Below the pieces are notes generated by a model. The model had not been told where the DNA came from. It did not search any database and worked only from the letters and a program-made list of their open reading frames with translations. From Nitrosomonas sp. sh817 (lineage in GTDB: Bacteria; Pseudomonadota; Gammaproteobacteria; Burkholderiales; Nitrosomonadaceae), in assembly GCF_030908545.1 (NCBI RefSeq), contig NZ_CP133083.1, forward strand, positions 1,612,001 to 1,676,000: a stretch of 64,000 nucleotides of DNA. The letters are read 5' to 3'. The position numbers and the translations under genes are program-made. Positions 1 through 64,000 of the stretch are shown here, piece by piece; the first letter of the stretch is position 1; each line of letters opens with the position of its first letter.

Positions 1-253
1 TTTTAATAGCGTTCTCACCTTCCAGCACTTGCACCATAATGGGTCCGGATATCATAAAACTGACAAGGTCGCGAAAAAAAGGACGCTCTTTATGCACTGC
101 ATAAAATTGCTCGGCTTCGGATTGGGATAAATGCATCATACGTGCTGCGACTATCTTTAAACCATTGGATTCAAACCGTGAATAGATTTGGCCGATGACA
201 TTCTTTGCAACAGCATCAGGTTTGATTATCGACAGCGTTCTTTCAATTGCCAT
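1..253 (-). CDS. ndk: Nucleoside diphosphate kinase, 3' end outside window
   Basis: Nucleoside diphosphate kinase transfers the gamma-phosphate between nucleoside triphosphates and diphosphates through a phosphohistidine and balances cytosolic NTP pools. The translated start reads [20 protein letters not shown], the typical Ndk N-terminus. It is followed by the RPFF segment of the active-site region and by [15 protein letters not shown], also family-typical. About 84 residues are present. The catalytic-histidine part and the C-terminus lie to the left of the window. The ATG is at 251-253 and is preceded on the coding strand by a GGAGAA Shine-Dalgarno-like stretch. The rest of the gene cannot be checked here, but the visible part is intact. 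Confidence 0.93.
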
Positions 254-391
254 TAAATTCTCCAGAAAATTAGTAAATTAAAAACGATATTTTAACAAAA
301 TCTGCTCTCGATCCGCAAAAACGTGAAATATCTTTAAGGTTCGATTCAGTTATTCTTCCCAAGAAATAAAAAACACTACTTGCAGAGCGAA

Positions 392-838
392 TTAAGGATA
401 CGTTGCACGAAGCGGATAGCCATGTTGCCGCCACGCTGGAATACCTTCCCGGTAATAGAAAATATTATTCCATCCCCACTCCACCGCTTTTTTTGCCGCT
501 ACCGAACTACCTAAGCAATTAATTCCATTACAATATATGATGAGAGGTTGTTCCTTTTTTGCAATGGCAATCAAATTCTGCTCAATAAAATCGCTTTTGA
601 TAGGGAGATGGAATGCTCCGGGTATATGCCCAGCTTTAAAATCTTCCAGCCCTCTCACATCCAGAAAAAAATATCCTTTATCGAAAAGCCATTTCGCAGT
701 TACTGTATTGATCGTACGTGCGCCTGCGACAAATTCAGGGGCTTCAGCATTTGCCCGAGTCAAGCCCGCTTGGATGCTTATTAACAGAAATAGCAAACAA
801 GATACGAATATATTGACTATTGTTTTTCCGGTCATCAT
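392..838 (-). CDS. Periplasmic rhodanese-like protein
   Basis: This is a 148-residue single-domain rhodanese-fold protein with a hydrophobic signal peptide (about residues 1-32, ending near ANA), so it is probably periplasmic. The first half of the fold shows FLDVRGLEDFKAGHIPGAFH (about 59-78). The active-site loop reads YCNGINCLGS, with Cys103 in the usual nucleophile position and a second Cys at 108. That CxxxxC loop replaces the classic CRxGxR sulfurtransferase loop and resembles the rhodanese-like domains found with quinoprotein or cytochrome systems. The substrate is unknown. It lies 33 bases after a DUF3025 gene on the same strand. Two adjacent ATG codons (838 and 835) are possible starts. 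The fold is fairly certain and the reaction is not. Confidence 0.8.
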   Translation of the reverse strand: MMTGKTIVNIFVSCLLFLLISIQAGLTRANAEAPEFVAGARTINTVTAKWLFDKGYFFLDVRGLEDFKAGHIPGAFHLPIKSDFIEQNLIAIAKKEQPLIIYCNGINCLGSSVAAKKAVEWGWNNIFYYREGIPAWRQHGYPLRATYP

Positions 839-871
839 TTCTTTATTGTGTAGAATTTTTCAACTTTATGA

Positions 872-1693
872 TTATCCATTGAATCTTCGTTGATCTCGGA
901 AATATTCTTTATTGTCGTAATAAGCTTCATTTTCATTATCACGAATCCAGCCTGGGTAACCTAATAGCGGTATAGGTGTCAAAGTTGAACTTGATAACAA
1001 AGTTTGCGATAAAAAAGACTCAAGCATTTTATCAGCAGACAGTAGCTGATCCGGTAGCGTTTTAGAGAAGTAATCGTTTTCAACCCTAAAAATAATCCCT
1101 TTACCCGTCATTCCCGAATAAGGATTCAATGCCTTTTCATACAATCCATGACCATAAACAAAAAAGCGCATTGATGACAAAATGCTTTTACGATGCCGCC
1201 AAAATAATTCTTTCCATTGAAAATGCTCTAATAATTGAATCAGTGTTCGATTACTGCTTATAACGATTACTCCCGATTCATCGAAGGATGTGGCGGCATC
1301 CCTTATCGCACAGCGTTTATTAATATTACTCTTTGATTCAGTGAGTTGTGCTCGATAATGAATTTGATTGAGTATCGATTTCGATTGCGGAAACACTTGC
1401 CACACTAGAGCATTAAAAAAATCATGCCAATTTTGAGCTCTTGTTTGTATATGACCTGACAAATATATTCTTGATTCGTATTTCTGTTCCCGGTTTTGTT
1501 TGCCGAATTGCTGGGAAACAAAATTGACCGGCTTTCCTGAGTGAGTAACGATAATCTGATTTCTCAAAGTACATAAGTTATTCAGATCGTGTACAGATGG
1601 CCAGCATGAAAAGTCGGTGAGATATTTTCTCAAAAATGAAAAAGGTTCAAAGATTGCAGACCGATTTACAAAATTTGAATCCCAATACTGCAT
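872..1693 (-). CDS. DUF3025 family protein
   Basis: This 273-residue protein matches my recollection of the DUF3025 family, which is common in beta- and gammaproteobacteria and has no assigned function. The recognisable segment is NWHDFFNALVWQVFPQSKS (about residues 88-106), followed by an FDESG stretch and a C-terminal PIPLLGYPGW motif near the end. There is no signal peptide or membrane helix, so it is probably cytoplasmic. The ATG is at 1693, 21 bases after the preceding EI24-type gene, and the two may be co-transcribed. The function cannot be inferred from the sequence. Confidence 0.75.
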   Translation of the reverse strand: MQYWDSNFVNRSAIFEPFSFLRKYLTDFSCWPSVHDLNNLCTLRNQIIVTHSGKPVNFVSQQFGKQNREQKYESRIYLSGHIQTRAQNWHDFFNALVWQVFPQSKSILNQIHYRAQLTESKSNINKRCAIRDAATSFDESGVIVISSNRTLIQLLEHFQWKELFWRHRKSILSSMRFFVYGHGLYEKALNPYSGMTGKGIIFRVENDYFSKTLPDQLLSADKMLESFLSQTLLSSSTLTPIPLLGYPGWIRDNENEAYYDNKEYFRDQRRFNG

Positions 1694-1714
1694 AATCAGC
1701 GCCCCACTGAAAAC

Positions 1715-2446
1715 TCAACACAGCGCTTTATTCCTTTCAGCGCGTAATATCTTTAAATGGCCTAGTCCAAAATGAATAAATGCCAAGGCGGTAAAAATCG
1801 GAGCAAGCAAATTCAGGAATGGTATAAATTGTATCAAGCTTGTACACAATCCTAAACCCCATAAAGAGTATCTATTCTCAGCACAGATTTTACTAAACTC
1901 CTGCTTATTCGCATGTTCCGATAGCGCATCATATCGAAACAATTGTTGATTCATAAACGAAGCTGCTACAAAAGGCACAACAATTCCTGCACCTACCGCC
2001 CACAATGGTAACGTTACCAGCCATATAAGTATGAACACTACACTCGCTACTACAGCATTCACAATACTTCCGCTGATTGTTCCTCCATATTCACGCTCAA
2101 GTTCGGGGTAGTAATGCTTAGCAACGATTTTTATCAGGGTAGGCATCACGAAAATGGCTGTGATGATAAGTGTTGTCATGACAACAAGGGGAATAAATAC
2201 CAATATATCGATTAGAATCATCATGAAAGATTCCAACCAATTGGATTCTAAATTTTTCAGCCATTCATAAATTTTTGTTTCATTCAGCAAAACATAAATC
2301 CACTCGGAAAAAACATCATAAAAAAAATACCCGACAAGAAGCCAGAAGAGAATCGAAGCTATAATTGGCCATAAAATAATCCACGCGATTCTGAATCGCA
2401 TCAAATCACGAAAGGCACTTATAATGGCTTTAGTTACGAGAGTCAT
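1715..2446 (-). CDS. EI24 domain (CysZ-like) inner-membrane protein
   Basis: This is a 243-residue polytopic membrane protein of the EI24/CysZ-like family. Hydrophobic helices lie roughly at residues 20-45, 73-100, 128-160 and 200-230. The conserved stretch includes PLWAVGAGIVVPFVAASFMN followed by NQQLFRYDALSEHA, typical of bacterial EI24 proteins. CysZ itself is a sulfate permease, but no cys gene is nearby, so sulfate transport is only a possibility. The ATG at 2446 is preceded by a long AT-rich intergenic region shared with the divergent flgM promoter. Confidence 0.75.
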   Translation of the reverse strand: MTLVTKAIISAFRDLMRFRIAWIILWPIIASILFWLLVGYFFYDVFSEWIYVLLNETKIYEWLKNLESNWLESFMMILIDILVFIPLVVMTTLIITAIFVMPTLIKIVAKHYYPELEREYGGTISGSIVNAVVASVVFILIWLVTLPLWAVGAGIVVPFVAASFMNQQLFRYDALSEHANKQEFSKICAENRYSLWGLGLCTSLIQFIPFLNLLAPIFTALAFIHFGLGHLKILRAERNKALC

Positions 2447-2653
2447 CTTGTTTTAATGAAATCTTTAAGATTAATTAACAAATGTGGCGAAGACTACATT
2501 AAATATGAAATTTTTAACTGAAGAACGTATCAGTAAATATATTTAAACTACTAAATTAAATTTAGATTCTATCGTAAATAACACTAACACTAGCACGTGA
2601 GTGCAATAATTTCTTAATTTTGTCAAAACAGCGATTGAATAAGGATCGAAAAC
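2447..2653. other. Intergenic region upstream of flgM
   Basis: This AT-rich stretch separates the EI24 gene from the sigma-28 promoter of flgM. I see no ORF with coding character and no RNA gene. It probably holds the vegetative promoter of the leftward EI24 gene, but no -35/-10 pair stands out. Confidence 0.5.
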
Positions 2654-2680
2654 TAAAGTTCTATATAAAACTGTCGATAC
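2654..2680 (+). promoter_or_regulatory. Sigma-28 (FliA) promoter of flgM-flgN
   Basis: TAAAGTTC (2654-2661), an 11-base spacer and GTCGATAC (2673-2680) match the flagellar sigma-28 consensus TAAAGTTT-N11-GCCGATAA at 13 of 16 positions with exact spacing. It lies 34 bases before flgM, whose product inhibits sigma-28, and this is the usual late-gene feedback arrangement. fliA itself is encoded at 5126-5842. Confidence 0.85.
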
Positions 2681-2714
2681 AATATTCAGAAAAATTCGTT
2701 ATGAGGATTAGAAA

Positions 2715-3020
2715 ATGAAAATTGATAAATCATTACAGCCAGTTTCAACTGTATCTGTTAGTGATGGAAAAAGACGTACGGACCTCACTCCCAATACCAA
2801 TACTGAGCAAGAAAATAATGTGCATTTGAGTTCCAATGTCGCAAAACTACAAAACATCGATAGCAATTCAGCTTCAGGCTCAATTGTAAATACTGCGCGC
2901 GTTCAAGAAATTAAACAAGCAATCAGCGAAGGAAGCTTCCAGATTAACCCGGAAGTTGTTGCTGACCGATTACTTGAAACTGTCAAGGAACTGATTCATT
3001 CTAAAAAGGGTGCAGCGTAA
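2715..3020 (+). CDS. flgM: Anti-sigma-28 factor FlgM
   Basis: FlgM binds FliA (sigma-28) and blocks late flagellar transcription until the hook-basal body is complete and FlgM is exported. The 101-residue product has the usual layout: a polar disordered N-terminal half, then the C-terminal sigma-binding helices, with VQEIKQAISEGSFQINPEVV and DRLLETVKELI (about residues 63-95). The length is normal for the family. The ATG at 2715 follows GAGGATTAGAAA. The stop codon overlaps the flgN start as TAATG. A consensus sigma-28 promoter lies immediately upstream, so the gene should be under the control of the factor it inhibits. Confidence 0.93.
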   Translation: MKIDKSLQPVSTVSVSDGKRRTDLTPNTNTEQENNVHLSSNVAKLQNIDSNSASGSIVNTARVQEIKQAISEGSFQINPEVVADRLLETVKELIHSKKGAA

Positions 3021-3484
3021 TGCCATTGAATCAAGATTCATCTTTCTCAGTATCAAGTGAAAGCTTGTTAAAAGAAGCCAAGGAATTGCGTTCATTCATT
3101 GACATTCTCAAAAAAGAAGAACTAGCGCTTGTACAAGGAAAAATTGATGAAATTGATTTCTACACTTCTGACAAGCTTCGTTCAATTGAAATACTAATTC
3201 AACTGAACGATCAGCGTGAAGAATACTTTAAAGCGCAAGGTCTTACTTTAGATAAAAGCTGTATTAATAATTGGTTACGCAAACAACAAAATTCCGATCA
3301 GACCAATATAGTAGAGATTTGGAACGAACTTTTAGATCTTGCCAAAACTGCTCAACGCATAAACCAATCTAATGGTTTAATTATTTCTACTAGACACCAA
3401 CATCATCAACGAGCCTTAGCTGCACTTCACAGTGCAGCCGGGAATGTTTCTTGTTATGGACCAAAAGGCCAAGCCTATATCTGA
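3020..3484 (+). CDS. flgN: Flagellar export chaperone FlgN
   Basis: FlgN is the cytoplasmic chaperone that escorts the hook-filament junction proteins FlgK and FlgL to the flagellar type III export gate. The 154-residue product is almost entirely helical and charged. Its early LLKEAKELRSFIDILKKEE helix and the later LDLAKTAQRINQSNGLII region match FlgN proteins. It overlaps the flgM stop by one base (TAATG), implying translational coupling and a shared sigma-28 promoter. It ends 10 bases from the convergent motD stop. FlgN is poorly conserved, so the call rests on length, helix pattern and position after flgM. Confidence 0.87.
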   Translation: MPLNQDSSFSVSSESLLKEAKELRSFIDILKKEELALVQGKIDEIDFYTSDKLRSIEILIQLNDQREEYFKAQGLTLDKSCINNWLRKQQNSDQTNIVEIWNELLDLAKTAQRINQSNGLIISTRHQHHQRALAALHSAAGNVSCYGPKGQAYI

Positions 3485-3494
3485 TTTTTCTGGA

Positions 3495-4292
3495 TTAATT
3501 TTCAACAATCGGTATCTCAGTAATCTTATCGGGATCTGCGGATAAAATCATTACAGTAACTCGTCGATTTCTTTTCCTTCCCTCTGGCGTTTCATTACTT
3601 TCGATTGGCCTATTTTCACCATAACCTATTGCTGTCAGCCTATGTGCCTCTACACCATTTTCAATAAATAATCGGATCACGCTGCTAGCGCGGGCTGACG
3701 ACAATTCCCAGTTTGATGGAAAACTCTCTGTATTGATCGGTACATTGTCGGTATGTCCTTCGACGCGAATATCGTGTTCGTGCCCCTTGATAACATTTGC
3801 AACTGCTTGAAGTGTTAAACTAGAACTCTCTGCAAGTTTGGCTTGCCCCGGAGAGAACAAAACACTTGCATTAATTTCAACAGTAATCCCCAGAGAACTT
3901 TGAGTTACTCTTACTTGGCCATCTTTTATCAAAGGTTCTAAGGCATTAAGAATGTTTTTAGCCATCCCTTTCATTTTTTCCTGCTTTTTCTCCTTATTGG
4001 CACCTGGATGATCAATCAGCTTGATCGGTTCGCCTGAATTTGGGTGTTGATTTTGCAAAGCTGAAAATTCGATAGACTGTGCAGATGTAACCAATGCAGG
4101 CGAATTGTTACTTTTAAATGCATTCACTATCGAAGAACTGAGTACTCGATATTTACCTTCGTTGACTGATGAAACCGCATACATCACCACAAAAAAAGCA
4201 AATAAAAGCGTAATAAAATCCGCATACGACACAAGCCACCGTTCGTGATTCTCCTGTGAATCTTCATTTCTGTCGGCTCTTTTTCTGGGCAT
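3495..4292 (-). CDS. motD: Flagellar motor stator protein MotD (MotB family)
   Basis: This is a stator B subunit. It anchors the proton channel to peptidoglycan and supplies the channel aspartate. The N-terminal part reads HERWLVSYADFITLLFAFFV, with the essential Asp at the start of the single membrane helix (about residues 17-42). A linker follows, then a C-terminal OmpA-like peptidoglycan-binding domain with GHTDNVPIN and the conserved NWELSSARA. The product is 265 residues from the ATG at 4292. An upstream in-frame TTG at 4319 would add nine residues with no family counterpart. The gene follows the MotA-type subunit by 33 bases. The sequence resembles the MotC/MotD stator pair of pseudomonads rather than enteric MotB. 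Confidence 0.9.
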   Translation of the reverse strand: MPRKRADRNEDSQENHERWLVSYADFITLLFAFFVVMYAVSSVNEGKYRVLSSSIVNAFKSNNSPALVTSAQSIEFSALQNQHPNSGEPIKLIDHPGANKEKKQEKMKGMAKNILNALEPLIKDGQVRVTQSSLGITVEINASVLFSPGQAKLAESSSLTLQAVANVIKGHEHDIRVEGHTDNVPINTESFPSNWELSSARASSVIRLFIENGVEAHRLTAIGYGENRPIESNETPEGRKRNRRVTVMILSADPDKITEIPIVEN

Positions 4293-4325
4293 ACAATACT
4301 CTAGCGATCGAAATAACAATACGGC

Positions 4326-5084
4326 TTAAACAAAATATCCTTTTAAGCGATTCTCGATAAATCGTGGATTCTCACCGTTGGCAATCGCGACAAAACCGTC
4401 AACCAATAATTCGTGCATGGTTACATGATCGTTAATAATACTTTTGAGTTTATTAGCGATTGGCAAGAAAATCAGATTGGCCAGACCTACGCCATAAATA
4501 GTCGCTACAAAAGCAACTGCAATTCCTGTTCCCAGAATACTGGGATCAGATAAATTTTCCATCACGTGAATCAACCCCAATACAGCCCCCAAGATCCCAA
4601 TAGTTGGAGCATAACCGCCGGCAGCCTCCCAAATTTTGGCGGATTGCCGTTGATACGTTTCTAGAGTCAAAATATCGATTTCCAAAATTTCTCGTAATTT
4701 TTCCGGGGTACTTCCATCAGCTAATAACTGCAATCCCTTTTTTGTGAAAGGATCTTTAACTGTGGATACATAGGATTCCAGCGCTAATAATCCTTCTTTT
4801 CTTGAGATATGAGACCAATTGACAATTTGCTTAATTAAGTTTTGCGGTGAATATTCAGGAGGGTAAAAAATCCAAGCACTCATTCTGATACCATTAACAA
4901 AAACTTTCATAGGGCTTTGTAGTAGAACTGCACCCACCGTGCCCCCGACAACAATACAAAAGGCTGCCAGTTGCAGCAATGAGCCGACATGCCCTCCTTC
5001 AAGGATTTGCCCGCCAATGATGGCAACAAATGCCAGTACAATGCCGCCGACACTGTTTAAATCCATCTTTGCTTTTTTATTCAT
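4326..5084 (-). CDS. motC: Flagellar motor stator protein MotC (MotA family)
   Basis: This is a stator A subunit, an inner-membrane proton-channel component that contacts the rotor protein FliG. The N-terminal helix carries IVLAFVAIIGGQILEGGH, typical of MotC-type proteins. The conserved ANPxx-like cytoplasmic loop is present, followed by GGYAPTIGILGAVLGLIHVM and the last pair of helices with GTGIAVAFVATIYGVG. About 252 residues. The start is uncertain: ATG at 5084 follows a GGAT, and another ATG at 5066 gives the MDLNSVGGIV start more usual in the family. It is downstream of fliA and upstream of motD in the same leftward series. Confidence 0.9.
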   Translation of the reverse strand: MNKKAKMDLNSVGGIVLAFVAIIGGQILEGGHVGSLLQLAAFCIVVGGTVGAVLLQSPMKVFVNGIRMSAWIFYPPEYSPQNLIKQIVNWSHISRKEGLLALESYVSTVKDPFTKKGLQLLADGSTPEKLREILEIDILTLETYQRQSAKIWEAAGGYAPTIGILGAVLGLIHVMENLSDPSILGTGIAVAFVATIYGVGLANLIFLPIANKLKSIINDHVTMHELLVDGFVAIANGENPRFIENRLKGYFV

Positions 5085-5125
5085 CGCGAAATCCAATTAA
5101 TTCACTGGATAGCCGGCCTGACGAT

Positions 5126-5842
5126 TTAAAGATTTCTTAAGCGGCTGCGTAACCTTGCAACAGCCTGTGTATGTAATTGACATACGCGTGATTCGCTCAC
5201 ACCAAGCACTTCCCCGATTTCCCGTAAGTTCATTTCTTGCTCGTAATGCATGCCCATGACCTGTTTTTCTCTTGGCGGTAGATTATCAATCGCAGCAATC
5301 AAGAGACTGCGAAAATTATCATCCAATAGCGCATTAAGCGGGTCGCCTTCGGTATTAACAAATAGCCGATCCAAAAACGGTTCTTCATCATCTTGTTGAA
5401 AATCTTCGTAATAGATTAACTGGGCGCCGCGTGCACTTTGTAGAGTTTCGTGGTACTCATCGAGAGACATATCGAGCTCATTCGCCAAATCTTGCTCGCT
5501 TGGCGCGCAACCGTTGCGCTGCTCCAAAAGATTCACGGCAGCTTCGATTCGTCGCATTTTCTTGCGGATACTTCGAGGCAGCCAATCCGCTTCGCGTAAT
5601 TCATCCAGGATTGATCCCCTGATACGCTGCGCCGCGTAGCTTTCGAATTGGCGTCCGTATGAACCTTCATAGCGGTTGATCGCATCCAGCAACCCGATCA
5701 TTCCGGCTTGAATAAGGTCGTCGACTTGCACACTCGCAGGCAATCGAGTCATCATATGATAAGCAATCCGTTTCACCAGCGGTGTAAACTCAACGATAAA
5801 TTGTTCTTTATCAATTGCTTTGGTTCCAGTCGCAGTATACAT
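5126..5842 (-). CDS. fliA: RNA polymerase sigma-28 factor FliA
   Basis: FliA directs transcription of late flagellar and chemotaxis genes. All sigma regions are visible. Region 2 has VQVDDLIQAGMIGLLDAI and QRIRGSILDELREADWLPRS (about residues 38-95), region 3 follows, and the region 4 helix-turn-helix has NLREIGEVLGVSESRVCQLH (about 205-225). The length of 238 residues is normal. I chose the ATG at 5842 (MYTATG, the usual betaproteobacterial start). A GTG two codons earlier, directly after the flhG stop, is also possible. The preceding gene ends one base or a few bases away, indicating one operon with flhF-flhG. Its target promoter is seen at flgM. Confidence 0.95.
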   Translation of the reverse strand: MYTATGTKAIDKEQFIVEFTPLVKRIAYHMMTRLPASVQVDDLIQAGMIGLLDAINRYEGSYGRQFESYAAQRIRGSILDELREADWLPRSIRKKMRRIEAAVNLLEQRNGCAPSEQDLANELDMSLDEYHETLQSARGAQLIYYEDFQQDDEEPFLDRLFVNTEGDPLNALLDDNFRSLLIAAIDNLPPREKQVMGMHYEQEMNLREIGEVLGVSESRVCQLHTQAVARLRSRLRNL

Positions 5843-5848
5843 ATTCAC

Positions 5849-6745
5849 TCACACCGTAAAATTGTCCATACTTAAAAGGCTTGTTCGAATTAACCGTTGC
5901 ATAAAATCATTAACTCCACCGTCATACCGATCCGGACACGCAGAGCGTAAAATGTTTTGAGCGAGATGTTTAAAACACTCGGCTGTCTGAGAATTCGGGT
6001 AGGTTGACAATATCGATTTGCATAACTGTGTCGAGTAATGCAGCTTGTCATCATTTGGTATATAACCGACGTATTCGAGTGATGCGGATAGGTAATGCCG
6101 CACGACTTTGTATAAGTTCTGATAGATCGCGAGAGATTCGGCTTCGGAATCGACCCGATTGACTAATATTAGAAAATTCTGCCGGGCATACTCCTGGCTC
6201 ATGATTTTAATGAGCGCATAAGCACCTGTCAGAGATGCAACCGATCCAGAAATTACAACCAAGATCTGTTCCGATGCCAGGCTGAGTGGTAAAACATGCG
6301 TTGTACCGGTCATTGCAGTATCAATTAGAACGATATCAACAGTATCGGTAAGCTCCGAGAAACTCTTGATAAGCCAGTTTTGTTCCAGAGGATTGAGCTT
6401 GCTCAAAGCCTGGATGCCGCGCATTGCGGACAAAATGGATATGTTGTCCGGGCCGCGCAAAATCACCTGTTCCAGACGCTTATCGCGGTGAATCACATGC
6501 AATAAATCGAAGCGCGCTTTTATGCCAAAACTCGTGCAAATGTTGTTATGACAGGGATTCTCATCGATCAGGAGCACCCGTTGCCCATTCTGAGCCAATG
6601 CGGAGGCCAGATTCACGATAACGCTGGTTTTTCCCACACGTGATTTTCCGCCCACGATCGTAAATACCCGTCCGGAATCAAGTGCTCGCAGACCGGTAAG
6701 CTGACGTAATCCTGCCGCTTGATCTTGCAAAATAAATCTAGTCAT
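5849..6745 (-). CDS. flhG: Flagellar number regulator FlhG/FleN, MinD-like ATPase
   Basis: FlhG (FleN) is a MinD/ParA-type ATPase that works with FlhF to set flagellar number and position. The deviant Walker A motif reads GGKSRVGKTS (about residues 32-41), Walker A' aspartate lies in VLLIDEN and Walker B in IVLIDTA. The N-terminal DQAAGLRQL motif, which in the family stimulates the FlhF GTPase, is present at about residues 8-16. The ATG at 6745 overlaps the end of flhF and follows GGAT. A TTG further upstream would lie deeper in flhF and is less likely. The length of 298 residues is normal. Confidence 0.9.
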   Translation of the reverse strand: MTRFILQDQAAGLRQLTGLRALDSGRVFTIVGGKSRVGKTSVIVNLASALAQNGQRVLLIDENPCHNNICTSFGIKARFDLLHVIHRDKRLEQVILRGPDNISILSAMRGIQALSKLNPLEQNWLIKSFSELTDTVDIVLIDTAMTGTTHVLPLSLASEQILVVISGSVASLTGAYALIKIMSQEYARQNFLILVNRVDSEAESLAIYQNLYKVVRHYLSASLEYVGYIPNDDKLHYSTQLCKSILSTYPNSQTAECFKHLAQNILRSACPDRYDGGVNDFMQRLIRTSLLSMDNFTV

Positions 6746-8024
6746 ATGCCAATCCTGCAATCGCTTGACCCATCGATGACAACGTCTCCGCTTCGCCCTT
6801 GGTAGCCATGATCAGGGCGAATTCCGCATCTTGCAAAGTGAACGCGGAATCCTTAGGTGACGATTTGAAAGCGCGGTGCAACAAGTAGCGTGAATGCGCG
6901 GCATGAATATCCTCCGGAACCTTTTGTCCGTTGGCGACATAATGCAACATCAGTTTCCGGCGTATCGCCGCATCCAATACCACACCAAGGCTCGCCGCTT
7001 CATCAACCTTTGTGATGATGCAACCGGATATGCCCCCCTCTTGATAAGCTGAAATGATTTCGTCCAATGTTTTGCCATTGCAAGTAGCGCTCAAGATCAG
7101 AATGCGTTTTACTTCCATTCCGCAATTCCTGAGCATGGACATTTGCTGCACCACCATTCGATCGCGTTGACTCATCCCGACGGTATCAATCAATACCATA
7201 TGTTTATTACGCAATTCGGAGAGCGTCAGTTGCAGGTCTTCAGTATCTTTGATATTGCGGACGGGTATTCCCAGCAATTGCCCATAGATTCTAAGCTGTT
7301 CATGACCGCCAATCCGGTAGCTGTCGGTGGTAAGCAATGCAACTTTATCCGCACCATGGCGAATAACACAGCGGGCCGCAAGCTTTGCCGTAGTCGTCGT
7401 TTTACCGACGCCGGTCGGCCCGACCAACGCATAGATACCGCCCCGTTCAATCATGTCGTCACTGACGGCTGTTCGAAGATTAGCCGTCAAAATTGACATG
7501 GCTTGTTTCAGGCTTTGTTCATAGTCCAAATCTTCCGGTAATTTTCCGATCAAATGACGTGTTAATAGCGGGCTAAAGCCGCAATCCAACAAAGTTCGCA
7601 GCAGTTTTACTTTATCCGGCCGGCGCTGTGTGAAGTTTCCCCAAGCGACAGTTGCCATTTGGTCTTCCAGGGTAGTGCGCATCGCTTGAATCTCGGCGAT
7701 TATGTCGCGTGCAAACGTTGCGGAAATCGAGTCATTTTCATGCAATGACGGTTGTTGCAGCGGGTTTTCAGGCACTCGCTTTGAATAAGTCTCTGCTTCG
7801 GTAAAATCATTTTGCGATTCATAGTGTCTGCTGAGAGAAGATAAACTCGGCGCAGGCGTGTCCTGCTGGACTAAATTGGACATCTCGGCATCGGCTAATG
7901 CCATGATCTCTACACCGTTTCTGATTTTCCGGTTGGATAAAATAACGGCATCTTCGCCAAGTTCTTCTTTGACTTGCCGCAACGCTTCGCGCGATGTCGA
8001 TGCAATATATCGTTTTACTTTCAT
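6738..8024 (-). CDS. flhF: Flagellar biosynthesis SRP-type GTPase FlhF
   Basis: FlhF is an SRP-family GTPase that localises flagellar assembly to the pole. The 428-residue protein has the basic N-terminal region MKVKRYIASTSREALRQVKE, a variable B domain, and a C-terminal NG domain with P-loop LVGPTGVGKTTTTAKLA (about residues 193-209), ALLTTDSYRIGG, LIDTVGMSQRD and ITKVDEAASLG. Its ATG overlaps the flhA stop as ATGA, and its 3' end overlaps flhG, so flhA-flhF-flhG are translationally linked. Confidence 0.94.
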   Translation of the reverse strand: MKVKRYIASTSREALRQVKEELGEDAVILSNRKIRNGVEIMALADAEMSNLVQQDTPAPSLSSLSRHYESQNDFTEAETYSKRVPENPLQQPSLHENDSISATFARDIIAEIQAMRTTLEDQMATVAWGNFTQRRPDKVKLLRTLLDCGFSPLLTRHLIGKLPEDLDYEQSLKQAMSILTANLRTAVSDDMIERGGIYALVGPTGVGKTTTTAKLAARCVIRHGADKVALLTTDSYRIGGHEQLRIYGQLLGIPVRNIKDTEDLQLTLSELRNKHMVLIDTVGMSQRDRMVVQQMSMLRNCGMEVKRILILSATCNGKTLDEIISAYQEGGISGCIITKVDEAASLGVVLDAAIRRKLMLHYVANGQKVPEDIHAAHSRYLLHRAFKSSPKDSAFTLQDAEFALIMATKGEAETLSSMGQAIAGLAYD

Positions 8025-10114
8025 GGATTACCTCCGACCAGGGAAGTGATTTTGATTTTCTTCGAATCAGGAATTTCGGAATGCGCCAGCACGCGTAACT
8101 GTGGCAAAGCGCGGCGTAAAAATTTCGCCATTAAGAAACGTATGCTTCCGGGTACCAGCAATACCAATGGAAGGCCCAATTTTTCTTGCTGTTGTGCGGC
8201 AACGCGGGTCTCATTCAACAAGGTATCCGCTAATCCGGGTTCGATTCCGGGGCCTTGCGTTCCATTGCCTTGCATGACTTGGGTCAATAAATTTTCTAAT
8301 TCATGATGCAGGCTCATGACTTGCACTTCAGATTCAGCGGGGAAATATTGATCGACAATAGCGCGGCCGAGCGCCGATCTGACTAAAGCAGTCAATTCAA
8401 TGGCATCTTGGGTTTTTGCCGCATGCTCGGTCAATACGTCAATAATGGTGCGCATATCCCGGACATGAACATCTTCTTCGAGTAAATGATGTAAGACTTT
8501 TTGCACCGTCGATAACGGCAGTAGCTTGGGTACCAAGTCTTCAATAAGTTTAGGAAATTGCACATTCAAATAATCGAATAGCTTCTGCAATTCCTGCCGG
8601 CCTAAAAGCTCGGCGGCATGCGCATGGATCAAGTGATTGATATGCGTGGTCACAACGGTACTCGCATCCACAACGGTATAGCCGTTGAGCTGCGCTTGTT
8701 CACGCAGCGAGGATTCGATCCACACGGCGGGCAACCCAAAAGCAGGGTCGCTTGTGACAGTGCCGGGTAATTGCATGGTTACCCTGCCCGGATTAATCGC
8801 CAGATACATGCCGGAATACGATTCTCCTTGACCGATGACCGAGCCTTTCAGCGTGATCCGGTAAGCATTGGGCCGCAATTCAAGGTTGTCGCGAATGTGA
8901 ATGACTGGCGGCAGAAAACCGATTTCTTGCGCGAACTTTCTGCGTATTCCATTAATTCTTTTTAGCAGCTCGCCCTGCTGGTTTTTATCGACCAGAGGGA
9001 TCAAACGATATCCAACTTCCAGTCCCAGCGTATCAATCGGTGTTACATCTTCCCAACTGGCATCTGATCTCTCCAGCGAAGGAACTTCGGCAGGCGCGGG
9101 CGCAACTGGTTGTACAACCGGATTCTTCAGTTTTAAATAAGCGATCCCGCCTAAAATGGAGGCAATCAGCAGAAATACGAAATTTGGCATGCCGGGAATT
9201 AATCCCATGATGCCTAGTATGGAAGCAGTGATAACCAAGATTTGCGGCTGATTGAACAGTTGGCTCAAAACCTGCTCGCCGAGATCTTCGTCGGTCGTCA
9301 CACGGCTCACCATTAAACCGGCAGCCGTTGAAATGATCAGCGCGGGAATTTGCCCGACCAGACCGTCGCCGATGGTCAGCAAGGTATAATTCTTCGCCGC
9401 CGCAGCTAACTCCAGATCATGTTGCATGATACCGACAATCAACCCGCCGACGATGGTAATCAACATAATCAATATGCCGGCAATCGCATCGCCGCGTACG
9501 AATTTGCTGGCACCATCCATCGAACCGTAAAAATCCGCTTCCTGGGAAATAGTTGCTCTGCGTTTGCGCGCTTCATCCTCACCGATCAAACCGGCGTTCA
9601 GGTCGGCATCGATCGCCATTTGCTTGCCCGGCATGGCATCCAAGGTGAAACGCGCGCTGACTTCGGCAATACGTCCCGCACCTTTGGTAATCACAACAAA
9701 GTTGATCACCACCAGAATAATGAATACGACGATACCGACAGCGTAATTCCCGCCCACCAGAAAGTGCCCGAACGCTTCGATCACCTTACCGGCCGCATCG
9801 GGCCCGGTATGACCGTCGAGCAATACCACCCGGGTGGAAGCGATGTTCAGCGATAACCGAAGCAAGGTAGTAATCAACAGAATTGTCGGAAAAACCGCGA
9901 AATCCAGTGGATTCCGGGTGTACAGACTGACCATCAGCACGATGATCGATACCGCGATATTGAAAGTGAAGAACACATCCAGAATGAATGGCGGCAGCGG
10001 CAACACCATCATGGCCAGAATCATAATAATCAATATTGGCCCGGCCAAATTCTTAAGATTATTAAGCATTCCTACGGATGACAATGTAGCTGCATTATTC
10101 ATAATGTGAGCCAT
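8021..10114 (-). CDS. flhA: Flagellar type III export gate protein FlhA
   Basis: FlhA is the large export-gate component of the flagellar type III secretion system. It has eight N-terminal membrane helices and a cytoplasmic substrate- and chaperone-docking domain. At 697 residues it is full length. The signature FHIPEP-type loop is represented by DAMPGKQMAIDADLNAGLI and the following RKRRATISQEADFYGSMDGA (about residues 155-195). The cytoplasmic domain starts near residue 340. It lies 41 bases after flhB and overlaps flhF by four bases. Confidence 0.95.
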   Translation of the reverse strand: MAHIMNNAATLSSVGMLNNLKNLAGPILIIMILAMMVLPLPPFILDVFFTFNIAVSIIVLMVSLYTRNPLDFAVFPTILLITTLLRLSLNIASTRVVLLDGHTGPDAAGKVIEAFGHFLVGGNYAVGIVVFIILVVINFVVITKGAGRIAEVSARFTLDAMPGKQMAIDADLNAGLIGEDEARKRRATISQEADFYGSMDGASKFVRGDAIAGILIMLITIVGGLIVGIMQHDLELAAAAKNYTLLTIGDGLVGQIPALIISTAAGLMVSRVTTDEDLGEQVLSQLFNQPQILVITASILGIMGLIPGMPNFVFLLIASILGGIAYLKLKNPVVQPVAPAPAEVPSLERSDASWEDVTPIDTLGLEVGYRLIPLVDKNQQGELLKRINGIRRKFAQEIGFLPPVIHIRDNLELRPNAYRITLKGSVIGQGESYSGMYLAINPGRVTMQLPGTVTSDPAFGLPAVWIESSLREQAQLNGYTVVDASTVVTTHINHLIHAHAAELLGRQELQKLFDYLNVQFPKLIEDLVPKLLPLSTVQKVLHHLLEEDVHVRDMRTIIDVLTEHAAKTQDAIELTALVRSALGRAIVDQYFPAESEVQVMSLHHELENLLTQVMQGNGTQGPGIEPGLADTLLNETRVAAQQQEKLGLPLVLLVPGSIRFLMAKFLRRALPQLRVLAHSEIPDSKKIKITSLVGGNP

Positions 10115-10155
10115 AAAAACTGATAATTAAGAGTGTTCAACGTTATCCGGTCCGG

Positions 10156-11295
10156 CTAGACTGCCTGCTGTCCCGGATCCAATTCCACCGGAACCGGTAC
10201 ATCAACCGGCGGCTGCGGTGCTTTTCCGCCGTATTCGTTATAGCGTCTCAACTGAAAGACGTAAGCCAACACTTCGGCAACCGCGGTATACAATTTTTCC
10301 GGAATTTCGCTTTCCAGCTCAGCGTGGTGATATAAGGCACGAGCCAGCGGTGGCGCTTCCAGAATCGGTATGCGATTCTCTTCGGCGATTTCACGGATGC
10401 GAGCGGCCAGCAAGTGCACACCTTTTGCAACCACTTTAGGCGCACGCATGCCGTTTTGGTATCGCAATGCCACAGCATAGTGCGTCGGATTGGTGACAAT
10501 GACGTCTGCTTTCGGCACTTCCGCCATCATGCGGCGGCGCGCGGCCTCGCGTTGAATGTTCCGGATACGGGCTTTAACAAACGGATCTCCTTCGCTTTCT
10601 TTAAATTCCTTGCGAACATCCTCTTTGGTCATCCGCAATTGTTTGGCATGCTCCCAAATTTTGTAGGGAATATCGATTGCCACAACCAGAACCATTGCGC
10701 CAATGATCAACAGGAAACTGATGGCTAGAAAATCACCGGTACGGCTGACTCCGAGATCGACCGGAACGGTCATCAGCGCCATGACCGTATCTTTGTTTGA
10801 CCAAATGACCAATGCCGCAACGCCGCCGATGATTACCGTTTTAAGTATCGCTTTGACCAGCTCGACCAAGCTGTGCACCGAAAAAATCCGGCCAAAACCT
10901 TTAATCGGATCAATGCGATCAAATTTCGGTATTAATGCCTTGGTACTGAACATCCAGCCGCTCAACAGCATCGGCGCGAAAAAGGCGACAACCAGCAGCA
11001 GGAACAATAAGGGAGCCATCGAAATCAACCCCTCGATGGCTAAGTGATAGAACCGCACTAGCATCAATTCCGGCTGAAAAGCCAGCTCCCGTTCAACGGT
11101 CATGCCGGTTTTCATGATTTTCAGCAACTTGTCCATTAATCCAGCGCCCAAGAACAGAACGCCCGCAGCCGCAGCCAATAACACGGTAAATGTCGTCAGT
11201 TCAAGAGAACGTGCAACCTGGCCTTCTTCCCGCGCTTTCTCTAAGCGCCTCGGCGTGGCCTCTTCGGTACGTTCTAAATCACTCTCTTCCGACAT
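10156..11295 (-). CDS. flhB: Flagellar export switch protein FlhB
   Basis: FlhB switches export specificity from hook to filament substrates. Four membrane helices occupy the N-terminal half. The C-terminal cytoplasmic domain contains VIVTNPTHYAVALRY, with the autocleavage site between Asn and Pro. The N-terminus reads MSEESDLERTEEATPRRLEK, standard for the family. The ATG at 11295 has a GGAG seven bases upstream. A TTG four codons earlier would place that GGAG inside the gene, so I reject it. The product is 379 residues. It is the first gene of the leftward flagellar series, so the main promoter should lie in 11296-11486. Confidence 0.95.
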   Translation of the reverse strand: MSEESDLERTEEATPRRLEKAREEGQVARSLELTTFTVLLAAAAGVLFLGAGLMDKLLKIMKTGMTVERELAFQPELMLVRFYHLAIEGLISMAPLLFLLLVVAFFAPMLLSGWMFSTKALIPKFDRIDPIKGFGRIFSVHSLVELVKAILKTVIIGGVAALVIWSNKDTVMALMTVPVDLGVSRTGDFLAISFLLIIGAMVLVVAIDIPYKIWEHAKQLRMTKEDVRKEFKESEGDPFVKARIRNIQREAARRRMMAEVPKADVIVTNPTHYAVALRYQNGMRAPKVVAKGVHLLAARIREIAEENRIPILEAPPLARALYHHAELESEIPEKLYTAVAEVLAYVFQLRRYNEYGGKAPQPPVDVPVPVELDPGQQAV

Positions 11296-11486
11296 AACAA
11301 GCTCCAAATTTCTACCAATGCATTATCATTGCGCTGCTATTGATTCAATGGCTGGAATAAAGAAGGATTCATGCCTTTAATTACCAATAGTTTCGATTTC
11401 ATGCAGTAATTCTTTTAATATCAATTCACTATCAATTAATTTCGTTCGATTTCATTTTTTAAGCTGCGTTTTCTGCTGAGATTTCT
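11296..11486. promoter_or_regulatory. Divergent promoter region, flhB / penicillin acylase gene
   Basis: This 191-base AT-rich gap lies between the leftward flagellar series and the rightward acylase gene, so promoters for both should be here. I see no sigma-28 consensus and no clear sigma-54 GG-N10-GC element. The flagellar operon may use a sigma-70-type promoter. Confidence 0.4.
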
Positions 11487-13895
11487 ATGACCTTCGCCAC
11501 GCATTCATTAATTCGAAAATTTACTGCAAGTCCAATTCGTTCCATCCTATTAATAAGCTCAATATTGACTGTCTTATTCTTGATTGCCGCTGGCTTGTTA
11601 CTACGCGGAAGCCTGCCGCAATACGATGGCGAAACCGCGCTGCCGGAATTGGCTGCACCAGTGACGATTGATCGGGATGCACTCGGCAGTGTCACCTTAA
11701 CCGGCCTTAGCCGCCTGGATCTTGCGATGGCGATGGGATTTGTACATGCGCAGGAACGCTTTTTCGAAATGGATCTGATGAGACGGCAAGCTGCCGGAGA
11801 ATTAGCCGAATTGTTCGGGATCGATGTGCTCTCGCATGACCGGAAAATTCGATTGCTGAGACTGCGCGCACGCGCTTCCGCGATCTTGCAGCAATTGCCG
11901 GGCGAACATTTGCAACTGCTTGACGCATACCGGGCGGGCGTTAATCACGGTTTGCACGCATTGGCAGTGCGTCCTTTTCCTTATGTGCTTACCCGAACCC
12001 GTCCTGTTCCATGGCGCAACGAAGACAGCCTGCTGGTCATATTGGCCATGTTTTTGACATTGAATGAAGAAAATTTTAATCGTGAGCTGGCGCTTTCCAG
12101 CATGCGCGCCATGCTGCCTGAACCGGTTTATGATTTTCTTACATCGCCGGCGGGAAACTGGGACGCGCCCTTGCTCGGTGAATTCATGCAACTGCCGCCG
12201 CTGCCCTCTGAAAATGATATCGATCTGCGAGCGATTAATGCGCAAAAGCCGGCGGATGATTTTTCCCGGACCGAGCAATCGCCCGGCAGTAACAGCTTTG
12301 CAGTCTCGGGGCAATTAACCGGCGGCGCTGCAATTGTCGCGAATGACATGCACTTAAAGTTACGCGTGCCCAATGTATGGTTCCGGGTGCGTTTGATTTA
12401 TCCGGATGCTTCGTCCGCCCGGTCTCACGATATAACGGGCATCAGCTTGCCGGGCGTTCCATCCATCGTGATCGGTTCCAATCGTCATATCGCCTGGAGT
12501 TTTACCAATAGCCACGGTGATTTCTCAGATTGGGCTCGGATTCGTATCAACGATACCGATCGTGCGCAATATCGCAACTCAGATGGCTGGCAACCGCTCC
12601 AAATTTTTACCGAAACGATTCGTATCCGGAACGCGCCGGATGAGCAACTCACAATCTCCGAAACCGAGTGGGGGCCGATTATTGCGCAAGATCATGATGG
12701 AACACCGCTTGCATTGGTGTGGACTGCGCTGCAGCCGGACGCAATCAACCTCAAATTGCTGGAATTGGAGCGAATCACAACGGCTGGGGATGCCGCCGGC
12801 ATCGCGCGCCAATTCGGCATCCCGGTACAAAATTTCATTGCCGGCGATCGTAACGGCAATATCAGCTGGACACTGGCTGGCCGCATTCCCGGCAGGTTCT
12901 CCAGTTACGATCCGCAAACGCCTGCGGATTGGTCGCTGCCCGGCGCCGGATGGCGCGGCTGGCTGGATTATGATTTGTATCCGCTGCTTCACAACCCTGA
13001 CTCGGGGCGGCTATGGTCAGCCAATGCTCGCGCCGTTTCGGCGGAGCAACTCAAATTGATAGGTAACGGCGGTTACGACTTGGGAGCAAGAGCGACGCAA
13101 ATTCGCAATCGTTTGTTTGAGCGCGATCAATTCTCCATTGTTGACGTACAGGCCATTCAGCTCGACGATCGCGCATTGCTGTTAACTCGTTGGTTTGAAT
13201 TGTTACAAAAAACCGCTGAATCATTCGATACTCGCGCGAAATGGCTGCAACCGGTGCAAACGGCGCTGGCGGATTGGACCGGCAAAGCATCGACGGATTC
13301 GGCGGCATATCACCTTGTCCGAGCATTCCGCTATGAAGTCATGGATACCTTGATGAATGGTTTTGTAGCGCAGATCCGGCGAAACGATCCGGAATTCCAG
13401 TTTCCTCGGCTGAGCCAAACCGAATGGGCCGTGTGGCAATTACTCGAACAACAACCGCTGCACTTGCTTCCAGCGCCGCATCAGAACTGGAATGAATTAC
13501 TGCAACATTGCCTGCAGGCAGTCGCGGCTCGGATGAATCAAGATGGCCGCTTTATCATACAAAAATGGGGCGCCGTAAATTCCGCGCAAATCAAGCATCC
13601 TTTCAGCCGGCAATTCCCGGATTGGATCGGGCGGTGGCTGGATATGCCCAGCGATCCATTGCCAGGGGATCATAATATGCCGCGTGTGCAATCCCCGAAC
13701 TTTGGCGCTTCGCAACGCTCAGTCATCGCTCCCGGCCAGGAAGAATTGAGTTATTTCGATATGCCCGGAGGGCAAAGCGGGCATCCGCTCTCACCGTATT
13801 ACGGCAGCGGCCATACTAACTGGGCTCAAGGGAAACCAACACCCTTTTTACCCGGCCTGGTTGATCGTCAAATGAAGCTGGTGCCACCCAATTGA
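11487..13895 (+). CDS. Penicillin acylase family N-terminal nucleophile hydrolase
   Basis: This family comprises secreted or periplasmic Ntn hydrolases that cleave amides. Members act on penicillins, acyl-homoserine lactones or other N-acyl compounds, and the substrate here is unknown. The 802-residue precursor has a hydrophobic N-terminal anchor or signal (about residues 19-42), an alpha-chain region with MAMGFVHAQERFFEMDLMRR, and a linker ending at SPGSNSFAVSG (about residues 266-276). The Ser of SNSFAVSG is the predicted autoproteolytic site and beta-chain nucleophile. NDMHL, typical of the family beta-chain, follows shortly after. The C-terminal GGQSGHPLSPYYGSGHTNWA stretch is also characteristic. 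It stands alone between flhB and galU. Confidence 0.88.
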   Translation: MTFATHSLIRKFTASPIRSILLISSILTVLFLIAAGLLLRGSLPQYDGETALPELAAPVTIDRDALGSVTLTGLSRLDLAMAMGFVHAQERFFEMDLMRRQAAGELAELFGIDVLSHDRKIRLLRLRARASAILQQLPGEHLQLLDAYRAGVNHGLHALAVRPFPYVLTRTRPVPWRNEDSLLVILAMFLTLNEENFNRELALSSMRAMLPEPVYDFLTSPAGNWDAPLLGEFMQLPPLPSENDIDLRAINAQKPADDFSRTEQSPGSNSFAVSGQLTGGAAIVANDMHLKLRVPNVWFRVRLIYPDASSARSHDITGISLPGVPSIVIGSNRHIAWSFTNSHGDFSDWARIRINDTDRAQYRNSDGWQPLQIFTETIRIRNAPDEQLTISETEWGPIIAQDHDGTPLALVWTALQPDAINLKLLELERITTAGDAAGIARQFGIPVQNFIAGDRNGNISWTLAGRIPGRFSSYDPQTPADWSLPGAGWRGWLDYDLYPLLHNPDSGRLWSANARAVSAEQLKLIGNGGYDLGARATQIRNRLFERDQFSIVDVQAIQLDDRALLLTRWFELLQKTAESFDTRAKWLQPVQTALADWTGKASTDSAAYHLVRAFRYEVMDTLMNGFVAQIRRNDPEFQFPRLSQTEWAVWQLLEQQPLHLLPAPHQNWNELLQHCLQAVAARMNQDGRFIIQKWGAVNSAQIKHPFSRQFPDWIGRWLDMPSDPLPGDHNMPRVQSPNFGASQRSVIAPGQEELSYFDMPGGQSGHPLSPYYGSGHTNWAQGKPTPFLPGLVDRQMKLVPPN

Positions 13896-13982
13896 TCCAT
13901 CCCGTTTCCAGTCGATAAAGGACCGGATAGAAATCGTAAATCCGATGTCGCGGTTCATATCGGTCAATGAAGTTGTTTTGCG

Positions 13983-14876
13983 TTATACCGGGTTGGTTGA
14001 ATTTTTCTTCACAAGATCCTGCAGATACTTTTCAAAGCCATCTTTTAGCTCCGGGTGCTGTAAGGCAAATTCCACCGTTGCTTGCAAATAGCCCGATTTA
14101 CTACCGCAATCGTATCGTTTTCCGGTAAATTCATAGCCTAAAACCGTTTCATCTTTTAGCAATTTAGCAATCCCATCGGTTAGCTGGATTTCGTTTCCGG
14201 CGCCGCGTTCAGTTTGTTCCAGCAACTTGAAAATGCGCGGCGTCAAAATGTATCGGCCCACTACCGCCAGATTGGAAGGCGCTGCGTCAATCGCCGGTTT
14301 TTCGACAATGGCATTCACTTTTGACAGATTTTTCGCCATGATCGAGCTGTCGATAATTCCATACCGGTGGACGGTATCGTGCGGCACTCGCTCAATTCCT
14401 AATATCGAACAATGATGCTGGCTATAAATATCAACCATTTGACTCAGGCAGCAGCGTTCACCCGCTTTGATCAAATCGTCGGCCAGCAAAACCGCAAACG
14501 GCTCATCGCCGACCACCGATTGGGCGCACAAAACCGCATGACCGAGGCCCAAGGCTTCCACTTGGCGGATGTAAATGCAATCAATACGCGATGGCAGAAT
14601 ATCGCGGACCACATTCAGCATATCCCACTTGCTCTCCGCTTCCAGTTTGGCTTCCAGTTCGAATGCTTTATCGAAATGATCCGGAATTGAATTTTTATTT
14701 CTGCCGATAATAAAAATTAACACATCAATCCCGGCAGCAACGGCTTCTTCGGCAGCGAACTGAATCAGCGGCTTATCGACAATTGGCAGCATTTCCTTGG
14801 GATTTGCTTTGGTCGCGGGCAAGAAACGTGTTCCCAATCCGGCAACAGGAAAAACCGCTTTCTTTATCGCTTTCAT
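13983..14876 (-). CDS. galU: UTP-glucose-1-phosphate uridylyltransferase GalU
   Basis: GalU makes UDP-glucose from glucose-1-phosphate and UTP for exopolysaccharide, LPS and osmolyte synthesis. The N-terminus reads KAVFPVAGLGTRFLPATKAN, the nucleotide-binding signature with the GTRFLP loop. Conserved PKEMLPIVDKPLIQ, AVLLADDLI and VEKP segments follow. The length of 297 residues is normal. The ATG at 14876 has a strong AAGGAGA ten bases upstream. It lies 66 bases after galE on the same strand, forming a galE-galU pair for UDP-sugar supply. Confidence 0.95.
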   Translation of the reverse strand: MKAIKKAVFPVAGLGTRFLPATKANPKEMLPIVDKPLIQFAAEEAVAAGIDVLIFIIGRNKNSIPDHFDKAFELEAKLEAESKWDMLNVVRDILPSRIDCIYIRQVEALGLGHAVLCAQSVVGDEPFAVLLADDLIKAGERCCLSQMVDIYSQHHCSILGIERVPHDTVHRYGIIDSSIMAKNLSKVNAIVEKPAIDAAPSNLAVVGRYILTPRIFKLLEQTERGAGNEIQLTDGIAKLLKDETVLGYEFTGKRYDCGSKSGYLQATVEFALQHPELKDGFEKYLQDLVKKNSTNPV

Positions 14877-14942
14877 TGGCTGCTCTCCTTAAAAATTAAA
14901 CAATAGAAAGTAAAAATTTATAAACAATATCAGGACTCACAA

Positions 14943-15977
14943 TCACTGCTGATAACCGCTTGGATTCCCGCTCTGCCAGCGCCAGCTGTCCCTGCACATC
15001 GCCTCCAAATCAAATCGCGCTTTCCAGCCGAGTACTTGGGACGCCAGTTGAGGATCGGCATAACACGCCGCAATATCACCGGAACGCCGAGGCGCTATCT
15101 GATACGGAATCCGGCATCCACTAACCTTTTCATAAGCACGCAACACATCCATGACGCTATAGCCCTGCCCTGTGCCTAGATTTACGGTCATGCAACCGGA
15201 AGATTGATCATTTTGTGCGCTATTGATGTTTTTTAACGCCGCCAGTGCGCGGATATGACCGATAGCTAAATCAACCACATGAATGTAATCACGCACGCCA
15301 GTACCATCGTGCGTCGAGTAATCGTTACCCCAAATATTCAAATGCTCTCTTCGACCTACCGCAACTTGCGCGATAAAAGGCATCAAATTGTTCGGGATAC
15401 CTTGCGGATCTTCACCGATTAAACCACTGTCATGCGCACCCACCGGATTAAAATAACGCAATATGCAAATCCTCATCAAAGAATCGCTGCGGTACGCATC
15501 GCGTAGAATTTCTTCAATCATCCATTTACTGCGGCCATAAGGGTTAGTGGGCGACAATGGATGATCTTCAGTAATAGGCAAGTAAACCGGATCGCCATAC
15601 ACCGTAGCGGAAGAGCTAAAGACGATCGTTTGAACATGGCATGTCTGCATCGCTTCCAGTAATCGCAAAGCACCGACGACGTTATGATCGTAGTAATTGA
15701 GCGGCTTTGACACAGATTCGCCGACGGCCTTTAAACCGGCAAAATGAATAACTGCATTAGCCCGGCTCTGTTGCAATGCAGCGATCAAAGCACTGCGATC
15801 CCGGCAATCGCCCTGGATAATTTGTAATTTCCTGCCGGTGATCCGCTGCACACGAACGAGTGCTTCGGGGCTGCTGTTACTAAAATTGTCAAAAACGGTT
15901 ACATCATACCCAGCATTCAACAATTCAACGCAAGTATGCGACCCGATATACCCTGCTCCGCCTGTAACAAAAATCAT
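14943..15977 (-). CDS. galE: UDP-glucose 4-epimerase GalE
   Basis: GalE interconverts UDP-glucose and UDP-galactose using bound NAD. The N-terminal Rossmann motif reads VTGGAGYIGSHTCVELL (about residues 4-20). The catalytic SSSATVYG and YGRSK (Tyr and Lys of the SDR YxxxK motif) are intact, and NPVGAH and the RDYIHVVDLA segment are conserved. The length of 344 residues is normal. It is upstream of galU in the same direction. A 618-base gene-free stretch precedes it. Confidence 0.95.
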   Translation of the reverse strand: MIFVTGGAGYIGSHTCVELLNAGYDVTVFDNFSNSSPEALVRVQRITGRKLQIIQGDCRDRSALIAALQQSRANAVIHFAGLKAVGESVSKPLNYYDHNVVGALRLLEAMQTCHVQTIVFSSSATVYGDPVYLPITEDHPLSPTNPYGRSKWMIEEILRDAYRSDSLMRICILRYFNPVGAHDSGLIGEDPQGIPNNLMPFIAQVAVGRREHLNIWGNDYSTHDGTGVRDYIHVVDLAIGHIRALAALKNINSAQNDQSSGCMTVNLGTGQGYSVMDVLRAYEKVSGCRIPYQIAPRRSGDIAACYADPQLASQVLGWKARFDLEAMCRDSWRWQSGNPSGYQQ

Positions 15978-16556
15978 AAAAGAACCTAATGAAAAATAAC
16001 AATTACTGCAACCGTATCCTGCACAATCTGCAGGATTGCATTTTGATATTCACTACTAAAATGATGCTTAAAAATTATGACAACGCGATGTCATGGATCA
16101 AAGCAGATAATTAATTCCTGCGCCAAAATGTTTTCACGCTCCATCATTAATTTTATGAAGTGCTGAGTTACTCATAAAATCCAATGGATTATCATTTGGC
16201 TCGATTTTCTCATAATGTTCTGCAGGGCAAAATACAAATCTGACGGGCTTTTTCAGTAGTTATTGCGATCTGATTAACACCTGGAACTTAGGCAATACGG
16301 CTTACCGGCTAACATTTGAGGATTAAAGCGAGATCATAACTTCCAAGCAACAACTACCGGACCTGTTCCACGTCACTTGCCAAAAATTAAAATTGTTTTT
16401 TTAAACAAAGTGATATGTGATTAAGCGGTTGTAAGTTATTTATATTGGCAACATCCTTCATTATACTTAATAAACATAATCTTATGTAATATAATGAATG
16501 TGCATTGTTAGATTGATGAATTTACCGCCGATCGAATCATTCCCGCTGATAGGTCT
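15978..16556. other. Gene-free stretch upstream of galE and tRNA-Lys
   Basis: This region has no ORF with coding character. It contains a perfect 8-base inverted repeat, ATCCTGCA / TGCAGGAT (16016-16023 and 16029-16036, five-base loop), about 40 bases upstream of the galE start. This could be an operator or a small hairpin in the galE leader. The part near 16380-16510 is strongly AT-rich. No known RNA family was recognised. Confidence 0.4.
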
Positions 16557-16585
16557 TTTATTACGGTGCCGGAATCAGGTATAAT
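16557..16585 (+). promoter_or_regulatory. Promoter of tRNA-Lys
   Basis: A perfect TATAAT (16580-16585) lies 10 bases before the tRNA 5' end, with a weak -35-like TTTATT (16557-16562) at 17-base spacing. The position fits a stable-RNA promoter. Confidence 0.6.
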
Positions 16586-16595
16586 GCTGCGCTTT

Positions 16596-16671
16596 GGGTC
16601 GTTAGCTCAGCCGGTAGAGCAGCGGACTTTTAATCCGTTGGTCGGCAGTTCGAATCTGCCACGACCTACCA
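16596..16671 (+). tRNA. tRNA-Lys (TTT)
   Basis: This is a 76-base cloverleaf with the 3' CCA encoded. The acceptor arm is GGGTCGT / ACGACCT, with a G1-U72 wobble. The D loop is intact, and the anticodon loop is CTTTTAA (16627-16633) on a CGGA/TCCG stem, giving anticodon TTT. The T arm is GGCAG-TTCGAAT-CTGCC. The 3' part from the first base of the anticodon loop is duplicated exactly at 25383-25430. This tRNA is therefore the integration site of the downstream island, and its 3' part is probably regenerated by the element. Confidence 0.95.
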
Positions 16672-16674
16672 AAT
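16627..16674 (+). repeat. attL, 48-bp direct repeat in tRNA-Lys
   Basis: These 48 bases are identical to 25383-25430. They begin at the first base of the anticodon loop and run three bases beyond the CCA end. The base before and the base after differ between the copies (A/C and A/C). An integrase gene pointing toward this end begins 23 bases further on. Confidence 0.92.
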
Positions 16675-16679
16675 AGAAT

Positions 16680-16712
16680 AAGGGGTTAGTTAAACACTAA
16701 CTCCTTTTTTCT
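16680..16712 (+). terminator. Rho-independent terminator next to tRNA-Lys, element-borne
   Basis: AAGGGGTTAGT (16680-16690) pairs with ACTAACTCCTT (16696-16706), allowing G-U, and a T-rich tract TTTTCTTTTT follows. It ends the tRNA transcript and on the other strand overlaps the integrase 3' end. It resembles, but is not identical to, the hairpin at 25434-25460 just beyond the right repeat. Confidence 0.75.
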
Positions 16713-17761
16713 TTTTGAACGTGACAAAAACGTGACAGATTCACAACATTCCCGCCACGTCCATCCTCGATTCTAGCCGCCGCAACCCTTAAATGCTCGG
16801 TTGCATACTTAGCATAGCGATCCACCATAATTCTAGATTTCCAGCCACCTAAATCCTTTAATTCATCGCAGCTTGTCCCAGCCTGTCGATGCCATGAAGC
16901 CCAAGTATGTCTGAGATCATGAAACCGAAAATCTTTTAATCCTGCTTTAGCTAGAGCGGTATGCCATGCACTATTTGTAACTTCCCAGAGAATCGGTTTG
17001 CCTTGATAGGTAAAACAAAACTGCTCATGCTTACCCATTTGTTCCTGCAAAACTACCACTGCATCCGCATTTAACGGAACGCCTCTCGGTGTGCCATTTT
17101 TAGTACGATTCAACCATGCAGTGCGTCGATCTAAATCGACTCGATTCCACTCCAATCCGGTTATCTCACGCGCCCGGCAGCCTGTTGCCAGTGCAAACCG
17201 GATCAATGCCGCCAGGTGTTCAGGTGCAGCTGCAATCAATCGATCTGCTTCTTCTCTGGTTAACCACCGATCCCGTTCCACTTCGCCAGGCAATAAGCGA
17301 ATTTTAGGGATGCTATCAATCCACTGCCATTCATCGCGCGCCATTTTCAGCAAATTGCGAATCAAAGCCAGATAACGATTCACCGTTGCCGGTGTGTTAC
17401 CCTTCTTGAGTTGTCCCTGTACCACTGACCAAATCACGTCACCGTTAATTTGATTCAATGTCAGACTTCCCAAATAGGGATCAAGCATCCGGCAAATCCG
17501 ATTTACATCCCGAAAACTACGCAAACTCGCTTTGATTGTGAGATACCGTACTACGGCTTCTTGCCATGAGCGTTGGGGTTTAATACCGAAATGATGTTCA
17601 CGAAATGCTTCAAGCCGGATTTTGGCTAGCAGTGCTTCGGCATCTTGCCGGTTTTCAGTCCCAGCGCTTTGGCGTATTCTTTTGCCGTTTGGGAGCGTTG
17701 TTGCAATCCACCAGAAGCGAGAATCTTGTCTCCGGTAGACTCCTTCTTGGGTTTGGGCCAT
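16697..17761 (-). CDS. Tyrosine recombinase / phage-type integrase
   Basis: This is a 354-residue site-specific tyrosine recombinase. An N-terminal Arm- or SAM-like DNA-binding region (about residues 60-140) precedes the catalytic domain. The catalytic residues are seen in ATGCRAREITGLEW (first Arg), HDLRHTWASWH (His-x-x-Arg and His), GGWKSR, and the C-terminal DRYAKY with the nucleophilic Tyr. It lies beside attL and points toward the tRNA, as is usual for tRNA-targeting islands. Its 5' end overlaps the preceding AlpA-like gene by 136 bases. The stop lies inside the tRNA-side terminator hairpin. It appears intact. Confidence 0.93.
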   Translation of the reverse strand: MAQTQEGVYRRQDSRFWWIATTLPNGKRIRQSAGTENRQDAEALLAKIRLEAFREHHFGIKPQRSWQEAVVRYLTIKASLRSFRDVNRICRMLDPYLGSLTLNQINGDVIWSVVQGQLKKGNTPATVNRYLALIRNLLKMARDEWQWIDSIPKIRLLPGEVERDRWLTREEADRLIAAAPEHLAALIRFALATGCRAREITGLEWNRVDLDRRTAWLNRTKNGTPRGVPLNADAVVVLQEQMGKHEQFCFTYQGKPILWEVTNSAWHTALAKAGLKDFRFHDLRHTWASWHRQAGTSCDELKDLGGWKSRIMVDRYAKYATEHLRVAAARIEDGRGGNVVNLSRFCHVQKEKRS

Positions 17762-17973
17762 ATTGCCTCCTTCTTAGCCCGCCCGTGCTCGCCTTGCTTA
17801 TATTCTTCTATCCAGGCATCCAGGTCAACCCTGTCATAAAGACTGCGGCGGCCTATCTTGATACAAGGAATATCCAATTCCGTCAGTAATGTGACACCGA
17901 TACCGAGATATTGCGCCGCTTCTTCTTTAGATAAGCATCGAATGGCAGGCAGGGGCAGACTAACTTTACCCAT
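17626..17973 (-). CDS. AlpA/excisionase-like HTH DNA-binding protein
   Basis: This is a 115-residue protein with an N-terminal winged-helix or MerR-like DNA-binding domain: CLSKEEAAQYLGIGVTLLTE, then IPCIKIGRRSLYDRVDLDAW (about residues 13-55). That pattern is typical of excisionase/AlpA-like proteins, which bend att DNA or activate the integrase gene. The C-terminal half is basic and unassigned. The ATG at 17973 comes two bases after the Rep stop, behind GGTGA. The last 136 bases overlap the integrase gene in another frame. The position between rep and int supports a recombination-directionality role. The long overlap makes the exact C-terminus less certain. Confidence 0.75.
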   Translation of the reverse strand: MGKVSLPLPAIRCLSKEEAAQYLGIGVTLLTELDIPCIKIGRRSLYDRVDLDAWIEEYKQGEHGRAKKEAIWPKPKKESTGDKILASGGLQQRSQTAKEYAKALGLKTGKMPKHC

Positions 17974-17975
17974 CG

Positions 17976-19355
17976 TTATTCACCGTCTGACTGCTTCCGG
18001 TACTCAGTGGCAGATTTATCCAGCTTGGCTTTTTCTTCGGATTCGATATCGCGATTCAGGATAGTATTGAACTGACGCGCTTTAATGGCTACCTTTTCTT
18101 TGATGAAATCATCGAAAGATAATCCCAGATTGAAACTTTTTTCTTCGAAGTGCTGACAGAAAGCCAATTTATAGGCAGCAAAGCCCTGATCGAAGTTTGT
18201 GATTTGCTCGCGCGCCATGAAGGAAGTAAGAGAACTTAATGCACCACGGAAAATCATTTCATTGCTGGGAATCCGTGCAGAACTGAAACGTGGCAATAAA
18301 GGATTGTTATCGGTTTGCCAATCTACCGATGATAAATAGCCCCATAATGGATGAATCGGCCAGCGTGAACGGGTTTTATCTTCCGGATTGGGTAGCGTTA
18401 ACCGTAGCCATTCGGTGGTGGCATAGCTCCATAAGCCGTTGAGGTTATCCATTACCTCGGTAAGCTTACCTAAGCCCTTTTGCGTGAGTACTTCCCGTTT
18501 TAATTGAAATTCAAGCCGCCATACCGGATCGTATCCATTCCATCCGGCTTTATGCCACAATTCGAGCAGATAAGCTTTCCTGGATTGTTTTATTTCCAGT
18601 GTCTTGTTATACAAACGGCAACTGATAACTCCCCCTGCCCCGATCATCCAGCCGGAGAATTCCCGCTCAACCGAATAAGTATTGATGGCTGCTGCACGCG
18701 TAACCCAGGCATGACGATCCCAGCTTTCCATATTTTCCGAAGTGACAAAGTCCACAAACAGGTCGATCCGGCTGACATTGGCGGATTCTTCTATTGTTCC
18801 CAGTTGCTTTAGCACCTGATGTAAAGCCTTTTCCGCATCCAATGGCGCCTTATGCGTCAGATATGCACTGGAAAGCTGAACATAAGCAAATGGAATAGAC
18901 CGGCTACGGGATAGCTGAATGTGGAAAGCATTATCTCTCAGCACATACGGAAAGAATCCTTTGCCGCTGCTTTTTACTTCAAAGATATGCTCATTGATTG
19001 GATATTGGGCAAGCGCTTGCTCATGCAACTCAGACGACTGCGCAACCTGCTTTAGTTCTTGTAACTCTTCATCCACTTCCGGCAATAATTCCCCCGGATA
19101 GGATAAATAAAGACTATCAACTCCAAACCTTAAAAACTTGAAATACTCTCTATTGCTGTTATTGGGTACTGTGTTACTAGGTGGCGTACCCTCTGGGGAT
19201 AAATCTGACTGATGCAGCGCATCCGTCGAATCTTTTTCCACCTCTCCCTCGCATCTATCCTCCTCGCTGAAGCTCGTCGTCATCTGCGTTGGTTCGGCGG
19301 CTTCGATTTTATTAGATGCTACAGATTCAGGTAAAACGTTTATTTTTTTCTTCAT
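17976..19355 (-). CDS. Probable replication initiation factor (RstA/Rep_trans-like)
   Basis: This 459-residue protein resembles the replication initiation factor family of filamentous-phage RstA and related rolling-circle initiators. The supporting segments are the VSRIDLFVDF motif (about residues 196-205), SCRLYNKTLEIKQSRKAYLL (about 248-267) and the following VWRLEFQLKREVL, which together match the family core as I recall it. The first 70 residues are polar and probably disordered. Two bases separate it from the excisionase-like gene, and rep-xis-int form one leftward operon. If the assignment holds, the excised island could replicate as a circle. No HUH motif was identified, so the family call is moderate. 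Confidence 0.62.
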   Translation of the reverse strand: MKKKINVLPESVASNKIEAAEPTQMTTSFSEEDRCEGEVEKDSTDALHQSDLSPEGTPPSNTVPNNSNREYFKFLRFGVDSLYLSYPGELLPEVDEELQELKQVAQSSELHEQALAQYPINEHIFEVKSSGKGFFPYVLRDNAFHIQLSRSRSIPFAYVQLSSAYLTHKAPLDAEKALHQVLKQLGTIEESANVSRIDLFVDFVTSENMESWDRHAWVTRAAAINTYSVEREFSGWMIGAGGVISCRLYNKTLEIKQSRKAYLLELWHKAGWNGYDPVWRLEFQLKREVLTQKGLGKLTEVMDNLNGLWSYATTEWLRLTLPNPEDKTRSRWPIHPLWGYLSSVDWQTDNNPLLPRFSSARIPSNEMIFRGALSSLTSFMAREQITNFDQGFAAYKLAFCQHFEEKSFNLGLSFDDFIKEKVAIKARQFNTILNRDIESEEKAKLDKSATEYRKQSDGE

Positions 19356-19565
19356 GATAAAATCTCGTATCCACGGCGATCATGCAAATATTGCTGCATC
19401 GCAACGGATACGAACTTTATGCATCAAGACAAAGAATCTGAATGCACTAAACAACCACCGGCTAAAGCCGGTGGGTTTGAGTTACGGACTGAAAGTCCGG
19501 ATACGCGTCGACTAAACGACGCGTCTTATTCCGGCTCCATTTTAAAATTGTCGTTTGGATTTGGC

Positions 19566-19955
19566 TCAAAATGATGCTCCAAGTATTGTGATCATCTCTT
19601 CTGTCATCTGGCCTACTGTCACGCAGAAATACCCTCGCGCCCAAAAATGCCTTCCCCAGTACCGCTTCTTCAAGTGAGGAAATTCTTCAAACAGATAGCT
19701 CGATGTTCGTCCTTTTAGCCGCCTCATGATCTCACTCGGAGCCATCTCCGGCGGACAACTCACCAGAATATGCACATGATCCTTACTTACTACACCCTGT
19801 ACAATTCCGATTTCAAATGCTTCACACGTCTGACGAACCAACTCTCGTACTCGTTCTGCTACTTCTCCCTTCAGAATCTTATATCTATACTTCGTTACCC
19901 ATACAAAATGATATTCAATCTGATAAACCGTATGACTTCCATATCTATAATCCAT
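19566..19955 (-). CDS. tnpA: IS200-type Y1 transposase TnpA, copy 1
   Basis: This is an HUH-superfamily single-strand transposase. The HUH pair lies in KDHVHILVSCPP, and the catalytic Tyr is in WARGYFCVTVG near residue 110. The core YHFVWVTKYRYKIL is characteristic of IS200 TnpA. I place the start at the ATG at 19955, giving 129 residues, because a GGAGG lies just upstream. An ATG 21 bases earlier would translate through that site. The Shine-Dalgarno sits in the loop of a perfect 7-bp hairpin. No TnpB partner is present. The gene is identical in both copies and appears intact. Confidence 0.93.
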   Translation of the reverse strand: MDYRYGSHTVYQIEYHFVWVTKYRYKILKGEVAERVRELVRQTCEAFEIGIVQGVVSKDHVHILVSCPPEMAPSEIMRRLKGRTSSYLFEEFPHLKKRYWGRHFWARGYFCVTVGQMTEEMITILGASF

Positions 19956-19974
19956 GCCACACCTCCTGTGTGGC
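19956..19974 (-). promoter_or_regulatory. Hairpin presenting the tnpA ribosome binding site, copy 1
   Basis: On the coding strand GCCACAC-AGGAG-GTGTGGC forms a perfect 7-bp stem with the Shine-Dalgarno core in its five-base loop, directly before the tnpA ATG. IS200 tnpA mRNAs are known to limit translation through leader structure, and this could serve the same purpose. An identical copy is at 21502-21520. Confidence 0.65.
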
Positions 19975-20059
19975 ATATTCTCGCAGCTAAAGCTGACCGG
20001 CTGAAGCCGGTGGTTTTAACCTTATGATGGACAATAAAAATTATTTTTTAGTGCATTGA

Positions 20060-20965
20060 CTAATAGCCGTTTTTCTGCTTATTACGGTATTCGATACGTT
20101 TCTTAATTACAGAATTTTCATCTTCAATGTAGCCCTTGTCGCCATTCAATCCCATTCCGTTATACAAATCCAGAATCTCGCGCGCTTTCATATCATTTAG
20201 CCATTTAAACCCATCCAGCACAGCAAATAACATATATAACGCTGGATAATCAATCCTGCATTTAATAGCGGGACGGTCGATATATGCTGTAACTGAATTC
20301 AAAAAATTAGGGTCTTCACCTGTCTGGAGGCGTGCATAGGTATCGCGAAAGTAAGGATGGCCCGTCAAAATATTTCGATCTATCTGTATAGCTCTGCAGA
20401 AAGCTTTCTTATCACCTTTTAGTGCTAGTGGTACAAGTGTAGTCAACTTTTGACCGTGTACCATGAGCGCAATATGGTTGTAAAAATAGGCATAAATATA
20501 AGCAAAGAATAACTGCATTGAGAGAAAAATTTCTCTCTTTTCGTTCTCAGACAATGCTTCCAATTCTTTTCGAGCAATTTCCTGATCTTCGTTGGTAGCA
20601 TTAGAAATCTTTTCAAACAGATAAAAAAGATCGCCCCCTAGCTTTTCACATAAATATGAATCCACAAACTTGAGTTTCTCATCCTCTTTAATAGCTTGAA
20701 ATTCATCATCAAATTGGTTTAGTTGCTTTGTTGGATCTCCAGGAAACAAAGATTTCATTAAGCACGATAAGATTCTATTTTCTTCTTCGTAAGCCAGCAC
20801 ATATGAATCATCAAGATTTGAATTTTTCCGAATTTGTTCAAATTCTTTAGGCATCTTAATCCAGCCATTACGTTTAGCCATATAATCCATCAAAAGCCCA
20901 ACACATATAGGCACCAGTTCCGAAGCCAGTTTTATGGCAATGGATTTTTCTATACGAGGTTGCAT
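20060..20965 (-). CDS. Unrecognised 301-residue protein between two IS200 copies
   Basis: I do not recognise this protein. It has no signal peptide, no P-loop and no metal-binding motif that I can see. It is mainly helical and acidic to neutral. A very hydrophobic aromatic stretch in the middle, MQLFFAYIYAYFYNHIALMV (about residues 151-170), could be one membrane helix or a buried core. A charged basic tail ends the protein. The ATG at 20965 follows a GAG. The stop lies 20 bases from IS200 copy 1, and IS200 copy 2 begins 26 bases upstream of the start, so its native promoter may have been displaced. The setting suggests element maintenance or host-interaction cargo, but that is inference. Confidence 0.75.
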   Translation of the reverse strand: MQPRIEKSIAIKLASELVPICVGLLMDYMAKRNGWIKMPKEFEQIRKNSNLDDSYVLAYEEENRILSCLMKSLFPGDPTKQLNQFDDEFQAIKEDEKLKFVDSYLCEKLGGDLFYLFEKISNATNEDQEIARKELEALSENEKREIFLSMQLFFAYIYAYFYNHIALMVHGQKLTTLVPLALKGDKKAFCRAIQIDRNILTGHPYFRDTYARLQTGEDPNFLNSVTAYIDRPAIKCRIDYPALYMLFAVLDGFKWLNDMKAREILDLYNGMGLNGDKGYIEDENSVIKKRIEYRNKQKNGY

Positions 20966-21111
20966 ATGTAGCTCAGAATTCCATTGATTAGACTAAACAA
21001 CCACCGGCTAAAGCCGGTGGGTTTGAGTTACGGACTGAAAGTCCGGATACGCGTCGACTAAACGACGCGTCTTATTCCGGCTCCATTTTAAAATTGTCGT
21101 TTGGATTTGGC

Positions 21112-21501
21112 TCAAAATGATGCTCCAAGTATTGTGATCATCTCTTCTGTCATCTGGCCTACTGTCACGCAGAAATACCCTCGCGCCCAAAAATGCCTTC
21201 CCCAGTACCGCTTCTTCAAGTGAGGAAATTCTTCAAACAGATAGCTCGATGTTCGTCCTTTTAGCCGCCTCATGATCTCACTCGGAGCCATCTCCGGCGG
21301 ACAACTCACCAGAATATGCACATGATCCTTACTTACTACACCCTGTACAATTCCGATTTCAAATGCTTCACACGTCTGACGAACCAACTCTCGTACTCGT
21401 TCTGCTACTTCTCCCTTCAGAATCTTATATCTATACTTCGTTACCCATACAAAATGATATTCAATCTGATAAACCGTATGACTTCCATATCTATAATCCA
21501 T
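21112..21501 (-). CDS. tnpA: IS200-type Y1 transposase TnpA, copy 2
   Basis: Identical over its full length to the transposase at 19566-19955: same HVH motif, same catalytic Tyr segment and same ATG behind the GGAGG-containing hairpin loop (21502-21520). Both copies look functional. Perfect identity implies that duplication was recent or that the copies are kept alike by gene conversion. Confidence 0.93.
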   Translation of the reverse strand: MDYRYGSHTVYQIEYHFVWVTKYRYKILKGEVAERVRELVRQTCEAFEIGIVQGVVSKDHVHILVSCPPEMAPSEIMRRLKGRTSSYLFEEFPHLKKRYWGRHFWARGYFCVTVGQMTEEMITILGASF

Positions 21502-21520
21502 GCCACACCTCCTGTGTGGC
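21502..21520 (-). promoter_or_regulatory. Hairpin presenting the tnpA ribosome binding site, copy 2
   Basis: The same 7-bp stem with the Shine-Dalgarno in the loop as at 19956-19974, directly before the second tnpA start. Confidence 0.65.
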
Positions 21521-21728
21521 ATATTCTCGCAGCTAAAGCTGACCGGCTGAAGCCGGTGGTTTTAACCTTATGATGGACAATAAAATTCCAGATTAAGAGA
21601 TAGATAAATGTATCTGTCATATTAAATATCTGGATATATCAGTTTCTAACGGACTATCTTTGTACTTTGCTGAGGTTTTATGTATTCGGTGTACTAGATA
21701 ATTATTAATAGATTTAAAAAGGAAAAAT

Positions 21729-22184
21729 ATGAAAGCAAATGCAATAGGTATAAATCACGTGGCATTAGAAGTTGGGGATATAGAGGAAGCCATAAAATTC
21801 TATAGCGATTTCTTGAATTTCGAAGTTCAGGAAAAAAATGAGATGCAAGCATCTATTTATTTTGGAGATCAATTTATCAATTTCATAAAAAATGATAATA
21901 GACAAGCCGATCAAAAGCGTCATGTTGGCATAGCAGTGGACAATAAGGAATTGGTGAGACAAACACTTGAGCATATGCGAGTTAAATTTCTAAGTGGCTC
22001 TTTTCTAGATTTTCTTGATCCTTGGGGAAATCGTATTGAAATAACGACGTATAGCAAGATTCAATACACTAAAGCTGATCATGTATTACGGGGAATGGGT
22101 CTGGGTCATCTTAAAAAAACTGAAGAGGCACTTGCAGAATTGAATGCAAAAGGTCTAGGACCTACTCAACGCGATAATAGTTAA
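21729..22184 (+). CDS. VOC superfamily (glyoxalase/bleomycin-resistance fold) protein
   Basis: This is a 151-residue single VOC domain plus a short C-terminal helical tail. It begins INHVALEVGDIEEAIKFYSD, with the metal-ligand-type His near residue 10. A mid-protein HVGIAV (about residues 62-67) supplies a second His, and DPWGNRIEITTYS (about 96-108) holds the usual Glu. This set of ligands suggests a metal-dependent dioxygenase, isomerase or thiol-transferase role, but no substrate can be named. The ATG at 21729 has an AAAAAGGAAAAAT ribosome site. The gene reads rightward, opposite to the IS copy beside it, and is island cargo. Coding is AT-rich compared with the chromosome. Confidence 0.85.
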   Translation: MKANAIGINHVALEVGDIEEAIKFYSDFLNFEVQEKNEMQASIYFGDQFINFIKNDNRQADQKRHVGIAVDNKELVRQTLEHMRVKFLSGSFLDFLDPWGNRIEITTYSKIQYTKADHVLRGMGLGHLKKTEEALAELNAKGLGPTQRDNS

Positions 22185-22637
22185 CTTAGAAATAAACCAA
22201 TGCTGATAATGACTTCAGAAGGGCTTTATTGTCCACTTAGCGATTTTTACATATAGTCGTGAAAACACATAACTATGGTGAAAACTTTTACGTCAATGGC
22301 GTTCAGATTTCCTTTCATTCAACTGGGTATATTCTGGGATCCGCACAAATTCATATTAATCACTGTGGTGAAATTTAGATTGGAGGATGTATGCATAAAA
22401 AATCAATAATTATAACAATTAGTTTTATGTTATCGATTTTTGACGTTTAATGCAGTTGTCTCCTGAAAATGACACTAGTACTTTCCCATGGATAGATCGT
22501 GTTCCATTATTGCAGTGACCCGATTGAGATCGCTGCCCTATAATATACGGCTGCTTGAATCTGCAATCGTGGATGTAGCGATGGATAAATATATGCATAT
22601 AATCAATTGCATCGTTCTTCAGCAAATTCATGCTATC
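22185..22637. other. Gene-poor stretch in the island
   Basis: No complete gene is recognised. The only coding-like signal is the short secretion-leader remnant at 22391-22450. Other small ORFs here lack ribosome sites and family features. The stretch is probably a scar of lost cargo. Confidence 0.45.
22391..22450 (+). pseudogene. Truncated signal-peptide-like reading frame
   Basis: A strong TTGGAGGATGT precedes ATG, and translation gives a 19-residue MHKKSIIITISFMLSIFDV before TAA. A basic start followed by a hydrophobic run is a typical secretion leader, so this looks like the first codons of a lost exported protein. One frame over, about 24 more codons stay open, which would fit a frameshift. 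It could instead be a genuine small peptide. Confidence 0.3.
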
Positions 22638-23531
22638 TCAGAATGGGAGAACAGCTTTAAGCCAGAATGCAGTTCCATCAGCGCGATTCCTGACTGCCGT
22701 ATCTATTTGGTATTTACCGGTAATGAACCATCCCCGTCCACTATCGTAACGTATTGACGGACCTATCGCATAAGCACGCCCCTTATTATTTGTAACCGAT
22801 TCGCCATTTTGGGAATCATTAGTGACCTGCCAGTAAGCATAACCACCGATACCTAATACCCAGCCTCTTCCCACCCCCCAGCCTAGGGTATAGTCAATAA
22901 TAAGCTCTTGTCCGGACAGGTAATTTGTATCTTTATTTTGGAGATTATATGTCCACATCGCCTTGATACCCATATTCAAGCCGGTTGGATCAATACGAGT
23001 AATGCCAAGAACAGGTTGAATTGCCCAGTGATTTCGGCCAATATTTGCAATGTTATCCTTATGATAATTTCCAGTTGGAGCAAACAATTCAAGCGCAGCC
23101 ACGCTATGTAATTTATCACTGAGCTGCCAGCCTAATACTCCTCCTATCGTCATATCCCCGATACCTGTTTTATTTTGAAAAACTTCCGGAGCAACCTTAA
23201 CATTGAGGTTCACAATAGGCATGATCGTGTGAAAACCTAATGAAGCCCCCATAATATTTATTGGTGTGATCCATACAACTCGAGGGACAATAGCGCTGGC
23301 AGTCACCCTGAAAGACGGGTGTGATACAACCTCTCCCTCATTATCACGAATTTTATCAGCACTGTAATGCCGTCCCCACAGCATCCCGTAAACCCCGGGT
23401 TTAGGTAACGCACAACAGATATATTCCTCAGCCCCAAGCGGATAAATACTGCCTCCGCCTTCAGTAGCAAATGCTGTACCAGCCTTACTTACTATTACCA
23501 GCACAAAAAGTGTGTGCCTATAGATCGTCAT
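22638..23531 (-). CDS. Outer-membrane transporter-like beta-barrel (phenol MetA-deg family)
   Basis: This 297-residue exported protein has a signal peptide (about residues 1-22, ending AFA). Its mature part resembles the SphA/MetA-pathway-of-phenol-degradation family of outer-membrane channels. It alternates aromatic and small residues in strands, has FAPTGNYHKDNIANIGRNHW in the middle (about 152-171), a YTLGWGVGRGW hairpin and a terminal AFWLKAVLPF ending in Phe, as outer-membrane barrels do. Family members are usually linked to uptake of hydrophobic or aromatic compounds, but no degradation genes are present. A small lipoprotein gene lies 96 bases upstream on the same strand. It is island cargo. 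Confidence 0.75.
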   Translation of the reverse strand: MTIYRHTLFVLVIVSKAGTAFATEGGGSIYPLGAEEYICCALPKPGVYGMLWGRHYSADKIRDNEGEVVSHPSFRVTASAIVPRVVWITPINIMGASLGFHTIMPIVNLNVKVAPEVFQNKTGIGDMTIGGVLGWQLSDKLHSVAALELFAPTGNYHKDNIANIGRNHWAIQPVLGITRIDPTGLNMGIKAMWTYNLQNKDTNYLSGQELIIDYTLGWGVGRGWVLGIGGYAYWQVTNDSQNGESVTNNKGRAYAIGPSIRYDSGRGWFITGKYQIDTAVRNRADGTAFWLKAVLPF

Positions 23532-23627
23532 TGAGATAGATCATGGCGACATTTCTGCCACTTCCATATATGTACTGCTCCACAATTTGTTACTAGGCGG
23601 TTAAGAATACAGAAAGAATAACAACCA

Positions 23628-23837
23628 TTAATACCAGATGCCATCATCACCTTCTTTCAGGCATGATCCATTTGCATCCAGTCCGTATGCACACTCTATT
23701 TTTTCACCAGCAAGTTTTTTTTCATAATTCTCTCTTTCCCTTTCATTAATCGTCACCGAAGGACGACCACATGCAGCTATCAGCATAACTAACAAAGCTA
23801 ACAAAGTAATAGTAGCTACATTGATAATACGCTTCAT
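23628..23837 (-). CDS. Small lipoprotein
   Basis: This is a 69-residue lipoprotein. A hydrophobic leader ends in a lipobox LIAAC (Cys at about residue 23), so the mature protein is about 47 residues, polar and charged, with two further cysteines in ECAYGLDANGSCLKEG. These could form a disulfide in the periplasm. The start has GGGGGTTAT upstream on the coding strand. The function is unknown. It lies just upstream of the barrel gene and may be expressed with it. Confidence 0.7.
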   Translation of the reverse strand: MKRIINVATITLLALLVMLIAACGRPSVTINERERENYEKKLAGEKIECAYGLDANGSCLKEGDDGIWY

Positions 23838-24194
23838 AAAAATAACCCCCTATAAAATTTACAATAACTTTACTTTTTACCAACCCGAGATCAATTTGCA
23901 CTATTTGATGGATAAGGCTCCATGTAATAAGCATCGAATCTTCTGCAAGTTAGGAACGATTCAGCGAAGTATGTGCATTATTTAGTTCCACTTGGTATCG
24001 GTGTAATAGAATCAGCTCCAACAAGATCAACATAAATCCGAATGGCTCAATGTTCACCCTTTCTTTTTGAAGTTTCTCACGCAATTATTCATGATGATTG
24101 CACTTAATTTTTCAATGTAGAATTATCTATTGCTTCTTATATAGAATAAATACCGTTTTTTGGATATGATTGATCCATTAATGGAGCAATTAAT
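23838..24194. other. Intergenic region between lipoprotein and LysR genes
   Basis: This 357-base AT-rich divergent region probably contains the promoters of both genes and a LysR operator. I find no convincing T-N11-A site by eye and no ORF. Confidence 0.4.
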
Positions 24195-25070
24195 ATGGAA
24201 TTTTTGAATGACATGGCCTTATTCGTGGAAGTTGTCAGGGCTAGGAGTTTTCGCGGGGCCGCCGATATTATTGGGATCCCGAACTCAACCCTATCGCGAC
24301 GGATCAGTGCGCTGGAGAAGATGATCGGATTGCGTCTTTTGCATCGCACAACACGCAAGATCACATTAACCGAGGCTGGTCAGATTTATTTCGAGCGCTG
24401 TAAGCGCATCGTCGAGGAAGCCAAGCTCGCGCACGAGCAACTCGGCGAAATGCTCAAGCAGCCCAGTGGCGTGCTACGCGCTTCGTTGCCTGTAGATTTT
24501 GCCGTGATCTACATGACACCCTTAATCGCCGAATTTGCAAGACTATATCCGGGCATCGTCTTCGATTTCGATCTTACGTCACGGCGGATCGATCTGGTGA
24601 GTGAGCCTTTCGATGTAGCAATCCGCATTGGAGAACCGGAGAACTCGCAATTGATCGCGCGCCCATTGGGCGTGCTCCCTGTGTACCTATACGCTTCGCC
24701 TCGTTATCTTGAGCGTGCGGGAGAACCTGCCGAGCCAGCCGATTTGGCGCGCCATGAGTGTTTAGGTCTCATGAAGACTGGCACTTGGATATTGCACGAT
24801 GGAGAGAACACCGCCAAAATTTCTATTGGCAGTCGATTCACACTCAACAGTGTCGGCATGATTTGCCGCTTGGCGACACTCGATATGGGCATCATCATGA
24901 TGATGGAGAAAATTGTCGCTGATGATCTTGCGCGTGGGCGATTGCGTCGCGTACTTCCCCAATGGTACGGCACTCCAGTCTCCATCTACGCTGTTACGGA
25001 AACCCGATTACTGCCCGCAAAAACACAGCACTTTATTAAGTTCCTGCAGGAACATTTAAGTAAAGTTTAA
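24195..25070 (+). CDS. LysR family transcriptional regulator
   Basis: This is a 291-residue LysR-type regulator. The N-terminal winged HTH reads FVEVVRARSFRGAADIIGIP, then STLSRRISALEKMIGLRLLH (about residues 10-50). The C-terminal effector-binding domain follows, with the family-typical LIARPLGVLPVYLYASPRYL. The ATG at 24195 has GGAG nine bases upstream. It is more GC-rich than the nearby island genes and reads away from the lipoprotein-barrel pair. It may control those genes or a lost neighbour. It ends 313 bases before the right att site. It is intact. Confidence 0.93.
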   Translation: MEFLNDMALFVEVVRARSFRGAADIIGIPNSTLSRRISALEKMIGLRLLHRTTRKITLTEAGQIYFERCKRIVEEAKLAHEQLGEMLKQPSGVLRASLPVDFAVIYMTPLIAEFARLYPGIVFDFDLTSRRIDLVSEPFDVAIRIGEPENSQLIARPLGVLPVYLYASPRYLERAGEPAEPADLARHECLGLMKTGTWILHDGENTAKISIGSRFTLNSVGMICRLATLDMGIIMMMEKIVADDLARGRLRRVLPQWYGTPVSIYAVTETRLLPAKTQHFIKFLQEHLSKV

Positions 25071-25382
25071 CAGGAAGCCAAAATGAAAGCTCCGTTGACT
25101 GGGATTGCAATGTAAAACATTAGCTTGTGCCCTGGTCAGCACCAGCTGGGCAAAATAGTGTGATTATGTAAGAGAGTATTTAATATTAGAAGAGATTTTC
25201 TACTGAAGCTCGCCACTACTATAATGCCATTGTCGCATATCAGTATAGTTACTACTTTCTTACTTTCGCGTACAGCTATTAAGAAAACTCTAAGAATAAA
25301 ACGTGACAATTCTGACAATTATTGACGAGTGTTAGCGAGCACTGACGAGTTTAATGTTAATAAAAACAGTTAGATATCATAC
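25071..25382. other. Right end of the island, no gene seen
   Basis: This AT-rich stretch lies between the LysR gene and attR. It contains irregular GACGAGTG/GCGAGCACTGACGAG-like direct repeats near 25324-25350, which may be integrase or excisionase arm sites. No ORF is supported. Confidence 0.35.
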
Positions 25383-25430
25383 CTTTTAATCCGTTGGTCG
25401 GCAGTTCGAATCTGCCACGACCTACCAAAT
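25383..25430 (+). repeat. attR, 48-bp direct repeat of tRNA-Lys 3' part
   Basis: An exact copy of 16627-16674. It lacks the 5' half of the tRNA, so it is not a second tRNA gene. The terminator that follows is probably the original one of the tRNA. Confidence 0.92.
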
Positions 25431-25433
25431 CGA

Positions 25434-25468
25434 AGAGGTTGGTGAAAAACACTAACCTCTTTTCTTTT
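25434..25468 (+). terminator. Original tRNA-Lys terminator, displaced by the island
   Basis: AGAGGTTGGTG (25434-25444) pairs with CACTAACCTCT (25450-25460), with one G-U pair, and is followed by TTTTCTTTTT. It lies four bases beyond attR and aligns with the tRNA-proximal hairpin at 16680-16706. Confidence 0.75.
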
Positions 25469-25771
25469 TCAAAACAGGCCGCAATGCATCTGGCGGCATT
25501 AAATTAGTGGCCTTGCGTTGTGTAAGCGTGCCTGGTGCAGATTCCGTAAATATCGTCTCCAGCAGCGTGACAATGACGCCCGACACGGCAAATCCATCTC
25601 CTTCATCAGCCAGCCAATTCAGGAATGCGGTGAAATTCATGGAAAAAGATCGTTGGTATAAGGGACTCCGAAATAACCTGCGGTTTTCTGTTCGATGAAT
25701 TCATGACATTCAACAATTACGCATAAAAACATAGCGTGCATGCTTACAGCGCCATGCACACGGCTGTTGAT
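25469..25771. other. Short region right of the island, no gene assigned
   Basis: A 62-codon leftward frame (25452-25640) is open here and reads protein-like, but it has no ribosome site and runs into the terminator. I leave it unannotated. Nothing else is seen. Confidence 0.35.
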
Positions 25772-27811
25772 TTATTCGATCGCCCTACGCTGCACCTGCA
25801 TCGGCCAGACACCTTTTTCAATCACTTGCCGGCTATCAAAAGCGAGGTAGCTTTGGCGCCCGTAATGCGGCAGCGGGCGCAACAGAGCTTCGAGAGCGGC
25901 AGCGTCGGCTACGGAAACCACCGCCAGCGTCGCACCATCCGGCCGGGCGACGGTCCATACTTGCGCGCTGCCTTTTGCCGCGATGGCTTGCGGAATGCCG
26001 GGTAGCGATTGCGCTTCCAGCCAGCGTTCGATATCCGCCTGCAGGCCGATAATTACAGCCGGAGCGGCGGTAAGCGTTTGGTCATCGGCGAGCAATTCCG
26101 GCGTCCGGCGTTGCAGTTTTTCCGCAAGCGCTGCGGCAAGCTGCCGGATATCGTCTTTGTCCGACAAGATCAGCGTTTCCGTTGCCGGATGCACCATCAC
26201 ATCGCGCAGGATCGGTGGCGCTTCCTGCGGTGCTAATTTCCGGAACAGCCGCAGGTCCGGATCGAGCAACACGGCTTGCGGTGTTCCGGAAAGTTTTAAG
26301 GTAAATGTCTGTTGCGTTTGCTGCAAATCGAGCCGATGCGAGACCGGTCCTTGACCGGTTTCAACCACGACCGGCACTTGCAATTGATACGCCGGTTCCG
26401 ATTGCGTCAACATCAGCGTTAATTCATAACCGCTATCCACTGCGCTGCTCGCCGCCGCAGCGATTGCGATATCCGGTGCCCCCGAACGTTCGAGCCATTG
26501 CGAAAAAAACGGCTGCAACGATTGCCCGGAAACAATTTCAAACATTTTTTGCAGATCGCTCCACGGCGTGATTTTAAACCGGTGCGTAGCCCACAATCCC
26601 TGCAAGCCGCGCTGGAACATGGCTGACCCTAATTGATCGCGCAGCATGAAAAATAACATCGCCGCTTTGTTATAACCGACGATCTTTGATGCATCATGCG
26701 TGCGCGAAGTGAATGCGGTGAGCGGCTGATCCTGCCCCGGCTGCAACGCGGCAAAATCGCGCAGCCAACCCAGGCGCATTTCCCGCGCGGCTTCCTCGCT
26801 TTGTTCTTCCTGATACGCATGATCGGCCATGAACGTGGTCAGGCCTTCCGACCAGTTACCGCTGCGATAATCCGGATAAATCCCGTTACCCCACCAATTG
26901 TGCAGCACTTCATGGCCTAATGAGGTATGACGGATAAACGGCAGTTTCAATACGTCGATACCCAGATAAGTCAGGGTCGGCATACCGAATCCTGTCGGCG
27001 TCGGACTCGATACCACGCTGAATTCGGAGTAAGCATACTCGCCGATTTGTGCCTCGTAGCGCGCCAGATATTGTTTCACCGCATCCAGGTAATCAGCCGC
27101 CAGTTCGTGGATTTGCGGATGAAAATAAGTCCGCAATTGCACCGGCTTCTGCTTGATGTTGTGATAGGTTTGCATCTCGATTACATACGGCCCGGCCATC
27201 AAGTCGATGCCCTCGGCGGGCTGGGAAAATTCAAACACCGCGCGATAGCCTTCTTCGGTATCGGATTCTTCAGCCAAACGCCCGGCGACCAAACCTTTGT
27301 AGCCGGGCGGCAGTTCGATTTTTACTTTGTACTTGGCCAATTCACCGGCTATGCGCGGATACCAGTTGGCGCCGTCCGGTAAAAAACTCCCGTCCGCACC
27401 GCTAACCGCAAGCGGTTTTCCCAGTGTTTGATGATGATCGAGTGATGTATCGAGCGTATCCAAAACGCCGTGCCAGCGGATCAGAAACTGGATTTGCTGG
27501 CGGAAATGAAAAGGAATATTCCAGATATGCGGTTGACCGGCCTGCTCGCGCCCTTGTCCTAGCGGACCGTCGTTGAATTCCGCCTGCGTGACCTCGTACG
27601 CCGCGCCCAATATCAATTGCAACTCCCGCGGCCGTTCGACGGTAATCATGCTGACGCCTTCGATCGTGCGTTTAACGGGATCAATGGTCACCGTCATATC
27701 ATATTCGATCTGATTAAATTTGAACGGTGATGGACGCGCCAATGTATTGCTGCTGATAACACTCGCCAAAATCAGCAACAAACCGGCTCTGAACAATACT
27801 AACGGTGTCAT
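25772..27811 (-). CDS. M1 family metallopeptidase, exported
   Basis: This is a 679-residue zinc peptidase of the M1 (aminopeptidase N-like) clan with an N-terminal signal peptide (about residues 1-25, SNTLARP). The zinc site is intact: HEVLHNWWGNGI gives HExxH plus the family WWG, and the third ligand Glu lies in NWSEGLTTFMADHAY (about residues 305-345). The GFGMPTLTYLG segment replaces the GAMEN exopeptidase loop, so substrate preference may differ from classic aminopeptidases. The C-terminal third is helical with a small unassigned domain. It lies 18 bases after the ChaN-like gene and is probably translated from the same message. Confidence 0.87.
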   Translation of the reverse strand: MTPLVLFRAGLLLILASVISSNTLARPSPFKFNQIEYDMTVTIDPVKRTIEGVSMITVERPRELQLILGAAYEVTQAEFNDGPLGQGREQAGQPHIWNIPFHFRQQIQFLIRWHGVLDTLDTSLDHHQTLGKPLAVSGADGSFLPDGANWYPRIAGELAKYKVKIELPPGYKGLVAGRLAEESDTEEGYRAVFEFSQPAEGIDLMAGPYVIEMQTYHNIKQKPVQLRTYFHPQIHELAADYLDAVKQYLARYEAQIGEYAYSEFSVVSSPTPTGFGMPTLTYLGIDVLKLPFIRHTSLGHEVLHNWWGNGIYPDYRSGNWSEGLTTFMADHAYQEEQSEEAAREMRLGWLRDFAALQPGQDQPLTAFTSRTHDASKIVGYNKAAMLFFMLRDQLGSAMFQRGLQGLWATHRFKITPWSDLQKMFEIVSGQSLQPFFSQWLERSGAPDIAIAAAASSAVDSGYELTLMLTQSEPAYQLQVPVVVETGQGPVSHRLDLQQTQQTFTLKLSGTPQAVLLDPDLRLFRKLAPQEAPPILRDVMVHPATETLILSDKDDIRQLAAALAEKLQRRTPELLADDQTLTAAPAVIIGLQADIERWLEAQSLPGIPQAIAAKGSAQVWTVARPDGATLAVVSVADAAALEALLRPLPHYGRQSYLAFDSRQVIEKGVWPMQVQRRAIE

Positions 27812-27829
27812 AAGGTTAAACCGGGAAAG

Positions 27830-29059
27830 TTACGATTTGAGCGGTGGAAATTTCGCGATAATTTCCATGTCTTGATTATCGCGCTTAATTTTAATCGGCA
27901 GCCAGGTTCCCGGCGCTTGCCGCCGCACGATGTTGATCACGTCTTCAGTCGTTTGCAGCGATAATCCGGCCATCTCCACGATGACGTCGGATTCCATCAG
28001 TTTGGCAACTTCGGCAATACTGTTTTTTTCAACCTGCAAAACGACTGCACCGCCGCGCCCCATTTCATAGCGGATTCCAAGCCGCTGGAATTGCGGCCGG
28101 ATTAATTCCGGAACGTGCGGCAAAACGCCGAATACCGCATCCGCAACACCGGCCACCAGTTGCTTGCAGGATTTATCGCCATCCCAAGGCAATAACGCCG
28201 AAACGTTTCTGACCCCTAAGTCTTGCAATTGGTGCGGCACACCGAAACCGTGCAGCACATGACCGGAGCCCATCACACCGACAACCAGCGGTTTGCCCGG
28301 CGTGACGGAGCCGTTGACGGCTTGCTGCAACACATGCGCCATGGCCCGGTCCCACAGCAATTGACCATCGATAAATTTGCGGAAATCGGGATCGTGTTGC
28401 GATATCTCCCCTCCCTGTTTATCTCGCCGATCATGCTGTTTGTAAATCGGCAACAAATAATCCATATACGCCTGGCTCGGCTCGGCCGGGCGCGTCAAAC
28501 CTTCGCGGTCTTCGACCGGCACGCCGTAAAAACCTTTTTCCGCCACCTGGCGGCGCAACTTGGTTTCAATATTCAGCGCCAGCATCGGAATCCGGTTCAT
28601 TCGCGCGAAATGAAACAGCGGCAAATACAAATTCGGATCGGTATTCCACACATGATTCCAATCGGACGCGCGTAAAAACTCCTGTTCCGTCAATTCACCC
28701 GCAACCCAGCGGTCAAGTGCCGCTTGCACCCGGCGAGGAAACATCTCAAAACCGATGACCATATCCGGACGTTGCGCATGCAATGCCGCCAATGTTTGCA
28801 ATTGCCAGCGGTGATGGTCAGCATTGACATGCGTTTCGCCTAGCAATACCACCTCCGCTTTCGCAGCGCGCGCAATCACCTGCTGCTGCGGGATTTTGCC
28901 GGATCCCGGCGTCACCCAATCGCCCAACGGCACGCATTGATTCGAAGCCGGTTTTTTCGACGGCGTCACTACGGCATGCGCCGGATTCAATACCAGCCCC
29001 AATGCCAGTACCGCGAAACCTAAAAAACGATTACCTTGATGATCAAGAAAATTTGCCAT
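27830..29059 (-). CDS. ChaN-like haem-binding domain protein with PDZ domain
   Basis: This 409-residue exported protein starts with a signal peptide (about 1-30, NPAHA). Residues about 65-290 form a ChaN/EreA-type domain with VVLLGETHVNADHHRWQL and VIGFEMFPRRVQ, then VVGVMGSGHVLHGFGVP. ChaN binds haem in other bacteria. A PDZ domain follows (about 310-405, GIRYEMGRGGAVVLQVEKNS through to the end), often used to hold C-termini of partners. The gene sits between purL and the M1 peptidase gene with 18- to 38-base gaps. Its partner might be the adjacent peptidase, which is inference. Confidence 0.83.
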   Translation of the reverse strand: MANFLDHQGNRFLGFAVLALGLVLNPAHAVVTPSKKPASNQCVPLGDWVTPGSGKIPQQQVIARAAKAEVVLLGETHVNADHHRWQLQTLAALHAQRPDMVIGFEMFPRRVQAALDRWVAGELTEQEFLRASDWNHVWNTDPNLYLPLFHFARMNRIPMLALNIETKLRRQVAEKGFYGVPVEDREGLTRPAEPSQAYMDYLLPIYKQHDRRDKQGGEISQHDPDFRKFIDGQLLWDRAMAHVLQQAVNGSVTPGKPLVVGVMGSGHVLHGFGVPHQLQDLGVRNVSALLPWDGDKSCKQLVAGVADAVFGVLPHVPELIRPQFQRLGIRYEMGRGGAVVLQVEKNSIAEVAKLMESDVIVEMAGLSLQTTEDVINIVRRQAPGTWLPIKIKRDNQDMEIIAKFPPLKS

Positions 29060-29097
29060 TTGAATTGTTCTTTTAGTGAGTTAAAAGGTTTTTACGG

Positions 29098-32000
29098 CTA
29101 TCCGATCCATTTGCGCGCATTGCGGAACAAGCGTATCCACGAACCATCCTCCGCACTGTCATTGCGTGCATCGGGATGCCAGGAATGTTGCGTCACCCGG
29201 AAGACTCTTTCCGGATGCGGCATCAATACGTTAAAACGCCCATCCGGCGTTGTTAAACCGGTGATTCCTTGGATTGAGCCATTCGGATTATACGGATAAA
29301 TTTCCGTGACTTGATCGCGATGATCGATATACCGCAGTGTCACCAGATTAGCCGCTTGCTGCACCTGCTCAGCAGCCGCAAATTCCGCTTTTCCTTCTCC
29401 ATGCGCCACCGTGACCGGCATGCGGCTTCCCGCCATGCCATCGAAAAACAGCGATGGGCTTTGCTGCACTTCTACCATGACAAAACGCGCTTCAAATTGT
29501 TCCGACAAATTGCGTTTAAATCGCGGCCAGGCGCTTGCGCCCGGGATGATCTCCTGCAAATTGCTCATCATTTGGCAGCCATTGCATACGCCTAATGCAA
29601 AGGTACCGGAACGCTGGAAGAATGCCTCGAATTCATCGCGCGCACGCGTATTGAACAAAATTGACTTGGCCCAGCCTTCACCCGCGCCGAGCACATCGCC
29701 GTACGAAAATCCACCGCAAGCCACAAAACCCTGAAAATCCTTCAACGAGACACGCCCGGCTATGATGTCGCTCATATGCACGTCGATCGCGGTAAAACCG
29801 GCGCGATCGAACGCTGCCGCCATTTCGACGTGACCATTGACGCCTTGTTCGCGCAGGATCGCAACCGACGGACGCGAACCGGATTGAATAAATGGCGCTG
29901 CGATGTCATCGCATGCTTCGTAACGCAACGCAATCTTCAAACCAGGATCGTCCGTATCCAGAATACGATCGAATTCCTGTTGCGCGCACACCGGATTGTC
30001 ACGCAAATTTTGCATCTGATAGCTGGTTTCCGACCAGGCGCGCTGCAAATCCACGCGTTTCTCCGCCAAAACCGGTTTGTTGTCGCGCATCAGGCGGATC
30101 TCGCCGGATTGATTCAAGTGGCCGATGACAAAACTATGATCGCGCAAGCCGGCTTCGTCCAAGATCCGCATGACTTCCGAGCGTTTCGCGGCGGCAATTT
30201 GAATGACCGCACCCAGTTCCTCGCTGAACAATACCGCCAGCAAACGCTCCTTGAAACGCCCGCCCAACTGTCCGGCGCGCGTTTCCGACCCGTCGATGTC
30301 GCTGCTGTGCGGATCGAAACATAATTGATCCAGATTGACCGTCAATCCGGTATGGCCGGCAAATGCCATTTCACACAGCGTCACCAATAAACCGCCATCG
30401 GAACGATCGTGATACGCCAATAACAAGTCAGCCTGATTAAGGCATTGAATCGCGCCAAAAAAAGCTTTCAGCCGCGCCGCGCCGAATTCGCCGTCGATGG
30501 TCGGCGCCAGATTACCGGTCTGCTTGTAGACTTGCGCCAGCGCGGAACCGCCGAGGCGGTTCAATCCCTGCCCCAAGTCGATCAGAATCAGTTCGGTTTC
30601 ACCGCAATCGGTGCGCAATTGCGGCGTCAGCGTTTGACGCACATTGGAAACTGTCGCGAATGCCGAGATGATCAGCGACAACGGCGCGGTCACTTCCTTG
30701 CGCTCACTCGATTCTTCCCATGCGGTCTTCATCGACATCGAATCTTTTCCGACCGGAATGCTGATGCCAAGCTGCGGACATAATTCCATGCCGACGGTAT
30801 GAACCGCATCGTACAATCCGGCGTCTTCGCCGCGATGACCGGCGGCCGCCATCCAGTTGGCCGATAATTTGACAGTTTCAATACGCTCGATGGCCGCTGC
30901 GGCGATATTGGTTATCGCTTCACCAACCGCCATGCGCGCCGACGCTGCCGGGTCGATCAGCGCCAGCGGCGTGCGCTCGCCGATAGCGAAGGCTTCACCC
31001 AGCACCGTCTGATAGCCCATGCTGGTCACTGCGGCATCGGCCACCGGAATCTGCCAAGGCCCCACCATTTGATCGCGCGCCGATAATCCGCCGACGCTGC
31101 GATCGCCAATGGTAATTAAAAAAGTCTTGCAAGCGACCGCGGGCAAGCGCAATACCCGGTAAACCGCATCGGTTAATTCAACATCGGTCCAATCAAGCCC
31201 CGGCAGCACCCGGCAATCGTGCATCACATCGCGCGTCATTTTCGGCGGCTTGCCGAGCAAGACCGGCAACGGCATATCGACCGGCGGTGCCGAGGACTGC
31301 GGATCATTCACTTGCAGCAATTCATCGGCGGTGGCCTCCCCGACCACGGCAAACGGACAACGCTCGCGTTCGCAAATGCGCTGAAACAACTCCAGCGATT
31401 CCGGTTTGATCGCCAATACATAACGTTCTTGCGCTTCGTTGCTCCAGATCTGCATCGGCGACATGCTGGTTTCTTCCGAAGGCACGGCGCGCAAGTCGAA
31501 ACGCCCGCCGCGCCCGGAATCATGCACCAGTTCCGGAAACGCATTGGAAAGACCGCCCGCGCCGACATCGTGGATAAACAAAATCGGATTTTCCATGCCG
31601 CTGCGCTGTAACTGCCAGCAACGGTCGATCACCTCTTGCGCGCGCCGCTGCATTTCCGGGTTACCGCGTTGCACCGAATCGTAATCCAGTGCCTCGGTAT
31701 TCGCGCCGGTATCCATGCTGGAAGCCGCGCTGCCGCCCAAACCGATGAGCATGCCGGGGCCGCCCAATTGAATCAGCAATGCACCCGGCGGAAATTTTTC
31801 CTTGCGCACATGCGCATCCGCAATTTGACCAATGCCGCCAGCCAGCATGACCGGTTTGTGATAGCCTCGCATTTCGCCGCCAACGCGTTCTTCGAAGGTG
31901 CGGAAATAGCCAGCCAGATTGGGGCGGCCAAATTCATTATTGAACGCCGCGCCGCCGATCGGGCCTTCCAGCATGATTTGCAGCGCCGACGCAATCCGCC

Positions 32001-33087
32001 CCGGTTTGCCGTAAGATCCTTGCCCTCCCAACCGGTCAACCTCCCACGGTTGTACGAAACCCGGAATATTCAGATTGGATACCGAGAAACCGCACAAACC
32101 GGCTTTCGGCTTCGCGCCTCGTCCGGTCGCGCCTTCATCGCGGATCTCTCCGCCGACACCGGTTGCAGCGCCGGGAAATGGGGAAATCGCGGTCGGATGG
32201 TTATGCGTTTCCACTTTCATCAATACATGCGTTTTTTCGCGGGCATAACCGTAGGCTTGCCCGTTTCCCGGATAAAACCGGTCGATGTCCGCGCCTTCGA
32301 TGACGCTGGCATTGTCGGCATACGCCACCAAGGTGCCTTGCGGATGCTGTTGATGGGTGTTGCGTATCATCGCAAACAACGAATGATTACGCGGCTTGCC
32401 GTCGATGATCCAGTCCGCGTTGAAAATTTTATGGCGGCAGTGCTCGGAATTGGCCTGCGCAAACATCATTAACTCGACATCGGTCGGATTGCGCTGCACT
32501 TGCTGGAAATGTCGCAGCAAATAATCGATTTCATCCGCCGACAACGCCAATCCCATCGCTTGATTCGCTTGCCGCAACGCATCGATGCCGCCGCCGGTCA
32601 CGTCGACGGTATTCAGCGGTTTCGGCGGAAAGTGCTGAAACAACCGATCGGCATCGTCCAACGACGCCAGCACAGTCTCGGTCATGCGGTCGTGCAGCAA
32701 TGGTTTCAGCCGGGATATCTCTTCAGCGGATAAAGGAGACTTGCAGCGTAGGTAATACGCAATGCCACGTTCGATGCGCTCAACCGCGTCTAGCCCGCAA
32801 TGATGCGCGATATCGGTGGCTTTGCTCGACCACGGCGAAATCGTGCCAGGACGCGGCACGATCAAATAGAAATCGCCGTTTTCCGGCATAAGGTTTCGCG
32901 ATGGCTGATGATTCAACAGCTTGCGCAATGCCGTCATTTCATCGCTCTGTAAATCGCGTGTTACCGGGCAAAAATGCCAGTATTCGGTATCAATCTCAAC
33001 TATCGGAATATTTAACGCGCTGAATTGTTGTCGTAATTTTTCCAGCCGGAATGGCGACAACGCACGTCCACCACAAAATTGAAGCAT
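29098..33087 (-). CDS. purL: Phosphoribosylformylglycinamidine synthase (single-chain)
   Basis: PurL carries out the fourth step of purine synthesis, turning FGAR, glutamine and ATP into FGAM. This is the large single-chain proteobacterial form of about 1329 residues. It has an N-terminal PurS-like domain, two synthetase halves with [20 protein letters not shown] and the nucleotide loop [17 protein letters not shown], and a C-terminal class I glutaminase domain. The glutaminase has nucleophile Cys in [10 protein letters not shown] and the His/Glu pair in MPHPERVF. I chose the ATG at 33087 (MLQFCGG), since the earlier TTG adds three residues. It appears complete and reads away from the nnr gene. 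Confidence 0.95.
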
Positions 33088-33176
33088 CAAAGGCAATCGT
33101 TCGAAGATTAAAAGTTTGCAATTTTACACGAGAAGATGTACTTATCGCTGATCATCGTCCCATTTGCACGGTCATT

Positions 33177-34721
33177 ATGATTGCTACCGATCCCGTTTTC
33201 TTTACCGCTCAAATCCGCGATATCGAGCAACAAGCCATGAAACTGCCCAATCCGCCGCCGCTGATGGAAAAAGCCGGCCTGGCGGCAGCGCAGGCGATCC
33301 GCGACCGGTTGTTGAAACGCTCGAATCAGTCAATCCTGGTGCTTGCCGGTCCCGGCAATAATGGCGGTGACGCTTTTGTCGTGGCGCGTTACCTCAAGGG
33401 ATGGGGTAACACCGTCACCGTAGTATTCGCGGGCGACCGCAACCGCATTCCAGCCGACGCCAAACAAGCACTACAAGTTTGGCTGGCATGCGGCGGCGAT
33501 CTTCATCCCGGCATACCGGATGGCGACCGCAATTGGGATGCAGCAGTGGATGGATTGTTCGGCATCGGTCTGGATCAATCGAACAACCGGCCTATCGAAG
33601 GTCAATACCGGGATTGGATCGAAACCGTCAACCGCATGGCAACGCCGGTCGTCGCGCTGGATATTCCATCCGGCCTGGGCAGCGACGACGGCTGTATTTA
33701 CGGCGTCGCCATCCGCGCAACGCTGACGATTACTTTTATCGGGCGTAAACCCGGTCTGTACACCAATTTCGGGCCGGAATGCTGCGGTGAAGTGATTCTG
33801 TGCGATCTGGGCATTCATTTACCGTCAGCGCCGCAACCGCAAATTTGGCTGCTGAACCATATGCTCGCCGCATCCCTATTGCCGCCGCCCCGTTCTGCCA
33901 ATAGCCATAAAGGCTCGTTCGGTAATGTCGCGATTCTCGGCGGCTCGGCCGGCATGACAGGCGCTGCGCTGCTGGCTGGCCGGGCGGCGTTGCATTCGGG
34001 CGCCGGGCGGGTTTATGCCGGATTATTGGCGGAAAATGCACCGGCGGTGGACTTCTTCCAACCCGAACTGATGCTGCGTCCGCCATCCGGACTATTCGAA
34101 TTGACACAGTTGCATTGCTTGATCGCCGGTCCCGGCCTGGGACAATCGGCGCAAGCCCTGGCATGGCTCGAAACCGCGCTGGACTGCAATCATCCGCTGG
34201 TGCTCGACGCCGATGCGCTGAATTTGCTCGCGCAGCATCCGAATTTAGCCAACCGGCTCAAGCAGCGCAACGCCCCCGGCATCCTAACCCCGCATCCGGC
34301 GGAAGCCGCGCGCCTGCTGAATACCGACAGCGCTGCGATACAAAGCAACCGCATGAATGCCGCGTTGCAAATCGCGCAAAAATTCAACAGCTATGTCGTG
34401 CTGAAAGGCGCCGGCAGCATCTGCTGCTTCCCCGACGGCAAACGCTACCTCAACACCAGCGGCAATCCCGCGCTCAGCACCGCCGGTACCGGTGATGTGC
34501 TGGCGGGCATCATCGGCGCGCTACTTGCCCAAGGCCTGAATCCCGGCCCGGCATTGCTGCTTGCGGTTTATCTGCACGGCGCCGCGGCAGACCGCTGGTT
34601 GCGGCAACATCAAGGAATGCTGGGAATGACAGCGTCAGAAGTGATCGTGGAAGCACGCTCGCTGCTGAATGAGTGGATTTATCAGCACGCATCGAATTTT
34701 ATGAATGATGGTAGTGCTTGA
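33177..34721 (+). CDS. nnr: Bifunctional NAD(P)HX epimerase / ADP-dependent dehydratase
   Basis: This enzyme repairs hydrated NADH and NADPH. The N-terminal YjeF-N domain epimerises R- and S-NAD(P)HX: MEKAGLAAAQAIRDR, then LVLAGPGNNGGDAFVVARYL (about residues 30-75). The C-terminal ribokinase-like domain dehydrates S-NAD(P)HX with ADP: GNVAILGGSAGMTGAALLAG, and GTGDVLAGIIGALLAQG near residue 440. From the ATG at 33177 the product is 514 residues. The open frame begins earlier but would overlap purL, and MIATDPVFFTAQIRDIEQQA resembles the usual start. The two genes are divergent with about 90 bases between them. Confidence 0.9.
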   Translation: MIATDPVFFTAQIRDIEQQAMKLPNPPPLMEKAGLAAAQAIRDRLLKRSNQSILVLAGPGNNGGDAFVVARYLKGWGNTVTVVFAGDRNRIPADAKQALQVWLACGGDLHPGIPDGDRNWDAAVDGLFGIGLDQSNNRPIEGQYRDWIETVNRMATPVVALDIPSGLGSDDGCIYGVAIRATLTITFIGRKPGLYTNFGPECCGEVILCDLGIHLPSAPQPQIWLLNHMLAASLLPPPRSANSHKGSFGNVAILGGSAGMTGAALLAGRAALHSGAGRVYAGLLAENAPAVDFFQPELMLRPPSGLFELTQLHCLIAGPGLGQSAQALAWLETALDCNHPLVLDADALNLLAQHPNLANRLKQRNAPGILTPHPAEAARLLNTDSAAIQSNRMNAALQIAQKFNSYVVLKGAGSICCFPDGKRYLNTSGNPALSTAGTGDVLAGIIGALLAQGLNPGPALLLAVYLHGAAADRWLRQHQGMLGMTASEVIVEARSLLNEWIYQHASNFMNDGSA

Positions 34722-34822
34722 AAGCCGATTTGGGTGGATATTGCAGAAAAATTATCATCAAAAATTTATAAATATAGAAAATAATTATTTATTATCAGAT
34801 AATTTTATGTTTTCAATCGCTT

Positions 34823-35092
34823 TTATTTTTTTGAGATGGTTTTCTTTGGATTAACAATAGCGGCATCAACAGAAAATGGTAAAGGTTCATTTACATGTTC
34901 AATACCTATACGATTTAATATGGATAAACTAGCTGGAGCAATATCAGAGTGTTCTGTTGAATGCCCGATATTGATCGCACTTTGCAAAAAAGTAGCAGTT
35001 AAAATCCAGTTACCTTCATGAATATTTTGATCTTTTAACATCAATCCAATCAATTCTTTAGTCGAATAATCAATCCTTGTTATCTCAGCCAT
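34823..35092 (-). CDS. Small third gene of the HicAB locus, unknown
   Basis: This 89-residue protein is unrecognised. It has no signal peptide or membrane helix. A helical centre holds NWILTATFLQSAINIGHSTE and is followed by a Ser/Pro-rich turn and a basic tail PKKTISKK. It starts five bases after the hicB stop, with AGGA upstream inside the end of hicB, so it should be translated from the hicAB message. The base composition is as AT-rich as hicAB and unlike the flanking nnr and channel genes, so the three genes probably arrived together. A role as a regulator or a second antitoxin is possible, but nothing in the sequence proves it. Confidence 0.65.
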   Translation of the reverse strand: MAEITRIDYSTKELIGLMLKDQNIHEGNWILTATFLQSAINIGHSTEHSDIAPASLSILNRIGIEHVNEPLPFSVDAAIVNPKKTISKK

Positions 35093-35097
35093 TTATT

Positions 35098-35652
35098 TTA
35101 TCGTCCTATTTCAATTAAACTTGGTTCCGTCGTTTGAGAATTGAAAGTAACTAAATCAATATACTGAAAACGCTCACCTGTAAGAACATTATATTTATTT
35201 GAAGTCGATTTCATACTAATTGAAGTTGAAGTAACAATTTGCTCCACTATTTTTTTTGCCATCATTGTAACTTTAGAAATACCTCCAGACTCTCCTACAT
35301 AGGATGCAATAGCGGTCGTTAAGTATTGATTAATGCTAACGTTTTCCTTAGTTGCAAAATATGAAACCTTAGCATGAAGTGATTGAGGTATACGCAAGGT
35401 AATTCGCCCACTGAATTCGTCGGACAACGAATGATATGGAAGTGGGAAATTTTCATTAGTTTCATCCGCAATGGCCTTAAAAGTGCGAATTGCATCAATA
35501 ACAATAGCGTAGGCTTCGCTATAAGTAGACTCAAATGCAGTAATATTCGGAAGCTCTGCTACTCTACCGACATAATAAACTTCATCTTCGATCGTTTCTT
35601 TACGAATCGAAATCGTATAAGCTTCAGGATCAAATTCCATTCTGTTTTTCAT
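35098..35652 (-). CDS. hicB: HicB-family antitoxin with ribbon-helix-helix domain
   Basis: HicB neutralises the HicA mRNA interferase and represses the operon. The N-terminal half shows the HicB fold: YTISIRKETIEDEVYYVGRV, then ELPNITAFESTYSEA (about residues 9-45). The middle has an Arc-like DNA-binding segment GRITLRIPQSLHAKVSYFAT plus NVSINQYLTTAIASYVG (about 88-128). A C-terminal extension of about 55 residues is unusual, since many HicB proteins end after this helix. The ATG at 35652 has AGGGA eight bases upstream and overlaps hicA by 23 bases, implying coupled translation. Earlier in-frame codons lie within hicA. Confidence 0.78.
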   Translation of the reverse strand: MKNRMEFDPEAYTISIRKETIEDEVYYVGRVAELPNITAFESTYSEAYAIVIDAIRTFKAIADETNENFPLPYHSLSDEFSGRITLRIPQSLHAKVSYFATKENVSINQYLTTAIASYVGESGGISKVTMMAKKIVEQIVTSTSISMKSTSNKYNVLTGERFQYIDLVTFNSQTTEPSLIEIGR

Positions 35653-35932
35653 CGAAATATTCCCTAATTTTTTCCTCATGATCTGCAACTAATTTATGAA
35701 TCTTAGCGATATATGGAGCTTTAATTGCCTCGCCAGCATTATGTCCACAATTGAAATGTGTATTCTCTAACAGAGGAATGTAAGGATGTATCAGTACTTT
35801 ATGTCCTGCATTTCCGCAATCTTTAATTTCAAAGCCGAGTTTTCGCAATAATTTACAAAAATCACTGCATGATGTGTTCCGACTGGTCTTTATAGCGTCA
35901 AGTTGGACTAGAAGTTTATCAAATTTTGTCAT
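35630..35932 (-). CDS. hicA: HicA-family toxin (mRNA interferase)
   Basis: HicA toxins are small double-stranded-RNA-binding-fold ribonucleases that cut mRNAs. The 100-residue product has FCKLLRKLGFEIKDCGNAGH (about residues 25-44), with the conserved Gly and the catalytic-type His, then KVLIHP and the later NAGEAIKAPYIAKIHKLVAD. The usual GSH motif appears here as AGH. It is followed by a hicB-type gene with a 23-base overlap, which is the normal toxin-first order. The ATG at 35932 has AGGTGA upstream. It is longer than the usual 60-80 residues because of an N-terminal helix. Confidence 0.75.
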   Translation of the reverse strand: MTKFDKLLVQLDAIKTSRNTSCSDFCKLLRKLGFEIKDCGNAGHKVLIHPYIPLLENTHFNCGHNAGEAIKAPYIAKIHKLVADHEEKIREYFDEKQNGI

Positions 35933-36035
35933 TTATGACATCACCTGCGGTGTCAAATAAGAAAATACTTGTTGAAAAAATATATGCACTGTATTTCCAA
36001 TATTTTTAATAAGAGCATACAGTAGAAAGCTTTAG

Positions 36036-36074
36036 AATAAACAACCCCATGGCAAGATCACTAGGTTGTTTATT
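36036..36074 (-). terminator. Probable terminator between the channel gene and hicAB
   Basis: AATAAACAACC (36036-36046) and GGTTGTTTATT (36064-36074) form a perfect 11-bp stem with a 17-base loop. It lies seven bases beyond the channel stop codon. The long loop and short T tract make it an imperfect intrinsic terminator. It could also act as a binding site upstream of hicA. Confidence 0.55.
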
Positions 36075-36080
36075 TTAAAC

Positions 36081-36878
36081 TTAACCCGCAGCTCTCTCAT
36101 AGCTCCAATACAACAAAAATCCGGTAAACAACATGCCGCCGAGCAGATTGCCTGCGATTACCGGAATGCCGTTCCATAGCCACCAATCTGCGATGGTAAT
36201 ATCCGCGCCCAACCACATACCGGCGGGGATGACGAACATGTTGACGATGGCGTGTTCGTAGCCTAAACCGAAGAAAGTCATGATCGGCAGCCACATGGCG
36301 GCGATTTTGCCGATGGTGGCGGTTGAGGTAAATGACATGACGGCCCCCAGCGTGACCATCCAGTTGCACAGCATGGCGCTGACGAAGGCGGTGACGGTTC
36401 CGTCGAAACCGAGCTTGGCGTATTCGAGTGTTTTGGTTTCGGCGATGGTGATGGTGCGTTGCAATGCCGGTAAGGTGGCCGGGTCGATGGCGCCCATTTT
36501 GGTGGCGACGATGCAATACAAATAGGCGTAGGCAACGCTGCCGGCGAGGTTGCCGATCAGTACCCAGGTCCAGTTTTTGAGCAATAGCGAAAAGGTTGTC
36601 CGGCGATCTGCGACTGCGATGGGAATCAGCGCGAAATTACCGGTCGCCAATTCCAATCCGAGCAGCACGATCATCACAAACCCGACTGGAAATACCATTG
36701 CGCCCGCCATCCCCCAGCCGGTTTGGGTCGCCGCCAGGATTGCCAAAGTCGTCGCATAGCCCAGGAAAGCGCCCGCCAGAAATCCGCGGATCAGCAATTG
36801 CTTTACCGGCAAGCCGGCTTTTTTAGCGCCCGCTTGCAGCATGTTTTCTAGGATTTCTTCCGGTTTGATATACGCCAT
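36081..36878 (-). CDS. Formate/nitrite transporter family channel
   Basis: This 265-residue pentameric FNT-type channel has six membrane helices. The family signatures are present: FLAGAFLGYATTLAI near the N-terminus, LLGLELATGNFALIPIA in helix 2-3, NWTWVLIGNLAGSVAYAYL, and the filter-region FGLGYEHAIVNMFVIPAGM with the conserved His (about residues 206-224). In an ammonia oxidiser such a channel would fit nitrite export or uptake, and formate is an alternative. I chose the ATG at 36878 (MAYIKPEE) with GAAGG upstream. The first ATG of the frame has no ribosome site. It is downstream of hemW on the same strand. Confidence 0.9.
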   Translation of the reverse strand: MAYIKPEEILENMLQAGAKKAGLPVKQLLIRGFLAGAFLGYATTLAILAATQTGWGMAGAMVFPVGFVMIVLLGLELATGNFALIPIAVADRRTTFSLLLKNWTWVLIGNLAGSVAYAYLYCIVATKMGAIDPATLPALQRTITIAETKTLEYAKLGFDGTVTAFVSAMLCNWMVTLGAVMSFTSTATIGKIAAMWLPIMTFFGLGYEHAIVNMFVIPAGMWLGADITIADWWLWNGIPVIAGNLLGGMLFTGFLLYWSYERAAG

Positions 36879-36922
36879 CGTGTTTACCTTCAGCAAAAAA
36901 TCGAGGTTGCGATTTTAGCGCA

Positions 36923-38122
36923 TTATCCGGCGGGATTATTTTCAGGCAGAAAGATTTGCAGCAGATCGTTGAGAAAACGCCGCCCGAGCACGGTCGGTTT
37001 GATGCGCAAGTGATCGTGCACCAGCAGGCCGCGTTGTTCGGCTTCTTCAAGCTGCGTTTGCACGGCGGCGATGGGCAATCCGGTCCGCTCGCGAAATAAA
37101 ACCGTGTCAAAACCGCTGGAAAGCCGGAGCGCGTTCATCATGAATTCAAAACCCCGGTCATCGATCGTCAATTGCTGTTGCGTTTGAATCAGCGAATCTC
37201 CAGCATGCGCTCTGGACAAGTATTCTTTGGGTTGTTTATAGCGCATCTGGCGCACGATTTTATCGGCAAAGCTGATTTTACTGTGCGCGCCGGCACCGAT
37301 ACCGAGATAGTCGCCGAACAGCCAGTAATTCAAATTGTGACGGGATTCCTTGCCGGTCTGCGCAAACGCGGAAGTTTCGTAGTGGCGGTAGTGATGATTG
37401 GCAGCGGTTAACTCGATGATTTCCTGCATTTGCGCGGCTTGCTCGTCATCCGGAAGTTTCGGCGGATAGCGGTGAAACAGCGTGTTGGGTTCCAGGGTCA
37501 AATGATAAGCGGAAACATGCGTGACGCCCAGCGCGCAAGCGGTTTCAATATCTTGCTGTGCTTCCTGCAAGGATTGCCGGGGTAGCGCGTACATCAAATC
37601 GAGATTGATGTTGTCGAAATTTTTCATCGCGATCTCGACCGCGCGGTGCGCTTCCTGGTCGTCATGCACGCGGCCGAGCGCTTGCAGATGTTGCCGGTTA
37701 AAACTTTGTATGCCGATGGATAGCCGGTTAATCCCGGCTTTGCGGTAATCGGCGAATTTCTGCGCTTCAAAGGTGCCGGGGTTGGCTTCCAGGGTAATTT
37801 CCGCGAAATGCTCCACCGGCAGCAGCATGCGGATAGCGGTTAACAGCGTGTCGATCGCGTTCGCGCTAAAAAGGCTGGGAGTGCCGCCACCGAAAAAAAT
37901 GGTGCTGAGCCGCCTGCCCCAAATATCCGGCAACGCCGTTTCCAGGTCTTTGATCAACGCCTTCACGTAATCGTCTTCAAGCGCCTGGTTGCCCTGCTCG
38001 CGGATTTCATGCGAATTGAAATCGCAGTACGGGCATTTTTTCAGGCACCAGGGGATATGAACATACAAACTCAGCGGCGGAAGCGCTTTAAATTGCGGGA
38101 CTGGCAAAACCGGCATGGACAT
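36923..38122 (-). CDS. hemW: Radical SAM haem chaperone HemW
   Basis: HemW binds haem and an iron-sulfur cluster and is thought to deliver haem to respiratory enzymes. It resembles, but is not, oxygen-independent coproporphyrinogen oxidase HemN. The radical SAM motif CLKKCPYCDF (CxxxCxxC, about residues 26-35) and FFGGGTPSLF are intact, and LYVHIPWC matches the HemW start. The C-terminal HemN-C domain has DRGFEFMMNALRL. The length of 399 residues is normal. It lacks the N-terminal HemN extension. The ATG at 38122 is four bases from the preceding permease stop, with AGG upstream. Confidence 0.92.
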   Translation of the reverse strand: MSMPVLPVPQFKALPPLSLYVHIPWCLKKCPYCDFNSHEIREQGNQALEDDYVKALIKDLETALPDIWGRRLSTIFFGGGTPSLFSANAIDTLLTAIRMLLPVEHFAEITLEANPGTFEAQKFADYRKAGINRLSIGIQSFNRQHLQALGRVHDDQEAHRAVEIAMKNFDNINLDLMYALPRQSLQEAQQDIETACALGVTHVSAYHLTLEPNTLFHRYPPKLPDDEQAAQMQEIIELTAANHHYRHYETSAFAQTGKESRHNLNYWLFGDYLGIGAGAHSKISFADKIVRQMRYKQPKEYLSRAHAGDSLIQTQQQLTIDDRGFEFMMNALRLSSGFDTVLFRERTGLPIAAVQTQLEEAEQRGLLVHDHLRIKPTVLGRRFLNDLLQIFLPENNPAG

Positions 38123-38126
38123 GGAA

Positions 38127-40637
38127 TTAACCTAGTTTCCGCAGCGTCAATAGCGGCGGCGTCGAAAGCGCCGAGCGCGTGCCCAGCAACCCTGCGATTA
38201 AAACGCCGATAATGCCGGTTGAAATTCCTACCACCCAAATCCAGGGATTGAACGTATATTCGAGATGCAAGACATGCTTGCCGATGGCAAATCCCATCGC
38301 GGTCGCGCCGGCGGATGCGAATAATCCCGCCAAACCGCCGAGTATTGCGAATTCCGCAGCCCAAGCCCGCGACAATTGTTCACGCTTAGCGCCCAACGCC
38401 CGGAAAATCGCCGCTTCTTGAATGCGTTCATCCTGCGTAGCGGCAATGGCGGCGTATAACACTGCAAAGCCCGCCAGCACAGTAAACAAGAAAACAAATT
38501 CGATTGCCTGGGAAACCTGTTGAATCATCTGCTGTACCTGCCGGATCACCAATGCAACATCGACGACCAGAATATTCGGGAAAGCTTTAACCAGATCATG
38601 TATCACCGCAAGATCGGTTGGCGGCACATAAAAGCTGGTGATATAACTCACCGGATAATTTTCCAGTTGCCCTGCCGGTACCAGCACAAAAAAGTTGACC
38701 CGGAAGGTATCCCAATCGACTTTCCGGATACTGGTGATTTTTGCGGTGAAATGACTGCCTGCAATATCAAAGGTCAAGGTGTCGCCCAGTTTGACGCGCA
38801 GAGTCGTTGCAATGCCTTCTTCGATCGACAACTCGGGTTCATTGCTGCCATCCTGCCACCAGACACCCTGCACGATTTGATTATCGAGCGCCAGCTCGTT
38901 CGCCCAGGATAAATTGAATTCGCGCCGGATGTGGCGTTCAGCGTGTAAATCGTCGGCATAATTTTTCGCAGACACTTTTTTGCCGTTAATCTGCGCCAAA
39001 CGCCCGCGGACCATCGGCGCCATCGCGGGTTGTTCCATCGCATGGTGCTGAAAAAATTCTTCCAAAGGCTGTAATTGATCGGCCTGAATATTCACCAGGA
39101 AATGATTCGGCGCTTCCGGCGGCAAGCTGGCGTGCCAATCCTTGACCAAATCATCCTGAATCAGCGTCAGGATCAACAGTGCCATGAGCCCTAAACCGAG
39201 CGCTACGGCTTGCAAAATACTGGAAATCGAACGGCGGCGGATACTGGCAAGCCCATAGCGCCAGGCTCCGCCGGCCTGGTGCCGGATGCTTGCCAGAATG
39301 CCGATCAGCAGCCAGCCAAGGCAACCGAAGATGACGATTGCGGCTGCAAAACCGGTCACCACGTAAAGACCCAGTTTCAAGTCTTGCGCTTTCCAAATGA
39401 ACAGCAGCGATAAAGACGCCAAACCTAATAAGTAACCGGCGATGCTGTGAAAATTGGACAAACCGGCATCGCGCCGCAATACCCGCAAAGCCGGAACGCT
39501 GCGCAGGTTAAGCACCGGCGGCAAGGCAAAACCCAGCAGCAGAACCAAGCCCAGCAACAACCCTTGCAGCACCGGCATAACGCCTGGCCAAGGCAGATCG
39601 GTCTCGACAATGCCTGTCAACCACAGCGCCAACGCTTGTTGCCCGGCGAAACCGATGAAGCAGCCGATCGCGCTGGCGATGACTCCGAAACTTATGAAGT
39701 AAACAAGATATAAAAACAGCAATTGGTTCTGGCTGGCGCCCAGACTGCGCATCACGGCGCAGCCATCCAGATGCCGCTGGGTAAAACGGCGCACCGCCAA
39801 TGCAATCGCTGCCCCTGCCAGCACCACGCTGGCCAGCGCGGTCAAATTCAGAAATTTCTCCGCGCGTTGCAACGCTGCCTTGATTTCAGGCCGGGCATCG
39901 CGAATCCCCTCCAGCCGTTGATAGTTAGTCAACCGTTTTTTTGCCCAATCACGAAATTGCTTCACCGAGTCGATCTCTCCGGCAAGCAGCAATTGGTAAG
40001 AAACACGGCTGCCTTCCTGGATCAAACCGGTGGCTTCCAGGTCGCCGGCGTTTATCATGGCGCGCGCGCCCATATTAATGAATCCCACCGAATGATCCGG
40101 TTCACGCACAATCAATTCGGTTACGATTAACTGCGTGGCGCCGACTTCGACAACATCCCCGCCCCGCAGCGCCAGTTGCGCCATGACTTTTTCATCGATC
40201 CAGATAGCACCCCGTGGCGGGATTCCATCTGCGGCTTGCAACTGCGGTTGCGATGCGGCGGCGCTGGACGGCTGGCTGGATAAATAAACACGCCCGCGCA
40301 ATGGATAACCATCTGTCACGGCTTTTATCTGCGTCAGAAGATTTCCTTCGCCATTGGAAATCATGCTCGGAAATTTGGTAAGCGATGAAATTTTAAGACC
40401 TAACCGGCCGGCTTCTTCGGCAAAATGCCCGGGGATCGGCTTACTGGAGATCAGTAACAAATCCGCTCCCAGCAACTGGTTGCTCTCCCGGGCCAGGGCC
40501 AATTCGACACGTTCCGCAAAAAAGCCGACCGTCACCATGCCGCTCACCGCAATGATCAGCGCCAGCAACAACACATTCAATTCGCCCGCGCGCCAATCCC
40601 GGCGCATCATTTGAAAAGGTAATTTAATTGAATACAT
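38127..40637 (-). CDS. ABC exporter permease, FtsX/YbbP type
   Basis: This is an 836-residue permease with the MacB/FtsX layout. One N-terminal helix is followed by a large periplasmic domain, then helix clusters near residues 265-470 and 715-830. FtsX-like segments include ALASVVLAGAAIALAVRRFT and ATQDERIQEAAIFRALGAKR in the C-terminal repeat. With the ATP-binding protein 45 bases upstream it forms a YbbA-YbbP-type exporter, which in other bacteria extrudes or remodels lipids or envelope compounds. The adjacent tesA-type gene is the usual neighbour of this pair. Confidence 0.87.
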   Translation of the reverse strand: MYSIKLPFQMMRRDWRAGELNVLLLALIIAVSGMVTVGFFAERVELALARESNQLLGADLLLISSKPIPGHFAEEAGRLGLKISSLTKFPSMISNGEGNLLTQIKAVTDGYPLRGRVYLSSQPSSAAASQPQLQAADGIPPRGAIWIDEKVMAQLALRGGDVVEVGATQLIVTELIVREPDHSVGFINMGARAMINAGDLEATGLIQEGSRVSYQLLLAGEIDSVKQFRDWAKKRLTNYQRLEGIRDARPEIKAALQRAEKFLNLTALASVVLAGAAIALAVRRFTQRHLDGCAVMRSLGASQNQLLFLYLVYFISFGVIASAIGCFIGFAGQQALALWLTGIVETDLPWPGVMPVLQGLLLGLVLLLGFALPPVLNLRSVPALRVLRRDAGLSNFHSIAGYLLGLASLSLLFIWKAQDLKLGLYVVTGFAAAIVIFGCLGWLLIGILASIRHQAGGAWRYGLASIRRRSISSILQAVALGLGLMALLILTLIQDDLVKDWHASLPPEAPNHFLVNIQADQLQPLEEFFQHHAMEQPAMAPMVRGRLAQINGKKVSAKNYADDLHAERHIRREFNLSWANELALDNQIVQGVWWQDGSNEPELSIEEGIATTLRVKLGDTLTFDIAGSHFTAKITSIRKVDWDTFRVNFFVLVPAGQLENYPVSYITSFYVPPTDLAVIHDLVKAFPNILVVDVALVIRQVQQMIQQVSQAIEFVFLFTVLAGFAVLYAAIAATQDERIQEAAIFRALGAKREQLSRAWAAEFAILGGLAGLFASAGATAMGFAIGKHVLHLEYTFNPWIWVVGISTGIIGVLIAGLLGTRSALSTPPLLTLRKLG

Positions 40638-40682
40638 GGTGGCGTTGATTATTGGAATAATGATTAAAACCGCGCAGAATCG

Positions 40683-41375
40683 TCATTCGTGAATCAACCG
40701 TCCATCGACCAGCCGGATCTGGCGCGAGCAACGCCGTGACAAAGCTTCGTCGTGCGTGACCAAAACCAGCGTCGTGCCATGCTCGCGGTTAAGTTCGAAC
40801 ATTAATTCGATAATTTGCGTGCCGGTTGCTGAGTCGAGATTACCCGTCGGCTCGTCGGCCAGCAATAACCGCGGATTGGTCGCAAATGCCCGTGCGATCG
40901 CTACCCGTTGTTGTTCCCCACCGGACAATTGCTTGGGATAATGATCCAAGCGTTGCCCCAGCCCTACCCGCTCCAGCAAGCGCTTGGCCGGCGTTTCGGC
41001 ATCGGGAATACGCGCCAACTCCAGCGGCAGCATGACATTTTCCAGCGCCGTTAAGGCGGGTAACAGTTGAAACGATTGAAACACAAAACCCATTACTTTG
41101 CCGCGCAAAGCAGCCCGCTCGTCTTCGTCCAATGCGAAGATGTCGACCGAATCCAGATGAACTTTCCCGGATGTCGGTAAATCCAATCCGGCCAGCAAAC
41201 CCAACAAAGTCGATTTGCCGGATCCGGATGCGCCTATAATGGCGACGGCTTCACCGGATGTGATTTGCAAATTGATATCGTGCAAAATGGTCAGTTGCTG
41301 TTCACCGGTTGTTACTTGCTTGGTAAGCGCATCAGTACGAATAACATATTGTTTATTTTGGTCATCCACTAACAT
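40683..41375 (-). CDS. ABC transporter ATP-binding protein, YbbA type
   Basis: This is a 230-residue ATPase of the MacB/LolD-like class that powers the following FtsX-type permease. Walker A is IGASGSGKSTLLGLL, the signature LSGGEQQRVAIARAF, Walker B LLLADEPTGNLDS, and the switch His lies in VLVTHDEAL. I placed the start at the ATG at 41375 because AGGAAG lies eight bases upstream. The open frame extends further but into the esterase gene. This ATG and the ATG of the divergent esterase share the palindrome CATG (41373-41376). Confidence 0.92.
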   Translation of the reverse strand: MLVDDQNKQYVIRTDALTKQVTTGEQQLTILHDINLQITSGEAVAIIGASGSGKSTLLGLLAGLDLPTSGKVHLDSVDIFALDEDERAALRGKVMGFVFQSFQLLPALTALENVMLPLELARIPDAETPAKRLLERVGLGQRLDHYPKQLSGGEQQRVAIARAFATNPRLLLADEPTGNLDSATGTQIIELMFELNREHGTTLVLVTHDEALSRRCSRQIRLVDGRLIHE

Positions 41376-42024
41376 GAAAAAAAACTTCCTGTTGATTCTA
41401 TTTATCGTTATCGCGTTTGCGGCTCCTGCGTCGGCGGTGAGCAAAACGGTCATGGTTTTTGGCGATAGCCTGTCAACCGGCTATGGTATACCGGTAGAAG
41501 CCGGTTGGGTTAATCTATTATCGCAACGGCTGCAATCGCAGCATGCCAGCTACCGGATTATCAATGCCAGCGTCAGCGGCGAAACATCACTAGGCGGCCG
41601 CAATCGAATTACGCAAGCGCTTGAGAATCACCGGCCCGGGATCGTGATTCTCGAGTTGGGAGCCAACGACGGGTTGCGCGGCGCGGCGATTCAATCGATT
41701 TATGAGAATCTGGCAACGATCATCGAGAAATGCTTGCAAGCTAATGCGGCAGTGCTGCTTGTCGGCATGCAATTACCACCCAACTATGGTGGTACTTATA
41801 CGCAAAAGTTCCAGGCAATCTTCCAGCAACTCGCTGAAAGCTATCAAACTGAATTAATCCCATTCTTACTCACCGGCTTTGGCGAGAAACACGATTATTT
41901 TCAACCGGATGGGATACATCCCAATGAAATGGCGCAAGCAATGATCGCAGAAAATGTTTGGGAGGTACTGCAAACCATGCTCGATACCGGAAAGGTTGCC
42001 GCCAAACCGGATCAATCCGAGTAA
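41374..42024 (+). CDS. tesA: SGNH-type esterase / lysophospholipase, TesA-like
   Basis: This is a periplasmic SGNH hydrolase (acyl-CoA thioesterase I / arylesterase type) of 216 residues with a clear signal peptide (residues 1-21, ending ASA). Block I is FGDSLSTGYG, with nucleophile Ser32. Block III is LGANDGLRG, and block V is DGIHPN, with the catalytic Asp and His. The usual SGE (VSGETSLGG) is present. The start ATG overlaps the start of the divergent ATPase gene. There is no good Shine-Dalgarno, because the upstream bases are the coding region of the ATPase. Confidence 0.9.
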   Translation: MKKNFLLILFIVIAFAAPASAVSKTVMVFGDSLSTGYGIPVEAGWVNLLSQRLQSQHASYRIINASVSGETSLGGRNRITQALENHRPGIVILELGANDGLRGAAIQSIYENLATIIEKCLQANAAVLLVGMQLPPNYGGTYTQKFQAIFQQLAESYQTELIPFLLTGFGEKHDYFQPDGIHPNEMAQAMIAENVWEVLQTMLDTGKVAAKPDQSE

Positions 42025-42058
42025 TCCATCAAATTTTGGGTATCCGGTTGTTTGCCTT

Positions 42059-43075
42059 CTAACTGATTGTTTCCGATTCATCCAAGCACTCGACAAATTT
42101 CCGCAAATCCTCAGGCAGCGGCGCTTGCAATGTCATCGTGATCCCCGTAACGGGATGCGCAATTTGCAGTGTATGCGCATGCAAAAACATGCGCGTCAGC
42201 CGATATGACGCAGTTGCTTTATCCAGTTGCTTATTGATCTCAAAATCACCGTATTTATCATCGCCCAGAATGGGAAAACCGAGATGTGCCAGATGCACAC
42301 GAATTTGATGCGTGCGCCCGGTTTTGATCTCAGCGTCCAATAAACTGAACGATTTCCATGCGCTACGCAATGTAAATATTGTATGCGCCGGTTTACTGTT
42401 CGGCTGTTCCTGTGGCGATATAGCCACGCGACGTTCACCGTTCGCGGCGATATATTTGTTGAGCGCCAGCTTGACGTGTTGTCTAGCGTTGCGCCATTGC
42501 CCCTTGACCATTGCTAAATAATGTTTCTTCATCGATCCTTCACGGATTTGGCGATGAAGCTCGACTAATGCGTTCCTTTTTTTAGCGAGAAGTAACACAC
42601 CGGATGTTTCCCGGTCCAACCGATGCACGAGTTCCAGAAATTTCCAGGATGGATTCTGCATCCGCAATTGTTCGATTACGCCAAAACTGATACCGCTCCC
42701 TCCATGAACAGCCATGCCGCTGGGCTTATTGATAACCAGCAAAGCGTCATCTTCATGCAAGATGGAGAAAGCATATGTTTTGCGGGGACTGATAGCAGTT
42801 TGCGATGCAGGACTTTGGTTCGACAGGTTGCTAATCGGCGGGATACGCAACAGATCACCAAGCTGCAAGCGGTATTTGGCGTCAATCCGTTTTCCGTTAA
42901 CGCGGACTTGACCGCTTCTGAGCAATTGATAGATATGACTCTTCGGGATATTTTTCAGCCGCTTGAACAGGAAATTATCAATCCGCTGATCATTTCCTGA
43001 TTCTTCAATATGCTCTTTGCAAACTGATGTCAGAAACTTACCGGAATTCGGAATTGTTGTGCGATGATCGTTCAA
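42059..43075 (-). CDS. rluC: 23S rRNA pseudouridine synthase RluC
   Basis: RluC modifies uridines 955, 2504 and 2580 of 23S rRNA (E. coli numbering). The N-terminal S4 domain has RIDNFLFKRLKNIPKSHIYQ (about residues 31-50). The catalytic motif is HRLDRETSGVLLLAKK, with the catalytic Asp. The C-terminal RTHQIRVHLAHLGFPILGDD (about 260-280) is conserved. The start is uncertain: no ATG or GTG occurs before the S4 domain, the first usable codon is TTG at 43075, and it lacks a ribosome site. The gene is divergent from rne, a common arrangement. Confidence 0.88.
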   Translation of the reverse strand: MNDHRTTIPNSGKFLTSVCKEHIEESGNDQRIDNFLFKRLKNIPKSHIYQLLRSGQVRVNGKRIDAKYRLQLGDLLRIPPISNLSNQSPASQTAISPRKTYAFSILHEDDALLVINKPSGMAVHGGSGISFGVIEQLRMQNPSWKFLELVHRLDRETSGVLLLAKKRNALVELHRQIREGSMKKHYLAMVKGQWRNARQHVKLALNKYIAANGERRVAISPQEQPNSKPAHTIFTLRSAWKSFSLLDAEIKTGRTHQIRVHLAHLGFPILGDDKYGDFEINKQLDKATASYRLTRMFLHAHTLQIAHPVTGITMTLQAPLPEDLRKFVECLDESETIS

Positions 43076-43565
43076 GATGGTAAGAAAGGTTTTATTAGCG
43101 ATGGCGAGGTAATTTTTTTATTTCTTTTTAGCCCTCTTTCTGTAAAAATTAACACATTGAAAATTCTTTCTGGAAAATGAACCCGAATTTTCTCTGGAAT
43201 ATTTTGGTTTTTTACAGACTACAGTGAGAAATTCACTAATATTATTACAGAAAAATCAGTTTGTATTTGGAACTTTATGTAAAATCTGTTACCTTAAACG
43301 TGACCGTACGGCAGGATAGCAGTAGTTAACCGGGTTCTAATATAATATTGAATTACTTAAAATTACAATAAATACGTCTCAGAAAGCTCAGAAAGTTTTT
43401 TTAACATAACAAATACATTAAGAAAAAGAAATAAATAATTGATAAACATAAGCTATTATAAAAATATAAAACCCAGACCTCGTCATCACAACTACGTATA
43501 CCAAAAAATCTATCCCACTCGATTGGGATCAGGAAATTAATAAAATGAACACGTAAGGTTTGGAA
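43076..43565. promoter_or_regulatory. Long leader region upstream of rne
   Basis: This 490-base AT-rich gap lies between rluC and rne. A perfect TATAAT sits at 43341-43346, but its -35 is weak. If used it would give a leader of about 215 bases. RNase E mRNAs in other bacteria are known to carry long 5' regions through which the enzyme limits its own synthesis. I cannot fold this one reliably by eye. A three-codon reading frame (ATGAACACGTAA) ends directly before the rne ribosome site. No protein gene is seen. Confidence 0.5.
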
Positions 43566-46076
43566 ATGAAAAGAATGTTATTTAATGCGACCCAGCCTGA
43601 AGAGTTGCGGGTTGCAATTGTAAATGGTCAGCAACTCGTTGATCTGGATATCGAATCAGTCAGTAAGGAACAACGCAAGAGCAATATTTACAAAGCTGTT
43701 ATCACGCGGATCGAACCGAGTTTGGAAGCCGTATTTGTCGATTATGGCTGTGAGCGTCATGGTTTCTTGCCTTTCAAGGAAATTGCCTCCTCCTGTTTTG
43801 CTGAAAACGTAGCCGCAACCGGCCGCGTGCAAGATCTTTTGCAAGAGGGCCAAGAACTAATCGTTCAGGTTGATAAAGATGAGCGCGGCAACAAAGGCGC
43901 GGCGCTTACCACCTATATCTCTCTCGCTGGCCGTTATCTGGTGCTGATTCCGAATAATCCGAATAGCGGCGGCGTATCGCGCCGCATTACTGGCGACGAA
44001 CGGAATGATTTACGTGAAGTGATTGCACAACTTGAAGTCCCGGATGGAATGAGCATTATTGCTCGTACTGCCGGTATTGGCCGGAGTGCGGAAGAGCTTC
44101 AATGGGATCTGAATTACTTGACGCAGCTTTGGTATGCAATTGAAGAAGCGGCGAACAGTCAGGATGGCGTATTCCTGATTTACCAGGAAAGCAGCTTGGT
44201 GATTCGAGCCATTCGCGATTATTTTCATCAAGAAATTGGCGAGATCCTGATCGATAGCCGCGACATTTTCGAGCAAGCCAGCCAATTCATGGCACATGTG
44301 ATGCCGGCGAATGTTGATCGACTAAAGTTTTATCATGATGATGTACCGTTGTTCTCACGTTTTCAGATTGAACATCAGATCGAAACAGCCTATTCCAGGC
44401 AAGTTCCATTACCGTCAGGCGGGTCTATCGTGATCGATCATACCGAAGCGTTGGTATCCGTTGACGTCAATTCAGCACGTGCAATCCGCGGATTAGACAT
44501 TGAACACACGGCACTTAACACCAATCTTGAAGCAGCCGATGAAATCGCCCGGCAATTACGGTTACGCGATTTAGGCGGATTGATCGTAATCGACTTCATC
44601 GATATGGACGTGCAACGAAACCAGCGTGAAGTTGAAGCTCGACTACATGAAGCGCTGCGTCAGGATCGCGCACGCATCCAGGTGGGCAAGATTTCCCGTT
44701 TCGGGTTGCTGGAGCTTTCCCGCCAGCGGCTTCGTCCATCACTCGGTGAAAGCAATTATATTCCATGCCCGCGCTGTCAAGGAACCGGCTTTATTCGTGG
44801 CACCGATTCATCAGCACTGCATGTACTCAGGATCATTCAAGAAGAAGCGATGAAAGAAAATACCTATGCGTTGCATGTGCAGCTGCCAGTGGACGTCGCT
44901 ACCTATTTGCTCAATGAAAAGCGACCGGAAATATACGATATTGAAGTGCGGCAAAAAATCAATATTGTCTTGATACCTAATATTCATATTGAAACCCCCA
45001 ATTACACGGTAACCCGTATCCGTCACGAAGATATCAAAGCTACAGAATCCATTGCCAGTTATAAGATGGTAGAGAAAAATGCGGATGATAATCAGGCAAT
45101 CGCGATTGAACCGAAAAGCAAGCCCGCGCGGCCGCAAGCGGCCGTTCAAGGCATAACACCCGCGCAACCGGCTCCCATCAGAGATGAGAGGTCACGCGAC
45201 ACGTCGCTTTTAGATAAATTTTTTAGCTGGTTCAAACCGGCAAGCGTCGAAGAAACGAGAATTAGTTTAGAAGAAAAACAATCGACCGAAATCGACAAAT
45301 CGCGATCAACATCAGAACGTGGGCGTTCACGAGGCCGTCGCGGCGGCCGCATGCGAAGTGACCGCAACAAAGACTCATCGGGAGCTAGACAAGCGAAGCC
45401 AAATGAATCGCCCGACCCTGAAGTCAATTCAATCAGTCCGGATGTTACAGTCATAGCACATGATACTACTGACGAAAGCGCGGAATCGCATAAGAACCAT
45501 CGCAGGCCTGCCCGGCAGCGTAACAACGTGCGCACCGAGGAGACGGCAGCGGATGAACTGACGACGGAAAAACCAATTGAAACCGCAGACGGCATTAATG
45601 CTAAAACCACTGATCGCAAGCGTACACGCCGGCACCGCAGTACAAAACCCCGCGACCAATTAGAGAGCGTCAGCAAGGTTAACGAGGAAAATGATTCAAC
45701 GGATTCAGCGCAAAACTTCATTGCCGTTGCCGATTCCGTGATAGATGTCGCGCGCATCGAAAACGAACAAGCACCACAAGTTGAGATAGCCGATATTCAA
45801 CCCTCCAAGGTCCTCAAGGAACCCGTTGCTAAAGCGCCTGCCATTGATCCGCCGGTGCCAGTTTCCGAAACAACCGAAGAAAAACCTGCAGCTCCGATCG
45901 TCCGCAAAACACTACCGGATTTTTCTGAATCCGGTCTTGTGATGATCGAGACCCCGCCCGAAAAAGTTGAGATGATTGCTGAAGAAATCGTGATTCCTAA
46001 ACGGCCGAGGAAGAAAACCAAACCCACCGCTGAAGCTTCAGCGGAGCCGCTGGTTCAAATAGAAACACGCGAGTAA
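43566..46076 (+). CDS. rne: Ribonuclease E
   Basis: RNase E is the main mRNA-decay and rRNA/tRNA-processing endonuclease. The start [20 protein letters not shown] is typical, and the ATG at 43566 has AAGG upstream, while the preceding TTG is not needed. An S1 domain follows (about residues 36-120). The catalytic region has [14 protein letters not shown] and [11 protein letters not shown], with the metal-binding aspartates. The zinc link CPRCQGTGF (about 400-408) joins the dimers. The C-terminal 330 residues are charged and mostly disordered, with an Arg-rich [18 protein letters not shown] stretch for RNA binding. At 836 residues it has a shorter scaffold than the E. coli enzyme. Confidence 0.95.
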
Positions 46077-46091
46077 TCTGATAATACCTAA

Positions 46092-46234
46092 GGAAATGCT
46101 GATTAATCCGGCGAACGAGAGGAAGCACGAGGCGCACGGAACGCAGCAACCGAGACATATCAACAAGATAGGCGAGGATGCGAGAACCGCGTAACGAAGT
46201 GATTCGCTCGCGCAGTCAATTAATCAGCGTTTCC
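46092..46234. repeat. MITE-like element with 16-bp terminal inverted repeats
   Basis: GGAAATGCTGATTAAT (46092-46107) and ATTAATCAGCGTTTCC (46219-46234) are inverted with 15 of 16 matches. They enclose 111 bases with no gene. CTAA (46088-46091) and CTAG (46235-46238) flank it, close to the YTAR target of the IS5 family. It lies between the convergent ends of rne and polA. It may be a non-autonomous element mobilised by an IS5-type transposase elsewhere. Its long foldback could act as a two-sided terminator. Confidence 0.65.
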
Positions 46235-46260
46235 CTAGCGCAGGCACATTCGAATCACAC

Positions 46261-49002
46261 TCAATGTGCTTGCTCCCAATTGTCACCAACCCCGACTTCA
46301 ATGCGCAATGGCACGCTCAGTGTTAATACATTGCCCATCAGCTCCGGTAGCATTTTTTGCATTACCTCGACTTCGCCTTCGGGAACCTCAAGAACCAATT
46401 CATCATGAACCTGCATAATAAGTTTACTGTGCAGCTTATGTTGATTTAACCAATCGCTTACGGCGATCATTGCGAGCTTGATGATATCAGCCGCTGTTCC
46501 CTGCATCGGTGCGTTGATGGCGGCCCGTTCCGCGCTTTGCCGGCGATTACCGTTGGCATGATTAATTTCCGGTAACCATAACCGGCGGCCTAATACGGTT
46601 TCGACATACCCGGATTTTCTCGCTTGCTCCCGGGTTTGCTGCATGTATCGTTCGACTGCGGGATAACGCGCAAAGTAGCGTTCCATATAGGCTCGAGCCA
46701 CGCCACGTTCAACACCGAGTTGTGCGGCCAATCCAAATTCCGACATGCCGTAAATAAGCCCGAAGTTAATCACTTTCGCGTACCGGCGCTGTTCTTGATC
46801 GACCTGATCCGGTGTTATCCCTAATATCTCAGAGGCGGTTGCCTTGTGAATGTCCTCGCCGACAGCAAAAGCTTTCAATAAGCCTTCGTCCTGCGAAATA
46901 TGCGCCATGATCCGTAACTCGATTTGCGAATAATCTGCGGATAGGATTCGGTGGCCTGGCGGCGCTATAAACGCTTCACGAATCCTGCGGCCTTCCGCCG
47001 TTCTAACCGGAATATTCTGCAAATTTGGATCCGAACTTGCCAAGCGGCCGGTCACCGCGACGGCTTGCGCATAATTGGTATGCACGCGGCCTGTGACCGG
47101 ATTCTTCATTAGTGGCAGTTTATCGGTATAAGTGGATTTCAATTTGGCGAGACTGCGATAGTTAAGCAGCAATTTTGGTAATGGATAGTCGAGCGCCAAT
47201 TGCTGCAATACATCTTCATCGGTCGAAGGCACGCCGGTCGGCGTTTTTTTGATGACCGGCAACTTCAGCCGGTTAAATAAAATATCCTGAATTTGCTTCG
47301 GGGAATTCAGATTAAATGGCTGTTCGGCCAGTGCATGCGCTTGCACTTCCAGGGCATAAAGCTTTTCGCCCAGTTCGTGGCTTTGTTTTTGTAATAACCG
47401 GTAATCCAGCAGTACGCCATTACGCTCAATTTCAAATAATACTTCCAGAATGGGCATTTCGATATTTTGGTAGATGCCGCTTAATCGGTCATCCTGTGCA
47501 ATATTGGGATATAACGTTTGGTGCAGCCGCAGCGTAATATCCGCATCTTCGCTGGCATATTGCGTTGCGTTATCGATGGCAACCTGATCGAATCCGATGC
47601 GATTGACACCCTTTCCCGTGACCTCGTCATAACTGATTGTTTTAACATTGAGATGCCGCATAGCCAGGCTATCCATATTGTGCGGCTGATGCGATTCCAA
47701 GACATACGATTGCAATAAAGTATCGTGCGCAATCCCTTTCAATTCAATACCATGGTTTGCAAAAATATGCTTATCGTACTTGATATTCTGTCCCAGTTTT
47801 GCTCGGGAAACATTTTCCAGCCAAGGCTTCAGTTTCATCAACGCGAAATCCAGGGATAATTGCGACGGCATGCCCGCATAATTGTGCATGAGCGGCAGAT
47901 ACCCTGCATGGCATGCTTCCGTTGCGAACGAAATACCGACAAGCTTTGCCTGCATCGGATCCAAGCTCGTGGTTTCAGTGTCCAAAGCAACCAGTGAAGC
48001 GGTTTCCAGCCGTTTAAGCCACGTTTCAAGGTCCGCTTCCGATAAAATTGCTTGATAATCTCCCGGCTTCGTTGACACAGAATCATCATGGATACTGGGC
48101 ATTATCGCGCCGGAATGATGATTCAAGCCGACTGGATTCGTTTGATAAGTACCGGCTTGTTGCTGCAACTCCCGCAACGAGGCTTTCATATCCAATCTTT
48201 CATAAAGTTCGATCAACGCTTCGGTATCTTGAGGTTGCGGCGCGAGTTCGGATATTTTAACCGGCAGATTCACGTCACATTTGATCGTAATCAGCTGGCG
48301 CGCCGTGTCGAACCAATCCAGTGTTTTGCGTAAATTTTCACCGATTACACCCTTGATTTCATCCGCATGCGCAATCAAATTGGCTAACGAACCATATTGC
48401 ACCAGCCACTTAACCGCCGTTTTAGGTCCAACTTTCGGCACCCCCGGGACATTATCGGAGGCATCCCCCACCAACATCAAATAATCCAGAATCCGCTCGG
48501 GAGGCACGCCGAATTTTGCCAGCACATTGGCTTCATCCAACACTTCGTTAGTCATGGTGTTCACCAATGTGATCTGCGGATTAACCAGTTGCGCGATATC
48601 CTTGTCGCCGGTTGAAATGATGCAACGCATGTTTGTTTCCACTGCCTGCTTTGCCAGGGTGCCGATGACGTCATCGGCTTCCACGCCGTCAACGATCAGC
48701 ATCGGCCAACCCATTGCGCGTATGCATGCATGCAATGGTTCGATCTGAACCGCCAAATCATGCGGCATGGCAGGCCGATGCGCTTTATACTCCGGATAAA
48801 GCTCGTCGCGGAATGTTTTGCCTTTTGCGTCAAAAATACACGCGCTATAATCCGCATGATAGTCTTTGTGTAAGCGCCGCAGCATATTGAGCACACCATG
48901 AACGGCTCCGGTCGGCTCGTTATGACGGTTACGCAAATCCGGCAACGCATGAAACGCGCGATACAGGTACGATGAACCATCAACCAACAGCAATGTTTTC
49001 AT
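46261..49002 (-). CDS. polA: DNA polymerase I
   Basis: DNA polymerase I removes RNA primers and fills repair gaps. The 913-residue product has all three domains. The 5'-3' exonuclease (LLLVDGSSYLYRAFHALPDL to about residue 290) has the AxxFDAKGKTFRDELYPEYK segment. The 3'-5' exonuclease is at about residues 330-510, with VALDTETTSLDP, so proofreading residues appear kept. The polymerase domain carries LSADYSQIELRIMAH, KVINFGLIYGMSEFG and MQVHDELVLEVPE, with the catalytic aspartates. The ATG at 49002 has AGGAAA upstream. It starts 14 bases from the divergent LOG-family gene. Confidence 0.96.
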   Translation of the reverse strand: MKTLLLVDGSSYLYRAFHALPDLRNRHNEPTGAVHGVLNMLRRLHKDYHADYSACIFDAKGKTFRDELYPEYKAHRPAMPHDLAVQIEPLHACIRAMGWPMLIVDGVEADDVIGTLAKQAVETNMRCIISTGDKDIAQLVNPQITLVNTMTNEVLDEANVLAKFGVPPERILDYLMLVGDASDNVPGVPKVGPKTAVKWLVQYGSLANLIAHADEIKGVIGENLRKTLDWFDTARQLITIKCDVNLPVKISELAPQPQDTEALIELYERLDMKASLRELQQQAGTYQTNPVGLNHHSGAIMPSIHDDSVSTKPGDYQAILSEADLETWLKRLETASLVALDTETTSLDPMQAKLVGISFATEACHAGYLPLMHNYAGMPSQLSLDFALMKLKPWLENVSRAKLGQNIKYDKHIFANHGIELKGIAHDTLLQSYVLESHQPHNMDSLAMRHLNVKTISYDEVTGKGVNRIGFDQVAIDNATQYASEDADITLRLHQTLYPNIAQDDRLSGIYQNIEMPILEVLFEIERNGVLLDYRLLQKQSHELGEKLYALEVQAHALAEQPFNLNSPKQIQDILFNRLKLPVIKKTPTGVPSTDEDVLQQLALDYPLPKLLLNYRSLAKLKSTYTDKLPLMKNPVTGRVHTNYAQAVAVTGRLASSDPNLQNIPVRTAEGRRIREAFIAPPGHRILSADYSQIELRIMAHISQDEGLLKAFAVGEDIHKATASEILGITPDQVDQEQRRYAKVINFGLIYGMSEFGLAAQLGVERGVARAYMERYFARYPAVERYMQQTREQARKSGYVETVLGRRLWLPEINHANGNRRQSAERAAINAPMQGTAADIIKLAMIAVSDWLNQHKLHSKLIMQVHDELVLEVPEGEVEVMQKMLPELMGNVLTLSVPLRIEVGVGDNWEQAH

Positions 49003-49016
49003 TCTTTTAATTTCCT

Positions 49017-49736
49017 ATGAGCCTACAAGATAAACTGAATACCCAAATGTCTGTCGAAAAACCCTGGTCAGCCAAAGAATCATGGCGATTGTTCGGAATT
49101 ATGGCAGAATTTGTCGAAGGAACAGAGCGTCTCGATACCATCCAACCCGCTGTCAGCATTTTCGGCAGCGCCCGGACTCATCCCGACAATCCACACTATC
49201 AATTAGCCGAGCAAATTGCAAAACAACTTTCCGACGCGGGATTCGCAGTAATTTCCGGCGGCGGCCCCGGGATCATGGAAGCTGCTAATAAAGGCGCTTA
49301 TTATGGAAAATCTCCCAGTATCGGCCTCAATATACAGCTACCGCACGAACAACACCGCAATGCCTATCAAGATATCAGTCAAACTTTCCGGCATTTTTTT
49401 GCACGCAAATACATGTTTGTGAAATTTGCAACCGCCTACGTCGTTCTTCCGGGAGGATTCGGCACTCTGGATGAATTAATGGAAGCGCTCACACTGGTGC
49501 AAACCGGGAAAACCCGCAAAATGCCGATCATTCTCGTGTATTCAGCGTTCTGGAATGGATTATTGGGTTGGTTTAAAAATGCATTGATTGCTGAAGGTTT
49601 CATCTCAGCTGAAGACATGAACTTAATTCAAGTCATCGATGAACCGGATCAGGTGGTCAAGGCAATCTTTCAATATTATGAGACCAGCGGATTCGAACCT
49701 ACTGCCGCGGAAAAAGAAATTCAGCTCAATTTGTAA
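49017..49736 (+). CDS. LOG family protein (TIGR00730-type Rossmann fold)
   Basis: This is a 239-residue protein of the LOG/YgdH-like class. Members release free cytokinin-type bases or cleave nucleotide 5'-monophosphates at the N-glycosidic bond. The lysine-decarboxylase-like motifs are present: ISGGGPGIMEAANKGAY (about residues 79-95) and the PGGFGTLDELMEALTLVQTG signature (about 140-160). It is divergent from polA, with starts 14 bases apart. No Shine-Dalgarno stands out, since the upstream bases belong to polA. The substrate in this organism is unknown. Confidence 0.88.
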   Translation: MSLQDKLNTQMSVEKPWSAKESWRLFGIMAEFVEGTERLDTIQPAVSIFGSARTHPDNPHYQLAEQIAKQLSDAGFAVISGGGPGIMEAANKGAYYGKSPSIGLNIQLPHEQHRNAYQDISQTFRHFFARKYMFVKFATAYVVLPGGFGTLDELMEALTLVQTGKTRKMPIILVYSAFWNGLLGWFKNALIAEGFISAEDMNLIQVIDEPDQVVKAIFQYYETSGFEPTAAEKEIQLNL

Positions 49737-49794
49737 CTTATACCAACAATTTTAGGTAGAATATCCGCTATATCTGGACTTACCGGCAACTGAC

Positions 49795-50196
49795 ATGCAC
49801 CTGCATCGACTCATTCTAATCCTGCTGCTTAGCATTGCAACGCCCGTCATAGCGCAATCTGAACAGCCCAAGCAAGCGAAAAAACCGTCACACCCGGAAA
49901 ACTTGATTCCCTTGCCAGAACCTCCGGAATTACCGGCGGAACTGGCAGACCCGCCGCCACATCTACCGGATATTCAAGCGGATCCTGAACTGGAAACGCA
50001 AGTAACCATCATTAAACGCGGGGAGGATATTATTGAAGAGCATCGTGTTAATGGAGAGCTACTGATGATTAAAGTCATACCGCGCATCGGCCCTCCGTAT
50101 TACTTGAAAAAAAATACCGCGCGTGATTATCACAATCATCCTGGAGAAGCAGGTATTGATGTCAGTCCTCCCATGTGGCAGATATTAAAATTCTAG
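49795..50196 (+). CDS. DUF2782 family exported protein
   Basis: This 133-residue protein has a signal peptide (about residues 1-21, ending VIA), a Pro/Glu-rich linker, and a C-terminal DUF2782 domain. The domain contains VTIIKRGEDIIEEHRVNGEL, then MIKVIPRIGPPYYLKK (about residues 70-105). The function is unknown. In betaproteobacteria this family is found near polA and thrB, as here. The ATG at 49795 is preceded by CGGCAACTGAC without a strong ribosome site. Confidence 0.82.
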   Translation: MHLHRLILILLLSIATPVIAQSEQPKQAKKPSHPENLIPLPEPPELPAELADPPPHLPDIQADPELETQVTIIKRGEDIIEEHRVNGELLMIKVIPRIGPPYYLKKNTARDYHNHPGEAGIDVSPPMWQILKF

Positions 50197-50274
50197 TTGA
50201 GAAATATTGAACAAACAATTGTATTAAAAACATATTCCCCATATTATCGCTCCGCTTTCTTATTCAACGAATTC

Positions 50275-51225
50275 ATGTCTGTTTTTACCCCTGTCACGGA
50301 TAGCCAGCTTACAGTTTGGTTAAAAGATTATTCGCTTGGCCAGCTTGTCCATTTGCAAGGTATCTCATCGGGTATCGAAAATACCAATTATTTTGTGACG
50401 ACGACAGAGGGTAAATACGTATTAACGCTTTTTGAAAAATTAACCAACGCGGAATTACCCTATTATCTGAATTTGATGGCGCATTTGGCACAACACGGTA
50501 TCCCATGCCCTGCCCCGATTCCCAGATTGGATCAGCAATTGCTCGGTGAGTTGAATGACAAACCCGCCACGATTGTTACGTGTTTACCCGGACAATCCGT
50601 GCTGTCGCCGACCGGTGCGCAATGCGCAGAAGTTGGCGCCATGCTGGCAAACATGCATATCGCGGGACAATCGTATACCGGCCACATGGGCAACCCGCGC
50701 GGACCCGCTTGGCGGCAAGCAAGAGCGCCGGAAGTTTCACCGTTCCTATCCGCCGCCGATCAATCACTGTTAACCAGCGAGTTGGATTTTCACCGCAAAA
50801 CACCTGCAGATGCATTACCAAGCGGCGTCATTCATGCGGATCTGTTTCGCGATAATATCCTGTTTACCGGTCACCACATTGGCGGAGTGATCGATTTCTA
50901 CTTTGCCTGTAACGATTTTTTCTTGTATGACTTGGCAATTACCGTCAACGATTGGTGCATGACTGGAGACAAAGTATTGGATGAGCAGCGCACGCTTTTA
51001 CTGATAAAAGCCTATCACGCCATCCGTCCGCTCACCGCATCCGAACATGCGTCCTGGTCCACGATGCTGCGTGCGGGTGCATTGCGGTTCTGGATTTCCC
51101 GGCTTTACGATTATTATTTACCACGTCCGGGTGAGTTAACGCACGCCAAAGACCCAACGCATTTCCGCGACATTTTGCAGAACCACATTGCCAATACCAA
51201 GAAACTGCAGCAGCTGTGGGTATAG
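50275..51225 (+). CDS. thrB: Homoserine kinase ThrB (APH-fold type)
   Basis: ThrB phosphorylates homoserine in threonine synthesis. This is the aminoglycoside-phosphotransferase-fold type used by many proteobacteria, not the GHMP type. It begins [16 protein letters not shown], as homologues do. Catalytic and magnesium-binding motifs are [14 protein letters not shown] and [13 protein letters not shown] (about residues 184-215). It is 316 residues from the ATG at 50275. The open frame begins earlier, but those 26 residues match nothing. It follows the DUF2782 gene by 78 bases. Confidence 0.93.
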
Positions 51226-51271
51226 CTGCTGATATTCATCCCGATCACTGAAATTAACTGGAGACGCATCC

Positions 51272-52252
51272 ATGGAAATTCATCAAGTCAACGCCAAACA
51301 AGGACTGCAATGGATCTTAAGCGGTTTTTATCTGTTTGCAAAAGCACCGCTCCCTTGGGTATTCGTATGCTTTACGCTGATGCTCGTTGCCATGACCATT
51401 GCATTGATACCCATGCTGGGGCAATTCATCTTCACGCTGGTATCGCCGGTTTTCCTTGCCGGGATCATGCTGGGTTGCAAAGATATGGAACAAGGCAAGG
51501 CACTTGAAATCGCACATCTATTTGCGGCATTTAAGCGTAATGTGACGCCATTAATCACCATCGGCGGTATTTATCTGATTGGACAAGTATTGATTATCGG
51601 TTTGGTCATGCTGATCGGCGGTTCTCAGATGACCGACATGATGCTATATGGCAAAAGAGTGGACGAAACCCAATTGATGGGTGTCATGAGTAGTTTCCTG
51701 ACTTCAATACTGCTGGCCTTAGTGCTCTCCATTCCGTTGATGATGGCTTCCTGGTTCTCCCCGTTATTGGTTATTTTTCATAACATTGAACCAATTCCGG
51801 CAATGCAAAAAAGTTTTTTTGCCTGTTTGAAAAATATTATTCCATTCCAGATCTATGGCATCGTGCTCATTATCCTGACCATTATCAGCGTTATGCCTTA
51901 CGGTGTCGGACTGGTGGTATTGATTCCCACGATTTTTGCATCGATTTATGTGAGCTACAAAGATATTTTTCTGAAGGAACCCATTCGCTTCAAAAACACG
52001 GGTAACCAAGCGGATTTTCAGAAAGCCAACTGGAGTCATGCCGATAATGAATCAAACTCGAATGACCATAACAAAAAAACGGAAACTGCAACTCCGGGTG
52101 AGAACACACTAAAAGAACACGATGAACTGGTGGAATGCGCGCAGTGCCATTTACGCATCCCGCGTCATGAAGCGATTACTGACAAAGAACAATTTTATTG
52201 CAGTGACAAACATCGCGAGCAACATCAAGCCGCGCAACAATCGAACGAATAA
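51272..52252 (+). CDS. BPSS1780-family membrane protein with C-terminal zinc-ribbon domain
   Basis: This is a 326-residue fusion. Residues about 1-235 form a BPSS1780-type integral membrane region: VNAKQGLQWILSGFYLFAKA at the start, then helices near 27-50, 95-120, 135-165 and 195-225. A polar linker (about 235-285) leads to a short C-terminal zinc-ribbon-like domain with CAQCHLRIPRHEAI and FYCSDKHRE (about 288-315). This tail resembles the PP0621-like small proteins that occur as separate genes elsewhere. The function is unknown. The ATG at 51272 has GGAGACGC upstream. Confidence 0.78.
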   Translation: MEIHQVNAKQGLQWILSGFYLFAKAPLPWVFVCFTLMLVAMTIALIPMLGQFIFTLVSPVFLAGIMLGCKDMEQGKALEIAHLFAAFKRNVTPLITIGGIYLIGQVLIIGLVMLIGGSQMTDMMLYGKRVDETQLMGVMSSFLTSILLALVLSIPLMMASWFSPLLVIFHNIEPIPAMQKSFFACLKNIIPFQIYGIVLIILTIISVMPYGVGLVVLIPTIFASIYVSYKDIFLKEPIRFKNTGNQADFQKANWSHADNESNSNDHNKKTETATPGENTLKEHDELVECAQCHLRIPRHEAITDKEQFYCSDKHREQHQAAQQSNE

Positions 52253-52268
52253 TCCATTCATTCGATTG
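52238..52268. terminator. Possible two-sided terminator between convergent genes
   Basis: CAATCGAACGAAT (52238-52250) and ATTCATTCGATTG (52256-52268) form a 13-bp stem with one mismatch that is a G-U pair on the minus strand, with a five-base loop. It overlaps the 3' end of the membrane-protein gene and lies before the thiolase stop. No T tract follows on either side, so the termination role is uncertain. Confidence 0.45.
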
Positions 52269-52278
52269 CTGCAACCGC

Positions 52279-53478
52279 TTATAAAGCTTCAAAAATACCG
52301 GCTGCACCCATCCCGCTGCCAATACACATGGTCACCATGCCATATTTTTTATGATAACGCCGGAGACCATGCAATAAGGTTGCAACCCGGATAGAGCCGG
52401 TAGCTCCCAATGGGTGGCCTAATGCAATGGCACCACCGAGCGGATTGACTTTACTGCGATCCAAATTTAAATCGCGGATGACGGCCAAGCTTTGTGCGGC
52501 AAAAGCTTCATTCAATTCAATCCAATCCAGATCATCCTGTTTGATGCCGGTTTGCTGCAATACTTTTGGAATGGCTTTAATGGGACCGACGCCCATAATC
52601 TCCGGCGGCACACCGGCCACCGAAAATCCTACGAAACGTCCAAGCGGAGTCAAATTGAAACGTTTCAGCGCAGCCTCACTCATCAATACCACCGCGCCCG
52701 CGCCATCCGACATCTGCGAACTATTTCCCGCAGTTACCGAGCCTTTTGCGGCGAAAACCGGGCGCAATTTTGCCAGCGCATCGAGACTGGTATCGGCCCG
52801 CGGCCCTTCATCGGTATCTTTGACAGCGATTGCTTCTCGTACTGTATGCGTGATCAAATCGGGGCGTTTCTCATCGATGGTATACGGCGCGATTTCATCT
52901 TTGAATTCACCGCTTGCGGCTGCCTTTATCGCACGTTGATGACTGGTTAACGCAAATTCGTCCTGATCTTCGCGCGATACTTTCCATTGCTCAGCCACTT
53001 TCTCAGCCGTCATCCCCATGCCATAAGCAATCGCGGCATTTTCCTCGTGCTGGAACATCACCGGATTCATCGCAACTTTATTACCCATCATCGGTACCAT
53101 ACTCATACTTTCGGTTCCACCGGCGATCATGACATCCGCTTCACCGAGGCGGATACGATCCGCAGCCAATGCGACAGATTGCAAGCCGGAAGCGCAAAAA
53201 CGATTGACTGTCATGCCGGCCACGCTATTCGGTAAACCTGCCAGCAGCAATGCAACACGAGCGACATTGATACCCTGCTCCGCTTCCGGCATGGCGCAGC
53301 CGACAATGACATCATCGATCGCAGCGGGATCCAATCCTTCACATTGTTTCATCACGGTCCGCAACACATGCACCAGCATGTCATCAGGCCGCACGTTTTT
53401 AAACATGCCGCGCGGCGCTTTGCCGACCGGTGTGCGTGCGGCAGCCACAATATAAGCTTCTTGAATTTGCTTTGTCAT
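52279..53478 (-). CDS. Acetyl-CoA C-acyltransferase (thiolase)
   Basis: This is a 399-residue degradative-type thiolase that splits 3-ketoacyl-CoA with CoA, the last step of beta-oxidation. The active-site Cys is in NRFCASGLQSVA (about residue 91), the His in GHPLGATGSIR and the second Cys in CIGSGMGAAG near the C-terminus. It starts 22 bases after the dehydrogenase/hydratase gene and has GGAG before the ATG at 53478. The two genes probably encode one trifunctional-type complex. No acyl-CoA dehydrogenase or ligase gene is in the window. Confidence 0.93.
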   Translation of the reverse strand: MTKQIQEAYIVAAARTPVGKAPRGMFKNVRPDDMLVHVLRTVMKQCEGLDPAAIDDVIVGCAMPEAEQGINVARVALLLAGLPNSVAGMTVNRFCASGLQSVALAADRIRLGEADVMIAGGTESMSMVPMMGNKVAMNPVMFQHEENAAIAYGMGMTAEKVAEQWKVSREDQDEFALTSHQRAIKAAASGEFKDEIAPYTIDEKRPDLITHTVREAIAVKDTDEGPRADTSLDALAKLRPVFAAKGSVTAGNSSQMSDGAGAVVLMSEAALKRFNLTPLGRFVGFSVAGVPPEIMGVGPIKAIPKVLQQTGIKQDDLDWIELNEAFAAQSLAVIRDLNLDRSKVNPLGGAIALGHPLGATGSIRVATLLHGLRRYHKKYGMVTMCIGSGMGAAGIFEAL

Positions 53479-53500
53479 AGGATCTCCGTCGATCGTGATA

Positions 53501-56029
53501 TCAGTTTCTCAGCGGTTTGCCGGTTTTAAGCGTGTATTCGATTCGCGCCTGGGTCTTCTCGGTGGCCAGCAATTCCATGAAAGCGGTACGCTCCAGTTCC
53601 AGGAACCAGTCTTCATCGACCAGGCTGCCGGGTGTCAGATCGCCGCCGCACATCACATGCGCCACTTTGGTGGCAATCAGATTGTCGTGCTCGGAAATGA
53701 ATCCGCCTTCACGCATGTTAATCAATTGACTCTGAATGGTCGCAATACCGGTGTTACCCGCAACCGGGATTTCGCGCATCGGCAACGGCGGCCGGTAACC
53801 GGCTTCCGCCAATGCCGATGCCTGGGCCTTGGCAGCATGCAACAACTCAAACCGGTGCATCACCACAGTGTCGGCAAAACGCAAGTAGCCGAGTTCTTTG
53901 GCTTGCTCAGCGCTTTTGGCCAATTCCGCCATTGCTACCGTTTGGAAATAATATTTCAAATGCGGGAATGGATCGCCATCCTTGGCGCTTTGCGCAGCTC
54001 GCATGGCCAGTTCTTTGCAACCGCCGCCCGCCGGCAACAGCCCGACCCCGGTTTCCACCAATCCGATATAGCTTTCCATGGTTGCGACCGCGCGGTCACA
54101 ATGCATGACAAATTCGCAACCGCCACCGAGCGCCAAGCCGTCGACAGCCGCGACAGTCGGAATCATCGAATAGCGCAACCTTTGCGATGTTTGCTGAAAT
54201 TGCCGGATCATCGCTTCGACTTCCACCAGTTTCTTGGCCATCAAGACATCGGCAAGATCCAGTTCACGCGCAACCTGCAGCACCGCGGTTTGCGTTGTTT
54301 TTCTCAACTTTTTCAACAGCATCTGGAATGCGGTGGGCGGCTGGGGCGGCGGCGGTGGCGCATTGCCCGGCTGCGCTTCAGGTTTGGGTTTTTCCGCGGC
54401 TTTTTGTAAATTCGCGCCGGCGGAGAAAGGCGGCTCGGTTTGCCAGATTACCAAAGCCCGCCAGTTTTGTTCGGCCTCTTTAACCGCTTGTTGTATGCCG
54501 TCCAGCACATCGATGCCGATGGTATGCATCTTACTTTTAAAACTCAGTACGGCTATTTCATCGCCGGTGTGCCACAACCTCACTGCGCTGGTTTCAAAAA
54601 TGGTTTCACCATACGAAGTATCCTCACCCAATAACCGGTCAGGAAAAAGCTGGCGCCGGTAAACCGGCAATTGCGACCGCGCATGCAGTTGATCCGCGGC
54701 AGGCGCAAAGGATCCCGCATTGGAATGAACCACCGGCTGCGCGTTATTGGCAATTGTCATCACCCACGGCGGCAGCGGCACCTGCGCCATGCTTTTGCCT
54801 GCGTCGATATCTTCTTGAATCCACCCGGCGATTTGTTTCCATCCGGCAGCTTGCCAGGTTTCAAAAGGTCCTTGATTCCAGCCAAACCCCCACCGCATCG
54901 CCAAATCCAGATCGCGCGCATTATCGGCAATCGATTCCAGCTGTACCGCGCAGTAATGGAACAAATCGCGGAATATCGACCACAGAAATTGCGCCTGCGG
55001 CTGTTGGCTGCTGCGCAACGCAGCAAATCTCTCGACTGGATTGCTATACTTCAACAAACGTTTCAGATCCTCGTCGACTTCCGCGCCCGATACGCGATAC
55101 GCATTGGAATGCCGGTCCAAAACATGAATTTCATTGTTGCGCTTTTGATAGACACCGCGTTTAACTTTTTCTCCGAGCGCCCCGGTTTCGATTAATCCCT
55201 GCAGCCAATCCGGGGCCTCAAAATACCGGTGCCATGGGTCATCCGGCAAGGTATCGCGCATGGTGTTGATGACATGCGCCAAAGTATCCAATCCGACAAC
55301 GTCCGCGGTGCGAAACGTCGCGCTTTTGGGCCGGCCGATCAATACGCCGGTCAAGGCATCGACCAGATCGAAGCCGAAATCGAATGACCGGCCATGATGC
55401 ATCGTTGCCAGCAACGAAAATACGCCAATGCGGTTGGCGATGAAATTCGGTGTGTCTTTCGCCCGGATAACGCCTTTCCCCAAGCCGGTTACAAGAAATT
55501 CTTCCAAATGATCCAGCATGTCCGCATCGCTGGCTTGGCAAGGTATCAATTCAACCAGGTGCATGTAGCGTGGCGGGTTGAAGAAATGAATACCGCAAAA
55601 ACGATGACGCAAATCTTCCGGAAATGCTTCGGCGAGTTGATCGATCGACAATCCCGAGGTATTGCTGGCGAATACGCAAGATTCCCCCAAATAAGGCGCA
55701 ATCCTGGCGTACAAGTCGCGTTTCCAGTCCATACGTTCCGCGATCGCTTCAATCACCAGATCGCAATCTCTCAGCCATTCGAGATGCTGATCATAGTTGG
55801 CCGGTTGAATACACGATGCTTTGCTTTTAATCGATAATGGCGCAGGCTCTTGCTTTTTGAGTTTTTCCACGGCTTTGATCACGTTGCTATTGGGATTGTC
55901 CGCTTCTCCCGGCAACTCGAACAGCAATGTTTCAATATTCGCGTTCACCAAGTGCGCTGCAATCTGCGCGCCCATCACGCCGGCTCCAAGTACCGCTGCT
56001 TTACGCACTAAGAAGCGCTGATCTCTCAA
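53501..56029 (-). CDS. 3-Hydroxyacyl-CoA dehydrogenase / enoyl-CoA hydratase fusion
   Basis: This is an 842-residue bifunctional beta-oxidation enzyme with the dehydrogenase first and the hydratase last, the reverse of classic FadB. The N-terminal NAD site is AAVLGAGVMGAQIAAHLV (about residues 12-29), followed by the dehydrogenase C-terminal domains (to about 440). The crotonase domain (about 480-760) has the oxyanion-hole segments FSAGANLQ and DGLALGGGCEFVMH. The start is a TTG at 56029 with a strong AGGAGGAG directly upstream. No ATG is available before the NAD motif. The thiolase gene follows by 22 bases. Confidence 0.9.
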   Translation of the reverse strand: MRDQRFLVRKAAVLGAGVMGAQIAAHLVNANIETLLFELPGEADNPNSNVIKAVEKLKKQEPAPLSIKSKASCIQPANYDQHLEWLRDCDLVIEAIAERMDWKRDLYARIAPYLGESCVFASNTSGLSIDQLAEAFPEDLRHRFCGIHFFNPPRYMHLVELIPCQASDADMLDHLEEFLVTGLGKGVIRAKDTPNFIANRIGVFSLLATMHHGRSFDFGFDLVDALTGVLIGRPKSATFRTADVVGLDTLAHVINTMRDTLPDDPWHRYFEAPDWLQGLIETGALGEKVKRGVYQKRNNEIHVLDRHSNAYRVSGAEVDEDLKRLLKYSNPVERFAALRSSQQPQAQFLWSIFRDLFHYCAVQLESIADNARDLDLAMRWGFGWNQGPFETWQAAGWKQIAGWIQEDIDAGKSMAQVPLPPWVMTIANNAQPVVHSNAGSFAPAADQLHARSQLPVYRRQLFPDRLLGEDTSYGETIFETSAVRLWHTGDEIAVLSFKSKMHTIGIDVLDGIQQAVKEAEQNWRALVIWQTEPPFSAGANLQKAAEKPKPEAQPGNAPPPPPQPPTAFQMLLKKLRKTTQTAVLQVARELDLADVLMAKKLVEVEAMIRQFQQTSQRLRYSMIPTVAAVDGLALGGGCEFVMHCDRAVATMESYIGLVETGVGLLPAGGGCKELAMRAAQSAKDGDPFPHLKYYFQTVAMAELAKSAEQAKELGYLRFADTVVMHRFELLHAAKAQASALAEAGYRPPLPMREIPVAGNTGIATIQSQLINMREGGFISEHDNLIATKVAHVMCGGDLTPGSLVDEDWFLELERTAFMELLATEKTQARIEYTLKTGKPLRN

Positions 56030-56190
56030 TTTCTCCTCCTGCCGAATCCGGTTGGTTATTGATTAGCTTTTCTGATGCTGATTTTGAATAGAAGAGTACA
56101 AGCATGAACGCTAAAGCGCAAGTTTGATCCAGCGGCTGCAGCGGAAGCGATGCATTTGCCAGCCAGCGAATCGGCGTGAAAGCGACCATC

Positions 56191-56544
56191 CTACAACCAG
56201 ATCGCGGCAAACTGTTCATCATCAAAACCCACGGTAGCGCGGTCCCCGTCCGCAATCAGCGGCCGCTTGATCAAACGGCCATTACTTGCCAGCAAATCGA
56301 TCTTTTGCTGATCGGACAATGCCGTCAATCGTTCTTTAATGTTTAATTCACGATACTGCAAACCGCTGGTATTGAAGAGTTTGTTCACGGATACATTCGC
56401 ACGCCGGGCAATTGCGGCAAGCTCCACGGCATCCGGCGGATTTTCGGTAATATCGATAAATTGATACGCAACACCGGCGTGCTGCAAAAATTGCTCGGCT
56501 TTCCGGCAAGTACTGCATTTCTTATAGCCATATAATTTAATCAT
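56191..56544 (-). CDS. ArsC/Spx-family thioredoxin-fold protein
   Basis: This is a 117-residue protein of the ArsC/Spx/YffB group. It begins MIKLYGYKKCSTCRKAEQFL, with a CxxC motif (about residues 10-13), and has KRPLI near residue 94 as in the family. Members are arsenate reductases or transcription-linked redox proteins. The ArsC active-site arginines are not all obvious here, so arsenate reduction is not claimed. The ATG at 56544 is preferred over an in-frame TTG two codons earlier. It lies 28 bases after the cupin gene. Confidence 0.83.
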   Translation of the reverse strand: MIKLYGYKKCSTCRKAEQFLQHAGVAYQFIDITENPPDAVELAAIARRANVSVNKLFNTSGLQYRELNIKERLTALSDQQKIDLLASNGRLIKRPLIADGDRATVGFDDEQFAAIWL

Positions 56545-56572
56545 AAACAATTATTTAGCGGTTATTCTAAAG

Positions 56573-56911
56573 CTATTCACCGCCTTTAGGTCCCCAAAAC
56601 ACAACCCACGTGACAAAATCCGGTGAGAAGTTCTCGAAGCGATGTTCCACATGCGCCGCTACAAAAAAAACCATACCCGGTTCAAATGCATGACGCTCCC
56701 CGGCGACTACGATTTCGCCGTGACCGGAATGAATGAAATACAATTCATCTTGATCATGCGGCGTCTGGATATCGGTCCCTTCCGGAGCGTAAACTTCAAC
56801 CGACATGGTGCCATGCGCAAAAGCCAGCGTGAAGGGTTCGCCTGAAGGCCATTCGGGGCTGGCTTTTCCAGGAATTCGTTGCATCAAGTCCGTTAACACC
56901 GCTTTCAGCAT
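56573..56911 (-). CDS. Cupin-domain protein
   Basis: This 112-residue single cupin barrel has HDQDELYFIHSGHGEIVVAG (about residues 52-71), containing the first cupin motif with its metal-ligand His and Glu, and FFVAAHVEHRFENF (about 81-94) as the second motif. The set fits a metal-binding cupin of unknown substrate. The ATG at 56911 has AGGTAAATC upstream. It lies between a response-regulator gene and the ArsC/Spx-like gene on the same strand and may share their transcripts. Confidence 0.87.
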   Translation of the reverse strand: MLKAVLTDLMQRIPGKASPEWPSGEPFTLAFAHGTMSVEVYAPEGTDIQTPHDQDELYFIHSGHGEIVVAGERHAFEPGMVFFVAAHVEHRFENFSPDFVTWVVFWGPKGGE

Positions 56912-56976
56912 GATTTACCTCATTTATCAGTTATAAGTCTTTTATTTTTAAATCTTATTGCCGAGATTCCGGTGTC

Positions 56977-57417
56977 TCACGATCGCGGAATTGCCAAATG
57001 ATGTTGATTGAGTTCCCAATAACTCAAAATCGATTCAATCGCTTGTTCATAACGATCCGCACCCATCGGTTTTGTAATCACACTGTTGGCTTGATTTTCG
57101 AGCGCACGGTGGATATCTTTGGCCGCTGCCGAAGTGGTAAAAACAACTACAGGAACGACTTTTAGCGATGCATCGGTCTTAATTGCAGCCAATATCTCAT
57201 GGCCATCGTATTTCGGCAGCTGCAAATCCAATATGCAAAGCCATGGCATCGGTTGTTGCCGGTTGCGGACTGATTCAAAATAGGCCATTGCCGCACCGCC
57301 GTCTGCGACACGAATTACATTGATATCAGGGCGATGCTCCGAAATGTAAAAACTGGTCAGCTCCGCGTGCTCATCGCTGTCTTCAATCAGTAGCAGGTTC
57401 CGATGGTCAGATTTCAT
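56977..57417 (-). CDS. Response regulator receiver-domain protein
   Basis: This 146-residue stand-alone receiver has no output domain. It resembles the Rcp1-type regulators that pair with light- or ligand-sensing kinases. The acidic pocket is in LLIEDSDEHAE, the phosphorylated Asp in LCILDLQLPKYDG (about residue 67), the Thr in VVFTTSA and the Lys in VITKPMGADRYE. Its ATG overlaps the kinase stop as ATGA, so the two are translated together. Without an output domain it probably acts through protein contacts. Confidence 0.9.
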   Translation of the reverse strand: MKSDHRNLLLIEDSDEHAELTSFYISEHRPDINVIRVADGGAAMAYFESVRNRQQPMPWLCILDLQLPKYDGHEILAAIKTDASLKVVPVVVFTTSAAAKDIHRALENQANSVITKPMGADRYEQAIESILSYWELNQHHLAIPRS

Positions 57418-59288
57418 GGTGAATTCTCGTTTTCAACCTTTTTTACCAATGGAAATTTCAACCAGAATGTCGCGCCGTTTCCGGGAGATGACTCAATCCA
57501 AATATCACCGCCGTGAAACTTCATGACTTTCTTAGCAATAGCCAATCCGATTCCGGAACCTCCCTGCTGCGAACTCAATCGATAAAACAAGCCGAAAATT
57601 TTTTGATGAAACGCCGGATCGATCCCTTCGCCATTATCCCGGCAAAAGATCAGCCACTGCTGATCGCTGTGTATCGCGCCAATTTCAAGCCGCGGCCCTT
57701 GCTCCGTATTATGCGCATATTTAATCGCATTCGAAAGTATATTTTCAAATAACTGCAGCAAGCGGCTTTCATTGCCATTGATCACCGGCAATCCCGGATG
57801 GATGATTAAATCAAAATTCGCTTTCTTTAATTCCTCGCTTTGATGCTCGGCAAACTGTTGCAGCAGGACATTCAAATCAATCGGATTCATCTCGGTTTCG
57901 ATCCGGCTTACGCGGCTCAAATCCAGTAAATCATTAATCAGTTGTTCCATGCGTGTGATCGAAGTGATCACTTTTTCCAGCTTTTCAATGGCTAACTGAT
58001 AGTTTCCCTGATCGGCAAGCTTCCGCATCATGCTGATAAAACCCATGCTGGTTACCAGGGGTGATTTCAAATCGTGCGATACGGTATGAACAAACTGTTC
58101 CAGTTCGTCATTCGAGCGTTCCAGATCGTTGTTGCTTTGTTCCAGCGCGCGTGTTAATTCCATCGATTCGTGCAGCAATTGCTCGGTGCGTATATTCATA
58201 TTCCGGTAAGCGTTAGCAGCTTCAGTCAGTTCACCGATCTCGTCGCGCACGACATAATTTGGAATGGGCGCATTGTTAACGCCCTGCGCCAAATTCCGGA
58301 AAGTCATCGCGATGCGCGAGATCGGACGGATGATGCTTTGCCTGATCACATAAGAGAACAATAATAACAGTAGCAATAAAACGGTTCCCATTGTCAGCAA
58401 CAAATGCAACGCGTCATTCACATTCGCTAGAAACCCATGTTCCTTGACTGCTATTTCATCCGCCAGCAGCGCTGACAGTTTTTTTGATTGATAGAGAATT
58501 TCATAGGCTTCCGCAGCCATGACCACATTAATCAAATAGAGATAGCCTCGCGTCAGTTGCACGGATTCATTAAAGCGATGCTGATATCGATCAAGCCTAT
58601 CAAACACTTGATCGAGCTTGGAATGGGCAACTCCGCTATGGTCGAGCGCATTTAAGAAACTCAGCGCATCGATAAAATTTTGTTTTCCCGCCAACACATA
58701 ACTGGAATCGAGGGAATCCAGGTAACGAAACAAATTCTTTTCAACCAGCAACACGCGATTGAGCACGCTTTTCAGTATCAATTGCAATCCCGGATTTTCT
58801 TCCTCCAGGGCGATCAGCTCTTGGATCAGGCGTTCGGCTTTTGTCGCATCCTCACGAAAATCCACATTGAGCAATTGTTGTTGCAGGCTTCGTTGTTGCT
58901 TTACTTGTAAAAAAGCTGAATAGTAATTTTCCAAGTGATGTTTGATTTCACTTAAGAGTGGCGTGGTAAGCGGTAATTCAGTTTCTAAATTCTGCTCTAT
59001 TTGACCAAGCAGATTTTCGTAATGACGGATGACCTCATCAGCCGCTGACAGATGTCCGTAATGCGCATAAATGAGCGCCTGACGCTGTATTTCAGCAACC
59101 TGCGCGGTGAGTAGCAAATCAATCCGGGTTTTCGTGCTGAAAGAAACAAAATCACGAAAATCTTCAGTGGTTTTATGAAACGTAAAATTAGTAATGCCGA
59201 TCACAAAAAAAATCAGGATGCCCGCAAAAATATAACCGGCATTAATGCGCTGGCGAAGCTTAAAATGGTCAATGAGATATTTAATCAA
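57414..59288 (-). CDS. Membrane sensor histidine kinase
   Basis: This is a 624-residue two-membrane-helix sensor kinase. Helix 1 lies at about residues 16-37 and helix 2 at about 295-318, enclosing a periplasmic region of about 255 residues that is mainly helical. A HAMP domain and coiled coil follow (about 318-395). The dimerisation/phosphoacceptor motif is HTVSHDLKSPLVTSMGFISM, with the His near residue 404. The ATPase domain has ENILSNAIKYAHNTEQG, FCRDNGEGIDPAFH and GSGIGLAIAKK. It follows the binding-protein gene by nine bases and overlaps the response regulator. The start codon is TTG with no clear ribosome site. Confidence 0.9.
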   Translation of the reverse strand: MIKYLIDHFKLRQRINAGYIFAGILIFFVIGITNFTFHKTTEDFRDFVSFSTKTRIDLLLTAQVAEIQRQALIYAHYGHLSAADEVIRHYENLLGQIEQNLETELPLTTPLLSEIKHHLENYYSAFLQVKQQRSLQQQLLNVDFREDATKAERLIQELIALEEENPGLQLILKSVLNRVLLVEKNLFRYLDSLDSSYVLAGKQNFIDALSFLNALDHSGVAHSKLDQVFDRLDRYQHRFNESVQLTRGYLYLINVVMAAEAYEILYQSKKLSALLADEIAVKEHGFLANVNDALHLLLTMGTVLLLLLLLFSYVIRQSIIRPISRIAMTFRNLAQGVNNAPIPNYVVRDEIGELTEAANAYRNMNIRTEQLLHESMELTRALEQSNNDLERSNDELEQFVHTVSHDLKSPLVTSMGFISMMRKLADQGNYQLAIEKLEKVITSITRMEQLINDLLDLSRVSRIETEMNPIDLNVLLQQFAEHQSEELKKANFDLIIHPGLPVINGNESRLLQLFENILSNAIKYAHNTEQGPRLEIGAIHSDQQWLIFCRDNGEGIDPAFHQKIFGLFYRLSSQQGGSGIGLAIAKKVMKFHGGDIWIESSPGNGATFWLKFPLVKKVENENSP

Positions 59289-59297
59289 AGTATTATG

Positions 59298-60560
59298 TCA
59301 CGCCAAGAGAAACTCGTTCCATTTCATCAAGCTATATTCATAGTTAGCCATTACGGTGTTCCAGATCGCGACATTTTCAAATCTTTTTATGTAGGAACCG
59401 CCGGTTCGTATATCACCCGGACGGACAGCAATCTTGTTATCCGTGCCTAACAACGATTCCGCCGCAGGCTTGCCGTCATACCAATAATCCCATTCTGCCT
59501 GCGACATAAAGGTTTTGGAGCGCTGCGGATTGGAAATGTAATAGCCTTGTCTCGCGATGAAAGCCCCCGGCCACCCTGACAACCACCAATTCATAAATGC
59601 GTAGGCAGCTTCTTCACGCTCCCCTTGCGTTTCGCTCGACAGACACATGACGCCATGCCATGCCCGGTAACCTTCCTTTGGCGCCGCATAAATGCAAGGC
59701 ACGCCTCTACCGTTCAGAACACTGACCGCCGGTGAAAACATACTGGATAAAATGACTTCGCCATTTGCCATCCACTCGATGGAATTGGGTACGGACGACC
59801 AGACACCGCGAAAATGCCCAAGCCGTTTCTTTGCGATAACGATTTCAAAGAGCGCATCGATTTCCACACGGCTCATATTACCCATATCGTTAAATGCCAC
59901 CAGCCCTTGCGCCTGAGCTGCAAGCGCAAGATCAAAAATACCGATAGTGGGCGCATTAACGATGGCTACTTTCCCGGCGTAACGATTGTCCAGCAGCCAG
60001 CTCCAACTCTCGGTTTCATAGGGAATGCCTCTGGGAATGACTGCGGCATTGTAGCCAAAGGAATCGGCATTATGCACGTAAGGCAAAAAACTGATAACGT
60101 CTGCCGGCGTTGATCCCAAGCTGCCATCCGGTTGAAAGTACAATATTCTATGCGGCGCATCGCCAAGTCCGATTGATCCGGCCGTCGTCAACCGCCCGGT
60201 TTTGCTGAGTTCATTGATCTCGGGCCAGTATTGCAACTTATTGATTTTAATTGGCTGAATAGCATCCGCCATCCAGAGTACTTTGATGCTGTCGGACCAT
60301 TGCTCATAGATGTCGAAACTACGCGGATCGGTTGCAGCTTTCAGCAATACTTCGGCATCGCCACCCGGAAAAAACTGAATATTGATGCCAAGATCTTTTT
60401 CGGCCTGAATCCGGATGGTTTCCTGCAATGTCACATGGGTGCCGAGCACCTTGATCGTCGGTTTCCGGTTATAGGCTTTGGCAATCCTTGGAAAAGCAAG
60501 GGTGGTTACGGCTGTGGAAGCGATTGCGCCGCTTTGTCGTAAAAAAGTCCGGCGATCCAT
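59298..60560 (-). CDS. Tat-exported periplasmic solute-binding protein (PotD-like)
   Basis: This 420-residue type II periplasmic binding protein carries a twin-arginine signal MDRRTFLRQSGAIASTAVTT (Arg3, Arg4), suggesting export in folded form. The mature part resembles spermidine/putrescine-type binding proteins, with IKVLGTHVTLQETIRIQAEK near its start and NWWLSGWPGAFIARQGYYIS (about residues 323-342). No permease or ATPase gene is next to it. Instead a kinase and a response regulator follow directly, so it may deliver a signal ligand to the kinase rather than feed a transporter. The ligand is unknown. Confidence 0.87.
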   Translation of the reverse strand: MDRRTFLRQSGAIASTAVTTLAFPRIAKAYNRKPTIKVLGTHVTLQETIRIQAEKDLGINIQFFPGGDAEVLLKAATDPRSFDIYEQWSDSIKVLWMADAIQPIKINKLQYWPEINELSKTGRLTTAGSIGLGDAPHRILYFQPDGSLGSTPADVISFLPYVHNADSFGYNAAVIPRGIPYETESWSWLLDNRYAGKVAIVNAPTIGIFDLALAAQAQGLVAFNDMGNMSRVEIDALFEIVIAKKRLGHFRGVWSSVPNSIEWMANGEVILSSMFSPAVSVLNGRGVPCIYAAPKEGYRAWHGVMCLSSETQGEREEAAYAFMNWWLSGWPGAFIARQGYYISNPQRSKTFMSQAEWDYWYDGKPAAESLLGTDNKIAVRPGDIRTGGSYIKRFENVAIWNTVMANYEYSLMKWNEFLLA

Positions 60561-60659
60561 CGATAAATTCTCAGGAAGTTAATCAAATGACGACCGATCA
60601 AATCAATTAAGCAAGCATACCGCACAGTCTGCCAGAAAACGATTAATTGTCCAATCAGT

Positions 60660-62864
60660 TCATAGCGCCGTCAATTTTGCCAGCGACATCAACAGCCATT
60701 TTGTTCCTGCTTGTGCAAACTTAACTTGCACGCGGGTATCGCCGCCGCTGCCTTCGTAATCGATAATCACGCCGGTTCCGAATTTGTCGTGCAGTACACT
60801 CTGGCCAATTTTCCAAGGCAGGCCGGTCATACTCTTTGGATGCTGACGCGAAAATCCGGAAAAAGAAGGCGCACCCGGAGAATAATTCGTGGTATTAGCA
60901 GCAAAACTAAAATTTTGCGGTGATGGAGATTTTAACCATTTCAAAAAATCCTGCGGTATTTCATCCAGAAACCGCGATGCGATGTTATAGCGCGTCTGAC
61001 CATGCAGCAGACGGCTTTGAGCAAAACTCAAATACAAGCGGCGGCGCGCGCGCGTCATGGCAACGTACATTAAACGCCTTTCTTCGGATAATCCGTTGAT
61101 CTCATTGAGGCTATTTTCGTGCGGAAAGAGTCCTTCTTCCAAGCCGCTCAGGAATACACTGTGAAATTCCAGTCCTTTGGCCGCATGAATTGTCATCAGT
61201 TGCAAGGCGTCCTGGCCGCTGCCCGCCTGATGCTCGCCGGCTTCCAGCGATGCATGCGCCAGAAATTCCGCCAGGCTGTCATTTTCCGCTTCGTGCACAA
61301 AACTGGCGGCGGCATTGATCAGTTCGTGCAAGTTTTCCAATCGCTCGACACTTTCCCGCTCTTTTGCGTAATGCGACGATAATTCGCTGTGAGTCAGCAT
61401 GTGTTCGATAATTTGCGGCAACGGCAGCGCCGCGCAATCCCGCCTCATGAATAACATCTTCTGCACAAAACCCGCTATGCCTTTTAAAGCTTCCGCAGAT
61501 TTTTGCAAGACCGCCGCTTCACCGCCGCTTTTTCCGAGAGCCGCCTGCCACAAGCTGATGCCTTGCACTTTGGCGTCATCCAGCAATTGCTCCAGACTCC
61601 TGGCGCCAATCCCGCGCGCCGGAAAATTGATCACCCGCAGTAACGCGCTATCGTCATCGGGATTGGCAATCAGACGCAAATAAGCCAATGCGTGTTTGAT
61701 TTCCTGGCGATCGAAAAACCGCATCCCGCCATATACCCGGTAAGGTATGCCGGCATTGAACAAGCTATGTTCCAGCACCCGCGATTGCGCATTGGAACGA
61801 TACAGCAAGGCAATCTCGGACAATGCAACGCCGTCATCCCGCAATGCCTTCACTTCATCGGTGATAAAAGCGGCTTCGTCATAATCATTCGGTGCGTTGT
61901 ATACCCGCAGGGGTTCGCCTTTTCCCTCCGATGTCCAGAGGTTTTTACCGAGACGTTCACTATTGTGTTCAATTAAGGCGTTGGCGGCATCGAGAATATA
62001 ACCGTGCGAACGGTAGTTTTGTTCGAGTTTGATCACCGTTGAAATACCGAAATCACGCTCAAAGTCTTTCATGTTCCCGCTGTATGCGCCGCGAAAGGCA
62101 TAGATACTTTGATCGTCGTCGCCGACGGCAAACACCGCAGCCGCATGTCCGGTTTCCGTGCCGGCCAGCAATTTCAGCCATTTGTATTGCAATTGATTGG
62201 TATCCTGAAACTCATCGATCAGGATATGCCGGAACCGCGCGCGATAGTGCTGGCACAGCGGCTCATTGCGAGTCAGCAATTCGTAATTGCGCAGCAGTAA
62301 TTCCGCAAAATCAACCGCGCCTTCCCGCTGGCATTGCAGTTCGTACGCTTGATAAAATTCCAGCATACGGCGGGAAAAAGCGTCCTCGACCACCACATAA
62401 GCCGCGCGCAACCCGGCTTCCTTGGCATTATTGATAAACCATTGCACCTGCCGGGGCGGAAATTTTTTATCGTCGGCCTGCAAATCTTTCAGGATTCTTT
62501 TGATAAGCCCCAATTGGTCCGCGGAATCGAGGATTTGGAATGTTTGCGGCAGCCCGGCATCCTGAAAATGCGCCCGCAACATACGGTGGCAAAGCCCATG
62601 AAATGTTCCAATCCACATTCCTCGCGGATTAATGGGCAACATCGCGGAAATGCGCGCCAGCATTTCCTTGGCGGCTTTATTGGTAAAAGTCACTGCCAGA
62701 ATGCCGTGAGGACTGGCTTGGCCGGATTGAATCAAATACGCGATCCGCGTCGTTAGCACGCGCGTTTTGCCGCTGCCTGCACCGGCCAGAACCAGCACGG
62801 ACTGGTGCGGCAAGGTAATCGCTTCCAGTTGCTGTGGATTAAGATCCGTGAGTAAGGATGTCAT
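60660..62864 (-). CDS. uvrD: UvrD/Rep-type superfamily I DNA helicase
   Basis: This is a 734-residue 3'-5' helicase for excision and mismatch repair. Motif I is AGAGSGKTRVLTTR, motif Ia VTFTNKAAKEM, motif II FQDTNQLQ with DE just before, motif III GDDDQSIYAFRGA, motif IV region LEQNYRS, motif V LMTIHAAKGLEF and motif VI YVAMTRARRRLYL. The C-terminal 50 residues (VLHDKFGTGVIIDYEGSGGD) match the Tudor-like tail of UvrD/PcrA that contacts RNA polymerase. The start ATG at 62864 is standard. It lies 99 bases upstream of the binding-protein gene. Confidence 0.94.
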   Translation of the reverse strand: MTSLLTDLNPQQLEAITLPHQSVLVLAGAGSGKTRVLTTRIAYLIQSGQASPHGILAVTFTNKAAKEMLARISAMLPINPRGMWIGTFHGLCHRMLRAHFQDAGLPQTFQILDSADQLGLIKRILKDLQADDKKFPPRQVQWFINNAKEAGLRAAYVVVEDAFSRRMLEFYQAYELQCQREGAVDFAELLLRNYELLTRNEPLCQHYRARFRHILIDEFQDTNQLQYKWLKLLAGTETGHAAAVFAVGDDDQSIYAFRGAYSGNMKDFERDFGISTVIKLEQNYRSHGYILDAANALIEHNSERLGKNLWTSEGKGEPLRVYNAPNDYDEAAFITDEVKALRDDGVALSEIALLYRSNAQSRVLEHSLFNAGIPYRVYGGMRFFDRQEIKHALAYLRLIANPDDDSALLRVINFPARGIGARSLEQLLDDAKVQGISLWQAALGKSGGEAAVLQKSAEALKGIAGFVQKMLFMRRDCAALPLPQIIEHMLTHSELSSHYAKERESVERLENLHELINAAASFVHEAENDSLAEFLAHASLEAGEHQAGSGQDALQLMTIHAAKGLEFHSVFLSGLEEGLFPHENSLNEINGLSEERRLMYVAMTRARRRLYLSFAQSRLLHGQTRYNIASRFLDEIPQDFLKWLKSPSPQNFSFAANTTNYSPGAPSFSGFSRQHPKSMTGLPWKIGQSVLHDKFGTGVIIDYEGSGGDTRVQVKFAQAGTKWLLMSLAKLTAL

Positions 62865-62933
62865 GCAGCTTGTATATTGCGATTAATCTCAGACTTGATC
62901 TGAAAATACAAATAATCCGTAATGCGCCGCATT

Positions 62934-62993
62934 GGTTAATTCAGAATCGCGATTCTGTTATCGCCGCAATGCGTCGCGATTCATGAATTAACC
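62934..62993 (-). terminator. Large imperfect hairpin after prk
   Basis: GGTTAATTCAGAATCGCGA (62934-62952) is inverted as TCGCGATTCATGAATTAACC (62974-62993), 19 paired bases with one bulge. A nested GAATCGCGATTC palindrome is at 62944-62955. It lies 18 bases beyond the phosphoribulokinase stop. It can stop leftward transcription or protect the prk mRNA end. Confidence 0.55.
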
Positions 62994-63011
62994 GGAATTG
63001 CCCCAGCGTGA

Positions 63012-63881
63012 TTAAGCTCTGCTTTTGGCGACAATATCCAAAATCAGTGGCGTCAATATCAACTCGATCGCCATACCCATTTTTCCGCCTGGAACGACAA
63101 TCGTATTGGGGCGGGACATGAACGAATCGTGAATCATTCTTAACAAGTAAGGGAAATCGGCCATTTCAGGATATCTGAAACGAATGACCACCAAGCTTTC
63201 ATCCAATGTCGGGATTTCCCTGGCAATAAACGGATTAGATGTGTCGACTGTCGGCACCCGTTGAAAATTGATATGCGTGCGGGAGAACTGCGGGGTAATG
63301 TAATGCACATAATCATGCATACGGCGCAGAATGGTATGCGTCACTGCTTCTGCCGAGTAACCGCGCGCACTGGTATCGCGATAAATTTTTTGAATCCACT
63401 CCAAGTTGACAATGGGCACAACACCGACCAGCAAATCGACATATTTTGCAACATCAGCGGTATCGCTCTTGGCGCCGCCATGCAGGCCTTCGTAAAACAG
63501 CAAATCGGAACCCGCCGGTATGGATGACCATGGCGTAAACGTTCCCGGTTTTTGCTGCCAAGGCGCGGCTTCTTCTTCGTTATGGAGATACAAGCGCTTT
63601 TGACCGGTTCCTTTTTCACCGTATTCCTTAAACAGCGCTTCCAGTTTCTCGAATTCGTTAGCTTCTGGTCCAAAGTGACTAATCGGACGCCCGTTATTTT
63701 TTTCTGATTCCGCCACGGCATGCTTCATCGCCTCGCGGTCGTATCGGTGGAAACTATCGCCTTCAATCACCACTGCATTCAGTTTCTCACGACGGAATAT
63801 ATGTTCAAAGCTGGTCTTTACCGTTGAGGTGCCTGCACCTGAAGATCCGGTAACGGCGATAACCGGGTGTTTTTGCGACAT
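63012..63881 (-). CDS. prkB: Phosphoribulokinase
   Basis: Phosphoribulokinase makes ribulose-1,5-bisphosphate from ribulose-5-phosphate and ATP, the substrate of Rubisco. This 289-residue octameric proteobacterial type has P-loop VTGSSGAGTSTV (about residues 9-20), IEGDSFHRYDR with the catalytic Asp, and LLFYEGLHGGAKSD. The C-terminal region SRPNTIVVPGGKMGMAIELI is characteristic. The ATG at 63881 has AGGAGA upstream. It implies a functional Calvin cycle; Rubisco is not in the window. It marks the organism as a likely chemolithoautotroph. Confidence 0.95.
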   Translation of the reverse strand: MSQKHPVIAVTGSSGAGTSTVKTSFEHIFRREKLNAVVIEGDSFHRYDREAMKHAVAESEKNNGRPISHFGPEANEFEKLEALFKEYGEKGTGQKRLYLHNEEEAAPWQQKPGTFTPWSSIPAGSDLLFYEGLHGGAKSDTADVAKYVDLLVGVVPIVNLEWIQKIYRDTSARGYSAEAVTHTILRRMHDYVHYITPQFSRTHINFQRVPTVDTSNPFIAREIPTLDESLVVIRFRYPEMADFPYLLRMIHDSFMSRPNTIVVPGGKMGMAIELILTPLILDIVAKSRA

Positions 63882-63913
63882 TCTAATTTTCTCCTAAAAA
63901 TATAATAATAAAA

Positions 63914-64000
63914 TTACCGGACCATATTAGCCTTCGATGGAAATTTTGCATCGCTATGATACTGTTTCTGTTGATAGTCAGCAGCCATGACTTGCTTCGT
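63914..64000 (-). CDS. 3' end of a further gene, product unknown
   Basis: A leftward frame is open from the right edge of the window to TAA at 63914-63916 and gives 28 residues ending in PSKANMVR. It lies 32 bases before prk on the same strand, with ordinary codon use, so it is probably the tail of the preceding gene. The product cannot be identified from this fragment. Confidence 0.45.
   Translation of the reverse strand, partial: TKQVMAADYQQKQYHSDAKFPSKANMVR

Follow-up and report, generated by a model that had tools for sequence, protein, structure and literature searches.

The window analysed here is a 64,000-nt stretch of the genome of the ammonia-oxidising bacterium Nitrosomonas sp. sh817 (GCF_030908545.1, contig NZ_CP133083.1, positions 1,612,001-1,676,000 of the forward strand; GTDB lineage Bacteria; Pseudomonadota; Gammaproteobacteria; Burkholderiales; Nitrosomonadaceae). 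It contains an integrated element within a tRNA-Lys(TTT) gene, whose features, in window coordinates, are as follows.

16596..16671, + strand: tRNA-Lys(TTT) (ARAGORN); 16596-16626 is chromosomal and the element gives the 3' part from 16627
16627..16674, + strand: attL, exact 48-bp repeat that begins with the first base of the anticodon loop (tRNA position 32)
16680..16706, + strand: element-derived terminator-like hairpin that follows the reconstituted tRNA
16697..17761, - strand: tyrosine integrase, 354 aa (Pfam PF00589 Phage_integrase, 3.1e-32; phrog_1, 1.4e-64)
16719..16737, + strand: direct repeat pair ACGTGACA, 11 bp apart; the left end's candidate arm sites for the integrase, read from the sequence
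17626..17973, - strand: AlpA/excisionase-like HTH_17 protein, 115 aa, overlapping the integrase start (Pfam PF12728, 4.4e-7; phrog_66, 2.8e-4)
17976..19355, - strand: Rep, 459 aa, Rep_trans-like rolling-circle initiator (phrog_20614, 2.1e-5; motifs; structure model)
19164..19191, - strand: stem-loop with covariation in the rep gene (stem GGGTAC and GTACCC, 16-nt loop containing TAGTAACACA); candidate nick site and origin
19192..19291, - strand: structured sequence beside the candidate origin, within the start of the rep coding region (folding z)
19446..20035, - strand: IS200/IS605-family copy 1, tnpA 19566-19976 (Pfam, repeat and family matches)
20060..20965, - strand: orf3, 301 aa, frequent core gene, predicted all-helical, between both IS copies
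20992..21581, - strand: IS200/IS605-family copy 2, tnpA 21112-21522, near-identical to copy 1 (repeat)
21729..22184, + strand: VOC/glyoxalase-fold protein, cargo (Pfam PF00903, 5.4e-11)
22638..23531, - strand: outer-membrane protein of the Phenol_MetA_deg family, cargo (Pfam PF13557, 2.9e-60)
23628..23837, - strand: lipoprotein-like ORF, 69 aa, cargo (weak LptM-like match below cut-off)
24195..25070, + strand: LysR-family regulator, cargo (Pfam PF03466, PF00126)
25301..25349, + strand: right-end repeats, ACGTGACA once and T[GA][AG]CGAG three times, 10 bp apart; candidate arm/Xis sites
25383..25430, + strand: attR, exact 48-bp repeat, the displaced original 3' tRNA part
25432..25462, + strand: terminator-like hairpin displaced to attR, matching the hairpin that follows the tRNA in the empty site described below

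The island and its empty site

The analysis confirms that the element is an island integrated site-specifically into the anticodon loop of tRNA-Lys. A sequence-only reading had described an 8.8-kb island at 16627..25430, bounded by exact 48-bp repeats from the first anticodon-loop base. ARAGORN and repeat comparison bear out both the repeats and the site, while the size becomes 8,756 bp when a single attachment copy is counted. The repeat reaches 52 bp if one mismatch is allowed. That reading had also pointed to an unoccupied tRNA-Lys site with the same flanks in related genomes, and the same-species genome G035 (L020) carries one. The joined window flanks align to it through the junction at 430 of 450 bases, the alignment spans the tRNA and its terminator, and about 250 bp of extra DNA in G035 lies farther out, at about window 25491-25504. 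Because this empty site exists, chance origin of the repeats is excluded. The integrase adjoins the attachment site, and together with the exact repeats, the rebuilt tRNA and the empty site this agrees with a tRNA-targeting tyrosine-integrase element.

The integrase reads toward the tRNA from the start of the segment, as previously noted; it is on the minus strand and ends 25 bp from the tRNA. Related integrases occur in tRNA-Asn and tRNA-Lys; between these two sites, the first 11 bases of the repeat show a single difference (anticodon GTT or TTT). The left ACGTGACA pair and the right-end repeats are candidate arm and arm/Xis sites, a presumed function; repeats resembling the left pair also occur in Lys/Asn siblings, and the right-end arrangement is similar across ten Lys/Asn elements. 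Two core genes had escaped the sequence-only reading, those for the AlpA/Xis-like protein (for which a TIGR01764 match falls below cut-off) and for Rep. Where it listed one unknown gene, there are two different ones, Rep and the 301-aa orf3, so that one went unmentioned.

A Rep_trans-like protein and the hairpin within its gene

Rep lies outside what Pfam recognises as Rep_trans, with 0 of 36 family members matching PF02486 at E up to 0.5. Assignment to the Rep_trans fold comes from a second look with VIA, which matched the structure model to 4cij, 4cwe and 4cwc; the tyrosine lies in a predicted beta strand. With Foldseek by itself, no PDB entry matched below 1e-3. Rep_trans motifs have been defined as RxD (I), T/SxY/ExG (II), YxKxxE (III) and W/LxRxE (IV) (PMC5714925). 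Among 36 Reps longer than 430 aa (set A5, drawn from 42 located Reps and leaving out L103, L108, L086, L089, L097 and L018), motifs I and III are present in all 36 as R-x-D-[LM] and RLYxKxxE. The motif IV region reads W-[RK]-x-E-F in all 36, with the W/L position occupied by a nearly invariant residue, V278 in the window Rep. Motif II as written occurs anywhere in the sequence in only 9 of 36, and an invariant GW-x-IG (G235, W236, I238, G239) may stand in for it. Like initiators of the pT181/pSTK1 type, the window Rep combines the fold, R-x-D and YxKxxE with a candidate nick in a hairpin loop. It differs from them in being unrecognised by Pfam, in its motif II and in its location on an integrating element. 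A further difference is that its candidate origin falls within the part of rep that encodes the disordered N-terminus, residues 1-66 being predicted at pLDDT below 50; the pT181 origin is also within its rep gene.

The hairpin is most conserved in its loop, which carries the nick-site letters of the superfamily or a one-base variant. The loop tetranucleotide is GTAA in the genus; 1 of 55 rows, L165, has GTAT in place of GTAA. The candidate nick is predicted at [G/C]T'AA, which in the loop TAGTAACA separates T from A. Mean folding z of the flank was -1.77 over 38 sequences versus -0.09 over 111 control windows; in the window copy by itself the upstream folding signal is weak, at z -1.26 across 148 nt. 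The fifth covariation measure, further pair types, does not exceed shuffles (211 of 500), and we note that shuffle counts are not probabilities because the sequences are related. In distant Reps, an inverted-repeat search listed the hairpin in 14 of 17, and the loop pattern was composed after the hairpins of that search had been seen.

The sets behind these comparisons differ slightly. Set A4 held 38 Reps and left out L086, L089, L097 and L018, which are without the N-terminal anchor. The codon test used 36 Reps, with region 53-68 picked after the alignment was seen. Set A6 left out L103 (an 8-bp duplication in the loop) and L086, L097 and L018 (without the motif), and took in L089 (recovered by DNA motif) and L154 (whose stem pairs only 4 in a row). 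Plasmid pTHEBA.01 was considered separately. A search for stems with [CG]TAA in the loop gave 13 rows, many nested. Among them is, as expected, a 7-bp stem within the Rep gene whose loop reads ATCATAGTAATA on the coding strand, but the longest is a 9-bp stem with CTAA on the opposite strand. This plasmid was therefore not decisive and is not counted as confirmation.

A stem-loop within an open reading frame could also be an mRNA control element or reflect coding constraint, and covariation does not distinguish RNA from DNA. We regard this explanation as highly improbable, given that the best conserved part is the nick-like loop and that the residues encoded by the hairpin fall in the low-pLDDT tail.

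Cargo and related elements

The cargo half holds the two IS200 copies, VOC protein, barrel, lipoprotein and LysR regulator that had been listed from the sequence. This cargo is not a random mix: the VOC-barrel-lipoprotein-LysR block recurs in genome G026, where it adjoins the same right end of the element and the decayed remains of a tRNA-Asn attachment site. In each of five other genomes inspected, the lipoprotein-like ORF was present close to LysR, and LysR homologues at E up to 1e-60 occur in 13 of 85 genomes, its own included. This cargo is ordinary, a metabolic and regulatory block. The two IS insertions in the window copy belong to a family with 25 near full-length copies in the genome at 99-100% identity, and their Y1 transposase was confirmed by NF033573 (5.7e-47, over cut-off) and PF01797 (1.5e-43).

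Rep was found in 33 of 85 genomes of the genus and in 12 of 164 sampled genera of the order. Family members occupy the anticodon loops of several tRNAs and share an int-xis-rep core, often with orf3, beside variable cargo that is defence-like in 6 of 15 siblings. The cargo set (A1) comprised 51 proteins, 37 of them scanned singly against Pfam; PADLOC was run on all 51, the matches listed being 25 of 231 families, with 10 proteins scanned singly. We propose tentatively, with less than even confidence, that these are a widespread, undescribed class of minimal hitch-hiking elements, with an int-xis-rep core (often with orf3), an origin inside rep and homes in many tRNA anticodon loops, whose rolling-circle DNA would be carried by phages (filamentous or tailed) or conjugative helpers and would spread antiviral defence genes. 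Small tRNA islands lacking transfer genes are common and mostly left unexplained. The window element offers a concrete engine, a Rep invisible to Pfam together with a covarying hairpin that predicts the nick to the base, so replication and transfer are directly testable. The hairpin also provides a search handle for the whole family, and defence-gene exchange in nitrifiers and their order is linked to one small vehicle.

Proposed replication and possible routes of transfer

We consider it probable that the island is a small integrative rolling-circle element. Its integrase and AlpA/Xis-like protein would excise it from the tRNA-Lys anticodon loop, a site that exists without the element in G035. 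In the excised circle, Rep would nick the hairpin loop inside the start of its own gene, and sequence, covariation and fold suggest that this nick drives rolling-circle replication. The earlier statement that its movement is open no longer applies to replication: given a Rep_trans-like initiator and a candidate nick and origin hairpin, the circle is expected to replicate, and possibly be mobilised, by rolling circle. The accompanying statement that conjugation and capsid genes are absent stands, as no capsid or canonical conjugation genes occur among the window proteins scanned (Pfam, PHROGs and further profiles). Since no transfer machinery was found in the element, it most likely exits the cell with a helper. 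A conjugative helper might use the same nick as its transfer origin, or a phage might package the product of rolling-circle replication. In a new cell it would enter an anticodon loop and rebuild the tRNA and terminator. The slot beyond orf3 is freely exchanged, with defence-like genes in several siblings and the metabolic block in the window.

Rep could instead be mainly a MOB_T-type relaxase and the hairpin an oriT, in an integrative mobilizable element (IME) moved by a conjugative helper, which we hold possible while leaning against it. MOB_T relaxases are relatives of Rep_trans whose nic site, CT'AA, sits in the loop of a hairpin (PMC9371924), and in Firmicutes there are proven IMEs that encode a Rep-trans relaxase of their own and rely on a helper integrative and conjugative element (ICE) (PMC7563843). 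A type IV coupling protein is encoded on the second contig of the window's genome. However, the coupling-protein family PF02534 is not commoner in carriers of Rep (21/33 versus 30/52, p 0.65; 19/29 versus 27/41 in better genomes). Of a MOB_T oriT, only the nic-like hairpin is seen. A plasmid of 1.7 kb, typed as non-mobilizable, has a homologue as its sole large gene, which shows that members of the family can act as plain replicons. The window element resembles these IMEs, and ICESt3, Tn916 and ICEBs1 at their oriT, in integrating, in its Rep_trans-like enzyme and in a nic-like tetranucleotide in a hairpin loop. It differs in being proteobacterial, in sitting in a tRNA anticodon loop, in its hypothetical helper, in a 16-nt loop versus the 12 intervening bp reported for ICESt3 and in GTAA (in the genus) versus CTAA.

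A minimal, PICMI-like phage satellite whose rolling-circle product is packaged by a helper phage seems rather unlikely. PICMI, as described in PMC10803314, are small and share the minimal logic of int, alpA, one replication gene and an accessory slot able to hold defence genes; they differ in having a primase and adjoining fis. No primase family is among the matches of the window element's proteins, and Rep occupies its place. When predicted viral proteins were compared, the best match came from Inoviridae and bears the name REP (E 7.7e-9), though its TM-score is only 0.32-0.35. IMG/VR files the contigs of two hairpin-bearing Rep relatives as viral. It does not contain the hairpin in its exact genus form. 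Zot, a filamentous-phage marker, is commoner in carriers (20/33 versus 18/52, p 0.025), but the association is weak (17/29 versus 14/41, p 0.053 in better genomes), with p values uncorrected for two tests or phylogeny. The carrier, Zot and coupling-protein lists were hand-compiled and add up to the tallied totals. Zot is absent from the window's own genome, no Zot or coat gene appears among seven window proteins compared with PHROGs and nine with Pfam, and no packaging or capsid gene was seen in those scans.

For the rolling-circle element proposed here, the copy in the window might itself be a stranded, inactive remnant of a mobile family, given that two IS insertions flank orf3 and the cargo half has gene-poor stretches. 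We find this unlikely, as the reading frames of int, xis and rep are open and the copy retains the hairpin, the arm repeats and an att site at each end. Among other small islands, Pseudomonas tmRNA islands such as I55 are similar in their tyrosine integrase, AlpA in many, defence cargo and lack of recognised transfer genes, but they range from <20 to >70 kb, sit at tmRNA and have other core genes; transduction of I55 by a jumbo phage has been shown (PMC12595487). In PICI, the replication origin is immediately 3' of the replication gene (PMC6092414); the candidate origin of the window element lies inside the 5' part of rep.

The tRNA-Lys element and its empty site

The sequence-only reading had described a genomic island inserted in the anticodon loop of a tRNA-Lys gene and delimited to the base by exact repeats. 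The features concerned, in window coordinates, are as follows.

14943-15977, left flanking gene, a 344-aa ORF that we take to be galE-like
16596-16671, tRNA-Lys(TTT), which holds the 8,756-bp element
16627-16674 (attL) and 25383-25430 (attR), exact 48-bp repeats bounding the element
16680-16706, terminator-like hairpin, the element's own, supplied with the new tRNA 3' part
17976-19355, minus strand, rep, encoding a 459-aa Rep_trans-like rolling-circle initiator (Rep)
19164-19191, minus strand, hairpin inside the start of rep
19446-20035 and 20992-21581, two IS200/IS605 copies flanking orf3, a 301-aa gene
25432-25462, original terminator, displaced by the element
25772-27811, right flanking gene, a 679-aa ORF, presumably peptidase-like

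The repeats start where the anticodon loop does, at tRNA position 32, and the 3' part of the tRNA in the window was newly brought by the element. A search for an unoccupied site, on which the island interpretation depended, found one in G035, a genome labelled as the same species, in which one intact tRNA-Lys lies between counterparts of both flanking genes. When the window flanks were joined and compared with G035, 430 of 450 bases matched and the alignment spanned the junction; about 250 bp of extra DNA in G035 falls at about window 25491-25504, outside the 450-base aligned stretch. Given the exact repeats and this empty site, both the island and its boundaries are confirmed.

Tyrosine integrases inserting into tRNA anticodon loops are already known, as are rolling-circle initiators carried by integrated elements. 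The novel parts are an unrecognised Rep with a covarying hairpin embedded in its gene, and a family that ranges across tRNA genes. None of the papers listed by open-access literature searches describes this Rep/hairpin element family, which we consider weak evidence of novelty.

A conserved hairpin inside rep

The start of rep encodes a tail that is predicted to be disordered, while some of the DNA encoding it shows unusual conservation. Across 36 Reps, a single codon was used in 9 of 115 conserved degenerate columns, and seven of these nine fell within residues 53-68, which contain nine conserved degenerate columns (hypergeometric 2.9e-8, to be taken in light of the region having been picked after the fact). 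The single-codon columns spell GGTACG-N5-T-N-GTAACACAGTACC, a hairpin that represents a candidate origin with a putative nick site in its loop. This pattern occurred once in the window (0 of 100 shuffles) and 39 times in 30 of the 85 genus genomes (reversed control, 0), and coordinate comparison placed all 39 occurrences inside Rep matches. Among 17 distant Reps (two from IMG/VR contigs and 15 from loci in other genera of the order), a blind search for inverted repeats recovered a like hairpin in 14. A loop pattern composed after that search was present in all 17, with at least five consecutive pairs in 16 and four in one.

Covariation was assessed in 55 sequences, 54 of them distinct. Both sides changed in five of six stem pairs, with 20 cells changed on both sides, and 98.8% of cells paired, compared with 29-49% in slid controls. 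Four covariation measures were reached by 0 of 500 shuffles and a fifth, covering further pair types, showed no excess (reached by 211 of 500), and we note that the sequences are mutually related and that shuffle counts are not probabilities. Covariation by itself cannot separate DNA from RNA.

Within the loop, a G-C pair is C-G in five sequences and broken in none. These five read [TC]ACTAACAGA, and the remaining rows read GTAA, with the sole exception of locus L165 (GTAT). PMC9371924 places the MOB_T relaxase nic site, CT'AA, in a GC-rich hairpin's loop; this sequence is identical to that of the Rep_trans origin. The 100 nt upstream of the hairpin fold better than the rest of rep (mean z -1.77, n = 38, versus -0.09, n = 111), with no standout signal in the window copy alone. 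By eye, in an alignment of 38 Rep-start DNA sequences, rows L088, L108, L091, and L115 versus L092, L094, and L095 have seemingly unrelated short palindromes in the same place directly upstream of the hairpin, as would follow from an exchange of the origin's accessory hairpin between elements. In one sibling (L103:13023-13170), 8 bp of the candidate nick loop are exactly duplicated (AGTAACAC twice), which shifts the rep frame.

The only large gene of a 1,724-bp Mesotoga plasmid encodes a protein 27% identical over 54% of Rep and contains a hairpin with loop ATCATAGTAATA (599-624). The plasmid also has a longer CTAA hairpin on the opposite strand, and we therefore set it aside as confirmation of the hairpin, reading it as no more than an indication that a Rep of this kind can drive a plain replicon.

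Distribution, ends, and movement of the family

Rep matched at < 1e-30 in 33 of 85 genus genomes (36 at a threshold of 0.001), and Nitrosomonas makes up the majority of named records with a close Rep. We examined 42 Rep loci, with both ends in hand for 16 elements of 6.1-13.7 kb, located in tRNA-Lys (5), Asn (5), and Thr (6). Repeats start at position 32 in 14 of these, 30 in one, and 33 in one. The integrase gene (int) and Rep are common to all 16. A member of the orf3 family follows rep in nine (the window copy with an IS in between), and that place holds a different gene in six and no gene in one. All 21 orf3-bearing genus genomes also have Rep; the orf3 model is all-helical (pLDDT 84), with no match in the PDB.

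Across the order surveyed, which we take to be Burkholderiales, Rep was found at < 1e-30 in 19 of 399 genomes and 12 of 164 genera, this genus contributing six genomes and one genus. Both att copies were found in nine of the 17 distant loci, in tRNA-Arg, Met, Lys(CTT), or Thr, starting at position 29-33 and spaced 4.4-11.4 kb apart. The 4.4-kb L156 has ORFs of 361, 115, 363, and 291 aa at the int, alpA (AlpA/Xis-like), rep, and orf3 places, plus a 171-aa ORF; in this locus the hairpin sits immediately upstream of the rep frame, whose start does not reach it. In L016, a contig assigned to Thermodesulfobacteriota, the integrase is 85% and the AlpA 81% like the window's, explained either by transfer over a wide range or by mis-binning of the contig.

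Lys and Asn elements have integrases 82-91% like that of the window. In the integrase tree, where most forks are weakly supported (8 of 36 starred), the five Lys rows are placed among Asn rows, and two label changes are needed to account for them. Two ACGTGACA repeats, 11 bp apart, lie inside attL, and the right end has one further ACGTGACA and three CGAG-type repeats at 10-bp spacing. Comparable end repeats, with some letters changed, occur in the ten Lys/Asn elements; those of the six Thr elements differ from this type. We infer that these repeats are integrase/Xis arm sites.

Movement between cells could possibly depend on a conjugative helper, for which PMC7563843 and PMC9371924 offer a Rep-trans/MOB_T precedent. 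A coupling protein is present on the second contig of the window's genome (3.15 Mb, two contigs), but it is not enriched in genomes carrying Rep (21 of 33 versus 30 of 52, p 0.65). It is also possible that a phage helper moves the element, as Zot was more frequent in carriers (20 of 33 versus 18 of 52, p 0.025) and PICMI provides a precedent (PMC10803314). However, the comparison in better genomes gave 17 of 29 carriers versus 14 of 41 (p 0.053; both Zot p values ignore phylogeny), and the window's genome lacks Zot. Five carriers had neither protein.

Cargo and neighbouring elements

Defence-like genes stand among unknowns in the cargo slots of siblings (other elements of the family in the genus), with a plausible defence gene in 6 of 15, three of them backed by PADLOC. 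Cargo included a type III-A-like retron RT with its PRTase (L094), a type II-A-like retron RT (L101), a BamHI-family nuclease with methylase plus a ThsA-like SIR2 protein (L102), a STAND/NB-ARC protein (L104), a cytosine methylase (L112), and a TIR protein (L117). The window cargo had no defence match. In the cargo of L085 (6885-12156), an encapsulin-family (Linocin_M18) domain lies beside a 1,453-aa protein with no Pfam match at 0.01 and no PADLOC match at 0.001.

The window LysR was found in 13 of 85 genomes, its own included, at E up to 1e-60, and the whole VOC-barrel-lipoprotein-LysR block in one of five other genomes examined (G026, 84-97% protein identity). In a by-eye comparison, the G026 homology covers the element's right end and continues into the decayed 3' end of a tRNA-Asn; the cargo block was therefore also carried, or abandoned, by a tRNA-Asn element in another species. 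The 14 kb examined around the G026 block had no integrase or Rep match. The two IS200 copies in the window are recent: its genome contains 25 near full-length IS200/IS605 copies at 99-100%, a burst.

The window's genome has two family elements, in tRNA-Lys and tRNA-Thr. The second (L078:2630-12297; G000:C1:762000-781900) occupies 9.6 kb in tRNA-Thr(TGT), with a Rep about 47% identical and cargo including a 986-aa protein without known function; a further integrase and additional IS200 copies come after it. The tRNA-Thr(TGT) site of G035 has a different island (L172:827-9455; G035:C14), with no Rep match. Its integrase region shows 91% DNA identity to the integrase after the L078 element, as if that element had inserted in front of an L172-like integrase. 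In a second element type, a Rep 23-28% identical lies near a 537-549-aa ORF (L134:6234-9787; also L130, L132, L133, L135, and L136). At L134, the one locus of this type scanned, the Rep matches Rep_trans (1.2e-5), the ORF encodes a large serine recombinase and overlaps tRNA-Asn at its end, and the element adjoins one of the first type.
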